Below, in pieces: positions 1 to 64,000 of a stretch of DNA of 64,000 bases. The notes under the pieces are model-generated. The model did not search any database. It was given only the letters and a program-made list of their open reading frames with translations, and had not been told where the DNA came from. Location: contig CP031964.1 in assembly GCA_003443635.1 (NCBI GenBank), positions 962,321 to 1,026,320 of the forward strand, given 5' to 3'. The number at the start of each line of letters is the position of its first letter. Position 1 is the first letter of the stretch. The DNA is from Flavobacteriaceae bacterium. GTDB lineage: Bacteria; Bacteroidota; Bacteroidia; Flavobacteriales; Flavobacteriaceae. A program made the position numbers and the translations under genes.

Positions 1-277
1 GTCCTAAGAAGTGGAGGAGTAATCGATACTTTAAAGGCCAAGCACGACATATTTTAAAAATGACAAACCAAACAATAGCGGTAGCTACAAACATTAACGT
101 ATACTGTAGACCTTTTGTAAAGTACCAATCATTTAAACTCCATATCGTATCTGTAGGATCATTTTGCCCTCCTCTATTGTAGTATAAAGTAATATGATAA
201 AAAAAGGAAAGTGCAAGATAAACAACTACGACGGCTAGAACTTCATAAATATGTATGCGGAAAAGGCTTTTTTTCAT
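1..277 (-). CDS. N-terminal part of a membrane protein, probably a sensor histidine kinase (cut by window edge)
   Basis: The minus strand is open from an ATG at 277-275 to the window edge, giving the first 92 residues. They show a short basic N-terminus (MKKSLFRIHIYE), a hydrophobic segment at about 12-28, a polar loop (NRGGQNDPTD...) and a second hydrophobic segment at about 58-74 followed by basic residues. This fits the membrane sensor region of flavobacterial LytS-type histidine kinases, but no kinase motif is in the window, so the family is inferred. It is divergent from the TonB-type receptor gene at 479, with about 200 bases between the two starts. Any multi-pass membrane protein remains possible. 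Confidence 0.5.
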   Translation of the reverse strand, partial: MKKSLFRIHIYEVLAVVVVYLALSFFYHITLYYNRGGQNDPTDTIWSLNDWYFTKGLQYTLMFVATAIVWFVIFKICRAWPLKYRLLLHFLG

Positions 278-361
278 AATAGATTTCCCTTATAGATTAG
301 TAAAAGGTATTCAAAACTATCCTTATTTTAAGGAGAAGTAATACAACTTTCGACGAGTTGC

Positions 362-430
362 CCTATAGACCGATGAACGGTCCTGAGTCCATTCGTATAG
401 CTATAAGGCGCCTTATCGGTTCTTTATTTT
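362..430. promoter_or_regulatory. GC-rich structured intergenic segment, possible leader element or operator
   Basis: In an AT-rich divergent intergenic region this patch holds several inverted repeats: GACCG/CGGTC (368-372 with 378-382, loop ATGAA), the perfect palindrome ATAAGGCGCCTTAT (403-416), and a near-complementary pair CCTATAG (362-368) with CTATAAGG (401-408) that would compete with the palindrome. A T-rich run (TTCTTTATTTTT, 419-430) follows. Competing stems followed by a U-run resemble an attenuator or riboswitch expression platform for the receptor gene at 479. A dimeric operator is equally possible. I do not recognise a known RNA class. Confidence 0.35.
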
Positions 431-478
431 TAATGATTATAGAGTGGTTCATATTTGTACCAAACAAAAATAGAAATT

Positions 479-2875
479 ATGAATACTCGAACACTTTTTA
501 CCGCTTTACTTATACTAGTATCTGCTTTCACGAAAGCGCAAACACTAACAGGAACCGTAGTTTCGGAAACTCAAGAACCTTTACCTTATGTAAATGTGAT
601 TGTAAACACACAAGAAGGCAACCTTATAAAAGCCGCTATTACTAATGAACAAGGCGTTTTTAAAATACAAGACCTTTTCCCTAATACATACAATATTGTA
701 GTATCTTTTATAGGATATAAAACTGTTGAAAAAACAATTACGATTACAGCAACATCTCTTGAATTACCCTTAATTCAAATGAAAATAGATACCGAAACAC
801 TAGATAGTATTACGGTAGTGGCTCAAAAACCTATTATTAAAGTAGAGCCTGACAAAACCGTCTTTAATGTAGCAGCTACTGTAAGTAGTGCCGGTAACAA
901 TGGTATTGAATTATTACGAAAGGCCCCTGGCGTACGTTTGGATAACAATAATAATGTTATTGTCGAAGGAAAAACAGGCGTATTAATATATATAGATGGA
1001 CGTCAAAGCTTTTTACAAGGAGATGACCTTACAGCCTATTTGCAATCGTTACAAGCTGATACTATTGAAAGTATAGAGATTATTACACAACCTTCCGCTA
1101 GATACGATGCCGCTGGAAGTGCAGGAATAATCAATATTATTTTGAAAAGAGAGAAAGGATTAGGTATTAGAGGTAGTGTGTCTAGTACTGTGACTTTGGG
1201 AGATTATCTGAGAACTAATAATACGATTTCATTCACTAGCCGACTTAAAAAATGGAATATATATGGAACATATTCCAACTATTTGGGACGTTCTACCAGT
1301 TTTATTGACCTCTTCCGAATTCAAGGAAATACTATTTTTGATTCTCAATCAGATTCAAAATTCGATGGATTCTCTAATAATATTCGTTTTGGTGCAGATC
1401 ATTATCTAAATAAGAAAAGTACGATTGGAGGAGTGATTACTACCAACCTCAATGATACGGAGAGTACTACCAATAGTCGAACTCCAATTATTGATCGTAC
1501 TACAGGAATTGTAAATAGCATTTTAAATGCTCCGAATAGTGCTGAGAATAGTACAGTAAATATAGGAGTGAACCTCAACTATCGTTATCAAGATACCACA
1601 GGAACCCTATTTAGTACCGATGTAGATTACGGACGTTATACCCTTGATCGACTCAATGATCAACCTAACTTTTTTCTAGCTCCTTCAGGAGAGATACTTA
1701 ATGAGAATATCACATTACAGAATACGCCTATTAATATTGATATTTATGCTGCTAAAGCCGATTATCAACAAAACCTTGGAAAAGGGACTTTTGAAACAGG
1801 AGTAAAAGCTTCCCAAGTACGTACAGATAATACTTTTGACTTCTTTAATATCATCAATGGAGAAAATACCTTAAACCTTGATCGAAGCAATGAGTTTATT
1901 TATGATGAAAAGATTTATGCAGCTTACGCGAAATACAACTTCAGCACTGAGAAATGGAAGTTCCAAGGTGGATTACGTGTTGAAACTACCGATGCTGATG
2001 GCGATCTAATTGCAGAAACAGAAGAAAATAATCAATCGATAAGTCTAACTTATACAAATCTATTTCCTTCGGCAGGATTGACCTATGCCGCTAATAGAAA
2101 TAATTCCTTTGCATTAATCTATAGCCGAAGAATTCAACGTCCTAACTATCAGGATTTAAACCCATTTGAATATCAGATTGACGAATTGAGTTTTAGACGT
2201 GGAAATCCCTTTTTACAGCCTCAATATATCAATAATGTAAAGTTATCTCATACATATAAATATAAGCTGACCACAAGTTTTAATTATTCTTATATCAGTG
2301 ACTTCTTTGCTCAGGTTACAGAAGCTATTGACGATACAAGAAACTTTATAAGTACACGTAATGTTGCTGATCAAGAAGTGTATAATATTAGTGTGTCTTA
2401 TCCTTTTAAAGTTAATAATTGGTGGAGTGCCTATGCTAATGTATATGGATCATATAATAGATTCATCACAACGGATGAGGCATTTATTCCGATTTCACAA
2501 GAGACCTTTGGATTTTATGCACAGAATACTATTCGATTACCTAAAGATTTCAAGTTGGAGGTCAGTGGATGGTTTAGTAGTCCATCGATATGGGGAGGCA
2601 CTTATGAAATAGAGAGTTTAGGTTCGCTGAATCTAGCCATTCAAAAGAGTTGGAAACAATGGACAGCAAAGATTACCTTAAATGATGCGCTTTTCACGAT
2701 TCCTTGGAATGGTACGACACAGTTTGGTGATTTATTTATTGATGGTCGTGGGGGAAGCGATAGCCGTAATGTGAATTTTTACGTACAATATAGTTTTGGA
2801 AACTCGGATGTAAAGAAAGCCCGTAAGCGCAAAGGAAGTTTAGAAGACGAGAAAGGAAGAATAAATAGAGAATAA
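479..2875 (+). CDS. TonB-dependent receptor-like outer-membrane beta-barrel protein
   Basis: 798 residues from the ATG at 479, chosen because MNTRTLFTALLILVSAFTKA is a clean signal peptide; an in-frame ATG 24 bases upstream would put eight polar residues before it. After the signal comes a carboxypeptidase-regulatory-like beta-sandwich (about 22-105, with LPYVNVIV and FKIQDLFPNTYNIVVSFIGY), then a plug-like region containing GVLIYIDGRQSF and IESIEIITQPSARYDAAGSAGIINI. The rest is a beta-barrel rich in alternating aromatic residues, ending in NVNFYVQYSFG and a basic tail. This is the Bacteroidota outer membrane beta-barrel 3 type. These proteins act in the outer membrane in uptake or in signalling partnerships; the substrate cannot be read. 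A divergent probable sensor kinase lies upstream. A weak -7-like CATATTTG is at 450-457. Confidence 0.85.
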   Translation: MNTRTLFTALLILVSAFTKAQTLTGTVVSETQEPLPYVNVIVNTQEGNLIKAAITNEQGVFKIQDLFPNTYNIVVSFIGYKTVEKTITITATSLELPLIQMKIDTETLDSITVVAQKPIIKVEPDKTVFNVAATVSSAGNNGIELLRKAPGVRLDNNNNVIVEGKTGVLIYIDGRQSFLQGDDLTAYLQSLQADTIESIEIITQPSARYDAAGSAGIINIILKREKGLGIRGSVSSTVTLGDYLRTNNTISFTSRLKKWNIYGTYSNYLGRSTSFIDLFRIQGNTIFDSQSDSKFDGFSNNIRFGADHYLNKKSTIGGVITTNLNDTESTTNSRTPIIDRTTGIVNSILNAPNSAENSTVNIGVNLNYRYQDTTGTLFSTDVDYGRYTLDRLNDQPNFFLAPSGEILNENITLQNTPINIDIYAAKADYQQNLGKGTFETGVKASQVRTDNTFDFFNIINGENTLNLDRSNEFIYDEKIYAAYAKYNFSTEKWKFQGGLRVETTDADGDLIAETEENNQSISLTYTNLFPSAGLTYAANRNNSFALIYSRRIQRPNYQDLNPFEYQIDELSFRRGNPFLQPQYINNVKLSHTYKYKLTTSFNYSYISDFFAQVTEAIDDTRNFISTRNVADQEVYNISVSYPFKVNNWWSAYANVYGSYNRFITTDEAFIPISQETFGFYAQNTIRLPKDFKLEVSGWFSSPSIWGGTYEIESLGSLNLAIQKSWKQWTAKITLNDALFTIPWNGTTQFGDLFIDGRGGSDSRNVNFYVQYSFGNSDVKKARKRKGSLEDEKGRINRE

Positions 2876-3255
2876 TATAATATTGCAAAACGTATTCTAA
2901 TTCAATAATAGGATTATATAGATAAAAATTAGCTGCATTAAAAAATCTTATTTATAGTGAAGTATTAAATCTATACAATTCTATTATCAAAAGGTTCGAT
3001 ATTTTTTCTGTACACTCTATTAAGAAGCTCCTTGAGAAATTAAGGAGCTTCTCTTTTGGAATCAAACGAAAAACTTCTGCTGAAACAGAAAAAAAGATAA
3101 TAACATTGAGAAGCAGCATGTGTTTTTTACTTAATAAAATGTGAAATAATATAAATGAAATCATAAAGTTTATATAAAATATAATTATACAAGATTAGTG
3201 TTTTGAATATAATAGGAATGATTGTTAACTTGCCCAAAAATCTTTCCAATTTCAT
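2876..3255. other. 380-base intergenic stretch
   Basis: No convincing gene is present. A 70-codon minus-strand reading frame here is rich in hydrophobic residues only because the DNA is AT-rich, and it overlaps the terminator hairpin, so I reject it. Apart from that hairpin (3023-3057) I see only the presumed promoter region of the serine hydrolase at 3256, without a clear TAnnTTTG box. Confidence 0.5.
3023..3057 (+). terminator. Rho-independent terminator
   Basis: An 11-base-pair perfect stem (AGAAGCTCCTT at 3023-3033 with AAGGAGCTTCT at 3042-3052) with an 8-base loop is followed by CTCTTTT. It lies about 150 bases past the stop of the receptor gene and points in its direction. Confidence 0.75.
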
Positions 3256-4455
3256 TTGAAAAAATATATTAAAATACCCATAGTTTTCATAGCTCTTATG
3301 TGTGTTTTCTTATTTATCACTAATTCTTCAGCATTTAAGGAAGTAAAGGAAGCAAAAGAAGTAATTACAGCATCTGTTCCAGCTCATTCAAAAGAGGAAC
3401 CCCGCATTTTAATAGAGAGATATCCCGAAAAGAGGACAAAAGATGTACGCCATAAATTAGATTCATTATTAAAACGTATTAATAAGAGACATGATTTTCA
3501 CGGATCGATTTTAGTAGCAAAAAATAATAAAATCTTGTATGAAAATCAGATAGGTTTTGCAGATTTTAAAAAGAAAACTCTTATAAATGAAAAATCTGTA
3601 TTTCAATTAGCTTCAGTAAGCAAGCAGTTTACTGCTGCAGCTATTATGATACTTAATGAGAGATGCGAAATTAAACTTACTGATACTATAAATACCTATT
3701 TCCCAAACTTTCCTTATGAAGGAGTGACTATTGAAAATCTTTTAAATCATACCGCTGGATTGCCAAAATATTTTTGGGTAGCTGAGCATAAATGGCATCA
3801 AAAAAAAGCACCTGTAAACAGCGAAATGATGGAGTTACTAGAGTCAAGTAATGTGCAGCGATTCTTTAAACCAGGACGTAATTTTGATTATTCGAATACA
3901 GGTTATTTTGTTTTGGCTTCTATTGTAGAAAAAGTTTCTGGAACATCATTTGGTTCTTTTTTGAAAAAAAACATTTTCGAAACACTACAGATGGAAAACT
4001 CATATGTGTATAGTTTTGAAAATGATAGTATTAAAGAAAACCAATTAGATGGATATCGATTGTATAGAGGATGGAGGCATTTGAAAATTAGAAGTACAGT
4101 AAATGATGCTATTGTTGGTGATAAAAATGTATATACTACTATAGAAGATTTGTTTAAATGGACTCTAGGGTTAAATACTGGAAGATTATTGACAAAAGAA
4201 TCATTAAATCTTATGTATTCAAAAGGAGAAACCATTTACGGAAGAAAAGTACCGTATGGTTTTGGATTTAGGATTGACACTAGAGAGCAAAAAAGTATCT
4301 ATCATCACGGTAAATGGAATGGATTTAGTACAGGACTTACAAGATATTTGGAAGACGATCTAGTAGTTATCGTTTTAGAACACAGTAGTTATAATGCTAT
4401 AAAATCACTTAATAAAAAAATAAAGAAAATTGTTGTTGAAAATTTCGGAACTTAA
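3256..4455 (+). CDS. Serine hydrolase of the beta-lactamase / penicillin-binding-protein-like family
   Basis: 399 residues, beginning at a TTG codon; no upstream in-frame ATG exists and the following MKKYIKIPIVFIALMCVFLF is a good signal peptide or N-terminal anchor, so TTG is accepted. The three family motifs are present: SxxK as SVSK at 120-123 (nucleophile and lysine), YSN at 212-214, and an HxG-type motif (HHGKWNG) in the C-terminal third. Family members hydrolyse D-amino-acid peptides, esters or beta-lactams in the periplasm; this one is closest in style to class C-like esterases and D,D-peptidases. The substrate is unknown. It stands alone, converging on the two-component pair downstream. 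Confidence 0.85.
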   Translation: MKKYIKIPIVFIALMCVFLFITNSSAFKEVKEAKEVITASVPAHSKEEPRILIERYPEKRTKDVRHKLDSLLKRINKRHDFHGSILVAKNNKILYENQIGFADFKKKTLINEKSVFQLASVSKQFTAAAIMILNERCEIKLTDTINTYFPNFPYEGVTIENLLNHTAGLPKYFWVAEHKWHQKKAPVNSEMMELLESSNVQRFFKPGRNFDYSNTGYFVLASIVEKVSGTSFGSFLKKNIFETLQMENSYVYSFENDSIKENQLDGYRLYRGWRHLKIRSTVNDAIVGDKNVYTTIEDLFKWTLGLNTGRLLTKESLNLMYSKGETIYGRKVPYGFGFRIDTREQKSIYHHGKWNGFSTGLTRYLEDDLVVIVLEHSSYNAIKSLNKKIKKIVVENFGT

Positions 4456-4484
4456 TTTTTCAAGAATCACAGGAGGATGTTTAA

Positions 4485-4516
4485 CTCCATTTTGCTTTAA
4501 AGTAATAAAAATGGAG
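4485..4516. terminator. Inverted repeat between convergent genes, probable terminator
   Basis: CTCCATTTT (4485-4493) pairs perfectly with AAAATGGAG (4508-4516) across a 14-base loop, between the convergent ends of the serine hydrolase and the histidine kinase. The downstream U-run is weak on both strands, so this is a plausible rather than certain terminator. Confidence 0.45.
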
Positions 4517-4618
4517 ATAACTCTTATTTAACCAAATTTCAATAAGTTAATGTTGTTTCTGTTTTATAAAATTGGAGTTGTTCTCTCAATTTAAATCCTA
4601 AAATATTTTTGTGATACG

Positions 4619-5962
4619 TTAAAACACCAAGCTAAAAACTGAACCTTCGTTTTCAATACTTTTTACCGTTATTTTCCCTTTGTGAAGTAACATAATTTGT
4701 TTGCAAAGACTGAGACCGATCCCACTACCTGTAGTTTTGCTGGTAAAGAAAGGAACAAAAATATTTTCTAAAATTCCTTTAGGGATACCAGAACCATTGT
4801 CAATCACTTTAATAGCGATATCCCTATTGGAGAGCTCAATAGCTATCACTTTTATATGCGCATTGTCTTGACCTTTACAGGCGTCAACAGCATTTAAAAT
4901 GAGGTTAATTAATACCTGTTCAATAAGATGATTGTCAATATCCAGTTCTAACTTAGGAGTTTCAATTTTAAAATCGATATCAATATGTTTAGAAGCTATG
5001 GAAGGCTCCATTAATAACTGAATATTATTAAACAATTCAGAAACCCGTATTTTTTGTAAATTTAAATGATTGACCTTATGTAAACTTCGGTATGTTTTTG
5101 CGAATTTTAGGAGCCCTTCACTTCTGTTTTTAATAGTTTTAAATCCTGAGTTGAGATCTCCCAATTCTAAGTGTGATTCTTTAGGTTGCTCAATTGCCAA
5201 TTGTAAATTTTTCTGTAATGTATCGGCTAATGAAGAAATAGGGGCTATAGAATTCATGATTTCATGAGTCATTACACTCAATAATTTTTTCCAGGATTCC
5301 GATTCATTTTGATTTAGTGTATCATCAATATTTTGAATAACAATAAGTTTAAAAGCATCGTCTTTAACCTGAAAAACAGTATCTGATATCAATATTTTAA
5401 TACTTTCATTTTGAAGTGCAATTGAGGTAGAAATAGGTTCTCTATGATATGTTTCAAATATTATGTTAAACAATTCGGGTTTTCTGCTTTCAACAAAACG
5501 AACATTTTTAAAAGAAGGCAAATCTAAAGTGTCACTAAACGAGTCATTAGACCATAGTACATCACCAGATTCAATATTATAAGCAATAATGCCAATGTCT
5601 ACCATTTCCAATATTTTTTGGAGGTATACATATTGCGTCTGATTATCGGCATTTATCTCCTTTATAGTTCGATTAATTTCGTTAAAACCGGTATACAAAA
5701 ATCGGATATCTTTTGGCCCTTTATCCTCTGGAAACCACCTTGAAAAATCACGATACTTAACAGCTTCAAAAAAATCATCCATAGCCGAAAAACGACGTTT
5801 TACAAAAGAATAGGTGTTTGTAGTGATATACAAAAGCCCTATGCTAATAAGAATGATAGCTAAAGTATGATTAAGGTTAATAGCATAGATCAATCCGAGA
5901 CATAAACCAACTAAGAGGAAAATTCTAAAAAAAAGTCGAAAAATATATCCCTTATAGTTCAT
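4619..5962 (-). CDS. NtrY-like sensor histidine kinase
   Basis: 447 residues. Two membrane segments at about 8-50 with almost no periplasmic loop are followed by a linker, a PAS-like region (about 110-215), and the catalytic core: H-box SVMTHEIMNSIAP with the phospho-accepting His233, N-box NLILNAVDAC, G1 DNGSGIP, F-box FFTSKTTG and G2 GSGIGLSLCKQIM. All kinase motifs look intact. The start overlaps the end of the upstream NtrC-type regulator gene by 11 bases, so the two are cotranscribed and very probably partners. With a minimal extracytoplasmic part, the kinase probably senses a signal in the membrane or cytoplasm, or the transport proteins encoded next door. Confidence 0.92.
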   Translation of the reverse strand: MNYKGYIFRLFFRIFLLVGLCLGLIYAINLNHTLAIILISIGLLYITTNTYSFVKRRFSAMDDFFEAVKYRDFSRWFPEDKGPKDIRFLYTGFNEINRTIKEINADNQTQYVYLQKILEMVDIGIIAYNIESGDVLWSNDSFSDTLDLPSFKNVRFVESRKPELFNIIFETYHREPISTSIALQNESIKILISDTVFQVKDDAFKLIVIQNIDDTLNQNESESWKKLLSVMTHEIMNSIAPISSLADTLQKNLQLAIEQPKESHLELGDLNSGFKTIKNRSEGLLKFAKTYRSLHKVNHLNLQKIRVSELFNNIQLLMEPSIASKHIDIDFKIETPKLELDIDNHLIEQVLINLILNAVDACKGQDNAHIKVIAIELSNRDIAIKVIDNGSGIPKGILENIFVPFFTSKTTGSGIGLSLCKQIMLLHKGKITVKSIENEGSVFSLVF

Positions 5963-7307
5963 ATTTGTTTAACCGTCTGTATAAAGCTGCTCGAGTAATA
6001 CCCAATTCCTTGGCAGATTTTGAAATATTTCCTTTATTTTTTTCTAATACAGTAAGAATAGTATTCTTTTCAACAGCATCTAAATTTAAATTAATTGTTT
6101 CAATATCAGTTTTTGCTTGAGAAGTACGTTCAATAGAAGAGAATACCAAATCTTCAGGTTTTAGAATGTTACCATCGGTCATTATCACTGCACGTTCCAA
6201 TACATATTGAAGCTCTCTCACATTTCCGGGGAAATCGTGTTTCTTTAATTTTGAGATAAATCCTGAATCAAAAGAAAAAGAGTTTTTGTGATATTTATCG
6301 GTATAAAGTGAAACAAAATACCTTGATAACTCAGTAATGTCTGTGCCACGGTCTCTAAGTGGTGGTACAATAATATCTACTGTATTAATTCTATATATCA
6401 AATCTTTTCTAAATTTCTGCTCGTTAGCTAAGGTTTTAAGATCAATATTTGTAGCACAAATTAGGCGAATATCAATAGAAACAGGTGTGTTAGACCCTAA
6501 AGGGATGACTTGTCTGTTTTGTAGTACTGATAATAACCGAGCTTGTTGGTCGAGACTTATATTCCCTATTTCATCTAAAAAAAGAGTACCTCCGTTAGCA
6601 GCTTCAAAGCGTCCTATTCTATCTTCTCTGGCATCTGTAAACGCTCCTTTTTTATAACCAAATAATTCACTTTCAAACAAAGAAGTTGTTAAAGCACCTA
6701 CATCTACTTTAATAAAAGGTTGATTACGTCTGTTAGAATGCTCGTGCAATGCTCGTGCAATTAAATCTTTACCAGTGCCATTTTCACCCAAAATCAATAC
6801 ATTAGCATCGGTAGGAGCCACTTTTTTAAGTTTTACAAATACCTCTTTCATCACGTCACTTTTCCCAATAATTTCGGTACTATCTGTACGGATTGCTATT
6901 TTTTTGGATGCACTTGTTTTTTTATTGTTTAATATCGTAGTGATGATATTGATCATTTTTTCGTTCTCCCAGGGCTTTACCAAAAAGTCAGAAGCTCCTT
7001 CTTTTAAGCCTCTAATTGCCAAATCAATATCGGCATAGGCTGTCATTAAAATAATAGAAGTATCTGGTTGTTGTTTCAGAATTTTATTTAGCCAAAAAAT
7101 ACCTTCATTGCCTGTATGTACTAGACCGTTGAAGTTCATATCGAGTATAATAATATCAAAATGAGTCTGTCCGATTTGGGATAAAATATTACTGGGGTTC
7201 TTTTCAGTAATGACTTCCTTTACCAAGGGTTTTAATAACAATCGTAATGCTGTGAGTACGTCAACGTCATCATCTACAACTAATATGCTTGCATTTTTTA
7301 ATACCAT
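5952..7307 (-). CDS. Sigma-54-dependent NtrC-family response regulator
   Basis: 451 residues with the order receiver, AAA+, Fis-type HTH. Receiver: acidic pocket VVDDD (11-14) and phospho-accepting Asp56 (ILDMNF). AAA+: Walker A GENGTGKD (174-181), GAFTDA loop intact at 221-226, Walker B TLFLDEIG. C-terminal HTH: NISKSAKELGITRAALYRRLNKY. An intact GAFTDA loop means it should contact sigma-54. It is the first gene of a two-gene operon with the kinase and is divergent from the efflux operon at 7514; in flavobacteria such pairs typically sit beside MacA/MacB systems. The tandem repeats at 7374-7419 are its most likely enhancer sites. Confidence 0.95.
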   Translation of the reverse strand: MVLKNASILVVDDDVDVLTALRLLLKPLVKEVITEKNPSNILSQIGQTHFDIIILDMNFNGLVHTGNEGIFWLNKILKQQPDTSIILMTAYADIDLAIRGLKEGASDFLVKPWENEKMINIITTILNNKKTSASKKIAIRTDSTEIIGKSDVMKEVFVKLKKVAPTDANVLILGENGTGKDLIARALHEHSNRRNQPFIKVDVGALTTSLFESELFGYKKGAFTDAREDRIGRFEAANGGTLFLDEIGNISLDQQARLLSVLQNRQVIPLGSNTPVSIDIRLICATNIDLKTLANEQKFRKDLIYRINTVDIIVPPLRDRGTDITELSRYFVSLYTDKYHKNSFSFDSGFISKLKKHDFPGNVRELQYVLERAVIMTDGNILKPEDLVFSSIERTSQAKTDIETINLNLDAVEKNTILTVLEKNKGNISKSAKELGITRAALYRRLNKYEL

Positions 7308-7373
7308 TACTGCAATAATACAATATTAAATTCAGCCGAAAAAAAATAGAAAACTAAAAATATATGGGATATA

Positions 7374-7419
7374 AAAGTGTGCATTTTTGAACATAAAGTG
7401 TATCGTAATCGAACACTTT
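7374..7419. promoter_or_regulatory. Two tandem operator-like repeats, probable enhancer sites for the NtrC-type regulator
   Basis: Two copies of AAAGTGT begin at 7374 and 7395, exactly 21 bases (two helical turns) apart. Each is followed after 8 or 9 bases by GAACA; the second copy is an inverted repeat AAAGTGT-N11-ACACTTT (7395-7401 and 7413-7419). They lie between the regulator gene and the efflux operon, 50-95 bases upstream of the -24-like TGGCA. Position, symmetry and phasing fit binding of paired dimers of the enhancer-binding protein. Confidence 0.55.
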
Positions 7420-7468
7420 TAATTAAAGTTTAATTTGTAAACATTTGATTTGCAAATAGTTATTTTTT

Positions 7469-7484
7469 TGGCATTATATTCACT
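7469..7484 (+). promoter_or_regulatory. Possible sigma-54 (-24/-12) promoter of the efflux operon
   Basis: TGGCAT at 7469-7474 matches the -24 element. The -12 position, ten bases after GG, reads TCAC instead of TTGC, so this half is degenerate. It is 30 bases upstream of the adaptor ATG and downstream of the tandem repeats, and the adjacent regulator has an intact GAFTDA loop. Moderate to low certainty because of the -12 mismatch. Confidence 0.4.
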
Positions 7485-7513
7485 TACTATTCTTTATAAT
7501 TAAAAATTGAACA

Positions 7514-8764
7514 ATGGACGTACCCATTAAAAAGAAGAGATTTTCAAGACAAAAATTAGGATTTATAGGAGGTATTATAGCCTTTATTGCCGTAGTAGTT
7601 TATATTTTTATACAAACTTCGGGAGGGACTAAATTAAATGTAGAGAAAGAACGTATTTCTATTTATACGGTCGCCAATGATGTGTTCCAAGAAAACATCC
7701 CTGTTAATGGTATTGTATTACCAATTACCACAATTTATTTAGATGCGTTAGAGGGTGGAAGAGTTGAAGAAAAATTTGTCGAAGATGGGGCAATACTGAA
7801 AAAAGGAGAACCTATTTTAAGGTTATCAAATACCGATTTAGAATTAAGTCTAGTAAATCAGGAAACTTCTGTATATAATTTATTAACGCAGATGCAAATT
7901 TCGCAGAATGCAGCGCGGCAAAATACAATTAATCGTCAAAATCAATTTACTGATGTCGAAAATGGTCTTACTGAAGCAAAACGCGTATATGAGTTAAATA
8001 AAAAACTATACGAAAAAGGAGCCATTGGGCGTCAAGATTACGAATCTTCTACTAATAATTATGAATATCAAAAAGAGCGTATGCGATTAGCGAAACAGGT
8101 TTTAGCAGAAGATTCTATTTCGGCGAATCTACAAGTCAATCAAGCTAAAAGCTCGTATGTTAGAACACAAAGTGCTCTAGAATTGATGCGAAAAAAAGTA
8201 GGAGACTTGGTGGTACGTGCACCTATTGATGGACAACTTACTTCTTTAGATGCTGAGATTGGGCAGTCTATTAATAAAGGCACTAGGTTAGGTCAAGTTG
8301 ACGTTACTAGTGGCTATAAAGTTAGGGTAGATATTGACCAGCATTACATTTCAAGAATTTATACAGGGCAAATGGGAACGGTTAAAGTAGATAACAAATT
8401 GTATGCATTACAAATTAAAAAAGTATTCACTCAGGTTGATAATGGACGTTTTCAGGTAGATATGCAATTTGAAACCGATGTTCCCGAAAGTATTCGTCGA
8501 GGGCAAAATTTACAAATACGCCTGGCATTAAGTGCAGAAAAAGAAGCACTATTAGTAGCTAAAGGCGGATTTTTTCAAAAAACTGGAGGAAATTGGATTT
8601 TTAAAGTGAGTGAAGATGGACAAACAGCTTATAAAGTAAATATACGATTAGGTAGTCAAAATACAGAATATTATGAAATTGTTGAAGGATTAAACCCTGG
8701 AGATAAAGTAGTAACTTCCAGCTATGATACCTTTGGAGATATAGAAGAACTGATTTTAAAATAG
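7514..8764 (+). CDS. Efflux periplasmic adaptor (HlyD/MacA-like membrane fusion protein)
   Basis: 416 residues. A single membrane segment (about 16-34) anchors it in the inner membrane. A barrel-sandwich strand pair (VEEKFVEDGAILKKGEPILRL, shortened here to its hallmark GAILKKGEPIL) leads into a long helical hairpin (about 105-210) and back to DLVVRAPIDGQLT. Beta-barrel and membrane-proximal domains follow, ending in GDKVVTSSYDTFGD. It would connect the inner-membrane permeases to the TolC channel encoded at 19946. First gene of the efflux operon; the ATPase follows after 27 bases. Expected control: the divergent NtrC-type regulator. Confidence 0.9.
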   Translation: MDVPIKKKRFSRQKLGFIGGIIAFIAVVVYIFIQTSGGTKLNVEKERISIYTVANDVFQENIPVNGIVLPITTIYLDALEGGRVEEKFVEDGAILKKGEPILRLSNTDLELSLVNQETSVYNLLTQMQISQNAARQNTINRQNQFTDVENGLTEAKRVYELNKKLYEKGAIGRQDYESSTNNYEYQKERMRLAKQVLAEDSISANLQVNQAKSSYVRTQSALELMRKKVGDLVVRAPIDGQLTSLDAEIGQSINKGTRLGQVDVTSGYKVRVDIDQHYISRIYTGQMGTVKVDNKLYALQIKKVFTQVDNGRFQVDMQFETDVPESIRRGQNLQIRLALSAEKEALLVAKGGFFQKTGGNWIFKVSEDGQTAYKVNIRLGSQNTEYYEIVEGLNPGDKVVTSSYDTFGDIEELILK

Positions 8765-8791
8765 AAAAAACAATCAATTAAAATAAATATA

Positions 8792-9469
8792 ATGATACAG
8801 ATTAAAGACTTAGAAAAGTTTTACAAGACTGAAGAGGTGCAGACCATTGCTTTAAACAAATTGTCCTTTGAAGTAAAGGAAGGCGAATTTGTTGCGATTA
8901 TGGGACCTTCGGGTTGTGGAAAATCTACATTGTTAAATATCGTAGGCCTACTAGACGACCCAGATGGTGGTAGTTTTAAGTTTAACGGGACAGAAGTTTC
9001 GGGTTATAATGAACGTAAACGCTCCGAGCTCAGAAAGCATAATGTGGGCTTTGTATTCCAGAGTTTTAATTTGATTGATGAACTGACCGTATTCGAAAAT
9101 GTAGAATTACCACTTATTTATACTAATGTAAAACCAGCAGAACGTAAAAAAAGAGTGGAAGCGGTTTTAGAAAAGATGCAAATTATGCATCGCCGCAATC
9201 ACTTTCCACAACAGCTATCAGGAGGTCAACAGCAGCGTGTTGCTGTGGCGCGTGCTGTAGTCAATAATCCAAAATTGATTTTGGCCGATGAACCTACAGG
9301 AAACTTAGATAGTACCAATGGTAATGAAGTAATGGATTTATTGATTGATCTTAACGAAGCGGGAACCACTATTATAATGGTAACGCATAGTGAGCACGAT
9401 GCAAAATACAGTCATCGAGTCATCAGAATGTTAGATGGACAAAAAGTAACCGAGAATATATTGGTATAG
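8792..9469 (+). CDS. ABC transporter ATP-binding protein (MacB/LolD type)
   Basis: 225 residues with every ABC motif intact: Walker A GPSGCGKST (38-46), Q-loop Gln90 in FVFQSFN, signature LSGGQQQRVAVARA (142-155), Walker B LILADEPTGNLD (162-173, catalytic Glu167) and H-loop TMVTHS-type sequence near 199-204. It energises type VII (MacB-like mechanotransmission) exporters rather than classical transmembrane channels. It lies between the adaptor and the first of four large permease genes, spaced 27 and 30 bases. It is the better-conserved of two ATPases in this operon and is probably the main motor. Confidence 0.93.
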   Translation: MIQIKDLEKFYKTEEVQTIALNKLSFEVKEGEFVAIMGPSGCGKSTLLNIVGLLDDPDGGSFKFNGTEVSGYNERKRSELRKHNVGFVFQSFNLIDELTVFENVELPLIYTNVKPAERKKRVEAVLEKMQIMHRRNHFPQQLSGGQQQRVAVARAVVNNPKLILADEPTGNLDSTNGNEVMDLLIDLNEAGTTIIMVTHSEHDAKYSHRVIRMLDGQKVTENILV

Positions 9470-9499
9470 TATTATCATAGATCAAAAAATTGAACAATT

Positions 9500-11902
9500 A
9501 TGATTAAAAATTATATAAAAATAGCGTGGAGGAATCTACTTAAAAATAAAGTGTATTCATTTATTAATATCTCTGGTCTAGCTATTGGTATGGCAGCAAC
9601 AATGCTAATAGGGCTTTGGATTTTTGATGAACTTAGTTATAATAACTACTTTAAAGATAAAGCAACTATTGCTCAAGTATTACAAAATGAAACTAATAAT
9701 GGAGAAACTGATACTGGTCCTGCAATCCCAAGACCATTAGAATTTGCATTACGAGAAAACTATAATGATGATTTTAAACATATTGTGATGTCTTCTTGGG
9801 AAGATCCTAGATACTTAAGTTATAAGGAAGTTAATATTAATAGACTAGGATTCTCTATGCAAGAGGCTGCGCCAGATTTATTGAATTTAGAAATTGTTGA
9901 AGGAGTTAGGGATGGATTAGAAGAAAAGAATTCAATTATGTTATCTGTATCTACAGCTAAGTCATTATTTGGAGATGACTCAGCAGTGGGTAAAATTATT
10001 AAGGTGAATAATCAAAGTGATGTGGTAGTCACAGGGGTTTATAAAGATATTCCAGAAAATAATTCATTTAGTGATATGGATTATTTAATGCCTTGGGAAC
10101 ATTACATTGATCGTGGATGGATTAATGCAGCCAAGGATGCATGGGGAAATAGTTCTTTCCAAATGTTTGTTCAAATTAACGAAAACACAACAATGGAAGC
10201 TGTAACCTCTAAGATTATAGATGTAAAAAAAGTAGGAGATCCAGGTGAAGCTCAATTTAATCCTGAGATGTTTTTAGCTCCTATGGAAGATTGGTATCTA
10301 AGAGATAATTTTGAAAATGGAGTACAATCAGGCGGGCGTATTGAAAATGTATGGTTGTTTGGAATAATAGGACTTTTTGTTCTATTATTAGCATGTATAA
10401 ATTTTATAAATTTAAGTACAGCGCGTTCAGAAAAAAGAGCCACAGAGGTAGGTATTAGAAAATCAATAGGCTCACAACGGGGACAACTTATTTTTCAATT
10501 CTTGAGTGAATCTTTTTTAATAGTTGTTTTATCATTTATATTAGCTTTAGGTATTGTATTACTATTTTTAAATGGATTTAATAATTTAGCTAGTAAATCT
10601 ATAGTATTTCCTTGGACTAATCCGATTTTTTGGTTAATTTCAATATTATTCGTAATAATTACAGCAATTCTGGCAGGCAGTTATCCTGCACTGTACTTAT
10701 CATCTTTCAACCCTGTTACAGTTTTAAAAGGCACTTTTAAAGCAGGGAGGTATTCTTCTTTACCACGTAAAGTTTTAGTTGTATCACAGTTTACCATATC
10801 AATAGCATTAATCATAGGCACGTTGGTGGTGATGAATCAAATACAGTTTAGTAAAGACAGACCTACAGGATATGATAAAGAAGGGTTAATTCAAATACCA
10901 GTATTAAGCTCTCAGTTTATAGGTAAGCACGAGACGATGCGTAATCAATTTATTGCATCTGGTGGAGCTATAAAAATGACAACAATGAGTAGCCCTACTA
11001 CAGATGTATGGTCTAATCGGAGTGGATATACTTGGGAAGGAAAGCCAAAAGGATTTCAAGAAGATTTTGCACACACATCTGTTAACTATGATTTTATAGA
11101 AACATTAGGATTAAAGTTAATTGCAGGTAGAGGGTTCTCTCGCGAATTTGCTACAGATTCTACTGCGGTTATTCTTAATGAAACAGCAGTAAAATATATG
11201 GGAATTCAAAACCCAGTAGGCAAGTATATTAGGGATTCAGATCCTAATGACCCAAGACCTGAACCGCCTCATAAGATTATAGGTGTTGTTGAAGATATGA
11301 TTGTACAATCACCTTATAGTCCTGTAAAGCAAGCATTGTATGCTTTTGATATAAATCAGAGCATCAGTTTCTATAATTTAAGATTAAATCCGGATAATAG
11401 TATTAGTCAAAATATAGGCATTATTGAGAGTGTTTTTAAAAAGAATTTTCCAGATACACCTTTTAGTTTTCAATTTGTAGATGAGCAATATGGTAAAAAG
11501 TTTAGATCGGAAGAGCGCATTGCTAGTTTGGCTAAAGTATTTACTGCATTAGCAATTTTTATTAGCTGCTTAGGACTTTTTGGATTAGCATCTTTTGTAG
11601 CAGAACAGCGTACTAAAGAAATAGGGGTCAGAAAGGTTTTGGGCGCCTCTATTAGTCAGCTATGGGTATTATTATCAAAAGACTTTATAACACTTGTAGT
11701 TATAGCACTTTTAATAGCATCACCTATCGCTTATTATATTATGGGGCAATGGTTGCAGAAATTTAGTTATCGTACATCGGTAACAATAGATGTTTTTGCT
11801 ATAGCCTGTTTTGGCGCTTTAATAATTACTTTAATCACTGTAAGTTTTCAAGCGATAAAAGCTGCAATATCAAATCCTGTTAAATCATTGCGTACAGAAT
11901 AA
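9500..11902 (+). CDS. ABC transporter permease, FtsX/MacB family (first of four)
   Basis: 800 residues. N-terminal membrane helix (about 20-42), a MacB periplasmic core domain (about 50-270), an FtsX membrane unit with three helices (about 285-410, including LFVLLLACINFINLSTARSE), a second periplasmic domain, and a C-terminal FtsX unit (about 680-790, AIFISCLGLFGLASFVAEQR then KEIGVRKVLGAS). This duplicated FtsX arrangement is the long Bacteroidota form. Such permeases transmit ATP-driven movement to periplasmic parts to expel lipids, peptides or drugs. Separated from the next permease by only 17 bases. Confidence 0.9.
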   Translation: MIKNYIKIAWRNLLKNKVYSFINISGLAIGMAATMLIGLWIFDELSYNNYFKDKATIAQVLQNETNNGETDTGPAIPRPLEFALRENYNDDFKHIVMSSWEDPRYLSYKEVNINRLGFSMQEAAPDLLNLEIVEGVRDGLEEKNSIMLSVSTAKSLFGDDSAVGKIIKVNNQSDVVVTGVYKDIPENNSFSDMDYLMPWEHYIDRGWINAAKDAWGNSSFQMFVQINENTTMEAVTSKIIDVKKVGDPGEAQFNPEMFLAPMEDWYLRDNFENGVQSGGRIENVWLFGIIGLFVLLLACINFINLSTARSEKRATEVGIRKSIGSQRGQLIFQFLSESFLIVVLSFILALGIVLLFLNGFNNLASKSIVFPWTNPIFWLISILFVIITAILAGSYPALYLSSFNPVTVLKGTFKAGRYSSLPRKVLVVSQFTISIALIIGTLVVMNQIQFSKDRPTGYDKEGLIQIPVLSSQFIGKHETMRNQFIASGGAIKMTTMSSPTTDVWSNRSGYTWEGKPKGFQEDFAHTSVNYDFIETLGLKLIAGRGFSREFATDSTAVILNETAVKYMGIQNPVGKYIRDSDPNDPRPEPPHKIIGVVEDMIVQSPYSPVKQALYAFDINQSISFYNLRLNPDNSISQNIGIIESVFKKNFPDTPFSFQFVDEQYGKKFRSEERIASLAKVFTALAIFISCLGLFGLASFVAEQRTKEIGVRKVLGASISQLWVLLSKDFITLVVIALLIASPIAYYIMGQWLQKFSYRTSVTIDVFAIACFGALIITLITVSFQAIKAAISNPVKSLRTE

Positions 11903-11919
11903 ATAAAAACTAGAAAGTT

Positions 11920-14370
11920 ATGTTTAAGAATTACTTTAAAATAGCATGGCGAAACATAATGAAACACAAAGTGTTTTCATTTATAAATGTCATAGGGTTA
12001 ACCATAGGTTTAAGTGCCTCATTTGTTATTGGTTTAATGATCTATTACGATTATACCTTTGATACGTTTCATGAAGATGCTGATCGTATTTATAGGGTGG
12101 TTACAGATTTTGAAGATTCAGATACTAAATATAATAATAGTGGTATTACGCTAGCTTTAAAAGATGTTATTGCTGATGATCCAAATTTTGAATCTATTGC
12201 AGAGTTTTATGTGGAAACACCTTCTAAAGTTGAAAACAGATCAGAAGATATAAAAATCAATTGGCCTCAGTTTGTCATCTATGCTACACCTGAGTATTTT
12301 GATATTCTTAGTTATAAATTTTTAGCAGGTGATAAAACAGCTTTAAATCAACCTAATAAAGTTATACTAACGGAACAAAGGGCTAAAAATTATTTTCCAA
12401 GAACATCACTTGAGAATATTATTGGTAAAACCTTGATTTATAATGATTCTATTAATATATCTGTAGCGGGTGTGGTAGAAAATTTTAAAAATCGTAGTGA
12501 TTTTGTATTTCAAGAATTTGTGTCACATGCTACAATATCGCAAACGCGATTGCGAGATCAATTTATAAATAAACGTTGGGGAAACACAAATTCAGCTTCG
12601 CAATTATTGATAAAAATGAAAGCTGTAACAGATGTTGATATTGTTCAAAAACGATTGAATGATTTAGCGTTAGAACACACTAGTGAAGCAATGAAAGAGC
12701 GAGGGAGTAAGCGTTGGTACAAATTACAACCTTTGAGCGATATCCATTTTAATGAAGATTATAAGATTTTTGATTGGACTAAAGGACAAGCAAGTAAATT
12801 ACTACTACGAAATCTAGCTTTAGTTGCTATATTTCTTTTGCTTTTAGGCTGTATTAACTTTATCAACCTTAATACAGCACAAGCCTCACAACGTGCAAAA
12901 GAGATAGGGATTCGTAAAACTTTAGGGAGTTCTAGAAAACAACTCATCTATCAGTTTATAGGAGAGACATTTATATTAGTATTATGTTCTGCTATACTAT
13001 CATTGATATTATCTAGATGGTTGATTCATGTATTTTCAGACTTTGTACCTCAAGATTTAAGTTTTGAATTGTTTAAAACCCCATTAATTATCATGAGCAT
13101 TGTTGTTTTACTTCTAATAGTAACTTTATTATCAGGGTTTTATCCTGCTTTAGTATTATCAAAATTCAATACCGTTTCCATATTAAAAAATAATATAGCA
13201 GTTGGAGAGAGAAAAGTGAGATTACGTAAGTTTTTAACCATATTTCAATTTACTATTGCTCAAATCTTTATAATAGGAACACTGTTAGTAGGCAGGCAAA
13301 TTAATTACCTGTTAAATAAAGATATGGGCTTTAAAACAGATGCTGTTGTATCGGTATATAGTCCTAGATCTGAAGGTGAGTTATTAAAAAAAGAACGTTT
13401 TGTAGAAAAACTTAATACTATACCAGAAATTAATAGTGTTAGTTTAGGTGGTACTCCTCCTGCATCTGTATCTACAAGTACAAGTATATATGCACATTTA
13501 AATGAAGGAAAACAAGTTAATACAACAGTCCACTTTATTTATGGAGATACCAATTATCATAATGTTTTTGAAATCGATTTATTAGCAGGTAGAATATATC
13601 GTAATGACACAATTAAAGAATTAGTAATTAATGAGAGGTATAGTAAAATTTTAGGATATACTAATCCAGAAGATGCTATAGGAAAATCAGTATATGATAA
13701 TAACGGACAATTGTCTATTGTTGGGGTTATGGCAGATTTTCATCAACGTTCTTTAAAAGAAGATATTGAGCCTATGGCTTTAATAGGTGATTGGTATAGA
13801 TCTATTTTTGGGTTCAGTCAATTTATGGGAGTTCATATTGCTTTAAATAATGAAACACCACAAAATTTAAAAATAACACTTTCTAAAATTAAAGAGGCTT
13901 ATGCTTCTGTGTATACTGAAATCGATGATTATCGTCTAGAGTTTATGGATGAAACTGTGGCTACATTTTACAATAGAGAACAAAAAATATCTAAACTTTT
14001 AAATTGGGCAACAGGTTTGTCTATACTTATTAGTTGTTTAGGGCTTTTAGGCTTGGTCATTTATACAACGAATCGTCGTGTAAAAGAAATTGGGGTGCGT
14101 AAAGTTTTAGGAGCATCACTGTTACAGTTAAATACACTTTTATGTAAAGAGTTTTTAATACTCGTTGCTATAGCATTTGTATTGGCTGTGCCAGTAGCTT
14201 GGTATGGTGTGTATTATTGGTTACAGGACTTTGCTTATAAATCAAGTATTAGTTTTTGGGTGTTTATTATTGGAGGTATTGCAATGATAAGTTTTGCATT
14301 ATTGGTAATTAGTATAAAAACATTACAAGCAGCTAATACCAATCCAGTAAACTCGTTGAGATCAGAATAA
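11920..14370 (+). CDS. ABC transporter permease, FtsX/MacB family (second of four)
   Basis: 816 residues with the same plan as its upstream neighbour: N-terminal helix (about 20-45), periplasmic core domain, FtsX unit (ALVAIFLLLLGCINFINLN, then AKEIGIRKTLGSSRKQL), second periplasmic domain and C-terminal FtsX unit (LSILISCLGLLGLVIYTTNRR, then KEIGVRKVLGASLLQL). The transmission motif after each FtsX entry helix (KEIGxRKxLGAS) is conserved, so it appears functional. The periplasmic parts are clearly diverged from the first copy, suggesting paralogues with different partners or substrates rather than a recent duplication. Confidence 0.9.
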   Translation: MFKNYFKIAWRNIMKHKVFSFINVIGLTIGLSASFVIGLMIYYDYTFDTFHEDADRIYRVVTDFEDSDTKYNNSGITLALKDVIADDPNFESIAEFYVETPSKVENRSEDIKINWPQFVIYATPEYFDILSYKFLAGDKTALNQPNKVILTEQRAKNYFPRTSLENIIGKTLIYNDSINISVAGVVENFKNRSDFVFQEFVSHATISQTRLRDQFINKRWGNTNSASQLLIKMKAVTDVDIVQKRLNDLALEHTSEAMKERGSKRWYKLQPLSDIHFNEDYKIFDWTKGQASKLLLRNLALVAIFLLLLGCINFINLNTAQASQRAKEIGIRKTLGSSRKQLIYQFIGETFILVLCSAILSLILSRWLIHVFSDFVPQDLSFELFKTPLIIMSIVVLLLIVTLLSGFYPALVLSKFNTVSILKNNIAVGERKVRLRKFLTIFQFTIAQIFIIGTLLVGRQINYLLNKDMGFKTDAVVSVYSPRSEGELLKKERFVEKLNTIPEINSVSLGGTPPASVSTSTSIYAHLNEGKQVNTTVHFIYGDTNYHNVFEIDLLAGRIYRNDTIKELVINERYSKILGYTNPEDAIGKSVYDNNGQLSIVGVMADFHQRSLKEDIEPMALIGDWYRSIFGFSQFMGVHIALNNETPQNLKITLSKIKEAYASVYTEIDDYRLEFMDETVATFYNREQKISKLLNWATGLSILISCLGLLGLVIYTTNRRVKEIGVRKVLGASLLQLNTLLCKEFLILVAIAFVLAVPVAWYGVYYWLQDFAYKSSISFWVFIIGGIAMISFALLVISIKTLQAANTNPVNSLRSE

Positions 14371-14449
14371 ATAAAAACGAATTTTAAACTATGAGGATTA
14401 TCCTATGAATTCATTGCTAACTAAATAGATTATCAAAAAAACAGCAACC

Positions 14450-16828
14450 ATGTTAAGACACAATATTCGTATAGCATTACGCAATTTTAAGAAGAGTAAG
14501 AGTAGTTTTTTAATCAATGTCATTGGACTTTCTACTGGATTAGCCTGCGTATTGCTTATTGTGCTATGGATTAATGATGAAAAACTTGTGGATGCTTTTC
14601 ATGAGAAAAAGGAATCCATATATCAGGTGATGTCAAATCATGATGTGGAGAATAAAATTATAACTATGGATAATAGCTCTCTTCTTTTAGGAGAGGCTTT
14701 GGCTGAAGAAATCCCAGAGATAACATCTTTTACCACTACAAATGCTGATTTTATTACGCCCATAGGCTTGTTTTCCAACGAAGAAGAAGAATATCTGGGC
14801 AAGGGCATCTTTGCCTCTCCCAATTTCTTCGATACATTTTCTTTTGATCTGTTAATTGGAGATATAGGTAATGTGCTTACAAAGAAGAATAGTGTTGTGT
14901 TATCTGAAGACCTAGCAATAAAGCTGTTTAATACCCCTGAGAATGCTATAGGTAAAACGCTCAATTGGGACTATAAATGGAGTGATGGTTCTAAAGAAGA
15001 AACCGTGGAAGTATCAGGTGTTTTCAAAAATATTTCCTCGTATTCTACATTAACATTTGATGCCGTAGTTTCTACCGATTTACTGGCAGAAGCCTCACGC
15101 TGGGCGAGTGATTGGAAAAGTGGTTATGCAAAAACGTATTTGACCATAAAACCAGGGACAGATATCACAGCTTTGAATACCAAAATTGCCAAATATCTAA
15201 CAACGAAAACTGATGGTCGTGAGATAGTTACTCTTTTTGTACAGCAATTTTCAGAACGTTACTTAAAAGCTCCCTACGAGAATGGTGTGCAATCCGGAGG
15301 TAGAATTACGTACATTAAACTATTTGCAATTATTGCCATTCTCATTTTATTGATTGCTTGTATCAACTTTATGAACTTATCGACTGCGCAAGCTAGTAGA
15401 CGATTAAAGGAGATCGGTGTAAAAAAGGTGTTGGGCAGTCGTCAGAAAGCACTTGTAATTCAGTTTATAAGTGAGTCCTTTTTGCTTACCTTGTTTTCAA
15501 TGATTGTGGCCCTTATCATAGTGAGTTCGGTATTGCCCTATTTTAATCAGGTTACAGGGAAATCCATTTACCTAGCTTTTAGTTTCAATTTCATCCTATC
15601 CCTTTTAGGACTTATGGTCGTTACCGGGGTTTTAGCTGGTAGTTATCCGGCATTCTACTTATCGAGTTTTACTCCTATTTCAGTTTTAAAAGGAAAGTTA
15701 AGCCAATCTTTTGGCGACCTATGGATACGAAAGGGGCTCGTGATTTTTCAGTTTGCTTTATCGGTCATTTTTATCATTGGTGTTTTTATTGTGAATCGTC
15801 AAATGGCCTTTGTCATGGAAAAGAACATTGGATATCAAAGGGATAATATTGTTACATTTGACATTCATAGCGATACAGAAAACCTAGATACATTTATCAA
15901 CGAATTGAAAGGTATTTCAGGTATAGCTCATGCCTCATTTATGAACGGAAGCATATTGGACGGGACGGACGGCCAAAGCGGTTTTATGTGGCGAGGTAAT
16001 CCACGTGATAAGGGTATTATGTTCCAATCGCCCAGAGTTGGCTACGGTTTTATTGAAACTGTGGGTATAGATATTATAGAAGGGAGAACTTTTTCAAGGA
16101 AATTTAACGATGATCATAATAGAATCATTCTTAATAGGGCTGCAGTAGCACTTATGGAGTTAGAAGACCCTATAGGGGTGCGTATTGACAAAAGCGGTGA
16201 AGCTATGGAAGTTATCGGTGTTGTGGAGGATTTTCAGTACGGATCACTTCACAAAAAAATGGAGCCGCTCATTCTTAGATTCAGAGATTTTGGGACAAGT
16301 ATTGTGATGCGATTTGAAGATGCTGTTTCCTTTGACATCATTAATCAGATAGAAGAGGTCTATCATACGTTTCAACCCGGATATCCATTCGAATTTTCAT
16401 TCCTCGATACGGAATATCAACAATTATATGAGGCAGAGAATAGAGTAGCGACCTTGTCAAAGGTCTTTACTTTATTTGTGGTTCTTATATCCTGTCTGGG
16501 ACTTTTAGGTCTAACCATTTTTAATTCGGGACAAAGACGCAAGGAAATAGGTGTTCGTAAAGTGCTTGGAGCCAGTATGATGACCATTGTCGCTCTATTG
16601 TCCAAAGATTTCCTAAAACTTGTTGTAGTGTCTATTTTAATTGCTCTTCCAGTGGCCTGGCTAGTTATGCAAGATTGGCTTCGGGACTTTGCGTATAGCA
16701 TACATCTGGAATGGTGGGTATTTGCGGTGGCAAGCCTTATCGTGGTAATCATCGCATTAATAACAGTAAGTATTCAAGCCATTAAAGCAGCAATGGTTAA
16801 TCCTTTAGAGAGTTTAAAGGTGGAATAA
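14450..16828 (+). CDS. ABC transporter permease, FtsX/MacB family (third of four), compositionally distinct
   Basis: 792 residues, same double-FtsX layout: N-terminal helix after MLRHNIRIALRNFKKSK, core domain, FtsX unit (AILILLIACINFMNLSTAQASRR, KEIGVKKVLGSRQK) and C-terminal unit (VVLISCLGLLGLTIFNSGQRR, KEIGVRKVLGASMMTI). Two things set it apart. By eye its codons use more G and C (for example GGGACGGACGGCCAAAGC near 15961) than the genes on both sides, and the gap before it is 79 bases against 17-30 elsewhere in the operon. Both suggest it entered the operon separately, perhaps by transfer from a less AT-rich relative. The reading frame is intact. Confidence 0.88.
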   Translation: MLRHNIRIALRNFKKSKSSFLINVIGLSTGLACVLLIVLWINDEKLVDAFHEKKESIYQVMSNHDVENKIITMDNSSLLLGEALAEEIPEITSFTTTNADFITPIGLFSNEEEEYLGKGIFASPNFFDTFSFDLLIGDIGNVLTKKNSVVLSEDLAIKLFNTPENAIGKTLNWDYKWSDGSKEETVEVSGVFKNISSYSTLTFDAVVSTDLLAEASRWASDWKSGYAKTYLTIKPGTDITALNTKIAKYLTTKTDGREIVTLFVQQFSERYLKAPYENGVQSGGRITYIKLFAIIAILILLIACINFMNLSTAQASRRLKEIGVKKVLGSRQKALVIQFISESFLLTLFSMIVALIIVSSVLPYFNQVTGKSIYLAFSFNFILSLLGLMVVTGVLAGSYPAFYLSSFTPISVLKGKLSQSFGDLWIRKGLVIFQFALSVIFIIGVFIVNRQMAFVMEKNIGYQRDNIVTFDIHSDTENLDTFINELKGISGIAHASFMNGSILDGTDGQSGFMWRGNPRDKGIMFQSPRVGYGFIETVGIDIIEGRTFSRKFNDDHNRIILNRAAVALMELEDPIGVRIDKSGEAMEVIGVVEDFQYGSLHKKMEPLILRFRDFGTSIVMRFEDAVSFDIINQIEEVYHTFQPGYPFEFSFLDTEYQQLYEAENRVATLSKVFTLFVVLISCLGLLGLTIFNSGQRRKEIGVRKVLGASMMTIVALLSKDFLKLVVVSILIALPVAWLVMQDWLRDFAYSIHLEWWVFAVASLIVVIIALITVSIQAIKAAMVNPLESLKVE

Positions 16829-16851
16829 ATTAATCAAAAAACGAAACAATC

Positions 16852-19233
16852 ATGATAAAAACAAATTTAAAAATAGGGTTTAGAAGTATTTTAAAGCATA
16901 AAGGATTTTTAGCTTTAAATGCTGGAGGATTGATTATAGGATTAACTGCAGTGTTACTCATTAGTCTGTGGGTGTATAGCGAATTAAGTTTTAATAAATC
17001 ATTTAAAAATTATAGCGATATCGCTTCTGTAATGCAGCATATTGCTGAGGGTGAGGAGGTTAGAACTTATACAGGGCAACCTATGCAATTAGCTCCAGTA
17101 TTAAGAGATGCTTATGGAAACCATTTTAAATATGTTGCAACAAGCACAAGAGATCGTGAATATGATATTGATTATGGTGAAAAGGTGTTATCCATTAGAG
17201 GAAGGTTTGCAGAACCAGATTTGGCATTGCTTTTAGATTTAGAAATGGTAACTGGCAGTAGAGAAGCACTTACTGATATGTCATCCATCTTAATATCTAA
17301 AAGTACGGCTGAAAATTTATTTGGTTCAGAAAACCCAATAGGAAAAGCTTTTGATTTTAGCCCAACAATGAAAGTTAAAGTAGCTGGGATTTATGAGGAT
17401 TTACCCAGCAACTCAAGTTTTGATGATACAGGATTTATTGCCTCTTTTGAACTTTTAAAAACAACTCAAGGTTATGAGGAACGATTAGGATGGGGAAATT
17501 TTTGGTTTCTGGTGTATGCGCAATTACAAGATGGGAATACACTACAGGAAGTATCTACACTTATCAAGGATATTAGGAATGATAATTATACCGAAAGCAC
17601 AAGAGAAGCTAAACTATTTTTGCACCCTATGTCTAAATGGCATTTGTATTCTGAGTTTGAAAATGGAGTTAATGTTGGCGGAGACATCACTGGAGTCACT
17701 GTTTTTGGCATAATTGGTTTATTTATATTGTTTTTAGCTTGTATTAACTTTATGAATTTAAGTACAGCTAATGCACTAAAAAGAGGTAAAGAAGTAGGAG
17801 TTAGAAAAACCTTAGGCTCTTCTCGAAAACAATTAGTCTTTCAGTTTTTTACAGAATCGTTTGTAATTATCTTCTTTTCATTTTGTATTGCATTAGGGTT
17901 TGCCTATATATTACTACCTCAATTTAATGTCATTACCTTAAAAGAACTTGCAATCCCTTTTAGTGACCTTTCATTCTGGGGAATTAGTGCTTTATTAATA
18001 TTTATTACGGGTATTTTAAGTAGTTTATATCCTTCAATATACATCTCAGGATTTAAGCCTGTAAAAGTCTTAAAAGGTTTAATTAGTGGTAATAAAAGCG
18101 CTGTCGCCATAAGAAAAACACTTATCGTTACTCAATTTGTTATATCAGGTGTACTTATTATAGCAACTTTAACAGTTATGAGTCAAATCAATCATGCTAA
18201 AAATAGACCTATCGGATTTAATAAAGATTTACTGGTTAGTATGCCTATTAATACGAGTAAAGTACGTCAAAGCTTTGATCTTATTAAAAGGGAATTTGAA
18301 GAATCACCATATATAGATCAAGTTACTGCCTCTGATGTTAGAATAACTAGTACAACTACAACAAATGGTGGTTTTGAATGGAGGGGTAAAGACCCTAAAC
18401 TTGAAGAAGAATTTTATACTATACGTGCTACTGATGGTTTTGGTAAGATGGTAGAATGGGAAATTATACAAGGTAGAGATTTCTCAGCTCAATTTGCTAG
18501 TGACTCCTTAGCATTCATAGTCAATGAAGCTGCTGTAAAATATATGGGTTTTAAAAATCCTATAGGTGAATATGTAAAATGGGGAAAAAATAGAAATTAT
18601 GAGATCATAGGTGTTGTAAAAGATATGGTAGGATTATCACCTTTTGACCCTATAGTACCTACACTATACATATTGCATCAAGGGGATTTCTTAAATTATT
18701 TTAACATTAAAATAGCTTCTGGAGATAATGCTATACAAGGCGCCCTTGCTAAAATGGAATCGGTATTTCAAAAACATAACCCAGAGAATTTGTTCTCATA
18801 CAGATTCATGGATGATGATTACCAACGAAATTTTGATGCCGAAAAACGTGTTGCAAAACTTATTGGCTTATTTGCATTGGTTGCCATTTTTATAAGTTGT
18901 TTGGGTGTTTTAGGCTTATCTACTTATATGGCGATACAACGAAAAAAAGAAATCGGCATTCGAAAAGTATTAGGTGCTTCTGTACAAGCGATATGGCAAT
19001 TATTATCTAAACAATTTATGGTATTGGTATTGATTTCTTTGATTATTGCTATCCCAATAGGTTATTATATTTCAACTTTATGGTTAGAAGAATATAGCTA
19101 CCGTATTAGTGTAAATTTTGGCATTATAGCATCATCAGGAGTTATTATATTAGGTATTGCATTGCTTACGGTAAGTGTTCAAATCATTAAAGCAGCTGTA
19201 GTAAATCCTGTAAAAAGCTTAAGAACAGAATAG
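16852..19233 (+). CDS. ABC transporter permease, FtsX/MacB family (fourth of four)
   Basis: 793 residues with N-terminal helix (about 22-42), periplasmic core domain, FtsX unit (GLFILFLACINFMNLSTANALKR, KEVGVRKTLGSSRKQL), second periplasmic domain and C-terminal FtsX unit (ALVAIFISCLGVLGLSTYMAIQR, KEIGIRKVLGASVQAI). Its periplasmic region resembles that of the first permease (both have a stretch like FENGVxxGGxIxxVxxFGIIGLF), so these two are probably the closest pair. Followed after 24 bases by the second ATPase gene. Confidence 0.9.
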   Translation: MIKTNLKIGFRSILKHKGFLALNAGGLIIGLTAVLLISLWVYSELSFNKSFKNYSDIASVMQHIAEGEEVRTYTGQPMQLAPVLRDAYGNHFKYVATSTRDREYDIDYGEKVLSIRGRFAEPDLALLLDLEMVTGSREALTDMSSILISKSTAENLFGSENPIGKAFDFSPTMKVKVAGIYEDLPSNSSFDDTGFIASFELLKTTQGYEERLGWGNFWFLVYAQLQDGNTLQEVSTLIKDIRNDNYTESTREAKLFLHPMSKWHLYSEFENGVNVGGDITGVTVFGIIGLFILFLACINFMNLSTANALKRGKEVGVRKTLGSSRKQLVFQFFTESFVIIFFSFCIALGFAYILLPQFNVITLKELAIPFSDLSFWGISALLIFITGILSSLYPSIYISGFKPVKVLKGLISGNKSAVAIRKTLIVTQFVISGVLIIATLTVMSQINHAKNRPIGFNKDLLVSMPINTSKVRQSFDLIKREFEESPYIDQVTASDVRITSTTTTNGGFEWRGKDPKLEEEFYTIRATDGFGKMVEWEIIQGRDFSAQFASDSLAFIVNEAAVKYMGFKNPIGEYVKWGKNRNYEIIGVVKDMVGLSPFDPIVPTLYILHQGDFLNYFNIKIASGDNAIQGALAKMESVFQKHNPENLFSYRFMDDDYQRNFDAEKRVAKLIGLFALVAIFISCLGVLGLSTYMAIQRKKEIGIRKVLGASVQAIWQLLSKQFMVLVLISLIIAIPIGYYISTLWLEEYSYRISVNFGIIASSGVIILGIALLTVSVQIIKAAVVNPVKSLRTE

Positions 19234-19257
19234 ATATAATTTAATAAAAACATATAA

Positions 19258-19932
19258 ATGCAAAACACATTATTAAAATTAAGTCAAGCATCAAGAACTG
19301 TTAATTCAGGAAGTAATAAAGTAACATTGCTTAATGAAATTAACTTGGATATAAAAGAAGGCGAATTTATATCACTGATGGGGCCTTCTGGGTCAGGGAA
19401 ATCTACCTTGTTAAATTGTATAGGGATGTTAGATAATTTTACTGGAGGAGGATATGTTTTTTTGGGTGACCCGGTACATAGTATGAAAGAAAAAAATAGA
19501 TCCAAACTCTATAAAGAATATATTGGTTTTGTGTTTCAGGCATATCACCTTATTGATGAGTTAACCGTTTATGAGAACATTGAAACACCTCTTTTATATA
19601 AGAAAATAAAATCTTCAGAACGAAAAGGAATGGTAGCCGATATGTTAGATCGTTTTAACATTGTCGGAAAAAAGGATTTATTTCCATCACAATTAAGTGG
19701 AGGTCAACAACAATTGGTAGGTATCGCACGAGCATTGATTGGAAATCCGAAATTAATTTTAGCAGACGAACCTACAGGAAACCTTAACTCTAAGCAGAGT
19801 GTTGAAATTATGGAGTTGTTCTCTCAATTAAATCAGGAAGGAGTAACAATTATTCAGGCTACACACTCGGAGCGTAATGCAGCTTATGGTTCTAGAATTA
19901 TACACTTACTTGATGGAAAGATAACCTCTTAA
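19258..19932 (+). CDS. Second ABC transporter ATP-binding protein, with altered signature and D-loop
   Basis: 224 residues: Walker A GPSGSGKST (42-50), Q-loop Gln94 in FVFQAYH, signature region LSGGQQQL (146-153), Walker B LILADEPTG with Glu171, and H-loop His in QATHSE. Compared with the ATPase at 8792, the Arg after LSGGQQQ is Leu (QQQLVGIARA) and the D-loop Asp is Asn (GNLNS instead of GNLDS). Core ATP-binding and catalytic residues remain, so it may still work, possibly as the weaker member of a heterodimer with the first ATPase. It lies between the last permease and the TolC gene. Confidence 0.9.
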   Translation: MQNTLLKLSQASRTVNSGSNKVTLLNEINLDIKEGEFISLMGPSGSGKSTLLNCIGMLDNFTGGGYVFLGDPVHSMKEKNRSKLYKEYIGFVFQAYHLIDELTVYENIETPLLYKKIKSSERKGMVADMLDRFNIVGKKDLFPSQLSGGQQQLVGIARALIGNPKLILADEPTGNLNSKQSVEIMELFSQLNQEGVTIIQATHSERNAAYGSRIIHLLDGKITS

Positions 19933-19945
19933 TAACTAATAAATC

Positions 19946-21367
19946 ATGATACGTACATATATAATATGCATCATCATTAGCTTGATGACCTGGAAAGGGC
20001 TTACCCAAAATCAACTAAAAGAAACCTATTCATTAGCAGAATGTATTACAATAGCTTTAGAAAATAATTTAGATATAAAATCAGCAACTATAAGTGCTAA
20101 TTCTGCAAAAGTGAACCATCAGCAATCTAAAACAGATTTATTGCCTAGTGTAAATGGTAACTTTAATTTAGGAGTCAATACTGGCCGGAGTATAGATCCT
20201 TTTACTAATGACTTTATCAACCAAGAATTAACTTTTTCTAATGCTGGGTTAAATATTGATGCTACTGTTTTTAATGGATTTCGATTAATTAATAGGACTA
20301 AACAAAATCGTTTAAACCGAAAAGCATCCGAAATAGAAGTAGAAGCCGTCAAACAGGATATCACTTTAAGAGTAACACTAGCATATTTACAAGTGTTAAA
20401 TAGCGAAGCTGTTTTTCAACTATCAAAAACACGTTTAGAAGCTACCCGGCAGCAACTTAATATTAGAGAAAGTTTTTATAAAAATGAATCAGGAAACCCA
20501 GCAGATTATACAGATATACAAGGCCAGATTGCAAATGATGAAACCAGTGTTGTTATCGCAGAAAATAATTGGAATAATGCAAAGTTAAACCTTATTCAGT
20601 TGTTGAATTTAGATGATAAGATTGCTATAGAAACAAAAGATTTTATTTTAGATTTTAAAACATACAACTTGTCTGCTGACGAGGTCTATCAAGATGCATT
20701 GCAAAATTGGTTAGCTTTTAAAGCAGGTGAGCTACGTGTTGAAGCCGTAAAAAAAGGAGTGAGTATTGCTAAAGCACAGTTTGTTCCAGAAATTTCTGTT
20801 TTTGCAGGAGTGAATACCAATTTTTCTAGTGCTGCTCAAACTTTTACATCTACAGGAACAAATATTATAGAAACGGGGGATTTTGTAACCGTAAATGGAG
20901 AAAACTTATTGGTAATGAGTGAACAAACTAATTTTGAATCTCAAAATATCGGATTCCGCGACCAATTGGATAATAATTTGAATACAGTAGTAGGGCTTTC
21001 AGTAAGAATACCACTTTTTAATGGGTTAAGAGCAAGAAATAATGTAAGACTAGAAAAAAATAGAGTTAAAGAATCTACCATAACTTTAGAGCGTAACTAT
21101 TTGGATATTAAAAATACTATTGCTCAAGTCCATTTTGATATGATGACAGCTTACCAGCGTTGCGAAAGTTTACAAAAACAAGTAGAAGCTTATAAAGAAT
21201 CATATCGAGTTAATGAAATAAGGTTTAATAACGGAATCTCTAATTTTTTAAATTATATCACTAGTAAAAATAATTTTGAAAACGCTAAAGTAAATCTAAT
21301 CAACGCCCAATACGAGTATGTTTTGCAGATAAAAATTTTAGAGTATTATCGTGGTAACTTTAGTTAA
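19946..21367 (+). CDS. TolC-family outer-membrane efflux channel
   Basis: 473 residues. A signal peptide (MIRTYIICIIISLMTWKGLTQ) precedes the typical TolC start YSLAECITIALENNLDIK, then two long helical-hairpin repeats. The second repeat keeps the hallmark LSVRIPLFNGLRARNNV (about 350-366), the counterpart of the first repeat's NIDATVFNGFRLINR. The C-terminal part holds the coiled-coil segment RCESLQKQVEAYKESYRVNEIRF, quoted here only as a region near 390-425. It should form the trimeric outer-membrane exit duct for the adaptor and permeases upstream. Last gene of the efflux operon, 13 bases after the second ATPase. Confidence 0.93.
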   Translation: MIRTYIICIIISLMTWKGLTQNQLKETYSLAECITIALENNLDIKSATISANSAKVNHQQSKTDLLPSVNGNFNLGVNTGRSIDPFTNDFINQELTFSNAGLNIDATVFNGFRLINRTKQNRLNRKASEIEVEAVKQDITLRVTLAYLQVLNSEAVFQLSKTRLEATRQQLNIRESFYKNESGNPADYTDIQGQIANDETSVVIAENNWNNAKLNLIQLLNLDDKIAIETKDFILDFKTYNLSADEVYQDALQNWLAFKAGELRVEAVKKGVSIAKAQFVPEISVFAGVNTNFSSAAQTFTSTGTNIIETGDFVTVNGENLLVMSEQTNFESQNIGFRDQLDNNLNTVVGLSVRIPLFNGLRARNNVRLEKNRVKESTITLERNYLDIKNTIAQVHFDMMTAYQRCESLQKQVEAYKESYRVNEIRFNNGISNFLNYITSKNNFENAKVNLINAQYEYVLQIKILEYYRGNFS

Positions 21368-21468
21368 ACAAAGCTTTTGTTACAGGTTTTTTTATTTCTG
21401 AAAATAAATAGTTTCATCTTTTTTAATACTAAAATTGACTTTTTTAAGTTATTAAGAAAAACTTTTTT

Positions 21469-21948
21469 ATGAACAAAAAAATAACCTACTTAATAATCCC
21501 ATTATTATTATTCATGGCTTCATGTTCGGATGATGAAACTTTCAATTTAGATGATGATGATACTATCTCCATAAGCTCACAATCTATCACTGAAGAAATT
21601 TTAGAATTAGTAAACGAACACCGTCAAACTATAGGAATGTCTAGTTTGTCTAGAAATACGGTTGCTGATAGTTTAGCAATTGTACATACTAATTATATGA
21701 TCTCCGAAAGGAAAATTAGTCATGATAATTTTGATGAAAGATTTGAACAAATGCAATTAAAATTGAATGCGAGAAGCGCTGGTGAAAATGTGGCCTTTGG
21801 TTACCCAACTGCAGAAACGGTAATGACAGGCTGGCTTAATAGTACAGGACATAGAGCTAATATCGAAGGTGATTTTACACACATAGGAATTGCAGCAATA
21901 AAAAATAGTCAAGGCACATACTATTATACCCAATTGTTTTATCGTTAA
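21469..21948 (+). CDS. CAP (SCP/PR1) domain lipoprotein
   Basis: 159 residues. MNKKITYLIIPLLLFMASC is a lipoprotein signal with the lipid-accepting Cys19, followed by an acidic linker (SDDETFNLDDDDT), which in Bacteroidota often directs export to the surface. The CAP fold is clear: EILELVNEHRQTIGMSSL, VHTNYMISERKISHDNF, GENVAFGYPTAE and the WLNSTGHRANIEGDFTHIG segment with the conserved His. These proteins bind lipids or small molecules or have uncertain hydrolytic roles. About 100 bases follow the TolC stop, so it is probably a separate transcription unit. Confidence 0.85.
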   Translation: MNKKITYLIIPLLLFMASCSDDETFNLDDDDTISISSQSITEEILELVNEHRQTIGMSSLSRNTVADSLAIVHTNYMISERKISHDNFDERFEQMQLKLNARSAGENVAFGYPTAETVMTGWLNSTGHRANIEGDFTHIGIAAIKNSQGTYYYTQLFYR

Positions 21949-22002
21949 TTGATTATTATAAAGTTTTCTCTATTGAGATATAAAACTCAATGCACTCTAT
22001 TT

Positions 22003-22533
22003 TTAAATTGCTTCTTGTAGCATTTTAATTTTTTGAGCTAAGTCAATATTTAGCTCTTTGTTAACTATTCCTTTTTCTGAGAAATTTTTATGAAAAGAAG
22101 GTAAAGAGAAATCGGCTATAATATTTGCTCCTAAATGAGGGAATGATGCTTTTGCTGTTTGAAGTACTGTTGCTCCACCTCTAGCTCCGGGTGAAGTTGC
22201 CATTAACAGCATCGGTTTGCCTTTCCATACTTTTTGATTAATTCTAGACATCCAATCAAAAGCATTTTTAAATGCTGTAGAATAAGAACCATTATGTTCT
22301 GCTAAAGATATTACTAAACCATCTGCAGATTCTATTAGATTATTTAATCGTGTAGCATTTTCAGGAATTCCATTTTCATTTTCAGCATCAATTCCGTATA
22401 ATGATAAGTGAAAATCATTTAAATCTGCAACAATAACTTCTGACTTTTTAAGCTGATTAGCTACATATATAGCTAATACTTTATTAATAGAGTTTTTACT
22501 ATTACTTCCACCAATGGCTACTATTTTTTTCAT
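22003..22533 (-). CDS. NAD(P)H-dependent FMN reductase (flavodoxin fold)
   Basis: 176 residues from the ATG at 22533; the reading frame also offers a TTG two codons earlier, but the ATG gives the usual start MKKIVAIGGSNSKNSINK. The flavodoxin-like fold is shown by the FMN phosphate loop GGSNSKNS (about 6-13), ADGLVISLAEHNGSYSTAFKN and the segment KPMLLMATSPGARGG. It reduces FMN or quinone-type substrates at the expense of NAD(P)H. It starts 2 bases after the stop of the MarR gene, hence a two-gene operon under MarR control, a common pairing for quinone or electrophile defence. Confidence 0.85.
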   Translation of the reverse strand: MKKIVAIGGSNSKNSINKVLAIYVANQLKKSEVIVADLNDFHLSLYGIDAENENGIPENATRLNNLIESADGLVISLAEHNGSYSTAFKNAFDWMSRINQKVWKGKPMLLMATSPGARGGATVLQTAKASFPHLGANIIADFSLPSFHKNFSEKGIVNKELNIDLAQKIKMLQEAI

Positions 22534-22535
22534 TT

Positions 22536-22955
22536 TCAATGTTCTTTTAATTTTTTAATTAATCGTTTTAAAGTCTCTGTTTCTTCTGAATTAAGATTAT
22601 TCATCATTGGTTTATGAAAATTGTGAACTTTCTTATCCAATTTTTTTAATAATTCAATACCATCTTGAGTAATTATGATATCCATTTTTCTTCTATCTTC
22701 ATGAGAGAGAGTTCGTTTTACAAGTCTTTTTGTTTCTAGTTTATCAACAATACGAGTTACGTTACTAGAACGTTGTACCATATTTTCTAAAATTGTATTT
22801 ACAGAAATAGGCTTTCCTTTTGCCCCGCGTAGTATTCTTAATACATTGTATTGAGGCTCGTAAATTCCAAATTCCTTTAATTCTTTAGAGATCGAATCTG
22901 TAATCCAATGCCCTGTTCTTATAATTTCAAAAATAGCTTGAAAATAATTATTCAT
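22536..22955 (-). CDS. MarR-family transcriptional regulator
   Basis: 139 residues from the ATG at 22955; an upstream in-frame TTG at 23000 would pass through the palindromic operator and is rejected. The winged helix is clear: YNVLRILRGAKGKPISVNTIL, then the recognition helix region MVQRSSNVTRIVDKLETKRLV and the wing RTLSHEDRRKMDIIITQDG. MarR proteins are dimeric repressors released by phenolic or oxidising ligands. An 18-base perfect palindrome covers its own promoter (22967-22984), so it probably represses itself and the FMN reductase, and may also act on the divergent FAD monooxygenase. Confidence 0.9.
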   Translation of the reverse strand: MNNYFQAIFEIIRTGHWITDSISKELKEFGIYEPQYNVLRILRGAKGKPISVNTILENMVQRSSNVTRIVDKLETKRLVKRTLSHEDRRKMDIIITQDGIELLKKLDKKVHNFHKPMMNNLNSEETETLKRLIKKLKEH

Positions 22956-22966
22956 AACAAGTACAT

Positions 22967-22986
22967 TATTTGTATATACAAATATA
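22967..22986 (-). promoter_or_regulatory. MarR operator palindrome overlapping a -7 promoter box
   Basis: TATTTGTATATACAAATA (22967-22984) is a perfect 18-base palindrome ending 12 bases before the marR start. Read on the minus strand, TATATTTG (22986-22979) matches the Bacteroidota -7 box TAnnTTTG and overlaps the palindrome; a TTG (23009-23007) stands 20 bases further upstream. A dimer bound here would block the promoter, fitting autorepression. Confidence 0.65.
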
Positions 22987-23110
22987 TTTATAAAACTCAA
23001 ATCTTACAAACTAGATTAATATATTATTTTAAAAACTACTTTAAGTGTGTTTTTTGAGATTTGAAAAATAAAAAATACAATTTTAAGAGACCTTTTTATA
23101 TGAACTTATA

Positions 23111-23139
23111 TTTATAATGCCATTATATTGCATTATAAA
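23111..23139 (+). promoter_or_regulatory. Inverted repeat upstream of the FAD monooxygenase gene
   Basis: TTTATAATG (23111-23119) and CATTATAAA (23131-23139) form a perfect inverted repeat with an 11-base spacer, so the half-site centres are 20 bases apart, two helical turns. It ends 26 bases before the TTG start of the monooxygenase. The sequence differs from the MarR palindrome, so a different regulator may bind. A near-match -7 box TATATTTA (23107-23114) overlaps it. Confidence 0.45.
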
Positions 23140-23165
23140 CAAACAACAATTAATTAAAAAATAAA

Positions 23166-24311
23166 TTGTATACAATAATTGGAGCAGGAATTGGAGGATT
23201 GACCACCGCATTAGCATTTGAGAAATTGGGAATAGAGTATCAATTGTTTGAAAGAGAACCTGAGTTGTTTGATATAGGAGCAGGAATATTATTATCCCCA
23301 AATGCATTGCAAGTATTTGAATGGCTCGGAATATTAGACGATGTAAAGAGTAGCGGAAACTATATAGATCGAATTACGTTAAGTAAACCTAATTTATCAC
23401 CTTTATTCGATAATTCTCAAGATGATGTAAAAACAAAATTTGGATATTATTCTATTGCAATACATAGAGCGAAACTTCAAAAATTATTAATAAAAAATGT
23501 CCCTGAGCAAAAAATTCATTTGAATAAATCATTTGAGAGATTCGTAATAAATAGAGATAAAGTAAAAACGATATTTCAAGATGAGACAGAATATGAATCC
23601 AATTTTTTAATTGGAGCAGATGGAATTAACTCAAGAGTAAGAAAACAGCTTTTCCCTAAAAGTAAAATAAGATATTCGGGACAAACCTGTTGGAGAGGAA
23701 TTTCTAATCTCCGTTTAGATAATGCTTACAAACATAGAGGGATGGAAATATGGGGAAACCAAATAAGGTTTGGTTTTACTCAAATAGCTGTTGGTAGAAC
23801 ATATTGGTTTGCAGTTTCATTAAGTAAACCAAATCAAAAAGATAGTAGTAATATTAAAAACGAATTGCTTAAAAGCTATAGAAGTTTTCATCCATTAGTT
23901 AATAAACTAATTTCTTCAACAGATAACAACGATATAATTAGAAACGACATAAATGATTTAATTCTATTAAATAAATGGAGTGAGAACAACATTTGTTTAA
24001 TAGGAGATGCTGCTCATGCTACAACACCAAATATGGGTCAAGGAGGAGCTCAAGCTATTGAAGATGCATATTATTTATCTAATCTTATTAATGAGAACTT
24101 AAACCAAAATGTATTTCAGTTATTTCAGAATAAAAGAATGAAAAAAGTAAGCTCGATAGTGAAAAGGTCATGGTTAATAGGAAAGATAGCACACCTCAAA
24201 TACGCTCAGAACATACGAAATTATTTCTTTAAAAATATTCCACAAAGTAGTATAAAGAAGAAAATAATCGAAGTATTTGACATAGATAAATTTCCAAAAT
24301 CATCATCTTAA
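23166..24311 (+). CDS. FAD-dependent monooxygenase (UbiH/TetX-like class A flavoprotein hydroxylase)
   Basis: 381 residues. It starts at TTG; no in-frame ATG lies upstream, and the dinucleotide-binding motif begins straight away (YTIIGAGIGGL, GxGxxG at 6-11), so nothing is missing. The other class A signatures are present: the DG motif in IGADGINSRVRK (Asp152) and the GD motif in CLIGDAAHATTPNMGQGG (Gly280-Asp281). Enzymes of this type hydroxylate aromatic or polyketide-like compounds or inactivate antibiotics with NAD(P)H and O2; the substrate is unknown. It is divergent from a MarR/FMN-reductase pair, which hints at detoxification of phenolics, but it has its own upstream inverted repeat. 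Confidence 0.85.
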   Translation: MYTIIGAGIGGLTTALAFEKLGIEYQLFEREPELFDIGAGILLSPNALQVFEWLGILDDVKSSGNYIDRITLSKPNLSPLFDNSQDDVKTKFGYYSIAIHRAKLQKLLIKNVPEQKIHLNKSFERFVINRDKVKTIFQDETEYESNFLIGADGINSRVRKQLFPKSKIRYSGQTCWRGISNLRLDNAYKHRGMEIWGNQIRFGFTQIAVGRTYWFAVSLSKPNQKDSSNIKNELLKSYRSFHPLVNKLISSTDNNDIIRNDINDLILLNKWSENNICLIGDAAHATTPNMGQGGAQAIEDAYYLSNLINENLNQNVFQLFQNKRMKKVSSIVKRSWLIGKIAHLKYAQNIRNYFFKNIPQSSIKKKIIEVFDIDKFPKSSS

Positions 24312-24321
24312 CTACTAAAAT

Positions 24322-24379
24322 AGTACAATATTTTGCGTGTTTTTTGTATCAAATAAGGAGTTATTCTCATTGATCTTTG
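24322..24379 (+). promoter_or_regulatory. Promoter region of the first NTF2/YHS module, with a conserved upstream element
   Basis: AGTACAATATTTTGCG (24322-24337) is followed after exactly 34 bases by GATCTTTG (24372-24379), a 7-of-8 match to the -7 box TAnnTTTG. The same pair of elements with the same 34-base spacing precedes the second module (25397-25454). Neither copy has a TTG at -33, so the upstream element may be an activator site that replaces it. Confidence 0.5.
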
Positions 24380-24429
24380 CGGTGTAATTACAAAACAAAA
24401 TTTGTTTAATCACTAAAAAGATAATAAAG

Positions 24430-24783
24430 ATGAATATCAAAGACCAAGCAACAAAAATGGATGCTATCGTATCACAAGGCGCAATAGTAGATGCCGTAAA
24501 GCAATTTTTTGCAGAAGACGCTAACACATCAGACTATGGTGGCGGTGGAACCATAGGGAAACAAGCCATGATCGAAAAGATGGAAGGCTTTGCAGGTGCA
24601 ATAGCAGCAGTAAATGGCATTACCCACCATCACACTATTGTAGATGGAAATGTATCCGCTTCAGAATTCACATTTGACTTTAACATGAAAGATGACAGTA
24701 AGATCTACTGGCATGAGATCATTCGAAGAGTATGGAATGAAAACGGAGAAGTAATACAAGAAGAATACTTTAACGCAGAGTAA
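24430..24783 (+). CDS. NTF2/SnoaL-like small cytosolic protein (copy 1)
   Basis: 117 residues, no signal peptide. The pattern of an N-terminal helix pair (IVDAVKQFFAEDANTSDYG), a short loop and four beta-strands (NGITHHHTIVDGNVS, EFTFDFNMKDDS, IYWHEIIRRVWNENGEVIQEEYF) is that of the SnoaL-like NTF2 fold, which serves as a binding pocket or small enzyme. The HHH and FxFDFxM motifs are shared with copy 2 at 25477. It is 42 bases upstream of an exported YHS protein with no terminator between, so the two form an operon. Function unknown. Confidence 0.75.
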   Translation: MNIKDQATKMDAIVSQGAIVDAVKQFFAEDANTSDYGGGGTIGKQAMIEKMEGFAGAIAAVNGITHHHTIVDGNVSASEFTFDFNMKDDSKIYWHEIIRRVWNENGEVIQEEYFNAE

Positions 24784-24825
24784 TAAAACAACAACAAGAA
24801 AAATAAATAAGTAAATAAAAAAGAG

Positions 24826-25299
24826 ATGAAGAATTTAATAAAAACAACAATTTTAGGGCTAGCTTTAGTAGTAAGCACAACCGTATTTGCACAAGACAAG
24901 AAAGCAAATAATATAGACAATAGTAATATCGCATTACAAGGCTATAGCCCAGTATCGTATTTAGATTTAGGAATAGCACAAAAAGGAAAACAACAATTTA
25001 AATCAGAATACAAGAAGATATCATACTACTTTACATCGGTAGATCAGAAGAAAGCATTTGATAAGAACCCGGCAAGATATGTACCACAGTATGGAGGATT
25101 CTGTGCATTTGGAACGTATGCAGGAGCGAAGTTCAGACCAGACCCAAATAAATTTATCGTAAAAGATGGTAAATACTTTTTATATCTATACACCTTAGAG
25201 TTAGATGCACAACAATTATGGTTAGCAGAGAAGAATCATAACAAGTTGGTATCGGTAGCAGACAAGAACTGGGAGAAGTTGAGTAAGACGTACAATTAA
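24826..25299 (+). CDS. Exported YHS-domain protein (copy 1)
   Basis: 157 residues. The signal peptide MKNLIKTTILGLALVVSTTV is cleaved after FAQ. The mature part is a YHS-type domain: LQGYSPVSYLDLG, YKKISYYFTSVDQKKAF, NPARYVPQYGGFCAFG, where the Cys corresponds to the Cys/Sec position of the YHS (seleno)protein family. YHS domains are linked to heavy metals or copper, so a periplasmic metal or redox role is possible but unproven. Second gene of a two-gene module that is repeated immediately downstream; the pair suggests cooperation across the inner membrane or a shared regulon rather than a complex. Confidence 0.8.
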   Translation: MKNLIKTTILGLALVVSTTVFAQDKKANNIDNSNIALQGYSPVSYLDLGIAQKGKQQFKSEYKKISYYFTSVDQKKAFDKNPARYVPQYGGFCAFGTYAGAKFRPDPNKFIVKDGKYFLYLYTLELDAQQLWLAEKNHNKLVSVADKNWEKLSKTYN

Positions 25300-25328
25300 A
25301 ATCGACATTTCCGTTCGTTGATTTATAA

Positions 25329-25363
25329 GAGTTATTGAATACACTTTCAATAATTCTTTTTTT
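25329..25363 (+). terminator. Rho-independent terminator after the first module
   Basis: GAGTTATTGAA (25329-25339) pairs with TTCAATAATTC (25346-25356) with one G-U pair and a 6-base loop, followed by seven T residues. It lies 30 bases past the stop of the first YHS gene and separates the two duplicated modules. Confidence 0.75.
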
Positions 25364-25396
25364 ATGGTTAAAGCTAATGAGTGAGGCAAAATAAAA

Positions 25397-25454
25397 AGTA
25401 CAACTTTTTGCGCTTTTTTTATAGTAACCAAAATGATGTCTAATAAGACCTTTG
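25397..25454 (+). promoter_or_regulatory. Promoter region of the second NTF2/YHS module, with the same upstream element
   Basis: AGTACAACTTTTTGCG (25397-25412), 13 of 16 bases identical to the element before copy 1, then 34 bases, then GACCTTTG (25447-25454). The bases between the elements are not conserved, so the retained parts are probably the functional ones. Confidence 0.5.
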
Positions 25455-25476
25455 TACAAACAAAAAAACAGAAATC

Positions 25477-25857
25477 ATGTTTGATATTTTTAAAAAGAAA
25501 AAAATAGATATAAGAAAGCAAGCTACTCAAATAGATAATATAGTAGCTAAGGGAGATATAGTAAGTGCCGTACAGTTGTTTTTTGCCGATGATGCAAACA
25601 CATTAGATTATGGAGGAACTGTTACTACCAATAAAGCACAAATGGTAGAAAAAATGGAAGGCTTTGCAGGAGCAATAGCTAAAGTAAACGGAATTACACA
25701 TCATCATACCATTGTTGAAGGTAATGTATCTGTTTCAGAGTTTACGTTTGATTTTAAAATGAAAGATAATAGTTCCATTTATTGGCATGAAACTATTCGT
25801 CGCATTTGGAATAATAAAGGGGAAGTAATACAAGAAGGATATTTTAACGCAGAATAA
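25477..25857 (+). CDS. NTF2/SnoaL-like small cytosolic protein (copy 2)
   Basis: 126 residues; a paralogue of the protein at 24430 with a nine-residue lysine-rich N-terminal addition (MFDIFKKKK). Shared blocks include KMEGFAGAIA, VNGITHHHTIV, SEFTFDF and GEVIQE-YFNAE, so the pocket core is retained while the loop after DYGG differs (TVTTNKAQ against GGTIGKQA). It is followed after 27 bases by the second YHS gene. Its codons are more AT-rich than those of copy 1, suggesting that the duplication is not recent or that the copies differ in expression level. Confidence 0.75.
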   Translation: MFDIFKKKKIDIRKQATQIDNIVAKGDIVSAVQLFFADDANTLDYGGTVTTNKAQMVEKMEGFAGAIAKVNGITHHHTIVEGNVSVSEFTFDFKMKDNSSIYWHETIRRIWNNKGEVIQEGYFNAE

Positions 25858-25884
25858 TAATTAGAAATTTAATATATAATAACA

Positions 25885-26349
25885 ATGAGAAATTTAATTA
25901 AAACAACAATTTTAATCGTAGCATTTTCAATAAGTGCAGTAATGTTTGCTCAAGATAAAAAAGCAAATAATATAGATGATAGCAAAATAGGATTACATGG
26001 ATATAGTCCAGTGTCTTATCTTGATTTAGAGTTGGCACAGAGGGGGTCTAAACAATACAAATCAGTTCATAATGAAATTGCATATTATTTTACTTCAGCT
26101 GAGCAAAAAGCAAAGTTTGATCAAAATCCAAGTAAATATATGCCACAATATGGAGGGTTTTGTGCTTTTGGAATTTATGCAGGTGCAAAATTTAGAGTTG
26201 ACCCTACAAAATTTGTAGTAAGTAAAGGAAAATACTACTTATTCTTGAATGATGTAGAAGTAGATGCAAAACAACTTTGGATAGGGGAAAAAGAATCTAA
26301 GTTAGTGAAAAAAGCTAATGAAAATTGGAAAGGATTAAAAACTAAATAA
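25885..26349 (+). CDS. Exported YHS-domain protein (copy 2)
   Basis: 154 residues; signal peptide MRNLIKTTILIVAFSISAVM cleaved after FAQ, mature start DKKANNIDDSKIGLHGYSPVSYLD almost the same as copy 1 up to the YHS core. The key segment YMPQYGGFCAFG with its Cys is kept. It forms an operon with the NTF2-like gene before it and is closed by a strong terminator. Conservation of the whole pair indicates that both proteins of a module are needed together. Confidence 0.8.
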   Translation: MRNLIKTTILIVAFSISAVMFAQDKKANNIDDSKIGLHGYSPVSYLDLELAQRGSKQYKSVHNEIAYYFTSAEQKAKFDQNPSKYMPQYGGFCAFGIYAGAKFRVDPTKFVVSKGKYYLFLNDVEVDAKQLWIGEKESKLVKKANENWKGLKTK

Positions 26350-26393
26350 TAAAAAGACAATTCAGATTGGTTTTTTTAGTAGTTAGTGATGAT

Positions 26394-26445
26394 AACTCGG
26401 GTATGTCTGGTTAATTATATCGATATACCTGAGTTTTTCATTTTT
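26394..26445 (+). terminator. Rho-independent terminator after the second module
   Basis: AACTCGGGTAT (26394-26404) pairs with ATACCTGAGTT (26425-26435) with one G-U pair, followed by TTTCATTTTT. It lies 45 bases past the second YHS stop. Confidence 0.75.
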
Positions 26446-26537
26446 AAAATGAAAAATATTAAGTGTTGATAAGCTTCCTAAAATAGTTAAAACAAAAAAA
26501 TAAAAGAAGTAATATTTAATTCAATAAGTAAAAACAT

Positions 26538-26708
26538 ATGAAAGCAAGATTAGTAAATCAAAAAAATATGGAATCAATTGGAGAGCTTAAATTAATGTTT
26601 CTACCTCGTGAAAATGAATGGATCGAGTTTAATAAAAACATATATTCTGTTTATAAAATAATTCATACAGAGAATGAATTGAAAATAAGAGTTGTTGATG
26701 CAAGATAA
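26538..26708 (+). CDS. Small hypothetical protein, 56 residues
   Basis: ATG at 26538 to TAA at 26706, reading MKARLVNQKNMESIGELKLM and continuing to VVDAR. It has a balanced, soluble composition with charged residues spread throughout and alternating hydrophobic residues (IYSVYKIIHTENELKIRVVD), as expected for a small beta-rich protein; this is not typical of chance frames in AT-rich DNA, which are Lys/Asn/Ile/Phe biased. It lies between a terminator and the convergent LysR gene. No family recognised, no function proposed. Confidence 0.55.
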   Translation: MKARLVNQKNMESIGELKLMFLPRENEWIEFNKNIYSVYKIIHTENELKIRVVDAR

Positions 26709-26716
26709 GCTCTTTT

Positions 26717-27601
26717 TTATTTAACAATATGTTCTAAAAAAAGATTCAAAACAGGATTTCTATTGGTTTTATTCCAAACGACAGATAATGTTGTTTGGTG
26801 AGGTGTTTTGTTTAACTCAATAAACTTAATACCTTCTTGATGTTCTGACATCAAAGATTTTGGAACTATTGAAATACCAAATCCATTTTCTACTAATTTA
26901 TAAATTGAACTGGCGTGAATTGTTTTATGTGTTACTAATGGAGAAAAGCCGCCGTCATCAAAAATTTGCATTATTTTTTCAAAATAAGAAGTACTGTATT
27001 TAGGATCAAACAAAATAAACGATTCGTTTTTAAGCTGAGTAATATCCTTAAAATTGTTCTTGTTTATTGAATGATCTTCAGGAAGTACTAAACAAAAAGA
27101 TTCTTTTAAAATAGGACGTATTGCAATACTTCTAGGCACTCTTTCTAACCTAACAAAACCTACATCCAAGTTGTTAGAAAGTAATTCGTCAATTTGTTTC
27201 TGGTTTCCCATTTCATTTAAATTTAAGATAATATTAGAAGATTTAGTTCTAAACTTTAATAACAAATCGGGAATTATATTCTGCATTGCAGAGCCTACAT
27301 ACCCCATTTTTAAACTTCCATTGTCACCCTTATGTATAGATTTAGCATGATTTAAGGTGTGTTGTATATTTTTTAAATTTAAAGTTAATTCATTCTTTAA
27401 ATAAATGCCAGCATTGGTGAGTTGCACTTTTCGATTATGCCTCTCAAACAATATAATTCCTAAATCATCTTCCATTTGTTTAATTTGTCTACTTAGCCCA
27501 GGTTGTGATATGTATAGACGTTCGGCAGCTTTTCTAAAATGTAAATCTTCAGCAACTGCTAAAAAATATTTGAAATGTCTAAATTCTATTTGATAACTCA
27601 T
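26717..27601 (-). CDS. LysR-family transcriptional regulator
   Basis: 294 residues. The N-terminal winged helix is textbook: FRHFKYFLAVAEDLHFRKAA, ERLYISQPGLSRQIKQMEDDLG, LFERHNRKVQLTNAG (about 7-60). The C-terminal effector domain has the usual two lobes (GSLKMGYVGSAMQ; SFCLVLPEDH; GFGISIVPKSL). It is divergent from hutH with 88 bases between starts, the classical arrangement for a LysR protein controlling the neighbouring operon. A role as histidine or urocanate-responsive hut regulator is therefore inferred, although hut operons elsewhere are often controlled by HutC or HutP. Confidence 0.9.
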   Translation of the reverse strand: MSYQIEFRHFKYFLAVAEDLHFRKAAERLYISQPGLSRQIKQMEDDLGIILFERHNRKVQLTNAGIYLKNELTLNLKNIQHTLNHAKSIHKGDNGSLKMGYVGSAMQNIIPDLLLKFRTKSSNIILNLNEMGNQKQIDELLSNNLDVGFVRLERVPRSIAIRPILKESFCLVLPEDHSINKNNFKDITQLKNESFILFDPKYSTSYFEKIMQIFDDGGFSPLVTHKTIHASSIYKLVENGFGISIVPKSLMSEHQEGIKFIELNKTPHQTTLSVVWNKTNRNPVLNLFLEHIVK

Positions 27602-27631
27602 AGTTATTATTTATTGAATTAAATAGTATTG

Positions 27632-27659
27632 TTGAGCATCAAAAATATAAATAACTTTG
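27632..27659 (+). promoter_or_regulatory. hut operon promoter
   Basis: TTG (27632-27634), 17 bases, then TAACTTTG (27652-27659), a full match to the Bacteroidota -33/-7 consensus (TTG and TAnnTTTG), 30 bases upstream of the hutH ATG and within the divergent LysR-hutH interval. Confidence 0.65.
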
Positions 27660-27689
27660 AAAGAAATCAACTTTAAGAAATAATACACG

Positions 27690-29180
27690 ATGTTTAAATA
27701 CGGAATAGATAACTTAACAATTGATAAAGTCATTAAAATATCTCAAAACAAGTTAAAAGCAACTTTAACAGAAGAAGCTATTTCTAAAGTAAATGATTGT
27801 AGACAAAAAGTTGAAACAATTGCTAATTCAAACAAAGCAGTTTATGGTATAAATACTGGTTTTGGCCCTTTGTGTGATGTACAAATATCACCAGAAGAAA
27901 CAAGTGTATTGCAAGAGAACTTATTAATTACACATGCTGTAGGTGTTGGAAGCCCGATAGATAAAGAGCTGTCCAAAATTATGATGATCTGCAAAGTACA
28001 TGCTTTATGTCGGGGGTTTTCAGGGATTCGTTTACAAGTCATTGAACGTATTTTATATTGTATCGAAAATGAATTATTACCTGTAGTTCCAGAGCAAGGT
28101 TCAGTAGGAGCTTCAGGAGACTTAGCACCGTTGTCACATTTATTTTTACCACTATTAGGAGAAGGCGAGTTTTGGATTGATAATAAAATTGTTTCAGCTA
28201 CAGAAGTATTGAAAAAACACCAATTGGAAGCAATTCAATTACAAGCAAAAGAAGGTTTAGCTCTAATAAATGGTACACAATTTATTCTTGCACATGCTAT
28301 TCTAGGGCTTAAAAAAATGGAATACCTGTTAGATTTAGCAGATGTTGCTGGTGCGATGAGTTTAGAAGGCTATCAAGGAAGTGAATCACCTTTTAAAGAA
28401 GCTTTACATACTATTAGACCTTTTAAGGGGAATTTAAAAGTAGCAGAACGTATGCGCATGCTTTTTAAAGATTCTCAAAATATAGCATCTCATGAAAATT
28501 GTGAGCGCGTACAAGACCCATACTCTATGCGTTGTATTCCACAAGTACACGGAGCATCTAGAAATGCATACTACCATTTGAGAAAACTAACAGAAATCGA
28601 AATGAATTCGGTAACAGATAATCCAATTGTACTAAGTAAAACAGAAGCGATTTCCGGAGGTAACTTTCACGGACAACCTCTTGCGATGGCATTAGATTAT
28701 GCATCTGTTGCAGCTTCAGAATTAGGAAATATATCTGATAGACGCTGTTATTTATTGTTAGAAGGGAAATATGGCTTACCACGGTTACTTACAGAAAGTG
28801 GTGGATTAAATTCGGGGTATATGATTCCACAATATACTACGGCAGCTTTAGTCACAGAAAACAAATCTCTATGCTTTCCGCCTTCAGTAGATAGTATTCC
28901 AACCTCATTAGGTCAAGAAGATCATGTCTCTATGGGTAGTATTTCTGGGCGTCAATTCAATCAGATTTTAGAAAATATAGAAAAGATATTAGCGATAGAA
29001 TTAATGTATGGAGCTCAAGCTTTAGAGTTTAGAAGACCAAATAAATTTTCAATTATTATAGAAGAGAATTTTAAACGTATTCGGACTAAAGTGAAAAAAC
29101 TAGAAAACGATAGAGTTCTTAAACATGATATTGACGCAATGATTAATCTGGTTAAACAAGAAGCATTTATTGTAAATTAG
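27690..29180 (+). CDS. hutH: Histidine ammonia-lyase
   Basis: 496 residues, near the usual length of about 510. It removes ammonia from L-histidine to give trans-urocanate, the first step of histidine utilisation. The MIO-forming Ala-Ser-Gly triad is at 141-143 in GSVGASGDLAPLSH, the catalytic Tyr52 sits in VYGINTGFGPL, and later hallmark segments such as FHGQPLAMALDY and QEDHVSMG are present. First gene of a complete hut operon; hutU follows after 13 bases. Cytoplasmic homotetramer expected. A related tyrosine ammonia-lyase is made unlikely by the hut neighbours. Confidence 0.96.
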   Translation: MFKYGIDNLTIDKVIKISQNKLKATLTEEAISKVNDCRQKVETIANSNKAVYGINTGFGPLCDVQISPEETSVLQENLLITHAVGVGSPIDKELSKIMMICKVHALCRGFSGIRLQVIERILYCIENELLPVVPEQGSVGASGDLAPLSHLFLPLLGEGEFWIDNKIVSATEVLKKHQLEAIQLQAKEGLALINGTQFILAHAILGLKKMEYLLDLADVAGAMSLEGYQGSESPFKEALHTIRPFKGNLKVAERMRMLFKDSQNIASHENCERVQDPYSMRCIPQVHGASRNAYYHLRKLTEIEMNSVTDNPIVLSKTEAISGGNFHGQPLAMALDYASVAASELGNISDRRCYLLLEGKYGLPRLLTESGGLNSGYMIPQYTTAALVTENKSLCFPPSVDSIPTSLGQEDHVSMGSISGRQFNQILENIEKILAIELMYGAQALEFRRPNKFSIIIEENFKRIRTKVKKLENDRVLKHDIDAMINLVKQEAFIVN

Positions 29181-29193
29181 AAGTAATTAAATT

Positions 29194-31191
29194 ATGAAAT
29201 TTCAAGACAAAATATTGCAAGGAATTCCAAAAGAATTACCATCAAAATATAGTTATCCTGAGGGTGTAAATCGTGCACCTAAAAGAAAAGATATATTATC
29301 TGTAGAAGAAAAGCAATTGGCTATTCGAAATGCGCTTCGTTATTTTCCTCAAGAATGGCATAAAACCTTAGCAAAAGAATTTGCTGAAGAATTAAAAGAT
29401 TTTGGACGTATATACATGTATCGCTTTAAACCGAGTTATAAAATATACGCACGATCAATATCTGAATACCCGGCAAGATCAAAACAAGCAGCTGCAATTA
29501 TGTTAATGATTCAAAATAATTTGAATCCAGAAGTTGCACAGCATCCAGAAGAACTAATCACCTATGGAGGTAATGGGGCTGTCTTTCAAAATTGGGCACA
29601 ATATCTCATGACCATGCAATATTTGGCAATAATGACAGACGAACAAACATTGCATATGTATTCGGGACACCCAATGGGATTATTTCCGTCTTCAAAAGAA
29701 GCTCCCAGAGTTGTTGTAACTAATGGAATGATGATTCCTAATTATTCACAACCTGATGACTGGGAAAAATTTAACGCCTTAGGGGTAACACAATATGGAC
29801 AGATGACAGCAGGTTCTTTTATGTATATTGGACCACAAGGTATTGTTCACGGTACCACAATTACAATAATGAATGCGTTTCGTAAAATATTAAAACCAAA
29901 TGAAACCCCTAAAGGAAAAATATTTCTAACCGCTGGTTTAGGAGGGATGAGTGGAGCGCAACCTAAAGCAGGAAATATTGCTAGTTGTATTACTGTTTGT
30001 GCAGAAGTTAACTCTAAAGCTGCAACAAAACGTTATGAACAGGGTTGGGTAGATGTATTAATTGATAATTTAGATGATTTAATAATTCGAGTTAAACAAG
30101 CTCAGGATATAGAAGAAGTTGTTTCAATTGCATTTATTGGTAATGTTGTAGAAGTATGGGAACGTTTTTATGAAGAAGAAATATTTATTCACTTAGGCTC
30201 AGATCAAACCTCATTACATATTCCGTGGACAGGAGGATATTATCCTGTAGATACTTCATACGATGAAGCTAATCGATTAATTCGTGAAGCTCCTGAACAA
30301 TTTAAAGAAAAAGTGCAAGCATCATTACGGCGTCACGCAACTGCTATAAATAAACATACAGCAAGAGGAACTTACTTTTTTGATTATGGTAATGCATTTT
30401 TGTTAGAAGCATCACGAGCTGGAGCTGAAGTAATGGCAGAAAATAATATCGATTTTAAATATTCATCCTATGTACAAGATATTTTAGGGCCGATGTGTTT
30501 TGATTATGGCTTTGGGCCTTTTCGTTGGGTTTGTACATCTGGAAAACCTGAAGATTTGGACAGAACAGATGAGATAGCGATGGCTGTATTACAAAAGATA
30601 ATGGAAACTGCCCCAGATGAAATTAAACAACAAATGCAAGATAATATTACTTGGATTAAAGATGCTAAAAAGAATAAGATGGTTGTTGGGTCTCAAGCAC
30701 GAATTTTATATGCTGATGCAGAAGGACGTGCTAAAATAGCTCAAGCATTTAATGATGAGATTGAAAAAAATAATATAAGCCCTGTAGTTTTAGGTAGAGA
30801 TCATCATGATGTAAGTGGAACAGATTCACCATATAGAGAAACCTCAAATATATATGATGGAAGTAAATTTACTGCAGATATGGCTATCCATAATGTAATT
30901 GGTGATAGTTTTAGAGGTGCCACTTGGGTGTCGATCCATAATGGTGGTGGTGTTGGTTGGGGAGAAGTAGTTAATGGTGGTTTTGGAATGTTATTGGATG
31001 GAACGAAAGCAGCAGAAATACGTTTAAAAAAAATGTTATTTTATGATGTTAATAATGGAATTGCTAGGCGAAATTGGGCGAGAAATAAAGAAGCTATATT
31101 TGCTATAAAGCGAGAAATGGAACGTACACCAAATTTAAAAGTAACGATTCCTAATACGGTAAATGATGATTTATTAAAAAAATTATTTTGA
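29194..31191 (+). CDS. hutU: Urocanate hydratase, long Bacteroidota form
   Basis: 665 residues, about 100 more than the proteobacterial enzyme; the extra length is spread through the protein and the frame is uninterrupted, as in other Bacteroidota. It hydrates urocanate to imidazolonepropionate using tightly bound NAD+ as an electrophile. The NAD-binding AGLGGMSGAQPKAGN, the YGGNGAVFQNW segment, the active-site Cys region FGPFRWVCTSG and the C-terminal SIHNGGGVGWGEVVNGGFG are all visible. Its TGA stop overlaps the hutI ATG by one base (TGATG), indicating translational coupling. Confidence 0.95.
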   Translation: MKFQDKILQGIPKELPSKYSYPEGVNRAPKRKDILSVEEKQLAIRNALRYFPQEWHKTLAKEFAEELKDFGRIYMYRFKPSYKIYARSISEYPARSKQAAAIMLMIQNNLNPEVAQHPEELITYGGNGAVFQNWAQYLMTMQYLAIMTDEQTLHMYSGHPMGLFPSSKEAPRVVVTNGMMIPNYSQPDDWEKFNALGVTQYGQMTAGSFMYIGPQGIVHGTTITIMNAFRKILKPNETPKGKIFLTAGLGGMSGAQPKAGNIASCITVCAEVNSKAATKRYEQGWVDVLIDNLDDLIIRVKQAQDIEEVVSIAFIGNVVEVWERFYEEEIFIHLGSDQTSLHIPWTGGYYPVDTSYDEANRLIREAPEQFKEKVQASLRRHATAINKHTARGTYFFDYGNAFLLEASRAGAEVMAENNIDFKYSSYVQDILGPMCFDYGFGPFRWVCTSGKPEDLDRTDEIAMAVLQKIMETAPDEIKQQMQDNITWIKDAKKNKMVVGSQARILYADAEGRAKIAQAFNDEIEKNNISPVVLGRDHHDVSGTDSPYRETSNIYDGSKFTADMAIHNVIGDSFRGATWVSIHNGGGVGWGEVVNGGFGMLLDGTKAAEIRLKKMLFYDVNNGIARRNWARNKEAIFAIKREMERTPNLKVTIPNTVNDDLLKKLF

Positions 31192-32429
31192 TGACTACGC
31201 TTTTTAAAAATATAAAAGAACTCATTCAAGTACGAACAGAACCAATTTTATTTGTTGCTGGTACACAAATGAAAAATTTGCCTACCATTAAAAACGCGTA
31301 TTTATTGATAGATAATGGCCGTATTTCAGGTTTTGGAAATATGGAGGATTGCCCAACTATTAAAGTTGATAAATGTATAGATGCTACAGGGCAAATGATA
31401 TTACCATCTTGGTGTGATTCTCATACTCATATTGTATATGCTGGAAACCGCGAAGGTGAATTTGTAGATAGAATTAATGGCTTGACTTATGAAGATATTG
31501 CGAAAAAAGGAGGTGGAATATTAAACTCAGCAAAAAAACTTCAAGATACCTCAGAAGATGAATTATACCAGCAAAGTAAATTAAGATTAGAAGAAGTTAT
31601 ACAATTAGGAACTGGAGCTATTGAAATTAAATCCGGATATGGGTTAACACTAGAGGCAGAACTAAAAATGCTTCGTGTAATAAAACGTTTGAGTGATAAT
31701 TATCCTGTAAATATTAAAGCTACATTTTTAGGGGCACATGCGCTTCCAGTTCAATATAAAAATAATAAACAAGAGTATTTAAGAATATTGATTGATGAGA
31801 TAATGCCTATAATTGCTAGAGAGAATTTAGCAGACTATCTAGATGTTTTTTGTGAAACAGGATATTTTTCTGTGAAGAATACAGAATTAATTTTAAGGGC
31901 AGGACAACAATATGGATTAAAATCTAAAATTCACGTTAATCAATTTACAGCTATTGGAGGTGTGCAAATAGGAGTTAAATATAATGCATTATCTGTTGAT
32001 CACTTAGAAGTAATGAGAGATGAAGATATCCAAGTATTAAAAAACTCACAAACAATGCCAGTAGCACTCCCTGGATGCTCTTATTTTTTAGGAATTCCTT
32101 ATACCCCGGCGAGAAAAATTATAGATTCGGATTTACCATTGGCTTTAGCTTCTGATTATAATCCAGGATCTACACCATCAGGCAACATGAATTTTGTAGT
32201 AGCTACTGCGTGTATTAAAATGAAAATGACTCCTGAAGAAGCAATTAACGCAGCTACTATTAATGGAGCTTATGCAATGGGTTTAGAAAAAGAAGTAGGA
32301 TCGATTACTGTTGGTAAATTTGCTAATCTAATAATAACAAAACCTATAAATTCGTATGGGTTTATACCTTATGCATTTGGAACATCTCAAGTAGATAAAG
32401 TATATTTAAAAGGAAAAGAAATTCGGTAA
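31191..32429 (+). CDS. hutI: Imidazolonepropionase
   Basis: 412 residues from the ATG at 31191, which shares its A with the hutU stop; an in-frame TTG one codon earlier is less likely. An amidohydrolase-fold metal enzyme that opens the imidazolone ring to N-formimidoyl-L-glutamate. Metal-site motifs: DSHTHIVYAGNRE (HxH near residue 82-84), GYGLTLEAELKMLR, FLGAHALP, KIHVNQFTAIGG and LASDYNPGSTP with the metal-binding Asp. Third step of the hut pathway. Confidence 0.95.
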   Translation: MTTLFKNIKELIQVRTEPILFVAGTQMKNLPTIKNAYLLIDNGRISGFGNMEDCPTIKVDKCIDATGQMILPSWCDSHTHIVYAGNREGEFVDRINGLTYEDIAKKGGGILNSAKKLQDTSEDELYQQSKLRLEEVIQLGTGAIEIKSGYGLTLEAELKMLRVIKRLSDNYPVNIKATFLGAHALPVQYKNNKQEYLRILIDEIMPIIARENLADYLDVFCETGYFSVKNTELILRAGQQYGLKSKIHVNQFTAIGGVQIGVKYNALSVDHLEVMRDEDIQVLKNSQTMPVALPGCSYFLGIPYTPARKIIDSDLPLALASDYNPGSTPSGNMNFVVATACIKMKMTPEEAINAATINGAYAMGLEKEVGSITVGKFANLIITKPINSYGFIPYAFGTSQVDKVYLKGKEIR

Positions 32430-32440
32430 TTATAAATGAT

Positions 32441-33445
32441 TTGAAAAACAATAAACTACAACAATTAAACGTAGAATACATTCCAGGACAAAAAACAAAC
32501 TGGACGGGGAGATCATCTAACCCAAAATTAGATAATCAATATTGGTATCAATCTATTGTATTAAAAGATATTAATAACTTGAAAATTGATGATAGTATTG
32601 ATATAGCTATAATAGGTTACGTTTGTGATGAAGGTGTTAGAAGAAATTTAGGAAGAGTAGGTGCAAAAGATGGAGCAAAAATACTTAGAGAGAGACTGGC
32701 AAAACTTCCTATTCATTATGAGGCAAAACTTATTGCAGATGTTGGAGATGTAGTTTGTGTAGAAGATGATATGGAAGCTTGCCAAAAAGGATTAGCAAAC
32801 GGAATTACTAATTTACTTGAAAATAATATTTTTCCGATAGCCATAGGAGGTGGGCACGATATTGCTTATGGGCATTTTATGGGAATCCAAGAATTTGTAA
32901 AAAACATATCAAATAAAAAAATCGGAATTATAAACTTTGATGCACATTTTGATTTGCGAACTGTAGACAAGCAAAGTAATTCTGGAACTCCATTTAATCA
33001 AATTATTCAGAAATTAAAAGATGTAGATGAAACTTTAGAGTATTTTGTTGTTGGGATACAACAACAATCTAATACCAAAGAACTTTTTGATATAGCCCAA
33101 CGAGAGAATGTAGATTACACTTTTAATGACGATTGCCAATCTATTTCAGATATTGAAGTTTTAAAAAATAAATTGACTTCATTTGTTTCAAAAGTTGATT
33201 ATATTTATTTAACTATCGATATGGATTGTTTTTCTTCTGCATTTGCACCAGGTGTAAGTGCGCCATCTCCATTGGGATTAACACCTCAGGTTGTATTTGA
33301 AATACTAAACTTTTTACTTCAAACTAAAAAAATAATATCTTGTGATATAGCAGAATTAAATCCAGTAGTAGATTTTAATAATCACACTTCTAATTTAGTA
33401 GCAAGATTGGTAGATTTTATAGTAATGAATTATCCTGAAAAATAA
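32441..33445 (+). CDS. hutG: Formimidoylglutamase (arginase family)
   Basis: 334 residues starting at TTG (TTG AAA AAC AAT); the nearby ATG at 32436 is out of frame and closes at once. Binuclear manganese arginase-fold motifs are intact: GGGHDIAYGH, NFDAHFDLR and YLTIDMDCF. It releases formamide from N-formimidoyl-L-glutamate to give glutamate, so the operon uses the four-step HutHUIG route rather than the five-step HutF route. The family also contains agmatinase and arginase, but the position directly after hutI decides the call. Confidence 0.92.
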   Translation: MKNNKLQQLNVEYIPGQKTNWTGRSSNPKLDNQYWYQSIVLKDINNLKIDDSIDIAIIGYVCDEGVRRNLGRVGAKDGAKILRERLAKLPIHYEAKLIADVGDVVCVEDDMEACQKGLANGITNLLENNIFPIAIGGGHDIAYGHFMGIQEFVKNISNKKIGIINFDAHFDLRTVDKQSNSGTPFNQIIQKLKDVDETLEYFVVGIQQQSNTKELFDIAQRENVDYTFNDDCQSISDIEVLKNKLTSFVSKVDYIYLTIDMDCFSSAFAPGVSAPSPLGLTPQVVFEILNFLLQTKKIISCDIAELNPVVDFNNHTSNLVARLVDFIVMNYPEK

Positions 33446-33540
33446 TTTATTTCTAAAATTAATTTGTTAAAATCATCGATAATTAAAACCTTGTTAGTTT
33501 AATTGTCGTAAGTAGAGAAAGAAAAATATAGAATAGTACT

Positions 33541-33711
33541 ATGTTGACAATTTTGATACTTGCAATTTTTATTACCCTATCACTTATAGCACTTTTAATA
33601 GCAAACATTAATAGAGTAAAAGAAGCACGAATATATGGTGTGAAATTAGAAAAAAAGAACTTCTATTATTCACTAATTGCTAAAGTTTTTATTAAAGATT
33701 TACCTAATTAA
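33541..33711 (+). CDS. Small single-pass membrane protein, 56 residues
   Basis: ATG at 33541 to TAA at 33709. MLTILILAIFITLSLIALLIA is one long membrane helix (shown in part here: ILILAIFITLSLIALL), followed by a basic cytosolic tail RVKEARIYGVKLEKKNFYYS. The positive-inside tail and the codon pattern support a real gene. About 95 bases after hutG and convergent with the K+ channel gene. No family recognised; a regulatory or accessory membrane peptide is possible. Confidence 0.45.
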   Translation: MLTILILAIFITLSLIALLIANINRVKEARIYGVKLEKKNFYYSLIAKVFIKDLPN

Positions 33712-33726
33712 AGATAAGTTTTAGTT

Positions 33727-34380
33727 TTAAGATTTTACATTAATGTATTTTCCAACAAAAACAGCAATGACAATAGCAAGATAAAATTGCCCTATAATAT
33801 TCATTACTAAAGTAATAGCTTGAGCTTGAGGAGTGAGTGGTGTAATATCACCATATCCTACTGTTGTAACACTAATAAAGCTAAAATAATAAAAGATATA
33901 CCCGGAATAATCTCCTCTAAAATGAAAAGACCCAGGGTCTATAAAAGCAATACCTTCAAAAAGAATTCCGCCAATAATGCCTAAATAAATAAAACCTAAT
34001 ATAGGGCCTAGTATAAATTGTAAGTTTATCTCCTTTATTTTTTTTAACTGCTGTAATAGCAAAATACAGAAGTATAAGAATAAAAGAAATGAAGAAGAAA
34101 GACGCAACGTTTTTATGATATTTGTGTTAGGATTTGAAAACTCTAACCAAATAAAAATTAAGGCAATAACTCCTAATATATAGGTTCTTAATCGAGTTTT
34201 TGCGTTAGATGCTATTAATGAACTTGCAAGAATTACTAGGGTATAATTTACAACTACCACTTGAGCAGGATACATACCAGAAAGACTAGTATGAATAGGG
34301 GTCAATAGAAAATTAAATACACTAATTAATGCAATTAAATATTTATAAGTACTTAATGTTTCTATTAACTTTTTTTTCAT
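33727..34380 (-). CDS. Two-pore-helix type potassium channel protein
   Basis: 217 residues. Several hydrophobic segments fill the N-terminal 120 residues (about 14-30, 42-58, 65-82, 92-110); then comes an ion-channel core: helix (FILGPILGFIYLGIIGG), pore helix with selectivity filter SVTTVGYGDITPLTP (about 170-184) and a last helix (ITLVMNIIGQFYLAIVIAVFVG). TVGYGD is the K+ filter. No RCK/TrkA domain is attached. Last gene of the Rieske-associated run, 25 bases after malic enzyme; a K+ leak would help balance charge or membrane potential, but this link is inference. Confidence 0.85.
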   Translation of the reverse strand: MKKKLIETLSTYKYLIALISVFNFLLTPIHTSLSGMYPAQVVVVNYTLVILASSLIASNAKTRLRTYILGVIALIFIWLEFSNPNTNIIKTLRLSSSFLLFLYFCILLLQQLKKIKEINLQFILGPILGFIYLGIIGGILFEGIAFIDPGSFHFRGDYSGYIFYYFSFISVTTVGYGDITPLTPQAQAITLVMNIIGQFYLAIVIAVFVGKYINVKS

Positions 34381-34405
34381 ACACTTACTTTATAATATTA
34401 AAAAC

Positions 34406-35587
34406 TTAACTTTCATTGTAGGCATTAATAACAGCTTGAGCTACTTTAGCAGCTATTTCATTATTTAAACTTTCAGGAATAATGCGCTCTCTGCTAGGTT
34501 GTGTTACACAATCTGCAATTGCAAAAGCTGCGGCAATTTTCATTCTTGGCGTAATACGTTTTGCTCTACAATCCAAAGCACCTCTAAAAATTCCTGGAAA
34601 AGCTAATACATTATTCACTTGATTAGGATAATCGCTTCTCCCAGTTGCAATAATTGCAGCACCACCTTCTAAAGCTTCTTCAGGAGTGATTTCTGGATCG
34701 GGATTTGCTAAAGCAAAAACTACAGGATCTTTAGCCATTGTTTTTATATCTGCAGCGGTTAAAATATTAGCTACGCTTACACCTATAAATACATCTGCAT
34801 CTTTAATAGCATCTTTTAAAGTGCCTTCAATATTTTGAGGGTTAGAATAATTTAGTAGTTCTGTTTTTACAGGATTTAAATTTGCTCTGTTTTTATGAAT
34901 GATACCTTTGCTGTCACAAACTAATATTTGTTTTACAGGAATACAAACATTAGGATCGATACTGATACAACGTAATAATCTAGAGATAGCAATTCCAGCA
35001 GCACCAGCACCATTAATTACAATTTTTAAATCAGATATATCTTTGCCCAATACTTTACAACTATTTAAAATACCAGCTAGAGCAACAATAGCAGTACCAT
35101 GTTGGTCATCATGAAATACAGGGATGCCAATATCCTGTAATGCTGTTTCTATTTCAAAACTACGTGGAGCAGAAATATCTTCAAGGTTTACACCCCCAAA
35201 AACTGGAGCTATCCGTTTTACAGTTTCAATAATTTCTGAAGAAACGGTTGTATTTAAGCAAATAGGAAATGCATCAACATTAGCAAATTTTTTAAATAAC
35301 ATTGCTTTACCTTCCATAACAGGGATTGCTGCTTCTGGCCCAATATTACCTAAGCCTAATACTGCAGTACCGTCAGATACTACTGCAATAGTATTACCTT
35401 TAATTGTTAAATCGTAAGCTTTTTCAATATTCTCGGATATTTCTAAACAAGGTGCAGCAACTCCTGGAGAGTATACTCTTGAAAGATCATCTGAAGTATT
35501 TACATCTATTTTTGAAATTACTTCAATTTTTCCTTTATGCTCTGCATGAAGCTTCAGAGACTCTTTATAAAAGTCGTGTTTAGACAT
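34406..35587 (-). CDS. NAD(P)-dependent malic enzyme, short form
   Basis: 393 residues, the short malic enzyme without the C-terminal phosphotransacetylase-like domain of MaeB. It converts malate to pyruvate and CO2 with reduction of NAD(P)+. Family motifs: VYSPGVAAPC near 38-47, DGTAVLGLGNIGPEA, VFHDDQHGTA near 157-166 (catalytic/metal Asp residues), NGAGAAGIA of the Rossmann domain, and FALANPDPEI. Whether it prefers NAD or NADP cannot be read. It lies inside the minus-strand run with the Rieske proteins; its product pyruvate is a plausible substrate for the ThDP enzyme at 38093. Confidence 0.93.
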   Translation of the reverse strand: MSKHDFYKESLKLHAEHKGKIEVISKIDVNTSDDLSRVYSPGVAAPCLEISENIEKAYDLTIKGNTIAVVSDGTAVLGLGNIGPEAAIPVMEGKAMLFKKFANVDAFPICLNTTVSSEIIETVKRIAPVFGGVNLEDISAPRSFEIETALQDIGIPVFHDDQHGTAIVALAGILNSCKVLGKDISDLKIVINGAGAAGIAISRLLRCISIDPNVCIPVKQILVCDSKGIIHKNRANLNPVKTELLNYSNPQNIEGTLKDAIKDADVFIGVSVANILTAADIKTMAKDPVVFALANPDPEITPEEALEGGAAIIATGRSDYPNQVNNVLAFPGIFRGALDCRAKRITPRMKIAAAFAIADCVTQPSRERIIPESLNNEIAAKVAQAVINAYNES

Positions 35588-35618
35588 TCGTTATTTTTTT
35601 TATTATAAAAAATAGTAA

Positions 35619-36416
35619 TTAATATATTTTTGAAGGCTGATTTAAATCTTGAATAGAATTAACATCAATTTGTAATTGATACCAATCTTCTACTCTAACA
35701 ACTTTTCCATTAATTAAAGAAGGTTTTCCTATATAAGGAAGAATATCTTTATGAATTGGATTTCCTTTTTTATCAGTAATTAAATAATATTCAGAAATAT
35801 TATTTTCATCATTAGTTGCTAAAACTGGGGGAATACCACCAGCAATACAAAGTGCAGCACAACTTCTGTGAATTTTCCCTTTCCCAGGTTTCATCACTCC
35901 AAAATAACATTTAGGATCGATGACCTCTCCCTTAAATTCCATATTATTAGCTACTTGTTCTACTTTTGGTAATCTATTAGGATTCGTTTTTTCAACTAAT
36001 GAAATTTTTTCATCATTGGTAATCTGCAATAATGTTTTCCCATTGTAGTAGATAAGATTTCCTTCTATACTTAAGATGCTTCCAGATAGCTTAGGAGTTT
36101 TACTTCTTATTTTTTCTAGAAAAGGATTAGCGCTCGATTTACCAAAACCTAAAAGTAAAATATTTTTATAAGTATTTTCAGCTGTTTTAACTTTAAGCAT
36201 TGGATAAGGCATTTCATGATATACCCCAGTAATTTTAGTACTTGTAGTTAACTCAAAAGTGCTATTTTTAAATGTGTTTTGTGTTAATGCAAAAATAGAA
36301 GCTATAGCAATCAATCCTAATAAACTAAAAACGACAAATAGCCTTGTTGTTTTCTTTGTTTTAGTAGACGTATTATCGAGATAGCCTACATAAAAATCAT
36401 CTTCTTCATTTTTCAT
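35619..36416 (-). CDS. Membrane-anchored protein with a conserved Cys/His segment, function unknown
   Basis: 265 residues. One membrane helix (about 26-45), then an extracytoplasmic part. The first half is beta-rich; the second has a striking block near 163-200: EVIDPKCYFGVMKPGKGK, His183, RSCAALCIAGGIPP, with Cys170, Cys186 and Cys190. The C-x3-C pair plus a third Cys and a His could bind a metal, haem or an iron-sulfur cluster. I do not recognise a named family. It is directly downstream of the ferric-reductase/Rieske gene (10-base gap), so a role as its partner or electron carrier on the outer face of the inner membrane is the best guess. Confidence 0.7.
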   Translation of the reverse strand: MKNEEDDFYVGYLDNTSTKTKKTTRLFVVFSLLGLIAIASIFALTQNTFKNSTFELTTSTKITGVYHEMPYPMLKVKTAENTYKNILLLGFGKSSANPFLEKIRSKTPKLSGSILSIEGNLIYYNGKTLLQITNDEKISLVEKTNPNRLPKVEQVANNMEFKGEVIDPKCYFGVMKPGKGKIHRSCAALCIAGGIPPVLATNDENNISEYYLITDKKGNPIHKDILPYIGKPSLINGKVVRVEDWYQLQIDVNSIQDLNQPSKIY

Positions 36417-36426
36417 AAATTATATA

Positions 36427-37458
36427 TTAAATAATTACAGGGTTAACTTCAGTTCCTTCAGCCATTGCTTCTGGATGTACATATATTTTATTGTTCTCAG
36501 TTTTTAAATTATAAGTAGCAATTTTTTCAGTAAAAGGAGGAGGAGATTGCCCATTATGAGGAAGGTATTGATAACCATGCCAAGGACAAGTTACACATCC
36601 ATCGATCACTTTCCCTTCTCCTAATGGTCCACCTTGATGCTTACATACATTTGAAATTGCAGATAATTTATTATCATATTTAAAAACTGCTATTCGCTCG
36701 TTATTAACTATAAATATTTTTGCTCTATCTTCTGGAATTTCATCAATATCACAAACATATTCCCATCCATCTACAATATCTTCAGTCTTAGTTTTATCGG
36801 TTTTAGATTCTATTAAACTAGTTCTTATATGCAATCCTGCGATAATTATAAAACCTAAGCTTAACATAGAGATTGACCATAATGAAGGCTGTTGTTGTAA
36901 AGCTCCTAAAAACACATGTAAAATAACTAAGGTGTACGCTAAATATACCATCATATGTAAACGCTTCCACAATTTAGGCGATAGGTTCTTTAACCAAAAA
37001 TCATGACTGGTAGATGCCATAATAAATAAGATGATTAATGCAAAAAAACCTAATACTTGAAATGGAAAATTGGTAAGCGAACCATAATCCATATTAGATG
37101 TAAATAAAGCATAGATTGGATTTACGTTTCCAAGAGAATGAAATTGGAAAATAGAAAACCCACCATGGATTAATGCAGCGAGAAACATACTTACTCCTAG
37201 ATGTCTACGATTGTATAATAATGGTGAAAATCTAGAATTTAATCTAACCAAAGGACCAATTACTAATATTACGTGTAATAAAGCGATGGCTAACGTTCCA
37301 AATGCTCTTATAATTAATGTCTCAATACTAGTCTCAGGATTAGTAATTAAAGTAATGCCTATAAAGCATAATAGATAGATAAGCATCCCTAAAATAATCC
37401 ATTTATCATAGATTTTTTTATTTCGGTTCCAAAGAACGGTTTGATAATTTACTCCCAT
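36427..37458 (-). CDS. Ferric-reductase/YedZ-like haem membrane protein fused to a C-terminal Rieske [2Fe-2S] domain
   Basis: 343 residues. Residues about 20-215 form six membrane helices with paired histidines suited to b-haem (His62, His98, His168, His181), as in the ferric-reductase-like transmembrane domain (YedZ/MsrQ, NOX). Residues about 230-335 form a Rieske domain: Cys272-x-His274 in VCKHQGGPLGEG and Cys291-x2-His294 in CPWHGYQY, spacing C-x-H-x16-C-x2-H, so cluster ligation looks intact. The likely job is electron transfer between a cytoplasmic [2Fe-2S] donor and membrane haem, then quinone or a periplasmic acceptor. The start overlaps the preceding 140-residue gene by 10 bases. Confidence 0.85.
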   Translation of the reverse strand: MGVNYQTVLWNRNKKIYDKWIILGMLIYLLCFIGITLITNPETSIETLIIRAFGTLAIALLHVILVIGPLVRLNSRFSPLLYNRRHLGVSMFLAALIHGGFSIFQFHSLGNVNPIYALFTSNMDYGSLTNFPFQVLGFFALIILFIMASTSHDFWLKNLSPKLWKRLHMMVYLAYTLVILHVFLGALQQQPSLWSISMLSLGFIIIAGLHIRTSLIESKTDKTKTEDIVDGWEYVCDIDEIPEDRAKIFIVNNERIAVFKYDNKLSAISNVCKHQGGPLGEGKVIDGCVTCPWHGYQYLPHNGQSPPPFTEKIATYNLKTENNKIYVHPEAMAEGTEVNPVII

Positions 37459-37871
37459 TGTAATTTTAGATTAGAAATATCAATTTTTTTTATATCATCA
37501 TAAATACGTAATCCCTTTATTGATCTATCAATATCAAAAGTGTAAATGCCTTTCTTATCTATAACTCCCAAGTAAATTTCTTTTCCAGAATCTGATGAAG
37601 TGCCATACACAATAGATGAAGCACTTTTTAAAGGTTTTTTAACCACAATGTTTAACATATTTAAAGATGTGTTTTTCCCTTGAACACTTATATGAAAACT
37701 ATCATTATCTAAAATTGTATTTTGTACATTGTTTTTAGAAACAATTTTTAAATCACTATCTGTAAATAATGGTTCTTTGATACTTTTTATAGAAAAAACA
37801 ATTAATACAGGTATAGCAATAATTAATATTATCCATATAATTTTATGTACTTTTCTTAAATCTGAAGTCAT
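37449..37871 (-). CDS. Single-pass membrane-anchored protein, function unknown
   Basis: 140 residues. One N-terminal membrane helix (KIIWIILIIAIPVLIVFSI, about 10-28) and an extracytoplasmic beta-rich domain of about 110 residues (HISVQGKNTSLNML, KKPLKSASSIVYG, GVIDKKGIYTFDID). No cofactor motif is visible. Its 3' end overlaps the start of the haem/Rieske gene by 10 bases, so production is coupled to that protein and it may be an assembly factor or subunit. No family recognised. Confidence 0.7.
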   Translation of the reverse strand: MTSDLRKVHKIIWIILIIAIPVLIVFSIKSIKEPLFTDSDLKIVSKNNVQNTILDNDSFHISVQGKNTSLNMLNIVVKKPLKSASSIVYGTSSDSGKEIYLGVIDKKGIYTFDIDRSIKGLRIYDDIKKIDISNLKLQWE

Positions 37872-37873
37872 AA

Positions 37874-38092
37874 TTATGTTTTTAGTTTACGAATTCGAAT
37901 TATCTTGATAAGAAGAACAGGCCATAAACCAATAGCTCCTGGAGTTAAAAGTAAACGTACAGTCCATTTGCTTTCTGCTATTAATTCGTCTAACAAAAAA
38001 GAACCTTTTACAAAAAAATAAATGCCGAATAAAACTCCAATTCCAAAATATAAGCCTAAAAGTGTTACTACAATTTGAATAACTGTTTCCAT
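37874..38092 (-). CDS. Small two-helix membrane protein
   Basis: 72 residues with two hydrophobic helices (IQIVVTLLGLYFGIGVLFGIYF, about 5-27, given here by its ends, and TPGAIGLWPVLLIKII, about 50-65) joined by ELIAESKWTVRLLL. It sits between the Rieske-ThDP gene (stop directly adjacent) and the 140-residue gene (2-base gap). Its size and position suggest a small subunit of the membrane complex encoded by its neighbours. No family recognised. Confidence 0.65.
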   Translation of the reverse strand: METVIQIVVTLLGLYFGIGVLFGIYFFVKGSFLLDELIAESKWTVRLLLTPGAIGLWPVLLIKIIRIRKLKT

Positions 38093-40042
38093 TTATATAA
38101 GATTTACATCTGTAATTATTTCTAACAATGCAGGTCCGTTATGTGCTTTTAATTGCTCCATTGCCGGAATCAATTCATCAAGCTTTTCAACACGTATCCC
38201 TAAAGCACCACAATTTTCTGCAAAAGCAGCAAAACTTGGATTTTTAAGAGATGTTTGCCAAACATCAACTTCTGCTGCACGTTGTTCTTTAGAAATTTTT
38301 CCTAATTCAGAATTATTAAGAACAATATGTTTAATATTCATATTATACTTTACTAAAGTCGTAATTTCTGCTAAATACTGCCCTAAACCTCCATCTCCAG
38401 AAACAGACCATATAGGACGCTCATGACCTTGAGCTGCCCATGCTCCAATAGCTGCAGGTAAGGCAAAACCTATAGAGCCCAAATATCCAGACATTAAAAC
38501 AGATTGATTTTTTGGCTCAAAATACCTTCCAAACGAATACGTGTTATTTCCAACATCTACCGCTATTACAGCATTTTCAGGAGTGATTTTATTCATAGCA
38601 TCAAATACTGCAATAGAACTTAAAGCATTACCACAATCTTTTAATCTGCTTTCTTTTTCTTCTTTCCAGTAACTCCATCGTTCGACAATTTCATCACGTT
38701 GATTTATAGCATTTGTTTTTCCTTGTGTTTGTTCTTTAATAAGTTTAAGCGTTTCCGAAATTTCACCCCAAAGTGCTACATCTACTTTGTGAAACTTACT
38801 TAATGCCATTGCATCAAAATCAACTTGAATTATAGGTTTCTTTGGTGTAATCCCTGTATGGTTAGAGAAAGATGCTCCAAATACAAGTAATACATCAGAT
38901 TCGTTCATAAACCAAGACGCTATTGGTGTTCCGCTTCGCCCTAAAACACCGCAACCTAAAGGATGATTATCAGGAATAAGCCCTTTTCCTTTAAAAGTTG
39001 TAATTACTGGGCAATTAAGACTTTCAGCATAAGCAATAATAGATTCCATTTGAAAACGTGCTCCATGCCCAACAATAATTACAGGCCTTTTTGCCTCTTT
39101 AAGCAAAGCAACTGCCTTTTCAGTCATCTCTTTGGGAGGTGTAATATTAAATGGAGTAATTCTATTTTCTGGTGTTTGTGGTTTTTCGTGTTCAGGCTTT
39201 TTTGTGAAGGCGACTTCGTCCGGAAACGTTAAATGAGTAACATCTCTTTTTATAAGTGCATTTTTAATAGCTAAAGACATTAGCTCACTATGATTTGAAT
39301 TTAAATGCACGGCGTGATTAAATTCTGCAACACTTTCAAAAGCTTTGACTAAATCAACTTCTTGAAAAGCACCAGTACCAACTACTTGTGTATTTATTTG
39401 ACCAGATAGCGCCAAAAGTGGTACGCGATCTACTTTTGCATCCCACATTCCTGTAAACATATTCGTAGCACCTGGGCCTGCAATACCAAAACAAGCAGCA
39501 GGTTTCCCTGTAAGTTTTGCATATCCAGAAGCAGCAAAAGCAGCAGCGCCTTCATGTCTGATTCCAAAATATTTAAGTTTCCCTTGTTTTTCTTGTCTGC
39601 GCATTGCATCAGCGACACCAAGGTTTGAGTGCCCTACCATTCCAAAAACAGTATTCACGCCCCAATTTACCATCGTCTCTACCATAACATCAGAAATAGT
39701 TTCTTCATGAGGTACTTCTTCTTCAATACCAACAAAAACTGACCCCTCTTCTTCTTTTACAGGGAATGTATCGATACCATCATCATATCCACCTGGTGGT
39801 AAACCAGTACAAGGGTCGAAATCCCAACCGTGCCAAGGGCAGCGTAATAATCCATTTTCTATAGATCCTTCTCCTAAAGGCCCTCCTTGATGCGGACATT
39901 TATTATCTAATGCAGAAAATTTACCTTTATAATGTGTTAAGCAAATCCCCTTATGATCTGCTGTTACTGTTTTTACTCTACCTTCAGGTAATTCACTTTT
40001 GTTTAATAATACTTTGTGCCAAACTAGTTTTTTAGTACTCAT
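38093..40042 (-). CDS. Rieske [2Fe-2S] domain fused to a pyruvate-oxidase-like thiamine-diphosphate enzyme
   Basis: 649 residues. Residues 1-110 are a Rieske domain (Cys49-x-His51 in KCPHQGGPLGEG, Cys68-x2-His71 in CPWHGWDF, spacing x16). Residues about 112-649 are a full ThDP enzyme: Pyr domain with catalytic Glu164 (IRHEGAAAFAASGYA) and GIAGPGATN; middle domain (about 305-430, VIIVGHGARF, TTFKGKGLIPD); PP domain with the ThDP/Mg motif SGDGGLGQYL (Asp550) to LNNSELG. The C-terminal motifs resemble PoxB and acetolactate-synthase relatives. The fusion suggests that electrons from a ThDP-bound enamine go to the [2Fe-2S] centre. Substrate unknown; pyruvate is favoured by the malic enzyme nearby. 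Confidence 0.9.
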   Translation of the reverse strand: MSTKKLVWHKVLLNKSELPEGRVKTVTADHKGICLTHYKGKFSALDNKCPHQGGPLGEGSIENGLLRCPWHGWDFDPCTGLPPGGYDDGIDTFPVKEEEGSVFVGIEEEVPHEETISDVMVETMVNWGVNTVFGMVGHSNLGVADAMRRQEKQGKLKYFGIRHEGAAAFAASGYAKLTGKPAACFGIAGPGATNMFTGMWDAKVDRVPLLALSGQINTQVVGTGAFQEVDLVKAFESVAEFNHAVHLNSNHSELMSLAIKNALIKRDVTHLTFPDEVAFTKKPEHEKPQTPENRITPFNITPPKEMTEKAVALLKEAKRPVIIVGHGARFQMESIIAYAESLNCPVITTFKGKGLIPDNHPLGCGVLGRSGTPIASWFMNESDVLLVFGASFSNHTGITPKKPIIQVDFDAMALSKFHKVDVALWGEISETLKLIKEQTQGKTNAINQRDEIVERWSYWKEEKESRLKDCGNALSSIAVFDAMNKITPENAVIAVDVGNNTYSFGRYFEPKNQSVLMSGYLGSIGFALPAAIGAWAAQGHERPIWSVSGDGGLGQYLAEITTLVKYNMNIKHIVLNNSELGKISKEQRAAEVDVWQTSLKNPSFAAFAENCGALGIRVEKLDELIPAMEQLKAHNGPALLEIITDVNLI

Positions 40043-40049
40043 ATGTTAT

Positions 40050-40436
40050 TTAGTATGTTGATTCGTTAAATTGATCTTGCCTTATTTTTACGGCTCTTAC
40101 AGAATATTTAATAAGGTAAGATATAGAAATAAATGTAGATAAGACTCCTACAAGCATTAATGCAATGCCAATGTTTTGTGAAATATCATAGAAATTCTGA
40201 ATTCCAAAAAGTATGCCTGCTGCAACTAGAGTTGCAGCACCTACATATAAACCTACCAAACCTTTATTTAATAGATGTAATTGCTTTAATTTTCTAGTTG
40301 TTATAGAGTCATTACATTTTTTAAGTTGTATCCGTTCTGCAATTTCATTACTTAACGCAATTAAAAGATTAGATGTAGATAAGATTAACAGACCAATTCC
40401 TGGTAAAATTGTAATGGGAACATACCAATTTTCCAT
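40050..40436 (-). CDS. DUF2721-like membrane protein
   Basis: 128 residues with an N-terminal helix (ITILPGIGLLILSTSNLLIAL), a charged helical stretch (EIAERIQLKKCNDSITTRKL) and two further membrane helices (VGLYVGAATLVAAGILFG and IGIALMLVGVLSTFISISYL). This arrangement recalls the DUF2721 family, which has no known function. It is 7 bases upstream of the Rieske-ThDP gene and 3 bases after the antiporter, hence within the same run. Confidence 0.65.
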   Translation of the reverse strand: MENWYVPITILPGIGLLILSTSNLLIALSNEIAERIQLKKCNDSITTRKLKQLHLLNKGLVGLYVGAATLVAAGILFGIQNFYDISQNIGIALMLVGVLSTFISISYLIKYSVRAVKIRQDQFNESTY

Positions 40437-40439
40437 AAT

Positions 40440-41669
40440 TTAATTTAATAATTTTTTTATAACTTTTTCTACACTTAAACCCTGTGCTATAATTGAAAAT
40501 ACAACTATTACATAAGTAGCATATAAAATAATATCTTTTATATCTCCTTCAGGTAATGTTAATGCTAATGCAATTGAAATACCTCCCCTTAACCCAGCCC
40601 AGGTTAATATAATCCGCTCTTTATTGTTTGCTTTATGTGATTTTTTAAGTAAAAAATTAGATAAAAGAATTGCGATGTACCTTGAAAAAAGCACAATGAA
40701 AATTGAAATTATCCCTAATATTAGATGATTAAAATTAAAATCAAGTGCAATAATTTCTATTCCTATAAGAACAAAAAGCACAGCATTAAAAATTTCATCC
40801 AAGACTTTCCAAAAGATATTCATATGAGTTTTAAGATCATCTGGAATTTCTTTTGAATGAAGACTGTGGCCAATAATAAGCCCCGCAACAACCATGGCTA
40901 TAGCACCAGAAACACCAATAAAATCAGATAGCCAATAACCACCTAATACAATGGCTAAAGAAATATGAACAGCTATTATTGGTTGATCAATTATTCCTCG
41001 TATACAACGTTTTCCTATAAACCCTAAAACAAACCCCATTAGCAATCCTCCGCCTGCTTCTAAAGCAAACTCTTTTGCTATATGAGTAATTTCGAATTCG
41101 TGGGCCATTGTTGCTAAAGAGAATAGAGATAAAAATACGACAATACCTACACCGTCATTAAACAATGATTCTCCTACAATTTTTATTTCCATATGTTTTG
41201 GGGCACCAGCTTTTTTTAATAAAGCTAGTACTGCTACAGGGTCTGTTGGTGAAATTAAAGAACCAAAAACTAAACAATACAAATAATCTATAGGTAAACC
41301 TATAGCATTTGTAGTATAAAAGAATATGCTGCCAATTAAAAATGTGGATACAAGTACACCAAAAGTAGCATAGATAATTACAGAGCCTTTTTCTTTAAGC
41401 AAACCATGTAAATTAACATGAATAGATCCTGCAAAAAGAAGGATGCCTAATAAAAAATCGAATAAAATAGTTTTAAAATCTATTTGTCTAACCGTGTGTG
41501 TGAGTTCTGTAAAATAGCTTTCATCAATAAAATAAACCGAGGCAAATAGTAATGATGCTGCAATAGATAGAATCATTATGCCAATAGTTTCAGGAAGCTT
41601 TAAAAATTTATAATTGAGATAACTTAACAGCCCCGCAAGTGCGGTAATACCTATAAATATGTCGAACAT
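40440..41669 (-). CDS. Cation:proton antiporter, CPA1 (NhaP) type
   Basis: 409 residues with about 12 membrane helices. The ion site is recognisable: LISPTDPVAVLALLKKAG (the TDP unwound motif) and GESLFNDGVGIVVFL (the ND pair of CPA1 exchangers), plus the late WAGLRGGISIALAL segment. It exchanges H+ for Na+ or K+. It begins with an ATG overlapping the stop of the preceding gene by one base (TAATG), so translation is coupled. It lacks the long cytosolic tail of some family members. In this setting it may adjust ion or proton balance around a redox complex. Confidence 0.9.
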   Translation of the reverse strand: MFDIFIGITALAGLLSYLNYKFLKLPETIGIMILSIAASLLFASVYFIDESYFTELTHTVRQIDFKTILFDFLLGILLFAGSIHVNLHGLLKEKGSVIIYATFGVLVSTFLIGSIFFYTTNAIGLPIDYLYCLVFGSLISPTDPVAVLALLKKAGAPKHMEIKIVGESLFNDGVGIVVFLSLFSLATMAHEFEITHIAKEFALEAGGGLLMGFVLGFIGKRCIRGIIDQPIIAVHISLAIVLGGYWLSDFIGVSGAIAMVVAGLIIGHSLHSKEIPDDLKTHMNIFWKVLDEIFNAVLFVLIGIEIIALDFNFNHLILGIISIFIVLFSRYIAILLSNFLLKKSHKANNKERIILTWAGLRGGISIALALTLPEGDIKDIILYATYVIVVFSIIAQGLSVEKVIKKLLN

Positions 41670-42424
41670 TATAATGATGGTTTTGTGTAATTATTAATTG
41701 CATTTTCGTAAAAGTTAATAGCTATTTCTTTATTGATTCCAGTAATTGGTAGTGCAATACCTTTCCATTCGTTATTATAATAACGACCGTATTTAATTTC
41801 CTTTGTGTTAGATAACTCTATATTATCATGACCTTTATAACCACTAACATATAAATAAAAATCATTTATCATATTGTCAGGGATAGCCATGCCAACACCG
41901 ATACCAATACCATTAGAATCAACAAAGAAAGAGCCAGTATCAAAATGATGAGGCCAAATTCTAATATCTGTTATAAGATTATAGTTTTTTAAGGTAAATT
42001 CTATCGCTTGCTGAGCAAGAGTTCTGTAACTAATTAAAACATCCAGCTCATTACGGTTTTTTAATTCAAATACGTAATCATCAGTTATTGCTTTGTATGG
42101 CAAATCATAATGCAACTTATATGCATATGGGATTGTAATTCCATGTTCTTCACTAGTTTTACTAATCCATTCTACAATATTTTTATGAGTTTTTTTGTGT
42201 AACGAAAAATGATTAGTCACAGTATTATTTACTAACCATTCTAAAGAAAAAGAATTATAGTTTAGCGATAAAACATCTCCAGTACTGTTTAATGGATGTG
42301 TTTGCAGAGAAGCTAAATTACTTACCCACCCCAAATTAGTATGACTGTCGTCATCTCTCTTTTCTATAAAACTAATTCCAGCAGTAGCTAGATATTGAGC
42401 TGCTAAATGCATTTGTATTTTCAT
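41669..42424 (-). CDS. Hypothetical cytosolic protein with a WPHHFD motif
   Basis: 251 residues, no signal peptide or membrane helix. The N-terminus reads MKIQMHLAAQYLATAGISF, the middle holds a run of mixed alpha/beta sequence, and residues near 157-166 carry RIWPHHFDTGSFF followed by GIGIGVGMAIPD. His-His-Phe-Asp after Trp-Pro suggests a metal or substrate site. I do not recognise the family. It is coupled to the antiporter gene (1-base overlap) and separated by 104 bases from the Rieske-GltS gene. Confidence 0.65.
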   Translation of the reverse strand: MKIQMHLAAQYLATAGISFIEKRDDDSHTNLGWVSNLASLQTHPLNSTGDVLSLNYNSFSLEWLVNNTVTNHFSLHKKTHKNIVEWISKTSEEHGITIPYAYKLHYDLPYKAITDDYVFELKNRNELDVLISYRTLAQQAIEFTLKNYNLITDIRIWPHHFDTGSFFVDSNGIGIGVGMAIPDNMINDFYLYVSGYKGHDNIELSNTKEIKYGRYYNNEWKGIALPITGINKEIAINFYENAINNYTKPSL

Positions 42425-42528
42425 TAGTTGAGTAAGTTTTAGTTTCTTTTTAACAATACTTCTTTTTTAATTCAAATTTCTATTAGGTTTATTTAATAAA
42501 AATAAGACTAGCAATTTAAGTTTACGAT

Positions 42529-44136
42529 CTAAATACCTGCATAATTTATTCCTGTTAATTTATGCATATCTGTATTAAAAGTTGATAAGTCATTATGATT
42601 AAATTTTGAAATATCATCATATCCACAAGCTCTTGCTACAACTTTTATGAGGTTATTTGTAGCGTCAAAATAATTGTGTAATTGCTTTGCGGATTCGTTA
42701 ATAATAATACGACTACGTAATGATTCTTTTTGTGTAGCTATACCAACAGGGCAATTATTAGATCCGCATGCCCGCATACCTAAACAACCAATAGCTTGCA
42801 AAGCAGAATTAGAAACAGCAATAGCATCAGCACCAAGCATCATAGCTTTGGCAAAATCTTCTGCAACGCGTAAACCTCCTGTAATTACTAAAGTAACATC
42901 TGTAGCGCCAACTTTATCCATATATTTTCTTGCTCTTGCCAAAGCCGGAATTGTTGGTACATTAATATGATCTCTTAAAATGGTTGGAGCAGAACCTGTT
43001 CCGCCACCACGGCCATCAAGGATAATATAATCGACACCAACATCTAAGGCAAATTGAATATCTTTTTCAATATGACTCGCTGCTATTTTAAAACCAATAG
43101 GTATTCCTCCTGTACGTTCTCTTACTTTATCTGCAAAGTCCTTAAAATCTTGAACAGTATGAAAATTTGGGTTTGCTGCTGGAGAAATAGCTGTTTCACC
43201 TTCTTTAAGCCCACGAACTTGAGCAATTTCTGCACTTACTTTTGATCCTGGTAAATGACCTCCAGTTCCAGTTTTAGCACCTTGACCAGCTTTAAAATGA
43301 AACGCTTGTACATTATCAAGTTTATCCCATGTAAATCCAAATTGCGCAGAAGCTAGTTCGTAAAAATATTTTGAATTGTTAGATTGTTCTTCAGGAAGCA
43401 TACCACCTTCACCAGAACAAATTCCTGTTCCTGCTAGCTCAGCACCTTTTGATAAAGCAATTTTTGCTTCACGAGATAAGGCTCCAAAACTCATGTCACT
43501 TACAAAAAGTGGAATATCTAACTCTAATGGCTTCTTAGCATTAGGACCAATGATCACTTTAGTAACAACATCTTCTTCATCTAATAAGGGTCTTGAAGCT
43601 AATTGTGCTGGTAAAAACTGAATATCATTCCAATTTGGAAGTGTATTTCTGTCGACCCCCATAGATGCTGAAAACCCATGATGACCAATGTTTTTTAATC
43701 CATTTTGAGCTAACTCTTTTATATAATTAGTATAGGGTTCAGTATCTTCAGGATGAGTATCGGCATAAGCACCTAAATATTGATCACGATTAAATGGCTG
43801 TGGATGGTTTTCTAAATAGGCATCAATTTCAAATTCATCTACAAAAAGATCATTTCCTTCTATTTTAGTAGAAAACTTATGGAGTACTTCTTTATTATTA
43901 TATTCTGAAACTCCAGAATCTACACGATAATCCCAACCGTGAACACCACAAATAAGATTATGTCCATCTATATACCCATCAGACATTAAAGCTCCTCTGT
44001 GAAGGCATCTCCCATATAAAACAGAAATATCCTCATCAAATTTTACAACAACAAGATCAAGTCCGTTAACTAGAGCATGTACAGGCTTTTTGTTTTCTAA
44101 TTCTGAGATTTTTACAATGGCTATTGGTTTTTTCAT
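42529..44136 (-). CDS. Rieske [2Fe-2S] domain fused to a glutamate-synthase-type FMN/[3Fe-4S] domain
   Basis: 535 residues. Residues 1-100 form a Rieske domain (Cys44-x-His46 in RCLHRGALM, Cys63-x2-His66 in CGVHGWDY, x16 between). Residues about 170-535 are the FMN barrel of glutamate synthase: SDMSFGALSREAK (214-225), GEGGMLPEE, KAGQGAKTGTGGHLPGSKV region near 283-300, LDGRGGGTG, and the [3Fe-4S] ligands Cys451-x5-Cys457-x4-Cys462. The glutaminase domain of true GltS is absent, so it is not a complete glutamate synthase; it may transfer electrons or use ammonia or another amine. First gene of the Rieske run, downstream of the Crp/Fnr gene. Confidence 0.9.
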   Translation of the reverse strand: MKKPIAIVKISELENKKPVHALVNGLDLVVVKFDEDISVLYGRCLHRGALMSDGYIDGHNLICGVHGWDYRVDSGVSEYNNKEVLHKFSTKIEGNDLFVDEFEIDAYLENHPQPFNRDQYLGAYADTHPEDTEPYTNYIKELAQNGLKNIGHHGFSASMGVDRNTLPNWNDIQFLPAQLASRPLLDEEDVVTKVIIGPNAKKPLELDIPLFVSDMSFGALSREAKIALSKGAELAGTGICSGEGGMLPEEQSNNSKYFYELASAQFGFTWDKLDNVQAFHFKAGQGAKTGTGGHLPGSKVSAEIAQVRGLKEGETAISPAANPNFHTVQDFKDFADKVRERTGGIPIGFKIAASHIEKDIQFALDVGVDYIILDGRGGGTGSAPTILRDHINVPTIPALARARKYMDKVGATDVTLVITGGLRVAEDFAKAMMLGADAIAVSNSALQAIGCLGMRACGSNNCPVGIATQKESLRSRIIINESAKQLHNYFDATNNLIKVVARACGYDDISKFNHNDLSTFNTDMHKLTGINYAGI

Positions 44137-44178
44137 AATGGATATTTCTGATTTTTAAAGTTTTTATATGTTGTTTTG

Positions 44179-44209
44179 CACTATTAGAATTGTGTTCTAT
44201 CTAATAGTG
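44179..44209. repeat. Perfect 10-base inverted repeat between crp-like and Rieske-GltS genes
   Basis: CACTATTAGA (44179-44188) and TCTAATAGTG (44200-44209) flank an 11-base loop. On the plus strand the repeat is followed by TTTTTAATTTTT, terminator-like, but both neighbouring genes run on the minus strand, where no U-run follows. It may be an operator for the first Rieske gene (the Crp/Fnr protein is a candidate), an RNA processing hairpin, or the end of an unrecognised plus-strand transcript. Confidence 0.5.
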
Positions 44210-44212
44210 TTT

Positions 44213-44875
44213 TTAATTTTTAGTTGCTATAATATGCTTTACATCATATTTAATTAGTTCGTTTTTACGCATGGTACTTAACACGTTACTTACTGTCTGC
44301 CTTGAAGTATTTGTGAGATTTGCGATATCCTTATGAGTTAATAAATTTTTTGCGACTAATACTCCATTTTCATTTTCTTCACCAAACTCGTTTAGATAAT
44401 CGATTATAAATTCTTTAATGCGTGTATTACTATCTTTATATAATAAATCGTGAAGCCTTCGTTCTAATTTTTTTATTCGTGTTCCATAGATTTTGAGAAC
44501 ACCATTTTTTAAAGATTTATGTTTTTCCATAATCCGTTCCATACGATCAGACTCTATAAAACAAACAATACAATCTTCTAAAGCAATGGCTTGCTCTTGA
44601 GCAGCAGCTTCTTTATCATAAAGTGAGAGTTCTCCAAAAATATGTCCTTTTTTTACAATATATTTTACATTTTGGCTTACAGTATCAACAATTTTAACAG
44701 AACCTTTTTTAAGAAAGAAAATGCTTTTTTCATCTTTATTGAGCAGGTGTATTGTTTTACCTTTTTCAATATTATCCATTTCTAAAATTTCGCACATACG
44801 CATCATAGTTAACCTTCCTAATTTATTAAAAAGATTGAAACCTTCTAAAAACCAATACTTCGTGAATGTGTTCAA
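44213..44875 (-). CDS. Crp/Fnr-family transcriptional regulator
   Basis: 220 residues. The cyclic-nucleotide-binding-like beta-roll spans about 20-140 (FFLKKGSVKIVDT, KKGHIFGELSLYDKEAAA) and the Crp-type HTH is near 160-215 (LLTHKDIANLTNTSRQTVSN). No cluster of four Cys of the FNR [4Fe-4S] type is visible, so it is not a classical oxygen sensor. The ligand is unknown. It is 76 bases upstream of the Rieske-GltS gene on the same strand; the 10-base inverted repeat lies between. It may be cotranscribed with the Rieske run or control it. Confidence 0.88.
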   Translation of the reverse strand: MNTFTKYWFLEGFNLFNKLGRLTMMRMCEILEMDNIEKGKTIHLLNKDEKSIFFLKKGSVKIVDTVSQNVKYIVKKGHIFGELSLYDKEAAAQEQAIALEDCIVCFIESDRMERIMEKHKSLKNGVLKIYGTRIKKLERRLHDLLYKDSNTRIKEFIIDYLNEFGEENENGVLVAKNLLTHKDIANLTNTSRQTVSNVLSTMRKNELIKYDVKHIIATKN

Positions 44876-44982
44876 AATATAAATTGTATTAAAGGGTTAC
44901 TCAAAAATATAGAATTCGGATGATAAAAAATATTGAAAAAAAGCCAATACTTACTCTACACGACAATATGATGTATATAAAC

Positions 44983-45954
44983 CTATATTTTTAAACGAAT
45001 TCCAGTTTTTAAAAACAAACTAGATTCGTTATTTATAGTAAAAAGATTATCTCTATTATTTGTCCTTAATCTTATATTATTAGTAAATGTATATGCAGCT
45101 TGCGCAAAAAATTCAAGATGATTTATGATATGATACTCATACTGAAGCCCACCTAAAATAGTAGAAACATTAAGTATTCTTGCTATATCGTTTTGTCCGT
45201 CAATAGAAATGCCGTTTTGCAAATTTGCCGTAAACCCATCTAATTCTGTCGAGAGTTTAAATCGATGTTTTGAAGATAAATGGTATTGTAAATTGGTTTT
45301 TGGAATCCCTAAATTATAAGACCACTTTTTATGAAACTTTTTGTAATAACTTATAAATGGTAAAGGGAAAAAGTAACCTCTATTTTGTGAGTAAGTAACT
45401 CCTAAAATTAATCGATCTTTTTTATCGTTTTCAAATTCACGTTCTCTTATAAATACAACATCAGCAGAAATCACTAGATCTTCAAAAGACAAATTATTAG
45501 CGGTTAAATTTGTACTAAAACCTGGTTTAACTCTAACACCAAGTCTCCAATTATTTTTTAAAGGTTTTGTATAGCCTAAAGTAAGATCTAATGATTGAAA
45601 ATCGTTAATTAATTCTTTGTCAAAAGAAGGATTCTCACGATTTATAATTAATTGAACATTACTATAATCTAAGCCTAATAAAAGATATTCTCCTTCTTTT
45701 TTTAATTTAATAGGAACATTAAATAAACCTCTTGATTTTGTATATTCTACTTTGGAGTTGTTTTCTGGGATAATAGTGAAATCTAATCGAGCTAAATCAC
45801 TTAATTGTGCATTACTAGTAGTAAAAAGCATTAAAAACAAAAGTGTTACTGTAACCTTGTTCAATATAAACGAGAATTTAATGCCTTGATGATTTTTTAA
45901 AGTTTTCAGATATATGTGTTTTATAAAGTTTCTAAATTTAGAAATATTATTCAT
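44983..45954 (-). CDS. Outer-membrane beta-barrel protein, DUF6268-like
   Basis: 323 residues from the ATG at 45954. A signal peptide core (VTVTLLFLMLFTTSNAQ) ends near residue 50, which leaves an unusually long basic N-terminus; a non-ATG start closer to it (about residue 31) is possible. The mature part is a run of amphipathic beta-strands (NWRLGVRVKPGFS, RLILGVTYSQNRGYFFPLPFIS, HLEFFAQAAYTFTNNI) ending in SLFLKTGIRLKI, a typical outer-membrane C-terminal strand. Resembles DUF6268 barrels, whose function is unknown. It lies 107 bases upstream of the Crp/Fnr gene on the same strand. Confidence 0.75.
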   Translation of the reverse strand: MNNISKFRNFIKHIYLKTLKNHQGIKFSFILNKVTVTLLFLMLFTTSNAQLSDLARLDFTIIPENNSKVEYTKSRGLFNVPIKLKKEGEYLLLGLDYSNVQLIINRENPSFDKELINDFQSLDLTLGYTKPLKNNWRLGVRVKPGFSTNLTANNLSFEDLVISADVVFIREREFENDKKDRLILGVTYSQNRGYFFPLPFISYYKKFHKKWSYNLGIPKTNLQYHLSSKHRFKLSTELDGFTANLQNGISIDGQNDIARILNVSTILGGLQYEYHIINHLEFFAQAAYTFTNNIRLRTNNRDNLFTINNESSLFLKTGIRLKI

Positions 45955-46211
45955 AATATGTTTTCATTTAACATTTAAAAAGCAATTCCTAAGAGAAAAT
46001 TAAAATAACTTCTTATGTTCTCTTCAAATATTATAGTAATATAAACTATAGAAAAAGCACTTGTTGCTGCTTAAATCATTTTAAATTAGTTGATTAGATC
46101 GCCTGAAACACTATTTTTAATCATGTTTACTATAATTAAACTTAATTATAATCATAAAATAATTTCCAAAGTAATACGAAAAACAGTGTAATAACATCAT
46201 GAACAAAAGAG

Positions 46212-46219
46212 TATCTTTG
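46212..46219 (+). promoter_or_regulatory. -7 promoter box upstream of era
   Basis: TATCTTTG at 46212-46219 is a full match to the Bacteroidota -7 box TAnnTTTG, 17 bases upstream of the era ATG. A good TTG at -33 is not seen. The rest of the 282-base interval 45955-46236 is AT-rich and I see no gene in it. Confidence 0.5.
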
Positions 46220-46236
46220 TCGCCAAATAAGATAAA

Positions 46237-47115
46237 ATGCATAAAGCAGGCTTTGTAAATATTATAGGAAACCCTAATGTAGGGAAATCTACATTAATGA
46301 ATGCGTTTATTGGTGAAAAATTATCAATAATTACATCTAAAGCGCAGACGACGCGCCATCGTATCTTAGGAATTGTTAATGGGGATGATTTTCAAGTTAT
46401 TTTATCTGATACTCCAGGAATTATTAAACCAGCTTATGAATTACAAGAATCGATGATGGATTTTGTAAAATCTGCTTTTGATGATGCTGATGTATTGGTC
46501 TATATGGTTGAGATTGGAGAAAAAGAATTAAAAGATGAAGCTTTTTTTAATAAAATTAAAAATGCTAAAATCCCAGTCTTATTATTGTTAAATAAAATTG
46601 ATAATTCTAATCAAGAGCAGTTAGAAGAACAATCACAATTATGGCAAGAAAAAGTTCCTAACGCAGAATTTTTTCCAATATCTGCTTTAGAAGGATTTCA
46701 GATAAAAGAAGTGTTTAATCGTATTATAGAGCTATTACCAGAATCACCACCTTTTTATCCTAAAGATCAACTTACTGATAAACCGGAACGTTTTTTTGTT
46801 AACGAAACTATTAGAGAAAAAATACTGTTGTATTACAAAAAAGAAATTCCTTATGCTGTTGAAATTGATACGGAAGAATTTTTTGAAGAAGAAGATATTA
46901 TTCGAATGCGTTCAGTAATTATGGTTGAGAGAGAAACTCAAAAAGGAATTATAATTGGACATAAAGGAAGTGCCTTAAAACGTGTTGGTATTGAAGCTAG
47001 AAAAGATTTAGAGAAATTCTTTGGAAAGCAAGTGCATTTAGAGTTATATGTAAAAGTTAATAAAAACTGGCGATCAAATTCTAAACAGCTAAAACGTTTT
47101 GGATATAATCAATAA
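46237..47115 (+). CDS. era: GTPase Era
   Basis: 292 residues, the normal length. GTPase motifs: G1 GNPNVGKST (11-19), G2 Thr region TTRHRI, G3 DTPGI, G4 NKID. A C-terminal KH domain binds the 3' end of 16S rRNA (IIGHKGSALKRVGIEARKDLE region, with GHKG as the loop). It acts in 30S ribosome maturation. Followed by der in its own transcription unit, with a separate -7 box at 47178. Confidence 0.97.
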   Translation: MHKAGFVNIIGNPNVGKSTLMNAFIGEKLSIITSKAQTTRHRILGIVNGDDFQVILSDTPGIIKPAYELQESMMDFVKSAFDDADVLVYMVEIGEKELKDEAFFNKIKNAKIPVLLLLNKIDNSNQEQLEEQSQLWQEKVPNAEFFPISALEGFQIKEVFNRIIELLPESPPFYPKDQLTDKPERFFVNETIREKILLYYKKEIPYAVEIDTEEFFEEEDIIRMRSVIMVERETQKGIIIGHKGSALKRVGIEARKDLEKFFGKQVHLELYVKVNKNWRSNSKQLKRFGYNQ

Positions 47116-47177
47116 CTTCTTTAGAGCACAAAACTAACAAACCGATATACAATAACTATAAACTAAATACTTAATAG

Positions 47178-47185
47178 TATCTTTG
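47178..47185 (+). promoter_or_regulatory. -7 promoter box upstream of der
   Basis: TATCTTTG at 47178-47185, the same box as before era, 43 bases upstream of the der ATG. No TTG at the -33 distance is obvious. Confidence 0.45.
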
Positions 47186-47227
47186 CAGCCGCTTACAGGA
47201 TATGTAATGCAAATTAAATCTTAAGAT

Positions 47228-48535
47228 ATGAGTAATATAGTTGCCATTGTAGGACGCCCAAATGTTGGTAAGTCTACTTTTTTTAATCGCCTTATACAAC
47301 GTAGAGAAGCTATAGTTGATGCTGTAAGTGGTGTTACTAGAGATCGTCATTATGGTAAAAGTGATTGGAATGGTAGAGAATTTTCTCTTATTGATACTGG
47401 AGGTTATGTGGTTGGTAGTGATGATATTTTTGAAGCTGAAATCGATAAACAAGTTGAATTGGCTATTGATGAGGCAGATGCCATTATTTTTATGGTTAAT
47501 GTTGAGGATGGAGTTACAGGGATGGATGAAGATGTAGCTAATTTACTTCGAAAAGTAAATAAACCTGTTTTTTTAGTTGTAAATAAAGTAGATAACGGAC
47601 AACGAGCTCAAGATGCTGTAGAGTTTTACGCCCTGGGATTAGGTGAATATTATACAATTGCGAGTATAAATGGTAGTGGTACTGGTGATTTATTAGATGC
47701 TATTGTAGAAGCACTACCAGAAAAAGAAGAAGTAGTTCAAGAAGAATTGCCTCGTTTTGCTGTAGTTGGTCGTCCTAATGCAGGAAAATCATCATTTATA
47801 AATGCGTTAATAGGAGAGGACAGATATATTGTTACAGATATTGCTGGTACTACAAGAGATTCGATTGATACAAAATATAATCGTTTTGGGTTTGAATTTA
47901 ATTTGGTAGATACAGCAGGAATACGACGAAAAGCTAAAGTAAAAGAAGATTTAGAATTTTATTCTGTAATGCGCAGTGTTCGTGCTATTGAACATAGTGA
48001 TGTGTGTTTATTAGTGGTAGATGCAACGAGAGGGTTTGATGGTCAAGTACAAAATATTTTTTGGTTAGCAGAACGTAATCGAAAAGGTGTTGTGATCTTA
48101 GTTAATAAATGGGATTTAGTAGAGAATAAAGGAAACAACACGATGAAAGAATTCGAAAAATATATCCGAAAACAGATAGAACCTTTTACAGATGTTCCTA
48201 TTGTATTCATTTCTACTTTAACAAAACAGCGTATATTTAAAGCTATTGAAACAGCTGTAGATGTTTATAAAAACAGAACAAAACGTATTAAAACAAGTGT
48301 GTTAAATGATGTTTTATTACCAATAATAGAGAATTATCCTCCACCAGCAAATAAAGGTAAATTTGTTAAAATTAAATATATAATGCAATTACCAACACCA
48401 CAACCGCAATTTGCATTTTTCTGTAATTTACCTCAATATGTAAAAGAACCTTATAAACGTTTTTTAGAAAATAAATTACGTGATCATTTTAATTTTAACG
48501 GAGTGCCTGTAAGTGTGTATATGCGTAAGAAGTAA
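47228..48535 (+). CDS. der: GTPase Der (EngA), double GTPase
   Basis: 435 residues with two consecutive G domains, unique to this family, and a C-terminal KH-like domain. First G1 GRPNVGKST (8-16) with DTGG as G3 and NKVD as G4; second G1 GRPNAGKSS (near 181-189) with DTAGI and NKWD. It supports assembly of the 50S ribosomal subunit. The position next to era is common in Bacteroidota. Confidence 0.97.
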
Positions 48536-48552
48536 TTTATAAATTATTTTTA

Positions 48553-48577
48553 AAACTTTCTTTTAAGGGTTTTTTTT
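48553..48577 (+). terminator. Probable terminator after der
   Basis: AAACTTT (48553-48559) can pair with AGGGTTT (48566-48572), including two G-U pairs, and is followed by five further T residues; it begins 18 bases past the der stop. Stem strength is modest. Confidence 0.4.
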
Positions 48578-48588
48578 GTTTTTGGTGT

Positions 48589-48605
48589 CAATCTACTAAA
48601 GATTG
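48589..48605 (+). repeat. Short inverted repeat just before the MG2-like gene
   Basis: CAATCT (48589-48594), 5-base loop, AGATTG (48600-48605), ending five bases before the ATG at 48611. It could be an operator or a start-site hairpin limiting translation; nothing else supports either. Confidence 0.25.
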
Positions 48606-48610
48606 CCTAT

Positions 48611-51172
48611 ATGATGAATAAAAACTATTTAAAAAAACGTTTAAAATATATTTTGTTGTATATATTTTGTTCAATTTTTTTCTTTGTTTCTTCACAAGAT
48701 GATAATTTGAAAATAGATCAATTTGTAAATAGTTTTCATGAACTTTCAAACAGAAAAACCCCTAATCAAATATACCTTCAAACTAGTAAAGATATTTATG
48801 AAACAGGGGAGGATATGTGGTTTAAAGCCTATGTGTTAGACTCAAGATATTTTACCCCTTCAAACCTAGATAAAATATTATATACGCAATTATTAGAAGA
48901 AGATACCAATAAAATTGTTTGGCAAGAAAAATATGAAATAGAAAATGGGTTTACAAATGGCCATATTTATGTTAACGATTCTCTAACTTCTGGAAATTAT
49001 TTGTTATCAGTATACACATCCCATTCATTCTATAAAAACACTAAAAAGTTTTATGATACACGTAGAATTATTATTAAGCGGAATATTGATTCTAAAATTA
49101 TAGTAAAGAATAGTTTTAATAAAAAGAATTATAAAAAAGGAGATACACTTCAATTAAGTTTAGAAATATTATCAAAACAAGAAGATAATCTTTATAGAGC
49201 TAAAATAGATGCTGAATTATGGTCAAACGGAGAAGAAGTTAATCATGTAATAGAAAGATCAAATAAGAGAGGGAAAGCATTAGTTAATTTTATTCTAAAA
49301 AAAGAAATTGTCAACTCTAAGATCAAACTAAAAGTTGTACATAAAGATAAAGAAGAATATATAAATTTATTAATTCCATATAATGAAGATGAGAATATCC
49401 AGTTTGATGTTTTTCCTGAAGGAGGTAATTTAATTTCAGGACTAGAAAATAATTTAGCATTTAAAGCAGTTAATGAAAAAGGTTTGCCAATAGATGTTAA
49501 AGGGATACTCTATGAAAACAATAAACCGTTATTAGAACTAAATAGTGAACATTATGGAATGGGAGTATTTAATTTTACACCTAAGGTAGGACATTCTTAT
49601 CATATTCAATTAAAAAACTATTCAAAAGATACGATTTATTCTCTACCTGATATAAAAGAAAAAGGTATACAAATACAATTAAAAGAAAGGAATAAAGATT
49701 ATTTAATATTTGATATTTCTAATAATTTAGAAAAACCAATACAAAAAATATATACTCGAGTTCAAGTAAGAGGAGTCGTATATAATATTTCACCTATGCT
49801 GCTTAAAGAAAAATTAAGAGCTAAAATACCATTAAAAGATTTACCTCAAGGTATAGCTGAAGTTACCATATTTAATGAGAATCTCTTGCCAATTGCTGAA
49901 AGGTTGGTTTACGTAAATCAAGATAAAAAATTGAATATAGAAGTAACACCAAGAGAAGGGTTGTATGAAAAAAGAGAGAAAATTATTTTAAAGATAAAAG
50001 TGAAAGATGATAATGATAATCCTATTCAAGGAAATTTTGGATTAAGTGTTTTTGATAAAATTTATGAAGATGAGAATAATAAAATAAACATATTAACTTA
50101 CAGTTATTTAAGAACTCAATTAAAAGGTAAAATATATAATCCATCTTTTTATTTTGATGAAAAAAATAAGAATAGAGAAAAGATGTTAGATTTATTAATG
50201 TTAACTCAAGGGTGGCGTGCTTATGTGTGGAGTGAAAGTCAATTAGAAGGATTAGATGATAGTATTGATGAGTACAAAAAAGTTGTTTTTAATAAATTAA
50301 AAGGAAAGATTATTATTAAAGGAAAAGAATATCAAGAAGAGCAATTTTCACTTTTAATTTATGATCCTGTAAATGAGAGTACATCTGATTTCATTTTTTT
50401 AAATGATAAAAATGAATTTCGATTAGAGAATCAACAACTAAAGGATGCTAAAGGAGGTTATGTTTACATAAAGCCGTTAAGCTCTAAAGCAGGATCGAAT
50501 GATTACAATAAAAAATTTAAATATAAAGTGAAACTAGAATACCCTTTCCAAAATATTAATAAGAATATTAGTAATGCAGAAATATTATACCCGATATTGC
50601 AAATAAAAACAGATAAAAAAATAAAACTAAAGCCATTTAAAATAACATCAAATACATTAGTTAACGAAGAGGTTTTGCTAAAAGGAGATAATGAAATTTA
50701 TAGGAATAAATATCTCGGAAAATTAGATAGTCTAGCTTCTGTTTCAACAGATTACGTCTGCAGATATAATATATTCAATTGTGTAAATCATCCTAAAGGA
50801 ACGCGTGGAACTAGAAAAGCTGAAATAGGTGAAACATATCACCTTAATAACGGAGGGTTGGTGAAATATTCAGGGTCAAAATCAAAATTTACAGAAGAAG
50901 ATCTTTTGAGAAAATTTAACCTTACTCAAGTAAAAGGATATTATAAAACTAGGGAATTTTATCAACCTAATTATGATAAAGAAAGCGATCCTTTTCCAGA
51001 TTCTAGAAATACATTATTATGGAAGCCAGATATTATTACTGATGAGAAAGGTGAAGCTGTCGTTAGTTTTTTCTGTTCAGATGTTAATGCTAAATTTATT
51101 GGAAATATAGAGGGGATAGATAATAATGGATTATTAGGGTCTAAAAGCTTTGAATTTGTTGTAAAAAAATAG
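48611..51172 (+). CDS. Large secreted MG2/alpha-2-macroglobulin-like protein
   Basis: 853 residues. A signal peptide (KYILLYIFCSIFFFVSSQ, ending near 30) is followed by repeated beta-sandwich domains. The first has the MG2 hallmark PNQIYLQTSKDIYETGEDMWFKAYV (seen near 51-75), with a further one near 440-490 (VTPREGLYEKREKIILKIKV), the segment MLDLLMLTQGWRAY near 530-545, and a C-terminal RNTLLWKPDIITDEKGEAVVSFF / GNIEGIDNNG. The thioester motif of true alpha-2-macroglobulin is absent. Bacteroidota homologues are often near TonB-type receptors; here an aspartyl-protease-like protein follows directly (5-base gap). Role unknown. Two tandem ATGs open the gene. Confidence 0.75.
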   Translation: MMNKNYLKKRLKYILLYIFCSIFFFVSSQDDNLKIDQFVNSFHELSNRKTPNQIYLQTSKDIYETGEDMWFKAYVLDSRYFTPSNLDKILYTQLLEEDTNKIVWQEKYEIENGFTNGHIYVNDSLTSGNYLLSVYTSHSFYKNTKKFYDTRRIIIKRNIDSKIIVKNSFNKKNYKKGDTLQLSLEILSKQEDNLYRAKIDAELWSNGEEVNHVIERSNKRGKALVNFILKKEIVNSKIKLKVVHKDKEEYINLLIPYNEDENIQFDVFPEGGNLISGLENNLAFKAVNEKGLPIDVKGILYENNKPLLELNSEHYGMGVFNFTPKVGHSYHIQLKNYSKDTIYSLPDIKEKGIQIQLKERNKDYLIFDISNNLEKPIQKIYTRVQVRGVVYNISPMLLKEKLRAKIPLKDLPQGIAEVTIFNENLLPIAERLVYVNQDKKLNIEVTPREGLYEKREKIILKIKVKDDNDNPIQGNFGLSVFDKIYEDENNKINILTYSYLRTQLKGKIYNPSFYFDEKNKNREKMLDLLMLTQGWRAYVWSESQLEGLDDSIDEYKKVVFNKLKGKIIIKGKEYQEEQFSLLIYDPVNESTSDFIFLNDKNEFRLENQQLKDAKGGYVYIKPLSSKAGSNDYNKKFKYKVKLEYPFQNINKNISNAEILYPILQIKTDKKIKLKPFKITSNTLVNEEVLLKGDNEIYRNKYLGKLDSLASVSTDYVCRYNIFNCVNHPKGTRGTRKAEIGETYHLNNGGLVKYSGSKSKFTEEDLLRKFNLTQVKGYYKTREFYQPNYDKESDPFPDSRNTLLWKPDIITDEKGEAVVSFFCSDVNAKFIGNIEGIDNNGLLGSKSFEFVVKK

Positions 51173-51177
51173 TGGAT

Positions 51178-52113
51178 ATGAAAAGTCAAGCTATGAAGTG
51201 TTTTACTGTAATTGTATTTTTATTTTCCCAAGCTTTTATCTTTTCTCAGGATTGTGAAATTCCTTTTGAAGAAGATGGGTGGATTATTTTAGAGGTTACT
51301 GTAAACGATAGCTCAGAAAAGTTGAGATTTGTTTTCGATACAGGATTTGGTTCACCTGCAATTGATAAATCTATAGCAGATAAGTTAGGAATTAAACCTA
51401 AATATATAATGCCCAACATGGGTGTAAGTGGAGCTGCAGTTTTTGGTGTAGCAAGCAAACAAAAAATTAATTTTGAAGATTTTTCTTTAAAACGTTTAGA
51501 TTTTACAATTGCTGATTTATCTCATATAAAATTATCGCCAGATGATGAGCCTATTCAAGGTATATTAGGTTATAGCCTTATTTCTAAATTTGTAACACAA
51601 ATAGATTTTAAATCAAGAAGTATAAAACTATATGAAAAAATTAAAGATATTAATGATTTAAATACCTATACTAAACATCATATAGGCTTTGATAGAACTT
51701 CACCTGTAATACCTGTGAAGTTTACTTTAGAAAGAGGTAAAGAGATTAGCGGAAATTTTATATTCGACACAGGGAATATAGGTACTTTAGATTTATCTAG
51801 CCCTTTTGTTGATAAACATAATTTGGTCGAAGAAATAAAAGAGATAAGGGTTGGCTCAAGTCTAGGATTTACAGGACATGAGTCTAAAATCTTAAGAGGT
51901 AAAGTAAAATCGATTAATTTTAATAATATTGTATTTGATGATGTTACTATTACCTTGTCTAGAGCTAAAAAAGGAGTATTATCTCAAAATATCACTGATG
52001 GTCTTTTAGGAGTTGATATCCTTTATAAATTTCATATAATTTTAGATTATAAAAATAATGCGATTTACTTAAAACCTAAAGCTTCTATAAACCAACCAGT
52101 CAAATTGAATTAA
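51178..52113 (+). CDS. Exported retropepsin-like aspartyl protease family protein
   Basis: 311 residues from the ATG at 51178; a GTG two codons earlier overlaps the upstream stop, and an ATG at 51193 would also give a signal peptide (MKCFTVIVFLFSQAFIFS). Two pepsin-like half domains are visible, each with a D-T-G: FVFDTGFGSP near 50-59 and FIFDTGNIGTLDLS near 192-205; each is followed by the G-x-x-G-hydrophobic strand of retropepsins (GILGYSLISKF; GLLGVDILYKF). The two-DTG layout in one chain resembles Bacteroidota periplasmic aspartyl proteases. Its substrate is unknown; the adjacent MG2-like protein is a candidate partner. Confidence 0.8.
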   Translation: MKSQAMKCFTVIVFLFSQAFIFSQDCEIPFEEDGWIILEVTVNDSSEKLRFVFDTGFGSPAIDKSIADKLGIKPKYIMPNMGVSGAAVFGVASKQKINFEDFSLKRLDFTIADLSHIKLSPDDEPIQGILGYSLISKFVTQIDFKSRSIKLYEKIKDINDLNTYTKHHIGFDRTSPVIPVKFTLERGKEISGNFIFDTGNIGTLDLSSPFVDKHNLVEEIKEIRVGSSLGFTGHESKILRGKVKSINFNNIVFDDVTITLSRAKKGVLSQNITDGLLGVDILYKFHIILDYKNNAIYLKPKASINQPVKLN

Positions 52114-52139
52114 AATAAATGTTTTATATGAAAAAAGCA

Positions 52140-52967
52140 TTACCAACCACCAGAAGCACCACCGCCGCCAAAACTACCGCCACCAAATCCTCCTCCAAAA
52201 CCGCCTCCAGAGAACCCTCCTCCTGAACTTCCTCCAAAACCGCCAAACCCTCCAGAGCTGCGTCTGTAACCTCCACGACCAGAATTACTGAGAATAATAG
52301 TGTCTATAATATCAACTACTGTGTCTCGTTTTCGGCTACCTCCATTTCTGCCGCCTCCACCTCTGCGATTTTTTGAAATAGCAATAAGAAATACAATAAA
52401 AACAACAAATAGAAATATAATAACACCAAAAGGAAATTCATCAGAATTACTTTTTCTAGTACCTTGATACTCACCTGTCATAACTTCAAAAATAGCATCC
52501 ACACCTCGATTTAAACCACCATAATAATCGTTTTGTTTAAAAAAAGGAATGATGTCACGCTCTATAATACGCCTAGACATTGCATCTGTAACCAAATGTT
52601 CAATACCTTTTCCAGTATTTATAGCAATTCTTCTGTCATTTCTAGCTAATAATATTAAAATACCATTATCTTCTTTTTCTTGACCAATCCCCCATTTTTC
52701 ACCCCAAGTAGCTCCTAAATAAGTTATGTTTTCTCCTTCAGTAGAATTAATAATAGCGATTACAATTTGTGTAGAAGTAGTGTCAGAATATTTTATGAGC
52801 TTTTGTTCTAAAGTGTTTTTTTCTGAGATAGAAAGCAATTTAATATAATCATAAACACTAGTTTGGAGTTTTGGTTGTTCAGGAATCTCAAATTGTGCAT
52901 AAGTTTGGGTAAAACTTAAGCTTATAAATAACGTAATAAGACCGATTATGTATTTATGTTTCAGCAT
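52140..52967 (-). CDS. TPM-domain (YgcG-like) membrane protein with glycine-rich tail
   Basis: 275 residues. Signal peptide (MLKHKYIIGLITLFISLSF...YAQ), TPM domain (about 35-165: VYDYIKLLSISEKNTLEQ, TSTQIVIAIINSTEG, DNGILILLARNDRRIAINTGKG), one membrane helix (FGVIIFLFVVFIVFLIAIS, about 185-203), then a tail dominated by Gly, Ser and Phe (GGFGGFGGSSGGGFSGGG and similar). TPM proteins occur with LemA, here encoded two genes upstream; they appear to be linked to membrane quality control. Function unproven. Confidence 0.88.
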   Translation of the reverse strand: MLKHKYIIGLITLFISLSFTQTYAQFEIPEQPKLQTSVYDYIKLLSISEKNTLEQKLIKYSDTTSTQIVIAIINSTEGENITYLGATWGEKWGIGQEKEDNGILILLARNDRRIAINTGKGIEHLVTDAMSRRIIERDIIPFFKQNDYYGGLNRGVDAIFEVMTGEYQGTRKSNSDEFPFGVIIFLFVVFIVFLIAISKNRRGGGGRNGGSRKRDTVVDIIDTIILSNSGRGGYRRSSGGFGGFGGSSGGGFSGGGFGGGFGGGSFGGGGASGGW

Positions 52968-52970
52968 TAT

Positions 52971-53411
52971 TTAGTTGAAAGAGATCTCGTTGGGTAATTC
53001 ATCTTCATTTATGCCTGTAACTGGAAAGTATTTTTTTAATTGTATACCAGCAGTTTCTATACCTGTAACTAAACCTTGTTTGAAGTTTTTATTTTTAAAG
53101 TGATCTTCTATACTTTTTTTAGTGGTATTCCAGAAATCTGAAGAAACAACATCATTAATCCCTTTATCACCATAAATTACAAACGCTTTTTCTTCTACAG
53201 CAACGTAAATTAATACACCATTACGAAGTTTAGTATTGTGCATTTTTAAGATAGAGAATACTTCCAAAGCACGTTTATTTAAAGTATTGTTAGAAGTTTT
53301 TTCGATATGTACACGAATTTCTCCCGACGTGTTTTTTTCAGCCAAACGTATAGCCTCAATCACTTCTTGTTCTTCAGAAGCTGTTAAAAAATCTTCTACA
53401 GTAGTAGGCAT
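52971..53411 (-). CDS. Short TPM-domain protein
   Basis: 146 residues from the ATG at 53411 (a TTG start 18 bases earlier lies inside the LemA gene and is rejected). No signal peptide or membrane helix. The TPM fold is recognisable: SEEQEVIEAIRLAEKNTSGEIRVHIE, LRNGVLIYVAVEEKAFVIYGDKGIN, GLVTGIETAGIQLKKYFP. It stands between the long TPM gene (3-base gap) and lemA (ends 4 bases before), so three linked genes make the LemA-TPM-TPM set common in Bacteroidota. Confidence 0.85.
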   Translation of the reverse strand: MPTTVEDFLTASEEQEVIEAIRLAEKNTSGEIRVHIEKTSNNTLNKRALEVFSILKMHNTKLRNGVLIYVAVEEKAFVIYGDKGINDVVSSDFWNTTKKSIEDHFKNKNFKQGLVTGIETAGIQLKKYFPVTGINEDELPNEISFN

Positions 53412-53415
53412 AATC

Positions 53416-54003
53416 TTATTTGAAGTCAAATTCTACATCTGGCGCTTTCTCACTACCTTCTTCTGCTTTAAAGTACTCCATTCCATCAAATCCTAAAAGA
53501 CCAGTAATAAGCTTATTAGGTATTTTTTTTACATACTTGTTATAAGGTTCTACAGCTTCATTAAAGCGATCTCTGGCAATATTAATACGATTCTCTGTAC
53601 CTTCTAATTGCGATTGTAATTCCAAAAAATTTGTATTGGATTTTAAATCTGGATAACGCTCGACAGTTACTAATAAACGTGATAGAGCACTGCTTAAACC
53701 ACTTTGGGCTTGGTTAAATTGTGCTAATTGTTCTGGAGTAATGTTAGAAGGGTCAATATTTACAGCAGTTGCTTTGGCTCTTGCACTAATAACTGACTCT
53801 AATGTACTTTTTTCAAAATCTGCAGATCCTTGAACCGTTTTTACTAAATTACCTATAAGGTCGTTCCTACGTTGATAACTACTTTCGACATCTCCCCATG
53901 TTTTTGTTGCGCTCTCTTTTAAATCTAAAGCAGAGTTGTTTACTCTTGTTCCCCATAATGCAATGAGTATTACAATTACTATAGGTACAATCCATTTTTT
54001 CAT
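53416..54003 (-). CDS. lemA: LemA family protein
   Basis: 195 residues. One N-terminal membrane helix (WIVPIVIVILIALWG) and a long four-helix domain with the LemA signature: WGDVESSYQRRNDLIGNLVKTVQG, ARAKATAVNI, LSRLLVTVERYPDLKSN, LQSQLEGTENRINIARDRFNEAV. These proteins form cytosolic or periplasmic helical bundles of unclear role. Followed by two TPM genes; preceded by a MerR gene. Confidence 0.9.
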   Translation of the reverse strand: MKKWIVPIVIVILIALWGTRVNNSALDLKESATKTWGDVESSYQRRNDLIGNLVKTVQGSADFEKSTLESVISARAKATAVNIDPSNITPEQLAQFNQAQSGLSSALSRLLVTVERYPDLKSNTNFLELQSQLEGTENRINIARDRFNEAVEPYNKYVKKIPNKLITGLLGFDGMEYFKAEEGSEKAPDVEFDFK

Positions 54004-54014
54004 AATAGCTGGTT

Positions 54015-54344
54015 TTATAGGTTGGTTTTTAATTGTATAAGCTGATTTTTTACACCTTCTAGCTTGCTAATAATTTCAAAATTATGAAGTGATTTTTTCT
54101 TTTCTTCCTTTAAATGAATTTTTGCACCTTCAAGTGTAAAACCACGTTCTTTAACTAGATGATAAATAAATTTTAAGTTCTTAATATCTTCAGGTGTAAA
54201 TTTTCGATTACCCTTAGCATTCTTTTTGGGTTTTAAAATATCAAATTCTTTTTCCCAAAATCGCAGTAAAGATGTATTGACGTTAAAAGCCTTGGCAACT
54301 TCGCCAATACTGTAATATAACTTTTCTGGGAGATTAATATGCAT
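54015..54344 (-). CDS. MerR-family transcriptional regulator
   Basis: 109 residues. The N-terminal MerR HTH is clear: YYSIGEVAKAFNVNTSLLRFWEKEF, PKKNAKGNRKFTPEDIKNLKFIYHLV, ERGFTLEGAKIHL. The C-terminal dimerisation part is short and no Cys or effector domain is seen, so it belongs to the small flavobacterial type. The ATG shares one base with the stop of the M23 peptidase gene (TAATG), so the two are translated together. Confidence 0.88.
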   Translation of the reverse strand: MHINLPEKLYYSIGEVAKAFNVNTSLLRFWEKEFDILKPKKNAKGNRKFTPEDIKNLKFIYHLVKERGFTLEGAKIHLKEEKKKSLHNFEIISKLEGVKNQLIQLKTNL

Positions 54345-55315
54345 TAGTCTAAAGATTGATTTTCTAATGAAGCTTTCTCTAATAATTTTGCAAATTCATC
54401 TGCTGATAGGTTTCCATAATAAAAATTAATAGGATTAATCCTGACTTTATCTTTAAAAATCTCGTAGTGAAGATGTGGCGCTTGCGAACGCCCAGTACTA
54501 CCTACAAAACCTATAACATCTCCTCGCTTAACCTTCTGATTTCTTTTAACATTATACTTGTATAAATGTGCATATAGACTTACGTAACCATAACCGTGAT
54601 CAATCCTGATATGCTTTCCATAACCAGTAGCACCAGCATCTGCTCTTTTAACAATACCATCTCCAGTAGCATAAACAGGAGTGCCTCTTGGTGCTGTAAA
54701 ATCCATTCCGTGATGAAATTTCCTAACTTTAGTAAATGGATCGGATCGATAACCATAACCAGATGCGATTCGAGTTAACTCTTCGTTAGTAACAGGTTGG
54801 ATTGCGGGAATAGTTTCTAGAAACTTCTCTTTATCTTCTGCTAATACAGCAATTTCGTCAAGAGATTTAGATTGTACAACAATTTGCTTTTGAATAATAT
54901 CTAAACGTTTGTTAGACTCTATAATTAATTGGGAGTTATCGTATCCTTCAAATTTTTTATAGCGATTAATACCTCCAAAACCAGCACGCCTTTGTTCTTT
55001 CGGAATTGGATTGGCTTCAAAATATAATCTGTAAATTGTATTGTCCCTTTCCTCAATATTAGCCAAAACAATTTCGGTCTCGTCTAATTTTTTATTGAGT
55101 AACTCAAACTGGAGTTTTACATTTTGCAATTCCCTTGTTAAAGCTTTTTCTTTTGGAGATTCAAAATATTGTCCAGCAATAAAAATAAATAAAAACCCAA
55201 ATAAAGCAGATCCTAATAAAAACATAGAAATATACTTGAAAGTAGTTCGTTTTTTACGAACAACTCTTCGGTATGATAAAGTTTCAGAATCGTAATAATA
55301 TTTTACCTTAGACAT
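54344..55315 (-). CDS. M23-family metallopeptidase with membrane anchor
   Basis: 323 residues. Cytosolic N-tail, membrane helix (TTFKYISMFLLGSALFGFLFIFIAG, about 24-48), a coiled coil (about 55-105: LQNVKLQFELLNKKLDETEIV), then the LytM/M23 domain: FHHGMDFTAPRGTPVYATGDG (first His and Asp ligands), IRIDHGYGYVSLYAHL (HxH region), PHLHYEIF. Zinc ligands appear complete, so it could cleave peptidoglycan cross-links, or be a divisome-type activator. It is divergent from alaS with a 207-base interval. Confidence 0.92.
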   Translation of the reverse strand: MSKVKYYYDSETLSYRRVVRKKRTTFKYISMFLLGSALFGFLFIFIAGQYFESPKEKALTRELQNVKLQFELLNKKLDETEIVLANIEERDNTIYRLYFEANPIPKEQRRAGFGGINRYKKFEGYDNSQLIIESNKRLDIIQKQIVVQSKSLDEIAVLAEDKEKFLETIPAIQPVTNEELTRIASGYGYRSDPFTKVRKFHHGMDFTAPRGTPVYATGDGIVKRADAGATGYGKHIRIDHGYGYVSLYAHLYKYNVKRNQKVKRGDVIGFVGSTGRSQAPHLHYEIFKDKVRINPINFYYGNLSADEFAKLLEKASLENQSLD

Positions 55316-55522
55316 AAGTTAAAAAATTCTATTTTTGCGAATAAATTCTACTCAAAACGAACTAGAATTAATCGACGATAATTAACAAATATAGAAATTG
55401 TTTCATATTTAAAACAATTTAAAAAAATAAGCTTATAAAAAGCGTACAAATATAACGAGTAAATAAGATAGTTATTTGTTGTTTTTGTGGTGTTTAAGTA
55501 AGTTTTAAATCAAATTTAACAA

Positions 55523-58153
55523 ATGAAGTCTCAGGAAATACGAACTAAGTTTTTAGAATTTTTTGAAAACAAAAAACACAGTATTGTGCCTTCTGCACCA
55601 ATGGTTCTTAAAGATGATCCAACTTTAATGTTTGTGAATTCTGGGATGGCTCCATTTAAAGAATTTTTTCTTGGTAATGCAGTACCAAAAAATAAAAGAT
55701 TAACAGATTCTCAAAAATGCTTACGTGTTTCAGGTAAACATAACGATTTAGAAGAAGTAGGGTATGATACTTACCATCATACACTTTTTGAAATGCTGGG
55801 AAATTGGAGTTTTGGAGATTATTTTAAAAAAGAAGCAATTTCTTGGGCTTGGGAACTTTTAACTGAAGTTTACGGAATAGATAAAGACAGACTTTATATC
55901 ACTATTTTTGAAGGAAGTGATGATGCAGATAATTTACCAATAGATCAAGAAGCTTTAGATTTTTGGAAAGAAATAATTCCTGAAGACCGTATTTTATTAG
56001 GTGATAAAAAAGATAATTTTTGGGAGATGGGAGAACAAGGACCTTGTGGACCTTGTAGTGAAATTCATGTAGATATTCGTAGTGACGAAGAACGAACAAA
56101 AGTTTCTGGTGCAGATTTAGTAAACCAAGATCACCCTCATGTGGTAGAAATCTGGAATTTAGTTTTTATGCAATACAATCGTAAGGCAGATAAATCTTTA
56201 GAAAATCTACCGGATAAGCATATAGATACTGGCATGGGGTTTGAACGTTTATGTATGGTATTACAAGGTGTACAATCTAATTACGATACAGATGTATTTA
56301 CTCCTCTTATTAGAGAAATAGAGACGATTACTAAAATGAAGTATGGTAAGCTTGAAGGTATTGATGTTGCAATACGTGTTATTGCAGATCATGTTCGAGC
56401 TGTTGCATTTTCTATTGCAGATGGTCAATTGCCAAGTAATACAGGTGCAGGATATGTGATTCGAAGAATTTTAAGGCGTGCCGTACGTTACGGGTTTACA
56501 TTTTTAGGTAAAAAAGAACCATTTATTTATAGATTAGTAGACGTGCTTTCTAAAAAAATGGGAGCAGCATTTCCTGAACTTAAAACTCAAAAACAACTTA
56601 TAGAAAATGTGATTAAAGAGGAAGAAACATCTTTTTTAAGAACTTTAGATCAAGGATTGTTGTTATTAGATAGAATAATAGAAACTACTAAGGATAAAGA
56701 AGTTTCAGGAAGAAAAGCTTTTGAACTATATGATACTTATGGATTTCCAATAGATTTAACAGCTTTAATTTTAAATGAAAAAGGTTTAACTCTAGATAAA
56801 GAAGGGTTTAAAGCCGAACTACAAAAACAAAAAGATCGTTCTAGAGCAGCTAGTGAAATGTCTACAGATGATTGGACAGTTTTAGTAGAAGATTCTGAAG
56901 AAGAGTTTGTTGGATACGATTCGTTAGAAGCAAATGTAAAACTAACTCGATATAGAAAAGTTGTTTCTAAAAAAGATGGAGAGTTATATCAGTTAGTTTT
57001 TAATGTGACACCTTTTTATGCTGAAGGAGGAGGACAAGTTGGAGATAAAGGGTATTTAGAAGTGCCAAATGGAGATGTGGTTTATATTTTAGATACTAAA
57101 AAAGAGAATAATGTGATTATTCATTTTTCTAAAAATTTACCAAAACACATTAACGAAACGTTTAAAGCTGTTGTAGATTCGAATCAGCGATTTAGAACTG
57201 AATGTAATCATACAGCAACACATTTATTACATCAGGCTTTACGAGAAATATTAGGGACACATGTAGAACAAAAAGGATCTGCAGTACATTCTAAATATTT
57301 ACGTTTTGATTTCTCACATTTCTCTAAAGTAACTACAGAACAGTTAAGAGATGTAGAGAATTTTGTTAACTCCCGTATAGCAGGAAAACTACCGTTACAA
57401 GAACACAGAAATGTACCAGTAGAAAAAGCTTTAAAAGATGGAGCAATGGCATTGTTTGGAGAAAAATATGGAGATTCAGTTCGTACTATTCGTTTTGGAC
57501 AATCAATAGAACTTTGTGGAGGAACACATGTGCAAAACACATCAGATATATGGCATTTTAAAATTAAATCAGAAAGCGCTGTTGCATCAGGAATACGACG
57601 TATTGAAGCTATTACTAACGATGCTGTTAAAGATTTTTATTTTGAAAATAATCGTTCGTTATTTGAAATTAAAGATCTATTAAATAATGCTAAAGACCCA
57701 GTTAAAGCAGTGTCTGACTTACAAGAAGAAAATACAGTATTAAGAAAGCAAATTGAAACGCTATTAAAAGATAAAGCTAAAGGTTTAAAAGGAAGCCTAA
57801 TAAATGAATTGAAAAATGTTAACGGAATAAAATTCTTAGCTAAGCAAATAGATTTAGATGCTACAGGAATTAAAGATGTAGCTTTCGAAATAGGAAATCA
57901 GCATAACAATGTGTTTTTATTATTTGGAGCAGAACAAGATGGAAAAGCATTATTGTCTTGTTATATTTCGAAAGAACTAGTAGTCGAGAAAAACCTTAAT
58001 GCTGGACAAATAGTAAGAGAATTAGGGAAGTATATTCAAGGTGGCGGTGGTGGTCAACCGTTTTTTGCTACTGCTGGAGGTAAAAACCCTAATGGGATCC
58101 AAGACGCTTTAGATAATGTAAAGCAATATATTCTACCAGAATGGAAATGGTGA
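55523..58153 (+). CDS. alaS: Alanyl-tRNA synthetase
   Basis: 876 residues, the standard size. Class II catalytic motifs near the N-terminus ([34 protein letters not shown]), the recognition and editing domain with the zinc site [13 protein letters not shown] and [12 protein letters not shown], then a DHHA1-type C-terminal domain ending [17 protein letters not shown]. It charges tRNA-Ala in translation. Downstream, a GSCFA gene starts 43 bases after the stop, probably in the same transcript. Confidence 0.97.
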
Positions 58154-58196
58154 AATTTTAATAAATGGTGAATTAAAAAATAATATCTAATAAATT

Positions 58197-59147
58197 TTGA
58201 ACCTTCAAACACAAATCCCTTTAAAACCTGAGACCTATAATCCAATCGATTATAAATCTAAATTATTTTTATTGGGATCTTGTTTTGTTGAAAATATAGG
58301 AAATAAACTAAGTTATTTTAAGTTTCAAAACACTTTAAATCCTATTGGGATACTATTTCATCCAAAATCTATTGAAGCGTTAATTACTAATGCTATTAAT
58401 GAAAAAGAATATACAGAAGAAGATGTTTTTTTTCAAAATGAGCAATGGCATTGTTTTGATGCACATTCAAAACTAAGTAGTTCTTCAAAAGAAGATTTGT
58501 TAGATAGTTTAAATGCACAAATCAGGTTGACCAATCAACAGGTTAATGAATCTACCCATATCATAATCACATTAGGTACAGCTTGGATTTATCGTTTTAT
58601 TGAAACGGATACTTATGTTGCAAACTGTCATAAAGTACCTCAAAAAAAGTTTTTAAAAGAGCTGTTATCTGTTGACGAAATTGAAACTTCATTACAAGCA
58701 ATTATCAGTTTAATAAAAAGTATTAATTCTAAAGCTACTATTGTATTTACAGTATCCCCTATACGTCATATTAAAGATGGTTTTTTAGAGAACACACAGA
58801 GTAAAGCACATTTAATTTCTGCAATACATAAAATTGTTGAACCTCGAGAATTTTTACACTATTTTCCATCTTACGAAATCATGATGGACGAGTTAAGGGA
58901 CTATCGTTTTTATGCTGAAGATATGTTACATCCAAATACAACAGCGATTAACTACATTTGGAATAAATTTAAATGTGCATGGATTACTCCAGAAATTTAT
59001 AATACGATGGATGAAGTAGAAACAATTCAAAAAGGCTTATCTCACAAACCATTTAATCCAAATGCACCAGCACATCAACAATTTCTGCAGAATTTAGAAA
59101 ATAAAAAGAAATCGCTACAATCTAAACATGGTATTATATTTTATTAG
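58197..59147 (+). CDS. GSCFA domain protein
   Basis: 316 residues from a TTG start; no in-frame ATG is available upstream and the protein begins with the usual NLQTQIPLKPETYNPIDYKS. The name-giving motif LGSCFVENIG is at about 25-34, followed by NPIGILFHP, TLGTAWIYRF near 120-130, and VSPIRHIKDG near 190-199. The family is related to GDSL/SGNH hydrolases: the Ser of GSCFA, the Gly-Asn-like block and a late His (DMLHPNTTAINYIW) fit. Substrate unknown. Common in Bacteroidota next to alaS. Confidence 0.88.
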   Translation: MNLQTQIPLKPETYNPIDYKSKLFLLGSCFVENIGNKLSYFKFQNTLNPIGILFHPKSIEALITNAINEKEYTEEDVFFQNEQWHCFDAHSKLSSSSKEDLLDSLNAQIRLTNQQVNESTHIIITLGTAWIYRFIETDTYVANCHKVPQKKFLKELLSVDEIETSLQAIISLIKSINSKATIVFTVSPIRHIKDGFLENTQSKAHLISAIHKIVEPREFLHYFPSYEIMMDELRDYRFYAEDMLHPNTTAINYIWNKFKCAWITPEIYNTMDEVETIQKGLSHKPFNPNAPAHQQFLQNLENKKKSLQSKHGIIFY

Positions 59148-59305
59148 ATTAAATAATTTAAAAAAATGTAGTTCATCTTGAAAACGTAACATTTAATCTT
59201 TAATAATTGTAGTTTGTCGATGAATATAAATTATCAATTTTAAGGAGGCTACATTTTACCATTTTTAATGACCTTTTGTCGAAAAGAAATTGAGTTAAAA
59301 ATTAT

Positions 59306-59388
59306 ATCTCGTATATTCGAGATGCTATTAATCAATTATTATGAAAGCATCAAGGTTTAAAATTTACTAAAACTTGATGCTTTTTTTT
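59306..59388 (+). ncRNA. Two tandem hairpins ending in a strong terminator, possible small RNA 3' end
   Basis: A 6-base-pair hairpin (ATCTCG 59306-59311, CGAGAT 59318-59323) is followed by a strong terminator: AAAGCATCAAG (59344-59354) with CTTGATGCTTT (59373-59383) and a run of eight T residues from 59381. The terminator lies about 200 bases past the GSCFA stop, far for its own terminator, so either the mRNA has a long 3' end or the 240-base interval 59148-59389 encodes a small RNA. No clear promoter box is seen in the interval. The terminator itself is well supported; the sRNA is speculative. Confidence 0.45.
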
Positions 59389-59389
59389 G

Positions 59390-61135
59390 TTATTTTAAAA
59401 GTGCTATTCCACTATCAATTAAATGAGAAATCTCAGGACGATTAGATTTTAAATTTTCTAAATGTTTAGAAACTTCAGTTTTTAAGCCTTCAAAATTTGT
59501 GACTTGAATTAATTCAAAAATTTCTGTCACGAGTAACCAATCTTCTGAATGATTTTTTAATAAACTATTAAAAATAGTTTTGATCTCACTTTCTTCAATG
59601 TTTTTAGAATTTCTGATATTTCTAACAGTTTGATACAAATTTTCTAAAGCCAAAGTTTCAGCATCTTTTTCAATTTTTATCGTTTTAGATTTTGAAACGT
59701 GATATAAATTATCAAAAGACCTATAGTCGGCACTACCAGCGTAAGCAGATACAATGTTGCAACCTACAGCTAAATCAAAAGTACCATCTTCAGGGCTAAA
59801 TAAAACATCTCCTCTATAAGTTACTGTACAATCTTCAAACTGAATAAGAATTAATTTTCCATTAATATTTCTGATCCCTGTGATGTTTAACCCTTCAATA
59901 GTAATCCCGCTTTCATATTCAAAGGCAATACGCTTATTGTCATAAAAATTATAAGCCTTTAAATCGCGAGGCCCCATATCTTCAATTGCTAGATTAATAC
60001 CTTTTAATTTTCCAATAGGTGAACTAAACCCACTAGGATGAACTTCTGTACCATGACCAATAAGCTCTTTTTCGCGATTAGCCAAAGCTGTCGGGCCTTC
60101 AGTTTTAAAAAAGACAACATTGTTATCTTCGTCTTTAATCATTTTAGTAAAGACTCCAGAAATTTGTAAGCCGGTATTGAGTTCAATAGTTCCTATTTTT
60201 TTTGAATCTATGAGCTTTTGTAACCCTCTAAAACCACCTTTCCTAAGTGCCATAGAACCTGTAAATTCTTCTAAAACTTCCATTAAATAAGAGAAATCTG
60301 GAGTAACATATAATTGTGGTTGAGGTTTTGTAATATCAAACTCTTTATGGGCAGCATCTATAGAATAAGGTATTTTTTTTACTTTGTCAGACATACACCA
60401 AGTGCTCTCTCCTATGGAAGATAATAAGCCAGCACCATAAATTTTTGGATCTTTAACAGAACCAATCATTCCATATTCTACTGTCCACCAATGCAAATTT
60501 CTAATTTGCGCCATTTCAGAAAATGGCACTTTCTTATTTTGTAATTCGTTTACCAAAGCATCAGCTTCATCAATTTCTGTTTGAGTAGAATTAGGTGCTT
60601 CTTTAAGAATAGATAATTTACGAACAGCTTCGTACATATCGTTATCATGAGACGATAAAATGGCTTTGGCTCCAATTTCTCCAAAACGACGTAAATATTC
60701 TGCATAATCAGGGTTTGCAATAATAGGGGCGTGACCAGCGGCTTCATGAATAATGTCAGGAGCTGGAGTGTATTCTATATTCTCTAATTGACGAATGTCA
60801 CTAGCAATAACTAATACTTTATAAGCTTGGAACTCCATAAATGCATTTGGAGGTATAAACCCATCTACAGCAACAGCAGCCCAACCAATGTCTTTTAAAA
60901 TGCGATTCATTCCATACATACTAGGAATAGAATCAATAGAAATACCTGTTTTTTGCAAGCCATCAGAATATGAATAATGTGCAACTTGAGATAAATAATC
61001 AATGCTTTTACGCATTACATAACGCCATACTGCTTGATTTATGGGAGTGTAATCTTCGTATTGTTGAGGTTTTATAAATTGTTTTAAATGAGGTGGTAAT
61101 CTATCAATTAATGGATTGCTCTCTATTTGCTTCAT
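59390..61135 (-). CDS. Aromatic amino acid hydroxylase, long form with C-terminal extension
   Basis: 581 residues. The N-terminal half is a biopterin-dependent hydroxylase: FPPNAFME-like entry (about 94-101), PDIIHEAAGHAP with Fe ligands His130 and His135, and WWTVEYG with the third ligand Glu220. It hydroxylates phenylalanine (or tryptophan/tyrosine) with tetrahydropterin and O2. The remaining 300 residues, including a beta-rich block (SGVFTKMIKDEDNNVVFFKT, GLNITGIRNINGKLILI), are absent from short bacterial PhhA. It faces the TetR and phenylacetate genes, consistent with a shared aromatic-catabolism region. A -7 box TAGTTTTG lies just upstream. Confidence 0.88.
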   Translation of the reverse strand: MKQIESNPLIDRLPPHLKQFIKPQQYEDYTPINQAVWRYVMRKSIDYLSQVAHYSYSDGLQKTGISIDSIPSMYGMNRILKDIGWAAVAVDGFIPPNAFMEFQAYKVLVIASDIRQLENIEYTPAPDIIHEAAGHAPIIANPDYAEYLRRFGEIGAKAILSSHDNDMYEAVRKLSILKEAPNSTQTEIDEADALVNELQNKKVPFSEMAQIRNLHWWTVEYGMIGSVKDPKIYGAGLLSSIGESTWCMSDKVKKIPYSIDAAHKEFDITKPQPQLYVTPDFSYLMEVLEEFTGSMALRKGGFRGLQKLIDSKKIGTIELNTGLQISGVFTKMIKDEDNNVVFFKTEGPTALANREKELIGHGTEVHPSGFSSPIGKLKGINLAIEDMGPRDLKAYNFYDNKRIAFEYESGITIEGLNITGIRNINGKLILIQFEDCTVTYRGDVLFSPEDGTFDLAVGCNIVSAYAGSADYRSFDNLYHVSKSKTIKIEKDAETLALENLYQTVRNIRNSKNIEESEIKTIFNSLLKNHSEDWLLVTEIFELIQVTNFEGLKTEVSKHLENLKSNRPEISHLIDSGIALLK

Positions 61136-61154
61136 AATCTTATTTTCGTCAAGA

Positions 61155-61162
61155 CAAAACTA
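61155..61162 (-). promoter_or_regulatory. -7 promoter box of the hydroxylase gene
   Basis: On the minus strand TAGTTTTG (61162-61155) matches TAnnTTTG, 19 bases before the ATG of the hydroxylase. A 12-base inverted repeat GATACTTGTATC (61174-61185) lies next to it and could bind a repressor. Confidence 0.4.
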
Positions 61163-61213
61163 CTAAATATAGAGATACTTGTATCATTAATATTTATATT
61201 ATCTTCGTCAGCT

Positions 61214-61783
61214 ATGAAGCTAGAAACACGTAAAGACGAAATTATTAAAACTTCTGCAATCCTCTTTAAGGAAAAAGGATATAGTGCAGTAACAATGCGT
61301 GATATAGCTAAAACTATGGGCATTAAGGCATCTAGTTTATATAATCACATTAGTTCTAAACAAGAAATTTTAAAAGAGATTATTATTTCATTAGCAGAGC
61401 AATTTACTCAAGGTATGAGTGAGATACTAAATTCTAAAGAAACTAGCATCGAAAAATTAAAACATATAATAACTCTTCATGTTGCTATTGCTAGTAACAA
61501 TACAGATGGGATGGCATCTTTAAATAATGATTGGATGCATTTAGAAGGGCAATTGGATTATTATTTAAAATTACGTCATAATTATGAAGATAATTTTAGA
61601 CGTATTATTATTGAAGGAATAGATAATAACGAAATTGTTAATTCGAAACCAGATGTTATTCTTTTTTCAGTACTCTCTACACTACGTTCACTTTATCTTT
61701 GGATTCCTAAAAAAGAAGATTTGAACTCCGATGAACTTGCAGATAATTTAAGTAGAGTTCTTATAAATGGAATTAACAAATAA
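61214..61783 (+). CDS. TetR-family transcriptional regulator, PaaR-like by context
   Basis: 189 residues from the ATG at 61214; the longer frame upstream overlaps the divergent gene and adds a hydrophobic stretch without family support. The HTH is typical: RKDEIIKTSAILFKEKGYSAV, MRDIAKTMGIKASSLYNHISSKQEIL (about 5-50). The ligand domain has several helices, including RSLYLWIPKKEDL. It lies directly upstream of the phenylacetate genes (68 bases to paaE), with an inverted repeat between, so repression of the paa operon relieved by phenylacetyl-CoA is the likely role. Confidence 0.85.
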   Translation: MKLETRKDEIIKTSAILFKEKGYSAVTMRDIAKTMGIKASSLYNHISSKQEILKEIIISLAEQFTQGMSEILNSKETSIEKLKHIITLHVAIASNNTDGMASLNNDWMHLEGQLDYYLKLRHNYEDNFRRIIIEGIDNNEIVNSKPDVILFSVLSTLRSLYLWIPKKEDLNSDELADNLSRVLINGINK

Positions 61784-61791
61784 TTAGTAAA

Positions 61792-61831
61792 TAATTTTGT
61801 AAATTTGTTGACCAAACTAACAACTGTTAGT
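61792..61831 (+). promoter_or_regulatory. paa operon promoter and probable TetR operator
   Basis: Two -7-type boxes overlap in series: TAATTTTG (61792-61799) and TAAATTTG (61800-61807). Nine bases later ACTAAC (61816-61821) and GTTAGT (61826-61831) form a perfect inverted repeat with a 4-base centre, ending 20 bases before the paaE ATG. It is the only clear palindrome in the interval and sits where a TetR dimer would block transcription. Confidence 0.55.
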
Positions 61832-61851
61832 CTAAAAAATATAAAATAAAA

Positions 61852-62922
61852 ATGGCAGATTTTTATCCTATAAAAGTTGCAGATATATATAAAGAGACAA
61901 AGGATTGCTCTGTAATTTCTTTTGATATCCCTGAAAACCTTCAGAGTGAGTTTACGTTTAAACAAGGTCAATACTTAACACTACGTAAGCAGATTAACGA
62001 TGAAGATGTACGTCGCTCTTATTCACTATGCTCAAGTCCATTAGATAAACAATGGAAAGTAGCAGTAAAACAAATTCAAGGAGGTGTATTTTCAACATAT
62101 GTAAATACAGAGTTAAAACGTGGAGATATTTTGCAAATAATGCAACCTGAAGGTAATTTCTTTGTAGATATAAATGCTAAAGCTTCAAAAAATTATATAG
62201 CATTTGCAGCTGGTAGTGGTATTACACCAATGTTGTCTATTATAAAAACACACTTACTGGCAGAACCAGAAAGTACATTCAAATTATTTTATTTAAACCG
62301 TACTGTAAAATCAATTATCTTTAAAGAAGAAATAGAAATGCTTAAAAATCAGTTTTTTGGGCGTTTTCAAGTGTTTTATTTTCTAACTAAAGAGCAGCGC
62401 GATATACCATTTTTAAATGGTCGTTTTGATAAAGAAAAGCTAGAAGTGTTAACCAAAACATTTATAGATATCGAAGATACCGATCACTGTTTTATTTGTG
62501 GTCCACAAGAAATGATTTTCTTAATTCGTGATCATTTAGAAGAAACGGGTTTAGATAAAGATAAAATACATTATGAATTGTTCTTCTCAGGGAGTGATGC
62601 TTCTGATGCTCAAATTGCAGAAGTGTTAGAGCAAAAAGTAGAAGGTACAGAAGTGACAATTATTGATGGCGGAAAAGAGTTTCACTTTACTATGGATGAT
62701 GACTTTGATAATGTTTTAGATGGAGCTCTGGCTGCAGGTGCAGATTTACCTTATGCTTGTAAAGGTGGTGTATGTAGTACATGCAAATGTAAAATTGTAG
62801 AAGGCTCAGTAGAAATGAAAGTGAATTATGCTCTTGAAGAAAATGAAGTAAAACAGAATTTGGTATTAAGTTGTCAGGCTGTACCAACATCAGATAAAAT
62901 TATTGTTGATTTCGATGTCTAA
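61852..62922 (+). CDS. paaE: Phenylacetyl-CoA epoxidase reductase subunit
   Basis: 356 residues. Ferredoxin-NADP reductase fold with FAD motif RRSYSLCS (54-61) and the NAD(P)-binding AAGSGITPMLSI (about 118-129), then a C-terminal plant-type [2Fe-2S] domain with CKGGVCSTCKCK and a fourth Cys in LSCQAVP. It passes electrons from NADPH to the diiron centre of PaaA. First gene of the operon here, while in Escherichia coli paaE comes last of paaABCDE; the gene order is thus typical of Bacteroidota. Followed by paaA after 33 bases. Confidence 0.92.
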   Translation: MADFYPIKVADIYKETKDCSVISFDIPENLQSEFTFKQGQYLTLRKQINDEDVRRSYSLCSSPLDKQWKVAVKQIQGGVFSTYVNTELKRGDILQIMQPEGNFFVDINAKASKNYIAFAAGSGITPMLSIIKTHLLAEPESTFKLFYLNRTVKSIIFKEEIEMLKNQFFGRFQVFYFLTKEQRDIPFLNGRFDKEKLEVLTKTFIDIEDTDHCFICGPQEMIFLIRDHLEETGLDKDKIHYELFFSGSDASDAQIAEVLEQKVEGTEVTIIDGGKEFHFTMDDDFDNVLDGALAAGADLPYACKGGVCSTCKCKIVEGSVEMKVNYALEENEVKQNLVLSCQAVPTSDKIIVDFDV

Positions 62923-62955
62923 AGATTTATGTCTTTTGACCAAAACTTATAGATT

Positions 62956-63912
62956 ATGAGTGAAGAACAAATAAAAAACTTAGAACAACAATTTGAAGGG
63001 CGTATTGAACGTGATGAAAAAATTGAACCTAAGGATTGGATGCCAGAAAAATATCGTAAAACACATATTAGGCAAATCTCTCAACACGCTCATTCCGAAA
63101 TTATTGGAATGCTGCCTGAAGGAAATTGGATAACTCGTGCACCTTCTTTACGTCGTAAAGTAGCGTTGCTAGCTAAAGTACAAGATGAAGCAGGTCATGG
63201 ATTATATTTATATAGTGCGTGTGAAACTTTAGGAATCTCTCGCGATGAGTTATACGAGCAGTTACATACTGGTAAAGCAAAATATTCAAGTATTTTTAAT
63301 TATCCAACTGTGACATGGGCAGACATGGGAGCAATAGGTTGGTTAGTAGATGGTGCTGCCATTATTAATCAAGTACCATTATGCAGCACTTCTTATGGGC
63401 CTTATGCAAGGGCTATGATTCGTGTGTGTAAAGAAGAAAGTTTTCATCAGCGTCAAGGCTATGAAATTATGATAAAACTGGCTAACGGAACACCAGAACA
63501 AAAAGAGATGGCTCAAGATGCATTAAACCGTTGGTGGTGGCCTTCATTAATGATGCTTGGCCCTACAGATGCAGAATCTGTACACACAGAGCAATCAATG
63601 AAATGGAAATTAAAGCGTAAAACAAATGATGAGTTACGTCAGCAATTTATAGATCAAACAGTACCTCAAGCTGATTTGATTGGACTTACAATTCCAGATC
63701 CAGATTTAAAATGGAATGAAGAACGTCAGAGCTACGATTTTGGAGAGATTGACTGGGATGAATTCTGGCAAGTTGTAAAAGGTCATGGACCTTGTAATAA
63801 AGAACGTATGGACGCCAGAGTTAATGCTTGGAATAATGGCGAATGGGTAAGGGATGCTGCAATAGCTTATGCAGAAAAACAAGTAGATAAAAAACAAAAA
63901 CAAGCAGTTTAA
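62956..63912 (+). CDS. paaA: Phenylacetyl-CoA epoxidase catalytic subunit
   Basis: 318 residues, ferritin-like four-helix bundle with the diiron ligands in two E-x-x-H motifs: [14 protein letters not shown] near 74-87 and [15 protein letters not shown] near 158-172. It epoxidises the ring of phenylacetyl-CoA using O2. The acyl-CoA binding surface segments ([29 protein letters not shown]) are present. paaB follows after 13 bases and runs off the window. Confidence 0.95.
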
Positions 63913-63925
63913 AGGAATTGGAAAT

Positions 63926-64000
63926 ATGAAAAAAAATTGGCCACTTTGGGAAGTATTCGTTAGAAGTAAAAACGGATTAGAACATCGTCATTTTGGAAGC
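63926..64000 (+). CDS. paaB: Phenylacetyl-CoA epoxidase subunit PaaB, N-terminal part (cut by window edge)
   Basis: The first 25 codons are visible and begin MKKNWPLWEVFVRSKNGLEH then RHFGS, the standard PaaB start (WPLWEVFVRSKxGLxHxHxGS). PaaB is the small subunit that bridges PaaA-PaaC in the epoxidase complex. Gene order paaE-A-B suggests C and D follow beyond the window. Confidence 0.9.
   Translation, partial: MKKNWPLWEVFVRSKNGLEHRHFGS

What the first reader, a model, noticed from the sequence alone, without database searches (positions are those of the whole stretch)
38093..40042. Rieske domain fused to the N-terminus of a ThDP enzyme
PoxB-type enzymes use FAD, and 2-oxoacid:ferredoxin oxidoreductases use [4Fe-4S] clusters; a Rieske [2Fe-2S] attached directly to a PoxB/AHAS-like ThDP fold is an unfamiliar design. 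All ligands (Cys49, His51, Cys68, His71) and the ThDP motifs (Glu164, Asp550, NNS) are intact and the frame is continuous. The fold also keeps the middle domain, so FAD could be present as well. The electron path would be ThDP enamine to [2Fe-2S], possibly on to the Rieske domain of the membrane protein.
Basis: partly seen in the sequence, partly recalled or inferred. Interest (0 to 1): 0.72.

Follow-up and report, generated by a model that had tools for sequence, protein, structure and literature searches.

The report
Rieske-fused pyruvate-oxidase-like enzyme family
This gene encodes a real and widely conserved enzyme that joins a small iron-sulfur electron carrier (a Rieske domain) to a pyruvate-oxidase-type thiamine enzyme; the combination occurs in bacteria and salt-loving archaea, but no study of it was found, so its substrate and electron partner remain to be tested.

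Summary
It encodes an N-terminal Rieske domain (11-80) followed by all three ThDP-enzyme domains (115-642). It is not a one-off: the 101 aligned members (52-100% identical), from Bacteroidota, haloarchaeal plasmids and a Mycobacteroides plasmid, all carry the fusion. All four Rieske ligands, Glu164 and Asp550 are invariant. The ThDP part forms one clade, sister to pyruvate oxidases (POX, PoxB) and apart from acetohydroxyacid synthases (support 100/100); the predicted fold is closest to E. coli PoxB. It lacks PoxB's C-terminal membrane helix, and PoxB Phe465, which helps ThDP-to-FAD transfer, is an invariant Lys582. The best-linked partner is not the membrane Rieske protein (29 of 65 loci) but a soluble Rieske-glutamate-synthase-like fusion (57 of 65 loci; 10 of 11 genomes; also on haloarchaeal plasmids). 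Most likely it oxidatively decarboxylates a 2-oxo acid and passes electrons through its own Rieske cluster. Substrate, FAD content and cluster distance could not be tested. No paper, PDB entry or curated family for the fusion was found. Verdict: a new, uncharacterised variant of a known kind.

The parts
38093..40042 (-). Rieske-ThDP fusion gene, 649 aa
   Evidence: ORF; Pfam; full-length relatives
39722..40033 (-). Rieske domain, residues 4-107
   Evidence: Pfam 11-80; beta fold in the model; nearest solved relatives are dioxygenase-system Rieske ferredoxins
39830..39898 (-). Rieske ligand stretch Cys49-x-His51 ... Cys68-x-x-His71
   Evidence: invariant in 101 of 101
39347..39700 (-). PYR (TPP_enzyme_N) domain, residues 115-232, with catalytic Glu164 and Phe226-Gln227
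38744..39121 (-). middle (dinucleotide-binding-type) domain, residues 308-433
   Evidence: aligned
38117..38557 (-). PP (TPP_enzyme_C) domain, residues 496-642, with Asp550
38297..38299 (-). codon of Lys582, invariant; aligns with PoxB Phe465
   Evidence: ungapped alignment stretch; 101 of 101
42529..44136 (-). Rieske-GltS: N-terminal Rieske plus glutamate-synthase FMN/[3Fe-4S]-type domain; most conserved neighbour and partner candidate
   Evidence: Pfam; 57 of 65 loci; 10 of 11 genomes; also on haloarchaeal plasmids
36427..37458 (-). ferric-reductase/MsrQ-like membrane protein with C-terminal Rieske; optional partner candidate
   Evidence: Pfam; 29 of 65 loci; 6 of 11 genomes
41669..42424 (-). 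251-aa conserved neighbour of unknown family
   Evidence: 49 of 65 loci; no Pfam match
40440..41669 (-). Na+/H+ antiporter in the same tight gene run
   Evidence: Pfam; an antiporter gene is near in 54 of 65 loci
40050..40436 (-). 128-aa membrane protein, weak DUF2721 resemblance, 7 bases upstream of the fusion gene
37449..37871 (-). 140-aa protein accompanying the membrane Rieske protein
   Evidence: 29 of 65 loci
35619..36416 (-). 265-aa protein with a likely membrane anchor and a CYFGVMKPGxGKIHRSCAxxC motif, accompanies the membrane Rieske protein
44213..44875 (-). Crp/Fnr-family regulator upstream of the run
   Evidence: Pfam; near in 28 of 65 loci

Best explanation
A soluble ThDP-dependent 2-oxo acid oxidoreductase of the pyruvate-oxidase clade with its own built-in Rieske ferredoxin. 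Proposed steps: (1) Glu164 activates ThDP, a 2-oxo acid adds and loses CO2, leaving an enamine with two electrons (inferred from conserved motifs and clade). (2) The electrons go to FAD in the middle domain, or, given the invariant Lys582 in place of PoxB Phe465, possibly straight outwards (inferred, open). (3) The Rieske [2Fe-2S] takes them one at a time and hands them to a redox partner (inferred). The Rieske would do what membrane-bound quinone does for PoxB, whose C-terminal lipid-binding helix is missing here. The best-linked redox partner is the neighbouring Rieske-GltS FMN/[3Fe-4S] protein, either directly or through a shared small carrier; the membrane heme-Rieske protein is an optional outlet. 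Shown here: architecture, invariance of ligands and catalytic residues, clade, predicted fold, conserved neighbourhood. Inferred: activity, direction of flow, FAD, partner, substrate.
For: Both domains present and complete. Ligands Cys49/His51/Cys68/His71, Glu164, Phe226-Gln227 and Asp550 invariant in 101 sequences down to 52% identity, across bacteria and archaea. The Rieske domain is as conserved as the catalytic domains (mean pairwise identity 0.74 against 0.72-0.77; linkers 0.50-0.51), so it is under similar constraint. All close relatives (52% or more) carry the Rieske part. The clade is sister to POX/PoxB (95/93; 100/100 without the two longest branches). Best structural match is E. coli PoxB 3eya, Z 39.6, rmsd 2.9 over 515 residues. 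The protein ends where PoxB's membrane region begins; the role of that region and of Phe465 is described in PMC7245740. Linkage to a second Rieske-fused redox enzyme: 57 of 65 loci, 10 of 11 genomes, Fisher 3e-9, and near the fusion on two haloarchaeal plasmids.
Against: No activity, spectrum or FAD evidence. Lys582 and His138 are invariant where pyruvate oxidases have other residues (Phe at 465/479; Gly or Asp), so substrate and electron route may differ from POX. The cluster-to-ThDP distance was not measured. Gene linkage does not prove electron transfer between the two Rieske proteins. The other conserved neighbours are ion transporters and proteins of unknown function, which do not point to a substrate. 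The Fisher values are not corrected for relatedness of the genomes.
Confidence: 0.6

Rival explanations
1. A non-redox carboligase or decarboxylase (acetolactate-synthase-like or glyoxylate-carboligase-like) in which the Rieske cluster is a redox or oxygen sensor that switches the enzyme, or only stabilises it.
For: Same fold family; the best AHAS model scores 100 bits below the best POX model; AHAS binds FAD without using it for redox (established knowledge); Lys582 could serve a different chemistry.
Against: The tree places the family with POX/PoxB and against AHAS at 100/100. Linkage to a second Rieske redox enzyme and, in part, to a heme-Rieske membrane protein points to electron transfer. 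The closest solved relatives of its Rieske domain are electron-carrier ferredoxins.
Confidence: 0.2
2. The electron outlet is the membrane: ThDP to Rieske to the ferric-reductase-like heme protein with C-terminal Rieske (36427-37458) and on to quinone or periplasm.
For: That gene is near 29 of 65 loci and present in 6 of 11 fusion genomes against 7 of 384 others, Fisher 1e-7. Its Rieske domain is 38% identical to the one here.
Against: Not detected in 5 of 11 fusion genomes, 4 of which have Rieske-GltS. It also sits beside Rieske-GltS in genomes without the fusion (G104, G184, G195, G246), so it is not specific to this enzyme.
Confidence: 0.15
3. The Rieske delivers electrons into the ThDP enzyme (reductive direction), for example for a reductive carboligation or to keep a flavin reduced.
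For: Rieske ferredoxins of dioxygenase systems feed electrons into enzymes; the sequence fixes no direction.
Against: Thiamine enamine intermediates are far more reducing than Rieske-type ferredoxins (established knowledge), so flow outwards is favoured; no reductase is fused or constantly linked.
Confidence: 0.05

Closest known systems
E. coli PoxB (ubiquinone-dependent pyruvate oxidase)
   Same: Three ThDP-fold domains, catalytic Glu, FQE motif, closest structure (Z 39.6), sister clade.
   Different: No Rieske domain in PoxB; the fusion lacks the C-terminal lipid-activation region and has Lys582 for Phe465.
Lactobacillus/Bacillus pyruvate oxidase (POX, PRK08611-type)
   Same: Best NCBIfam model (407 bits), sister clade.
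   Different: Below that model's cut-off of 742; no Rieske in POX; only 33-36% identity over the ThDP part.
Acetohydroxyacid synthase (IlvB/IlvI)
   Same: Same fold and domain order.
   Different: Separate clade at 100/100 support.
Rieske-type ferredoxins of aromatic dioxygenases (naphthalene dioxygenase ferredoxin 2qpz, CarAc 1vck)
   Same: Nearest solved relatives of the Rieske domain; same ligand pattern.
   Different: Stand-alone carriers for oxygenases, not fused to a ThDP enzyme.
2-oxoacid:ferredoxin oxidoreductases (PFOR/OFOR)
   Same: ThDP enzymes that pass electrons to iron-sulfur clusters (established knowledge).
   Different: Different domain arrangement, CoA-dependent, [4Fe-4S] clusters (established knowledge); none of their domains matched here.
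NCBI 'thiamine pyrophosphate-binding protein' entries on haloarchaeal and Mycobacteroides plasmids (e.g. WP_173230874.1)
   Same: Full-length members of this family, 52-59% identical.
   Different: Product name without mention of the Rieske domain; no function assigned.

Membership tests
Pyruvate oxidase family (POX/PoxB) | Groups with POX/PoxB in a tree against AHAS | tested here: met
   26 rows on one side of a branch, 100/100; the fusion clade is sister to, not inside, POX/PoxB
Pyruvate oxidase family (POX/PoxB) | Passes the curated NCBIfam cut-off for a pyruvate oxidase model | tested here: not met
   PRK08611 407 of 742 bits; all other listed models also below cut-off
Pyruvate oxidase family (POX/PoxB) | Catalytic Glu and the Phe-Gln (FQE) motif | tested here: met
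   Glu164, Phe226, Gln227 in 101 of 101
Pyruvate oxidase family (POX/PoxB) | Phe465 (PoxB numbering), which helps electron transfer between ThDP and FAD | tested here: not met
   Lys582 in 101 of 101
PoxB-type membrane-activated oxidases | C-terminal lipid-activation helix (558-568 in PoxB) | tested here: not met
   the protein ends at about PoxB position 532
Pyruvate oxidase family (POX/PoxB) | Binds FAD | not testable with these tools
   middle domain kept and fold close to FAD enzymes, but ADP-binding and flavin-free relatives score within about 3 Z units
Pyruvate oxidase family (POX/PoxB) | Uses pyruvate as substrate | not testable with these tools
   needs an assay
Rieske [2Fe-2S] proteins, ferredoxin type | C-x-H ... 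C-x-x-H ligand set in a Rieske domain above the Pfam cut-off | tested here: met
   57.5 bits against 20.3; ligands 101 of 101
Acetohydroxyacid synthase | Groups with AHAS in a tree or passes an AHAS model cut-off | tested here: not met
   TIGR00118 307 of 538 bits

The most novel reading that the evidence does not exclude
A new class of ThDP oxidoreductase in which a Rieske [2Fe-2S] cluster is the direct or FAD-mediated acceptor of thiamine-enamine electrons, acting on a substrate other than pyruvate (suggested by the invariant Lys582 and His138) and coupled to a second Rieske-fused FMN/[3Fe-4S] glutamate-synthase-like enzyme, the pair having spread together between Bacteroidota and haloarchaea.
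Probability: 0.25. Interest if true: 0.8.

Novelty: new variant of a known kind. Interest (0 to 1): 0.58.

Why it matters
Known ThDP oxidoreductases use FAD with quinone or oxygen, or [4Fe-4S] clusters with CoA. A Rieske cluster wired to the pyruvate-oxidase fold would add a further electron route. The enzyme is common in marine Flavobacteriia and present on haloarchaeal plasmids, yet is annotated only as 'thiamine pyrophosphate-binding protein'. Its steady company of a second Rieske-fused enzyme makes a specific, testable electron-transfer pair.

Tried and rejected
Chance or assembly artefact: rejected, because full-length fusions recur in about 100 records. AHAS membership: rejected by tree. 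The first tree held very long branches (Oxc, Gcl); rebuilt without them, same result. Anti-phage defence: no PADLOC match for six cluster proteins. Riboswitch or other known RNA in 33000-46500: none. Promoter and terminator scans: no more hits than in shuffled sequence, uninformative. Search in haloarchaeal genomes: a plasmid locus cannot be a centre. Literature searches for Rieske with pyruvate oxidase, thiamine pyrophosphate, thiamine diphosphate or FMN glutamate synthase found no paper on such a fusion; the library holds open-licence PMC papers only. Structure of the 251-aa neighbour: confident model (pLDDT 95) but no significant PDB match, so no hint of function. ThDP-to-cluster distance: not possible, as model coordinates cannot be read.

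Full report
CHECK OF THE OBSERVATION. The gene lies on the minus strand of 38093-40042 and encodes 649 aa without an internal stop. Pfam places a Rieske domain at 11-80 and the three ThDP-enzyme domains at 115-232, 308-433 and 496-642, all well above cut-off. The genome has three TPP_enzyme_N genes: this one and those at 3211700 and 1807435. The one at 3211700 groups with acetohydroxyacid synthases, and the one at 1807435 matches the query only weakly (21 bits), so this is the only pyruvate-oxidase-like one found.

CONSERVATION. A sample of 395 Bacteroidota genomes held 11 members (the window's own included), all full length, the others 58-84% identical; one (G146) has a TGA inside the frame. 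The plasmid collection held five full-length fusions: four haloarchaea (57-59%) and Mycobacteroides abscessus (52%); the next-best matches are ordinary pyruvate oxidases at 36% or less, without the Rieske part. In an alignment of 101 sequences Cys49, His51, Cys68, His71, Glu164, His138, Phe226, Gln227, Asp550, Lys582 and Glu586 are invariant. The Rieske domain is as conserved as the catalytic domains while the linkers are not, so the Rieske part is under similar constraint.

WHAT KIND OF ThDP ENZYME. NCBIfam ranks a pyruvate oxidase model first, but every model is missed by a wide margin. Trees with E. coli PoxB, IlvB, IlvI, Gcl and Oxc, Lactiplantibacillus and Bacillaceae POX and Bacteroidota relatives make the fusion proteins one clade, sister to POX plus PoxB and separate from AHAS (95/93, without the two longest branches: 100/100). 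The reference rows are few, so finer placement is not claimed. An AlphaFold2 model (pLDDT 87.5, pTM 0.84) has PoxB 3eya as best match (Z 39.6, rmsd 2.9, 515 residues; Foldseek rank 1). Flavin-free and ADP-binding relatives score only 1-3 Z lower, so the fold does not prove FAD.

DIFFERENCES FROM PoxB. The protein ends where PoxB's C-terminal membrane region starts. PMC7245740 describes this region (helix 558-568) as the lipid switch whose movement brings Phe465 into the active site and enhances electron transfer between ThDP and FAD. In an ungapped stretch Phe465 aligns with Lys582 here, which is Lys in all 101 sequences. His138 is invariant where POX/PoxB have Gly or Asp. Inference: the membrane switch is lost, the ThDP-to-acceptor step is altered, and a substrate with an extra anionic group is possible. 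Topology also fits a nearby cluster: the Rieske is joined by a short linker to the first helix of the PYR domain, which should start on the cofactor-facing edge of that sheet (inference from the fold; distance not measured).

GENE NEIGHBOURHOOD. In the window the fusion sits at the end of a tight run: Rieske-GltS, 251-aa protein, Na+/H+ antiporter, 128-aa protein, Rieske-ThDP; then after 221 bases come the 140-aa protein, the ferric-reductase-like membrane Rieske protein and a 265-aa protein. Among 65 Bacteroidota loci with enough flank, Rieske-GltS is present in 57 (always on the same strand), an antiporter in 54, the 251-aa gene in 49 and the membrane Rieske protein in 29. In 395 genomes, 10 of 11 with the fusion also have full-length Rieske-GltS against 38 of 384 without (Fisher 3e-9); for the membrane Rieske protein it is 6 of 11 against 7 of 384 (1e-7). 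These counts are not corrected for relatedness of the genomes. On two haloarchaeal plasmids the fusion again lies near a Rieske-GltS gene, and on one of them also near a Na+/H+ antiporter and an ion channel. Rieske-GltS keeps both the Rieske ligands and a C-x5-C-x4-C motif in 67 of 67 loci; that this motif holds a [3Fe-4S] cluster is established for glutamate synthase.

MECHANISM. Most likely a 2-oxo acid is decarboxylated on ThDP and the enamine electrons leave through the tethered Rieske, with or without FAD in between, to a partner, for which Rieske-GltS is the best-linked candidate and the membrane Rieske protein an optional one. Architecture, invariance, clade, predicted fold and linkage are shown; activity, FAD, direction, substrate and partner are inferred.

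COMPARISON WITH THE KNOWN. No solved structure was found that covers both domains: the listed ThDP-enzyme hits begin at residue 112 or later, and Rieske hits are dioxygenase ferredoxins and oxygenases. No paper found describes the fusion, within an open-licence library. The plasmid members are annotated only as 'thiamine pyrophosphate-binding protein'. Hence a new variant of a known kind.

Noticed in passing
window 42529-44136 (-): A second Rieske fusion: Rieske at the N-terminus of a stand-alone glutamate-synthase FMN-type domain with a C-x5-C-x4-C motif, widespread in Bacteroidota (48 of 395 genomes at full length) and on haloarchaeal plasmids.
   Followed up: partly
window 41669-42424 (-): 251-aa conserved neighbour without Pfam match; invariant DDS and WPHHFD motifs; confident model (pLDDT 95) but no significant PDB fold match.
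   Followed up: partly
window 35619-36416 (-): 265-aa protein with a CYFGVMKPGxGKIHRSCAxxC-type motif conserved in relatives, found together with the membrane Rieske protein; no Pfam family.
   Followed up: partly
window 36427-37458 (-): MsrQ/ferric-reductase-like membrane domain with a C-terminal Rieske domain; also beside Rieske-GltS in genomes that lack the ThDP fusion.
   Followed up: partly
L119 9001-16676: Halorarius plasmid with the fusion, Na+/H+ antiporter, pentapeptide-repeat ion channel and Rieske-GltS in one stretch, resembling the flavobacterial locus.
   Followed up: partly
L121 6154-6870 and L075 6969-7727: Flavodoxin-like (FMN_red) proteins of similar sequence lie near the fusion both in Mycobacteroides and in some Flavobacteriaceae; possible shared carrier.
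   Followed up: no
L110 (G146:C2:445171-447120): One relative carries a TGA inside the otherwise full-length frame; error or decay not resolved.
   Followed up: no
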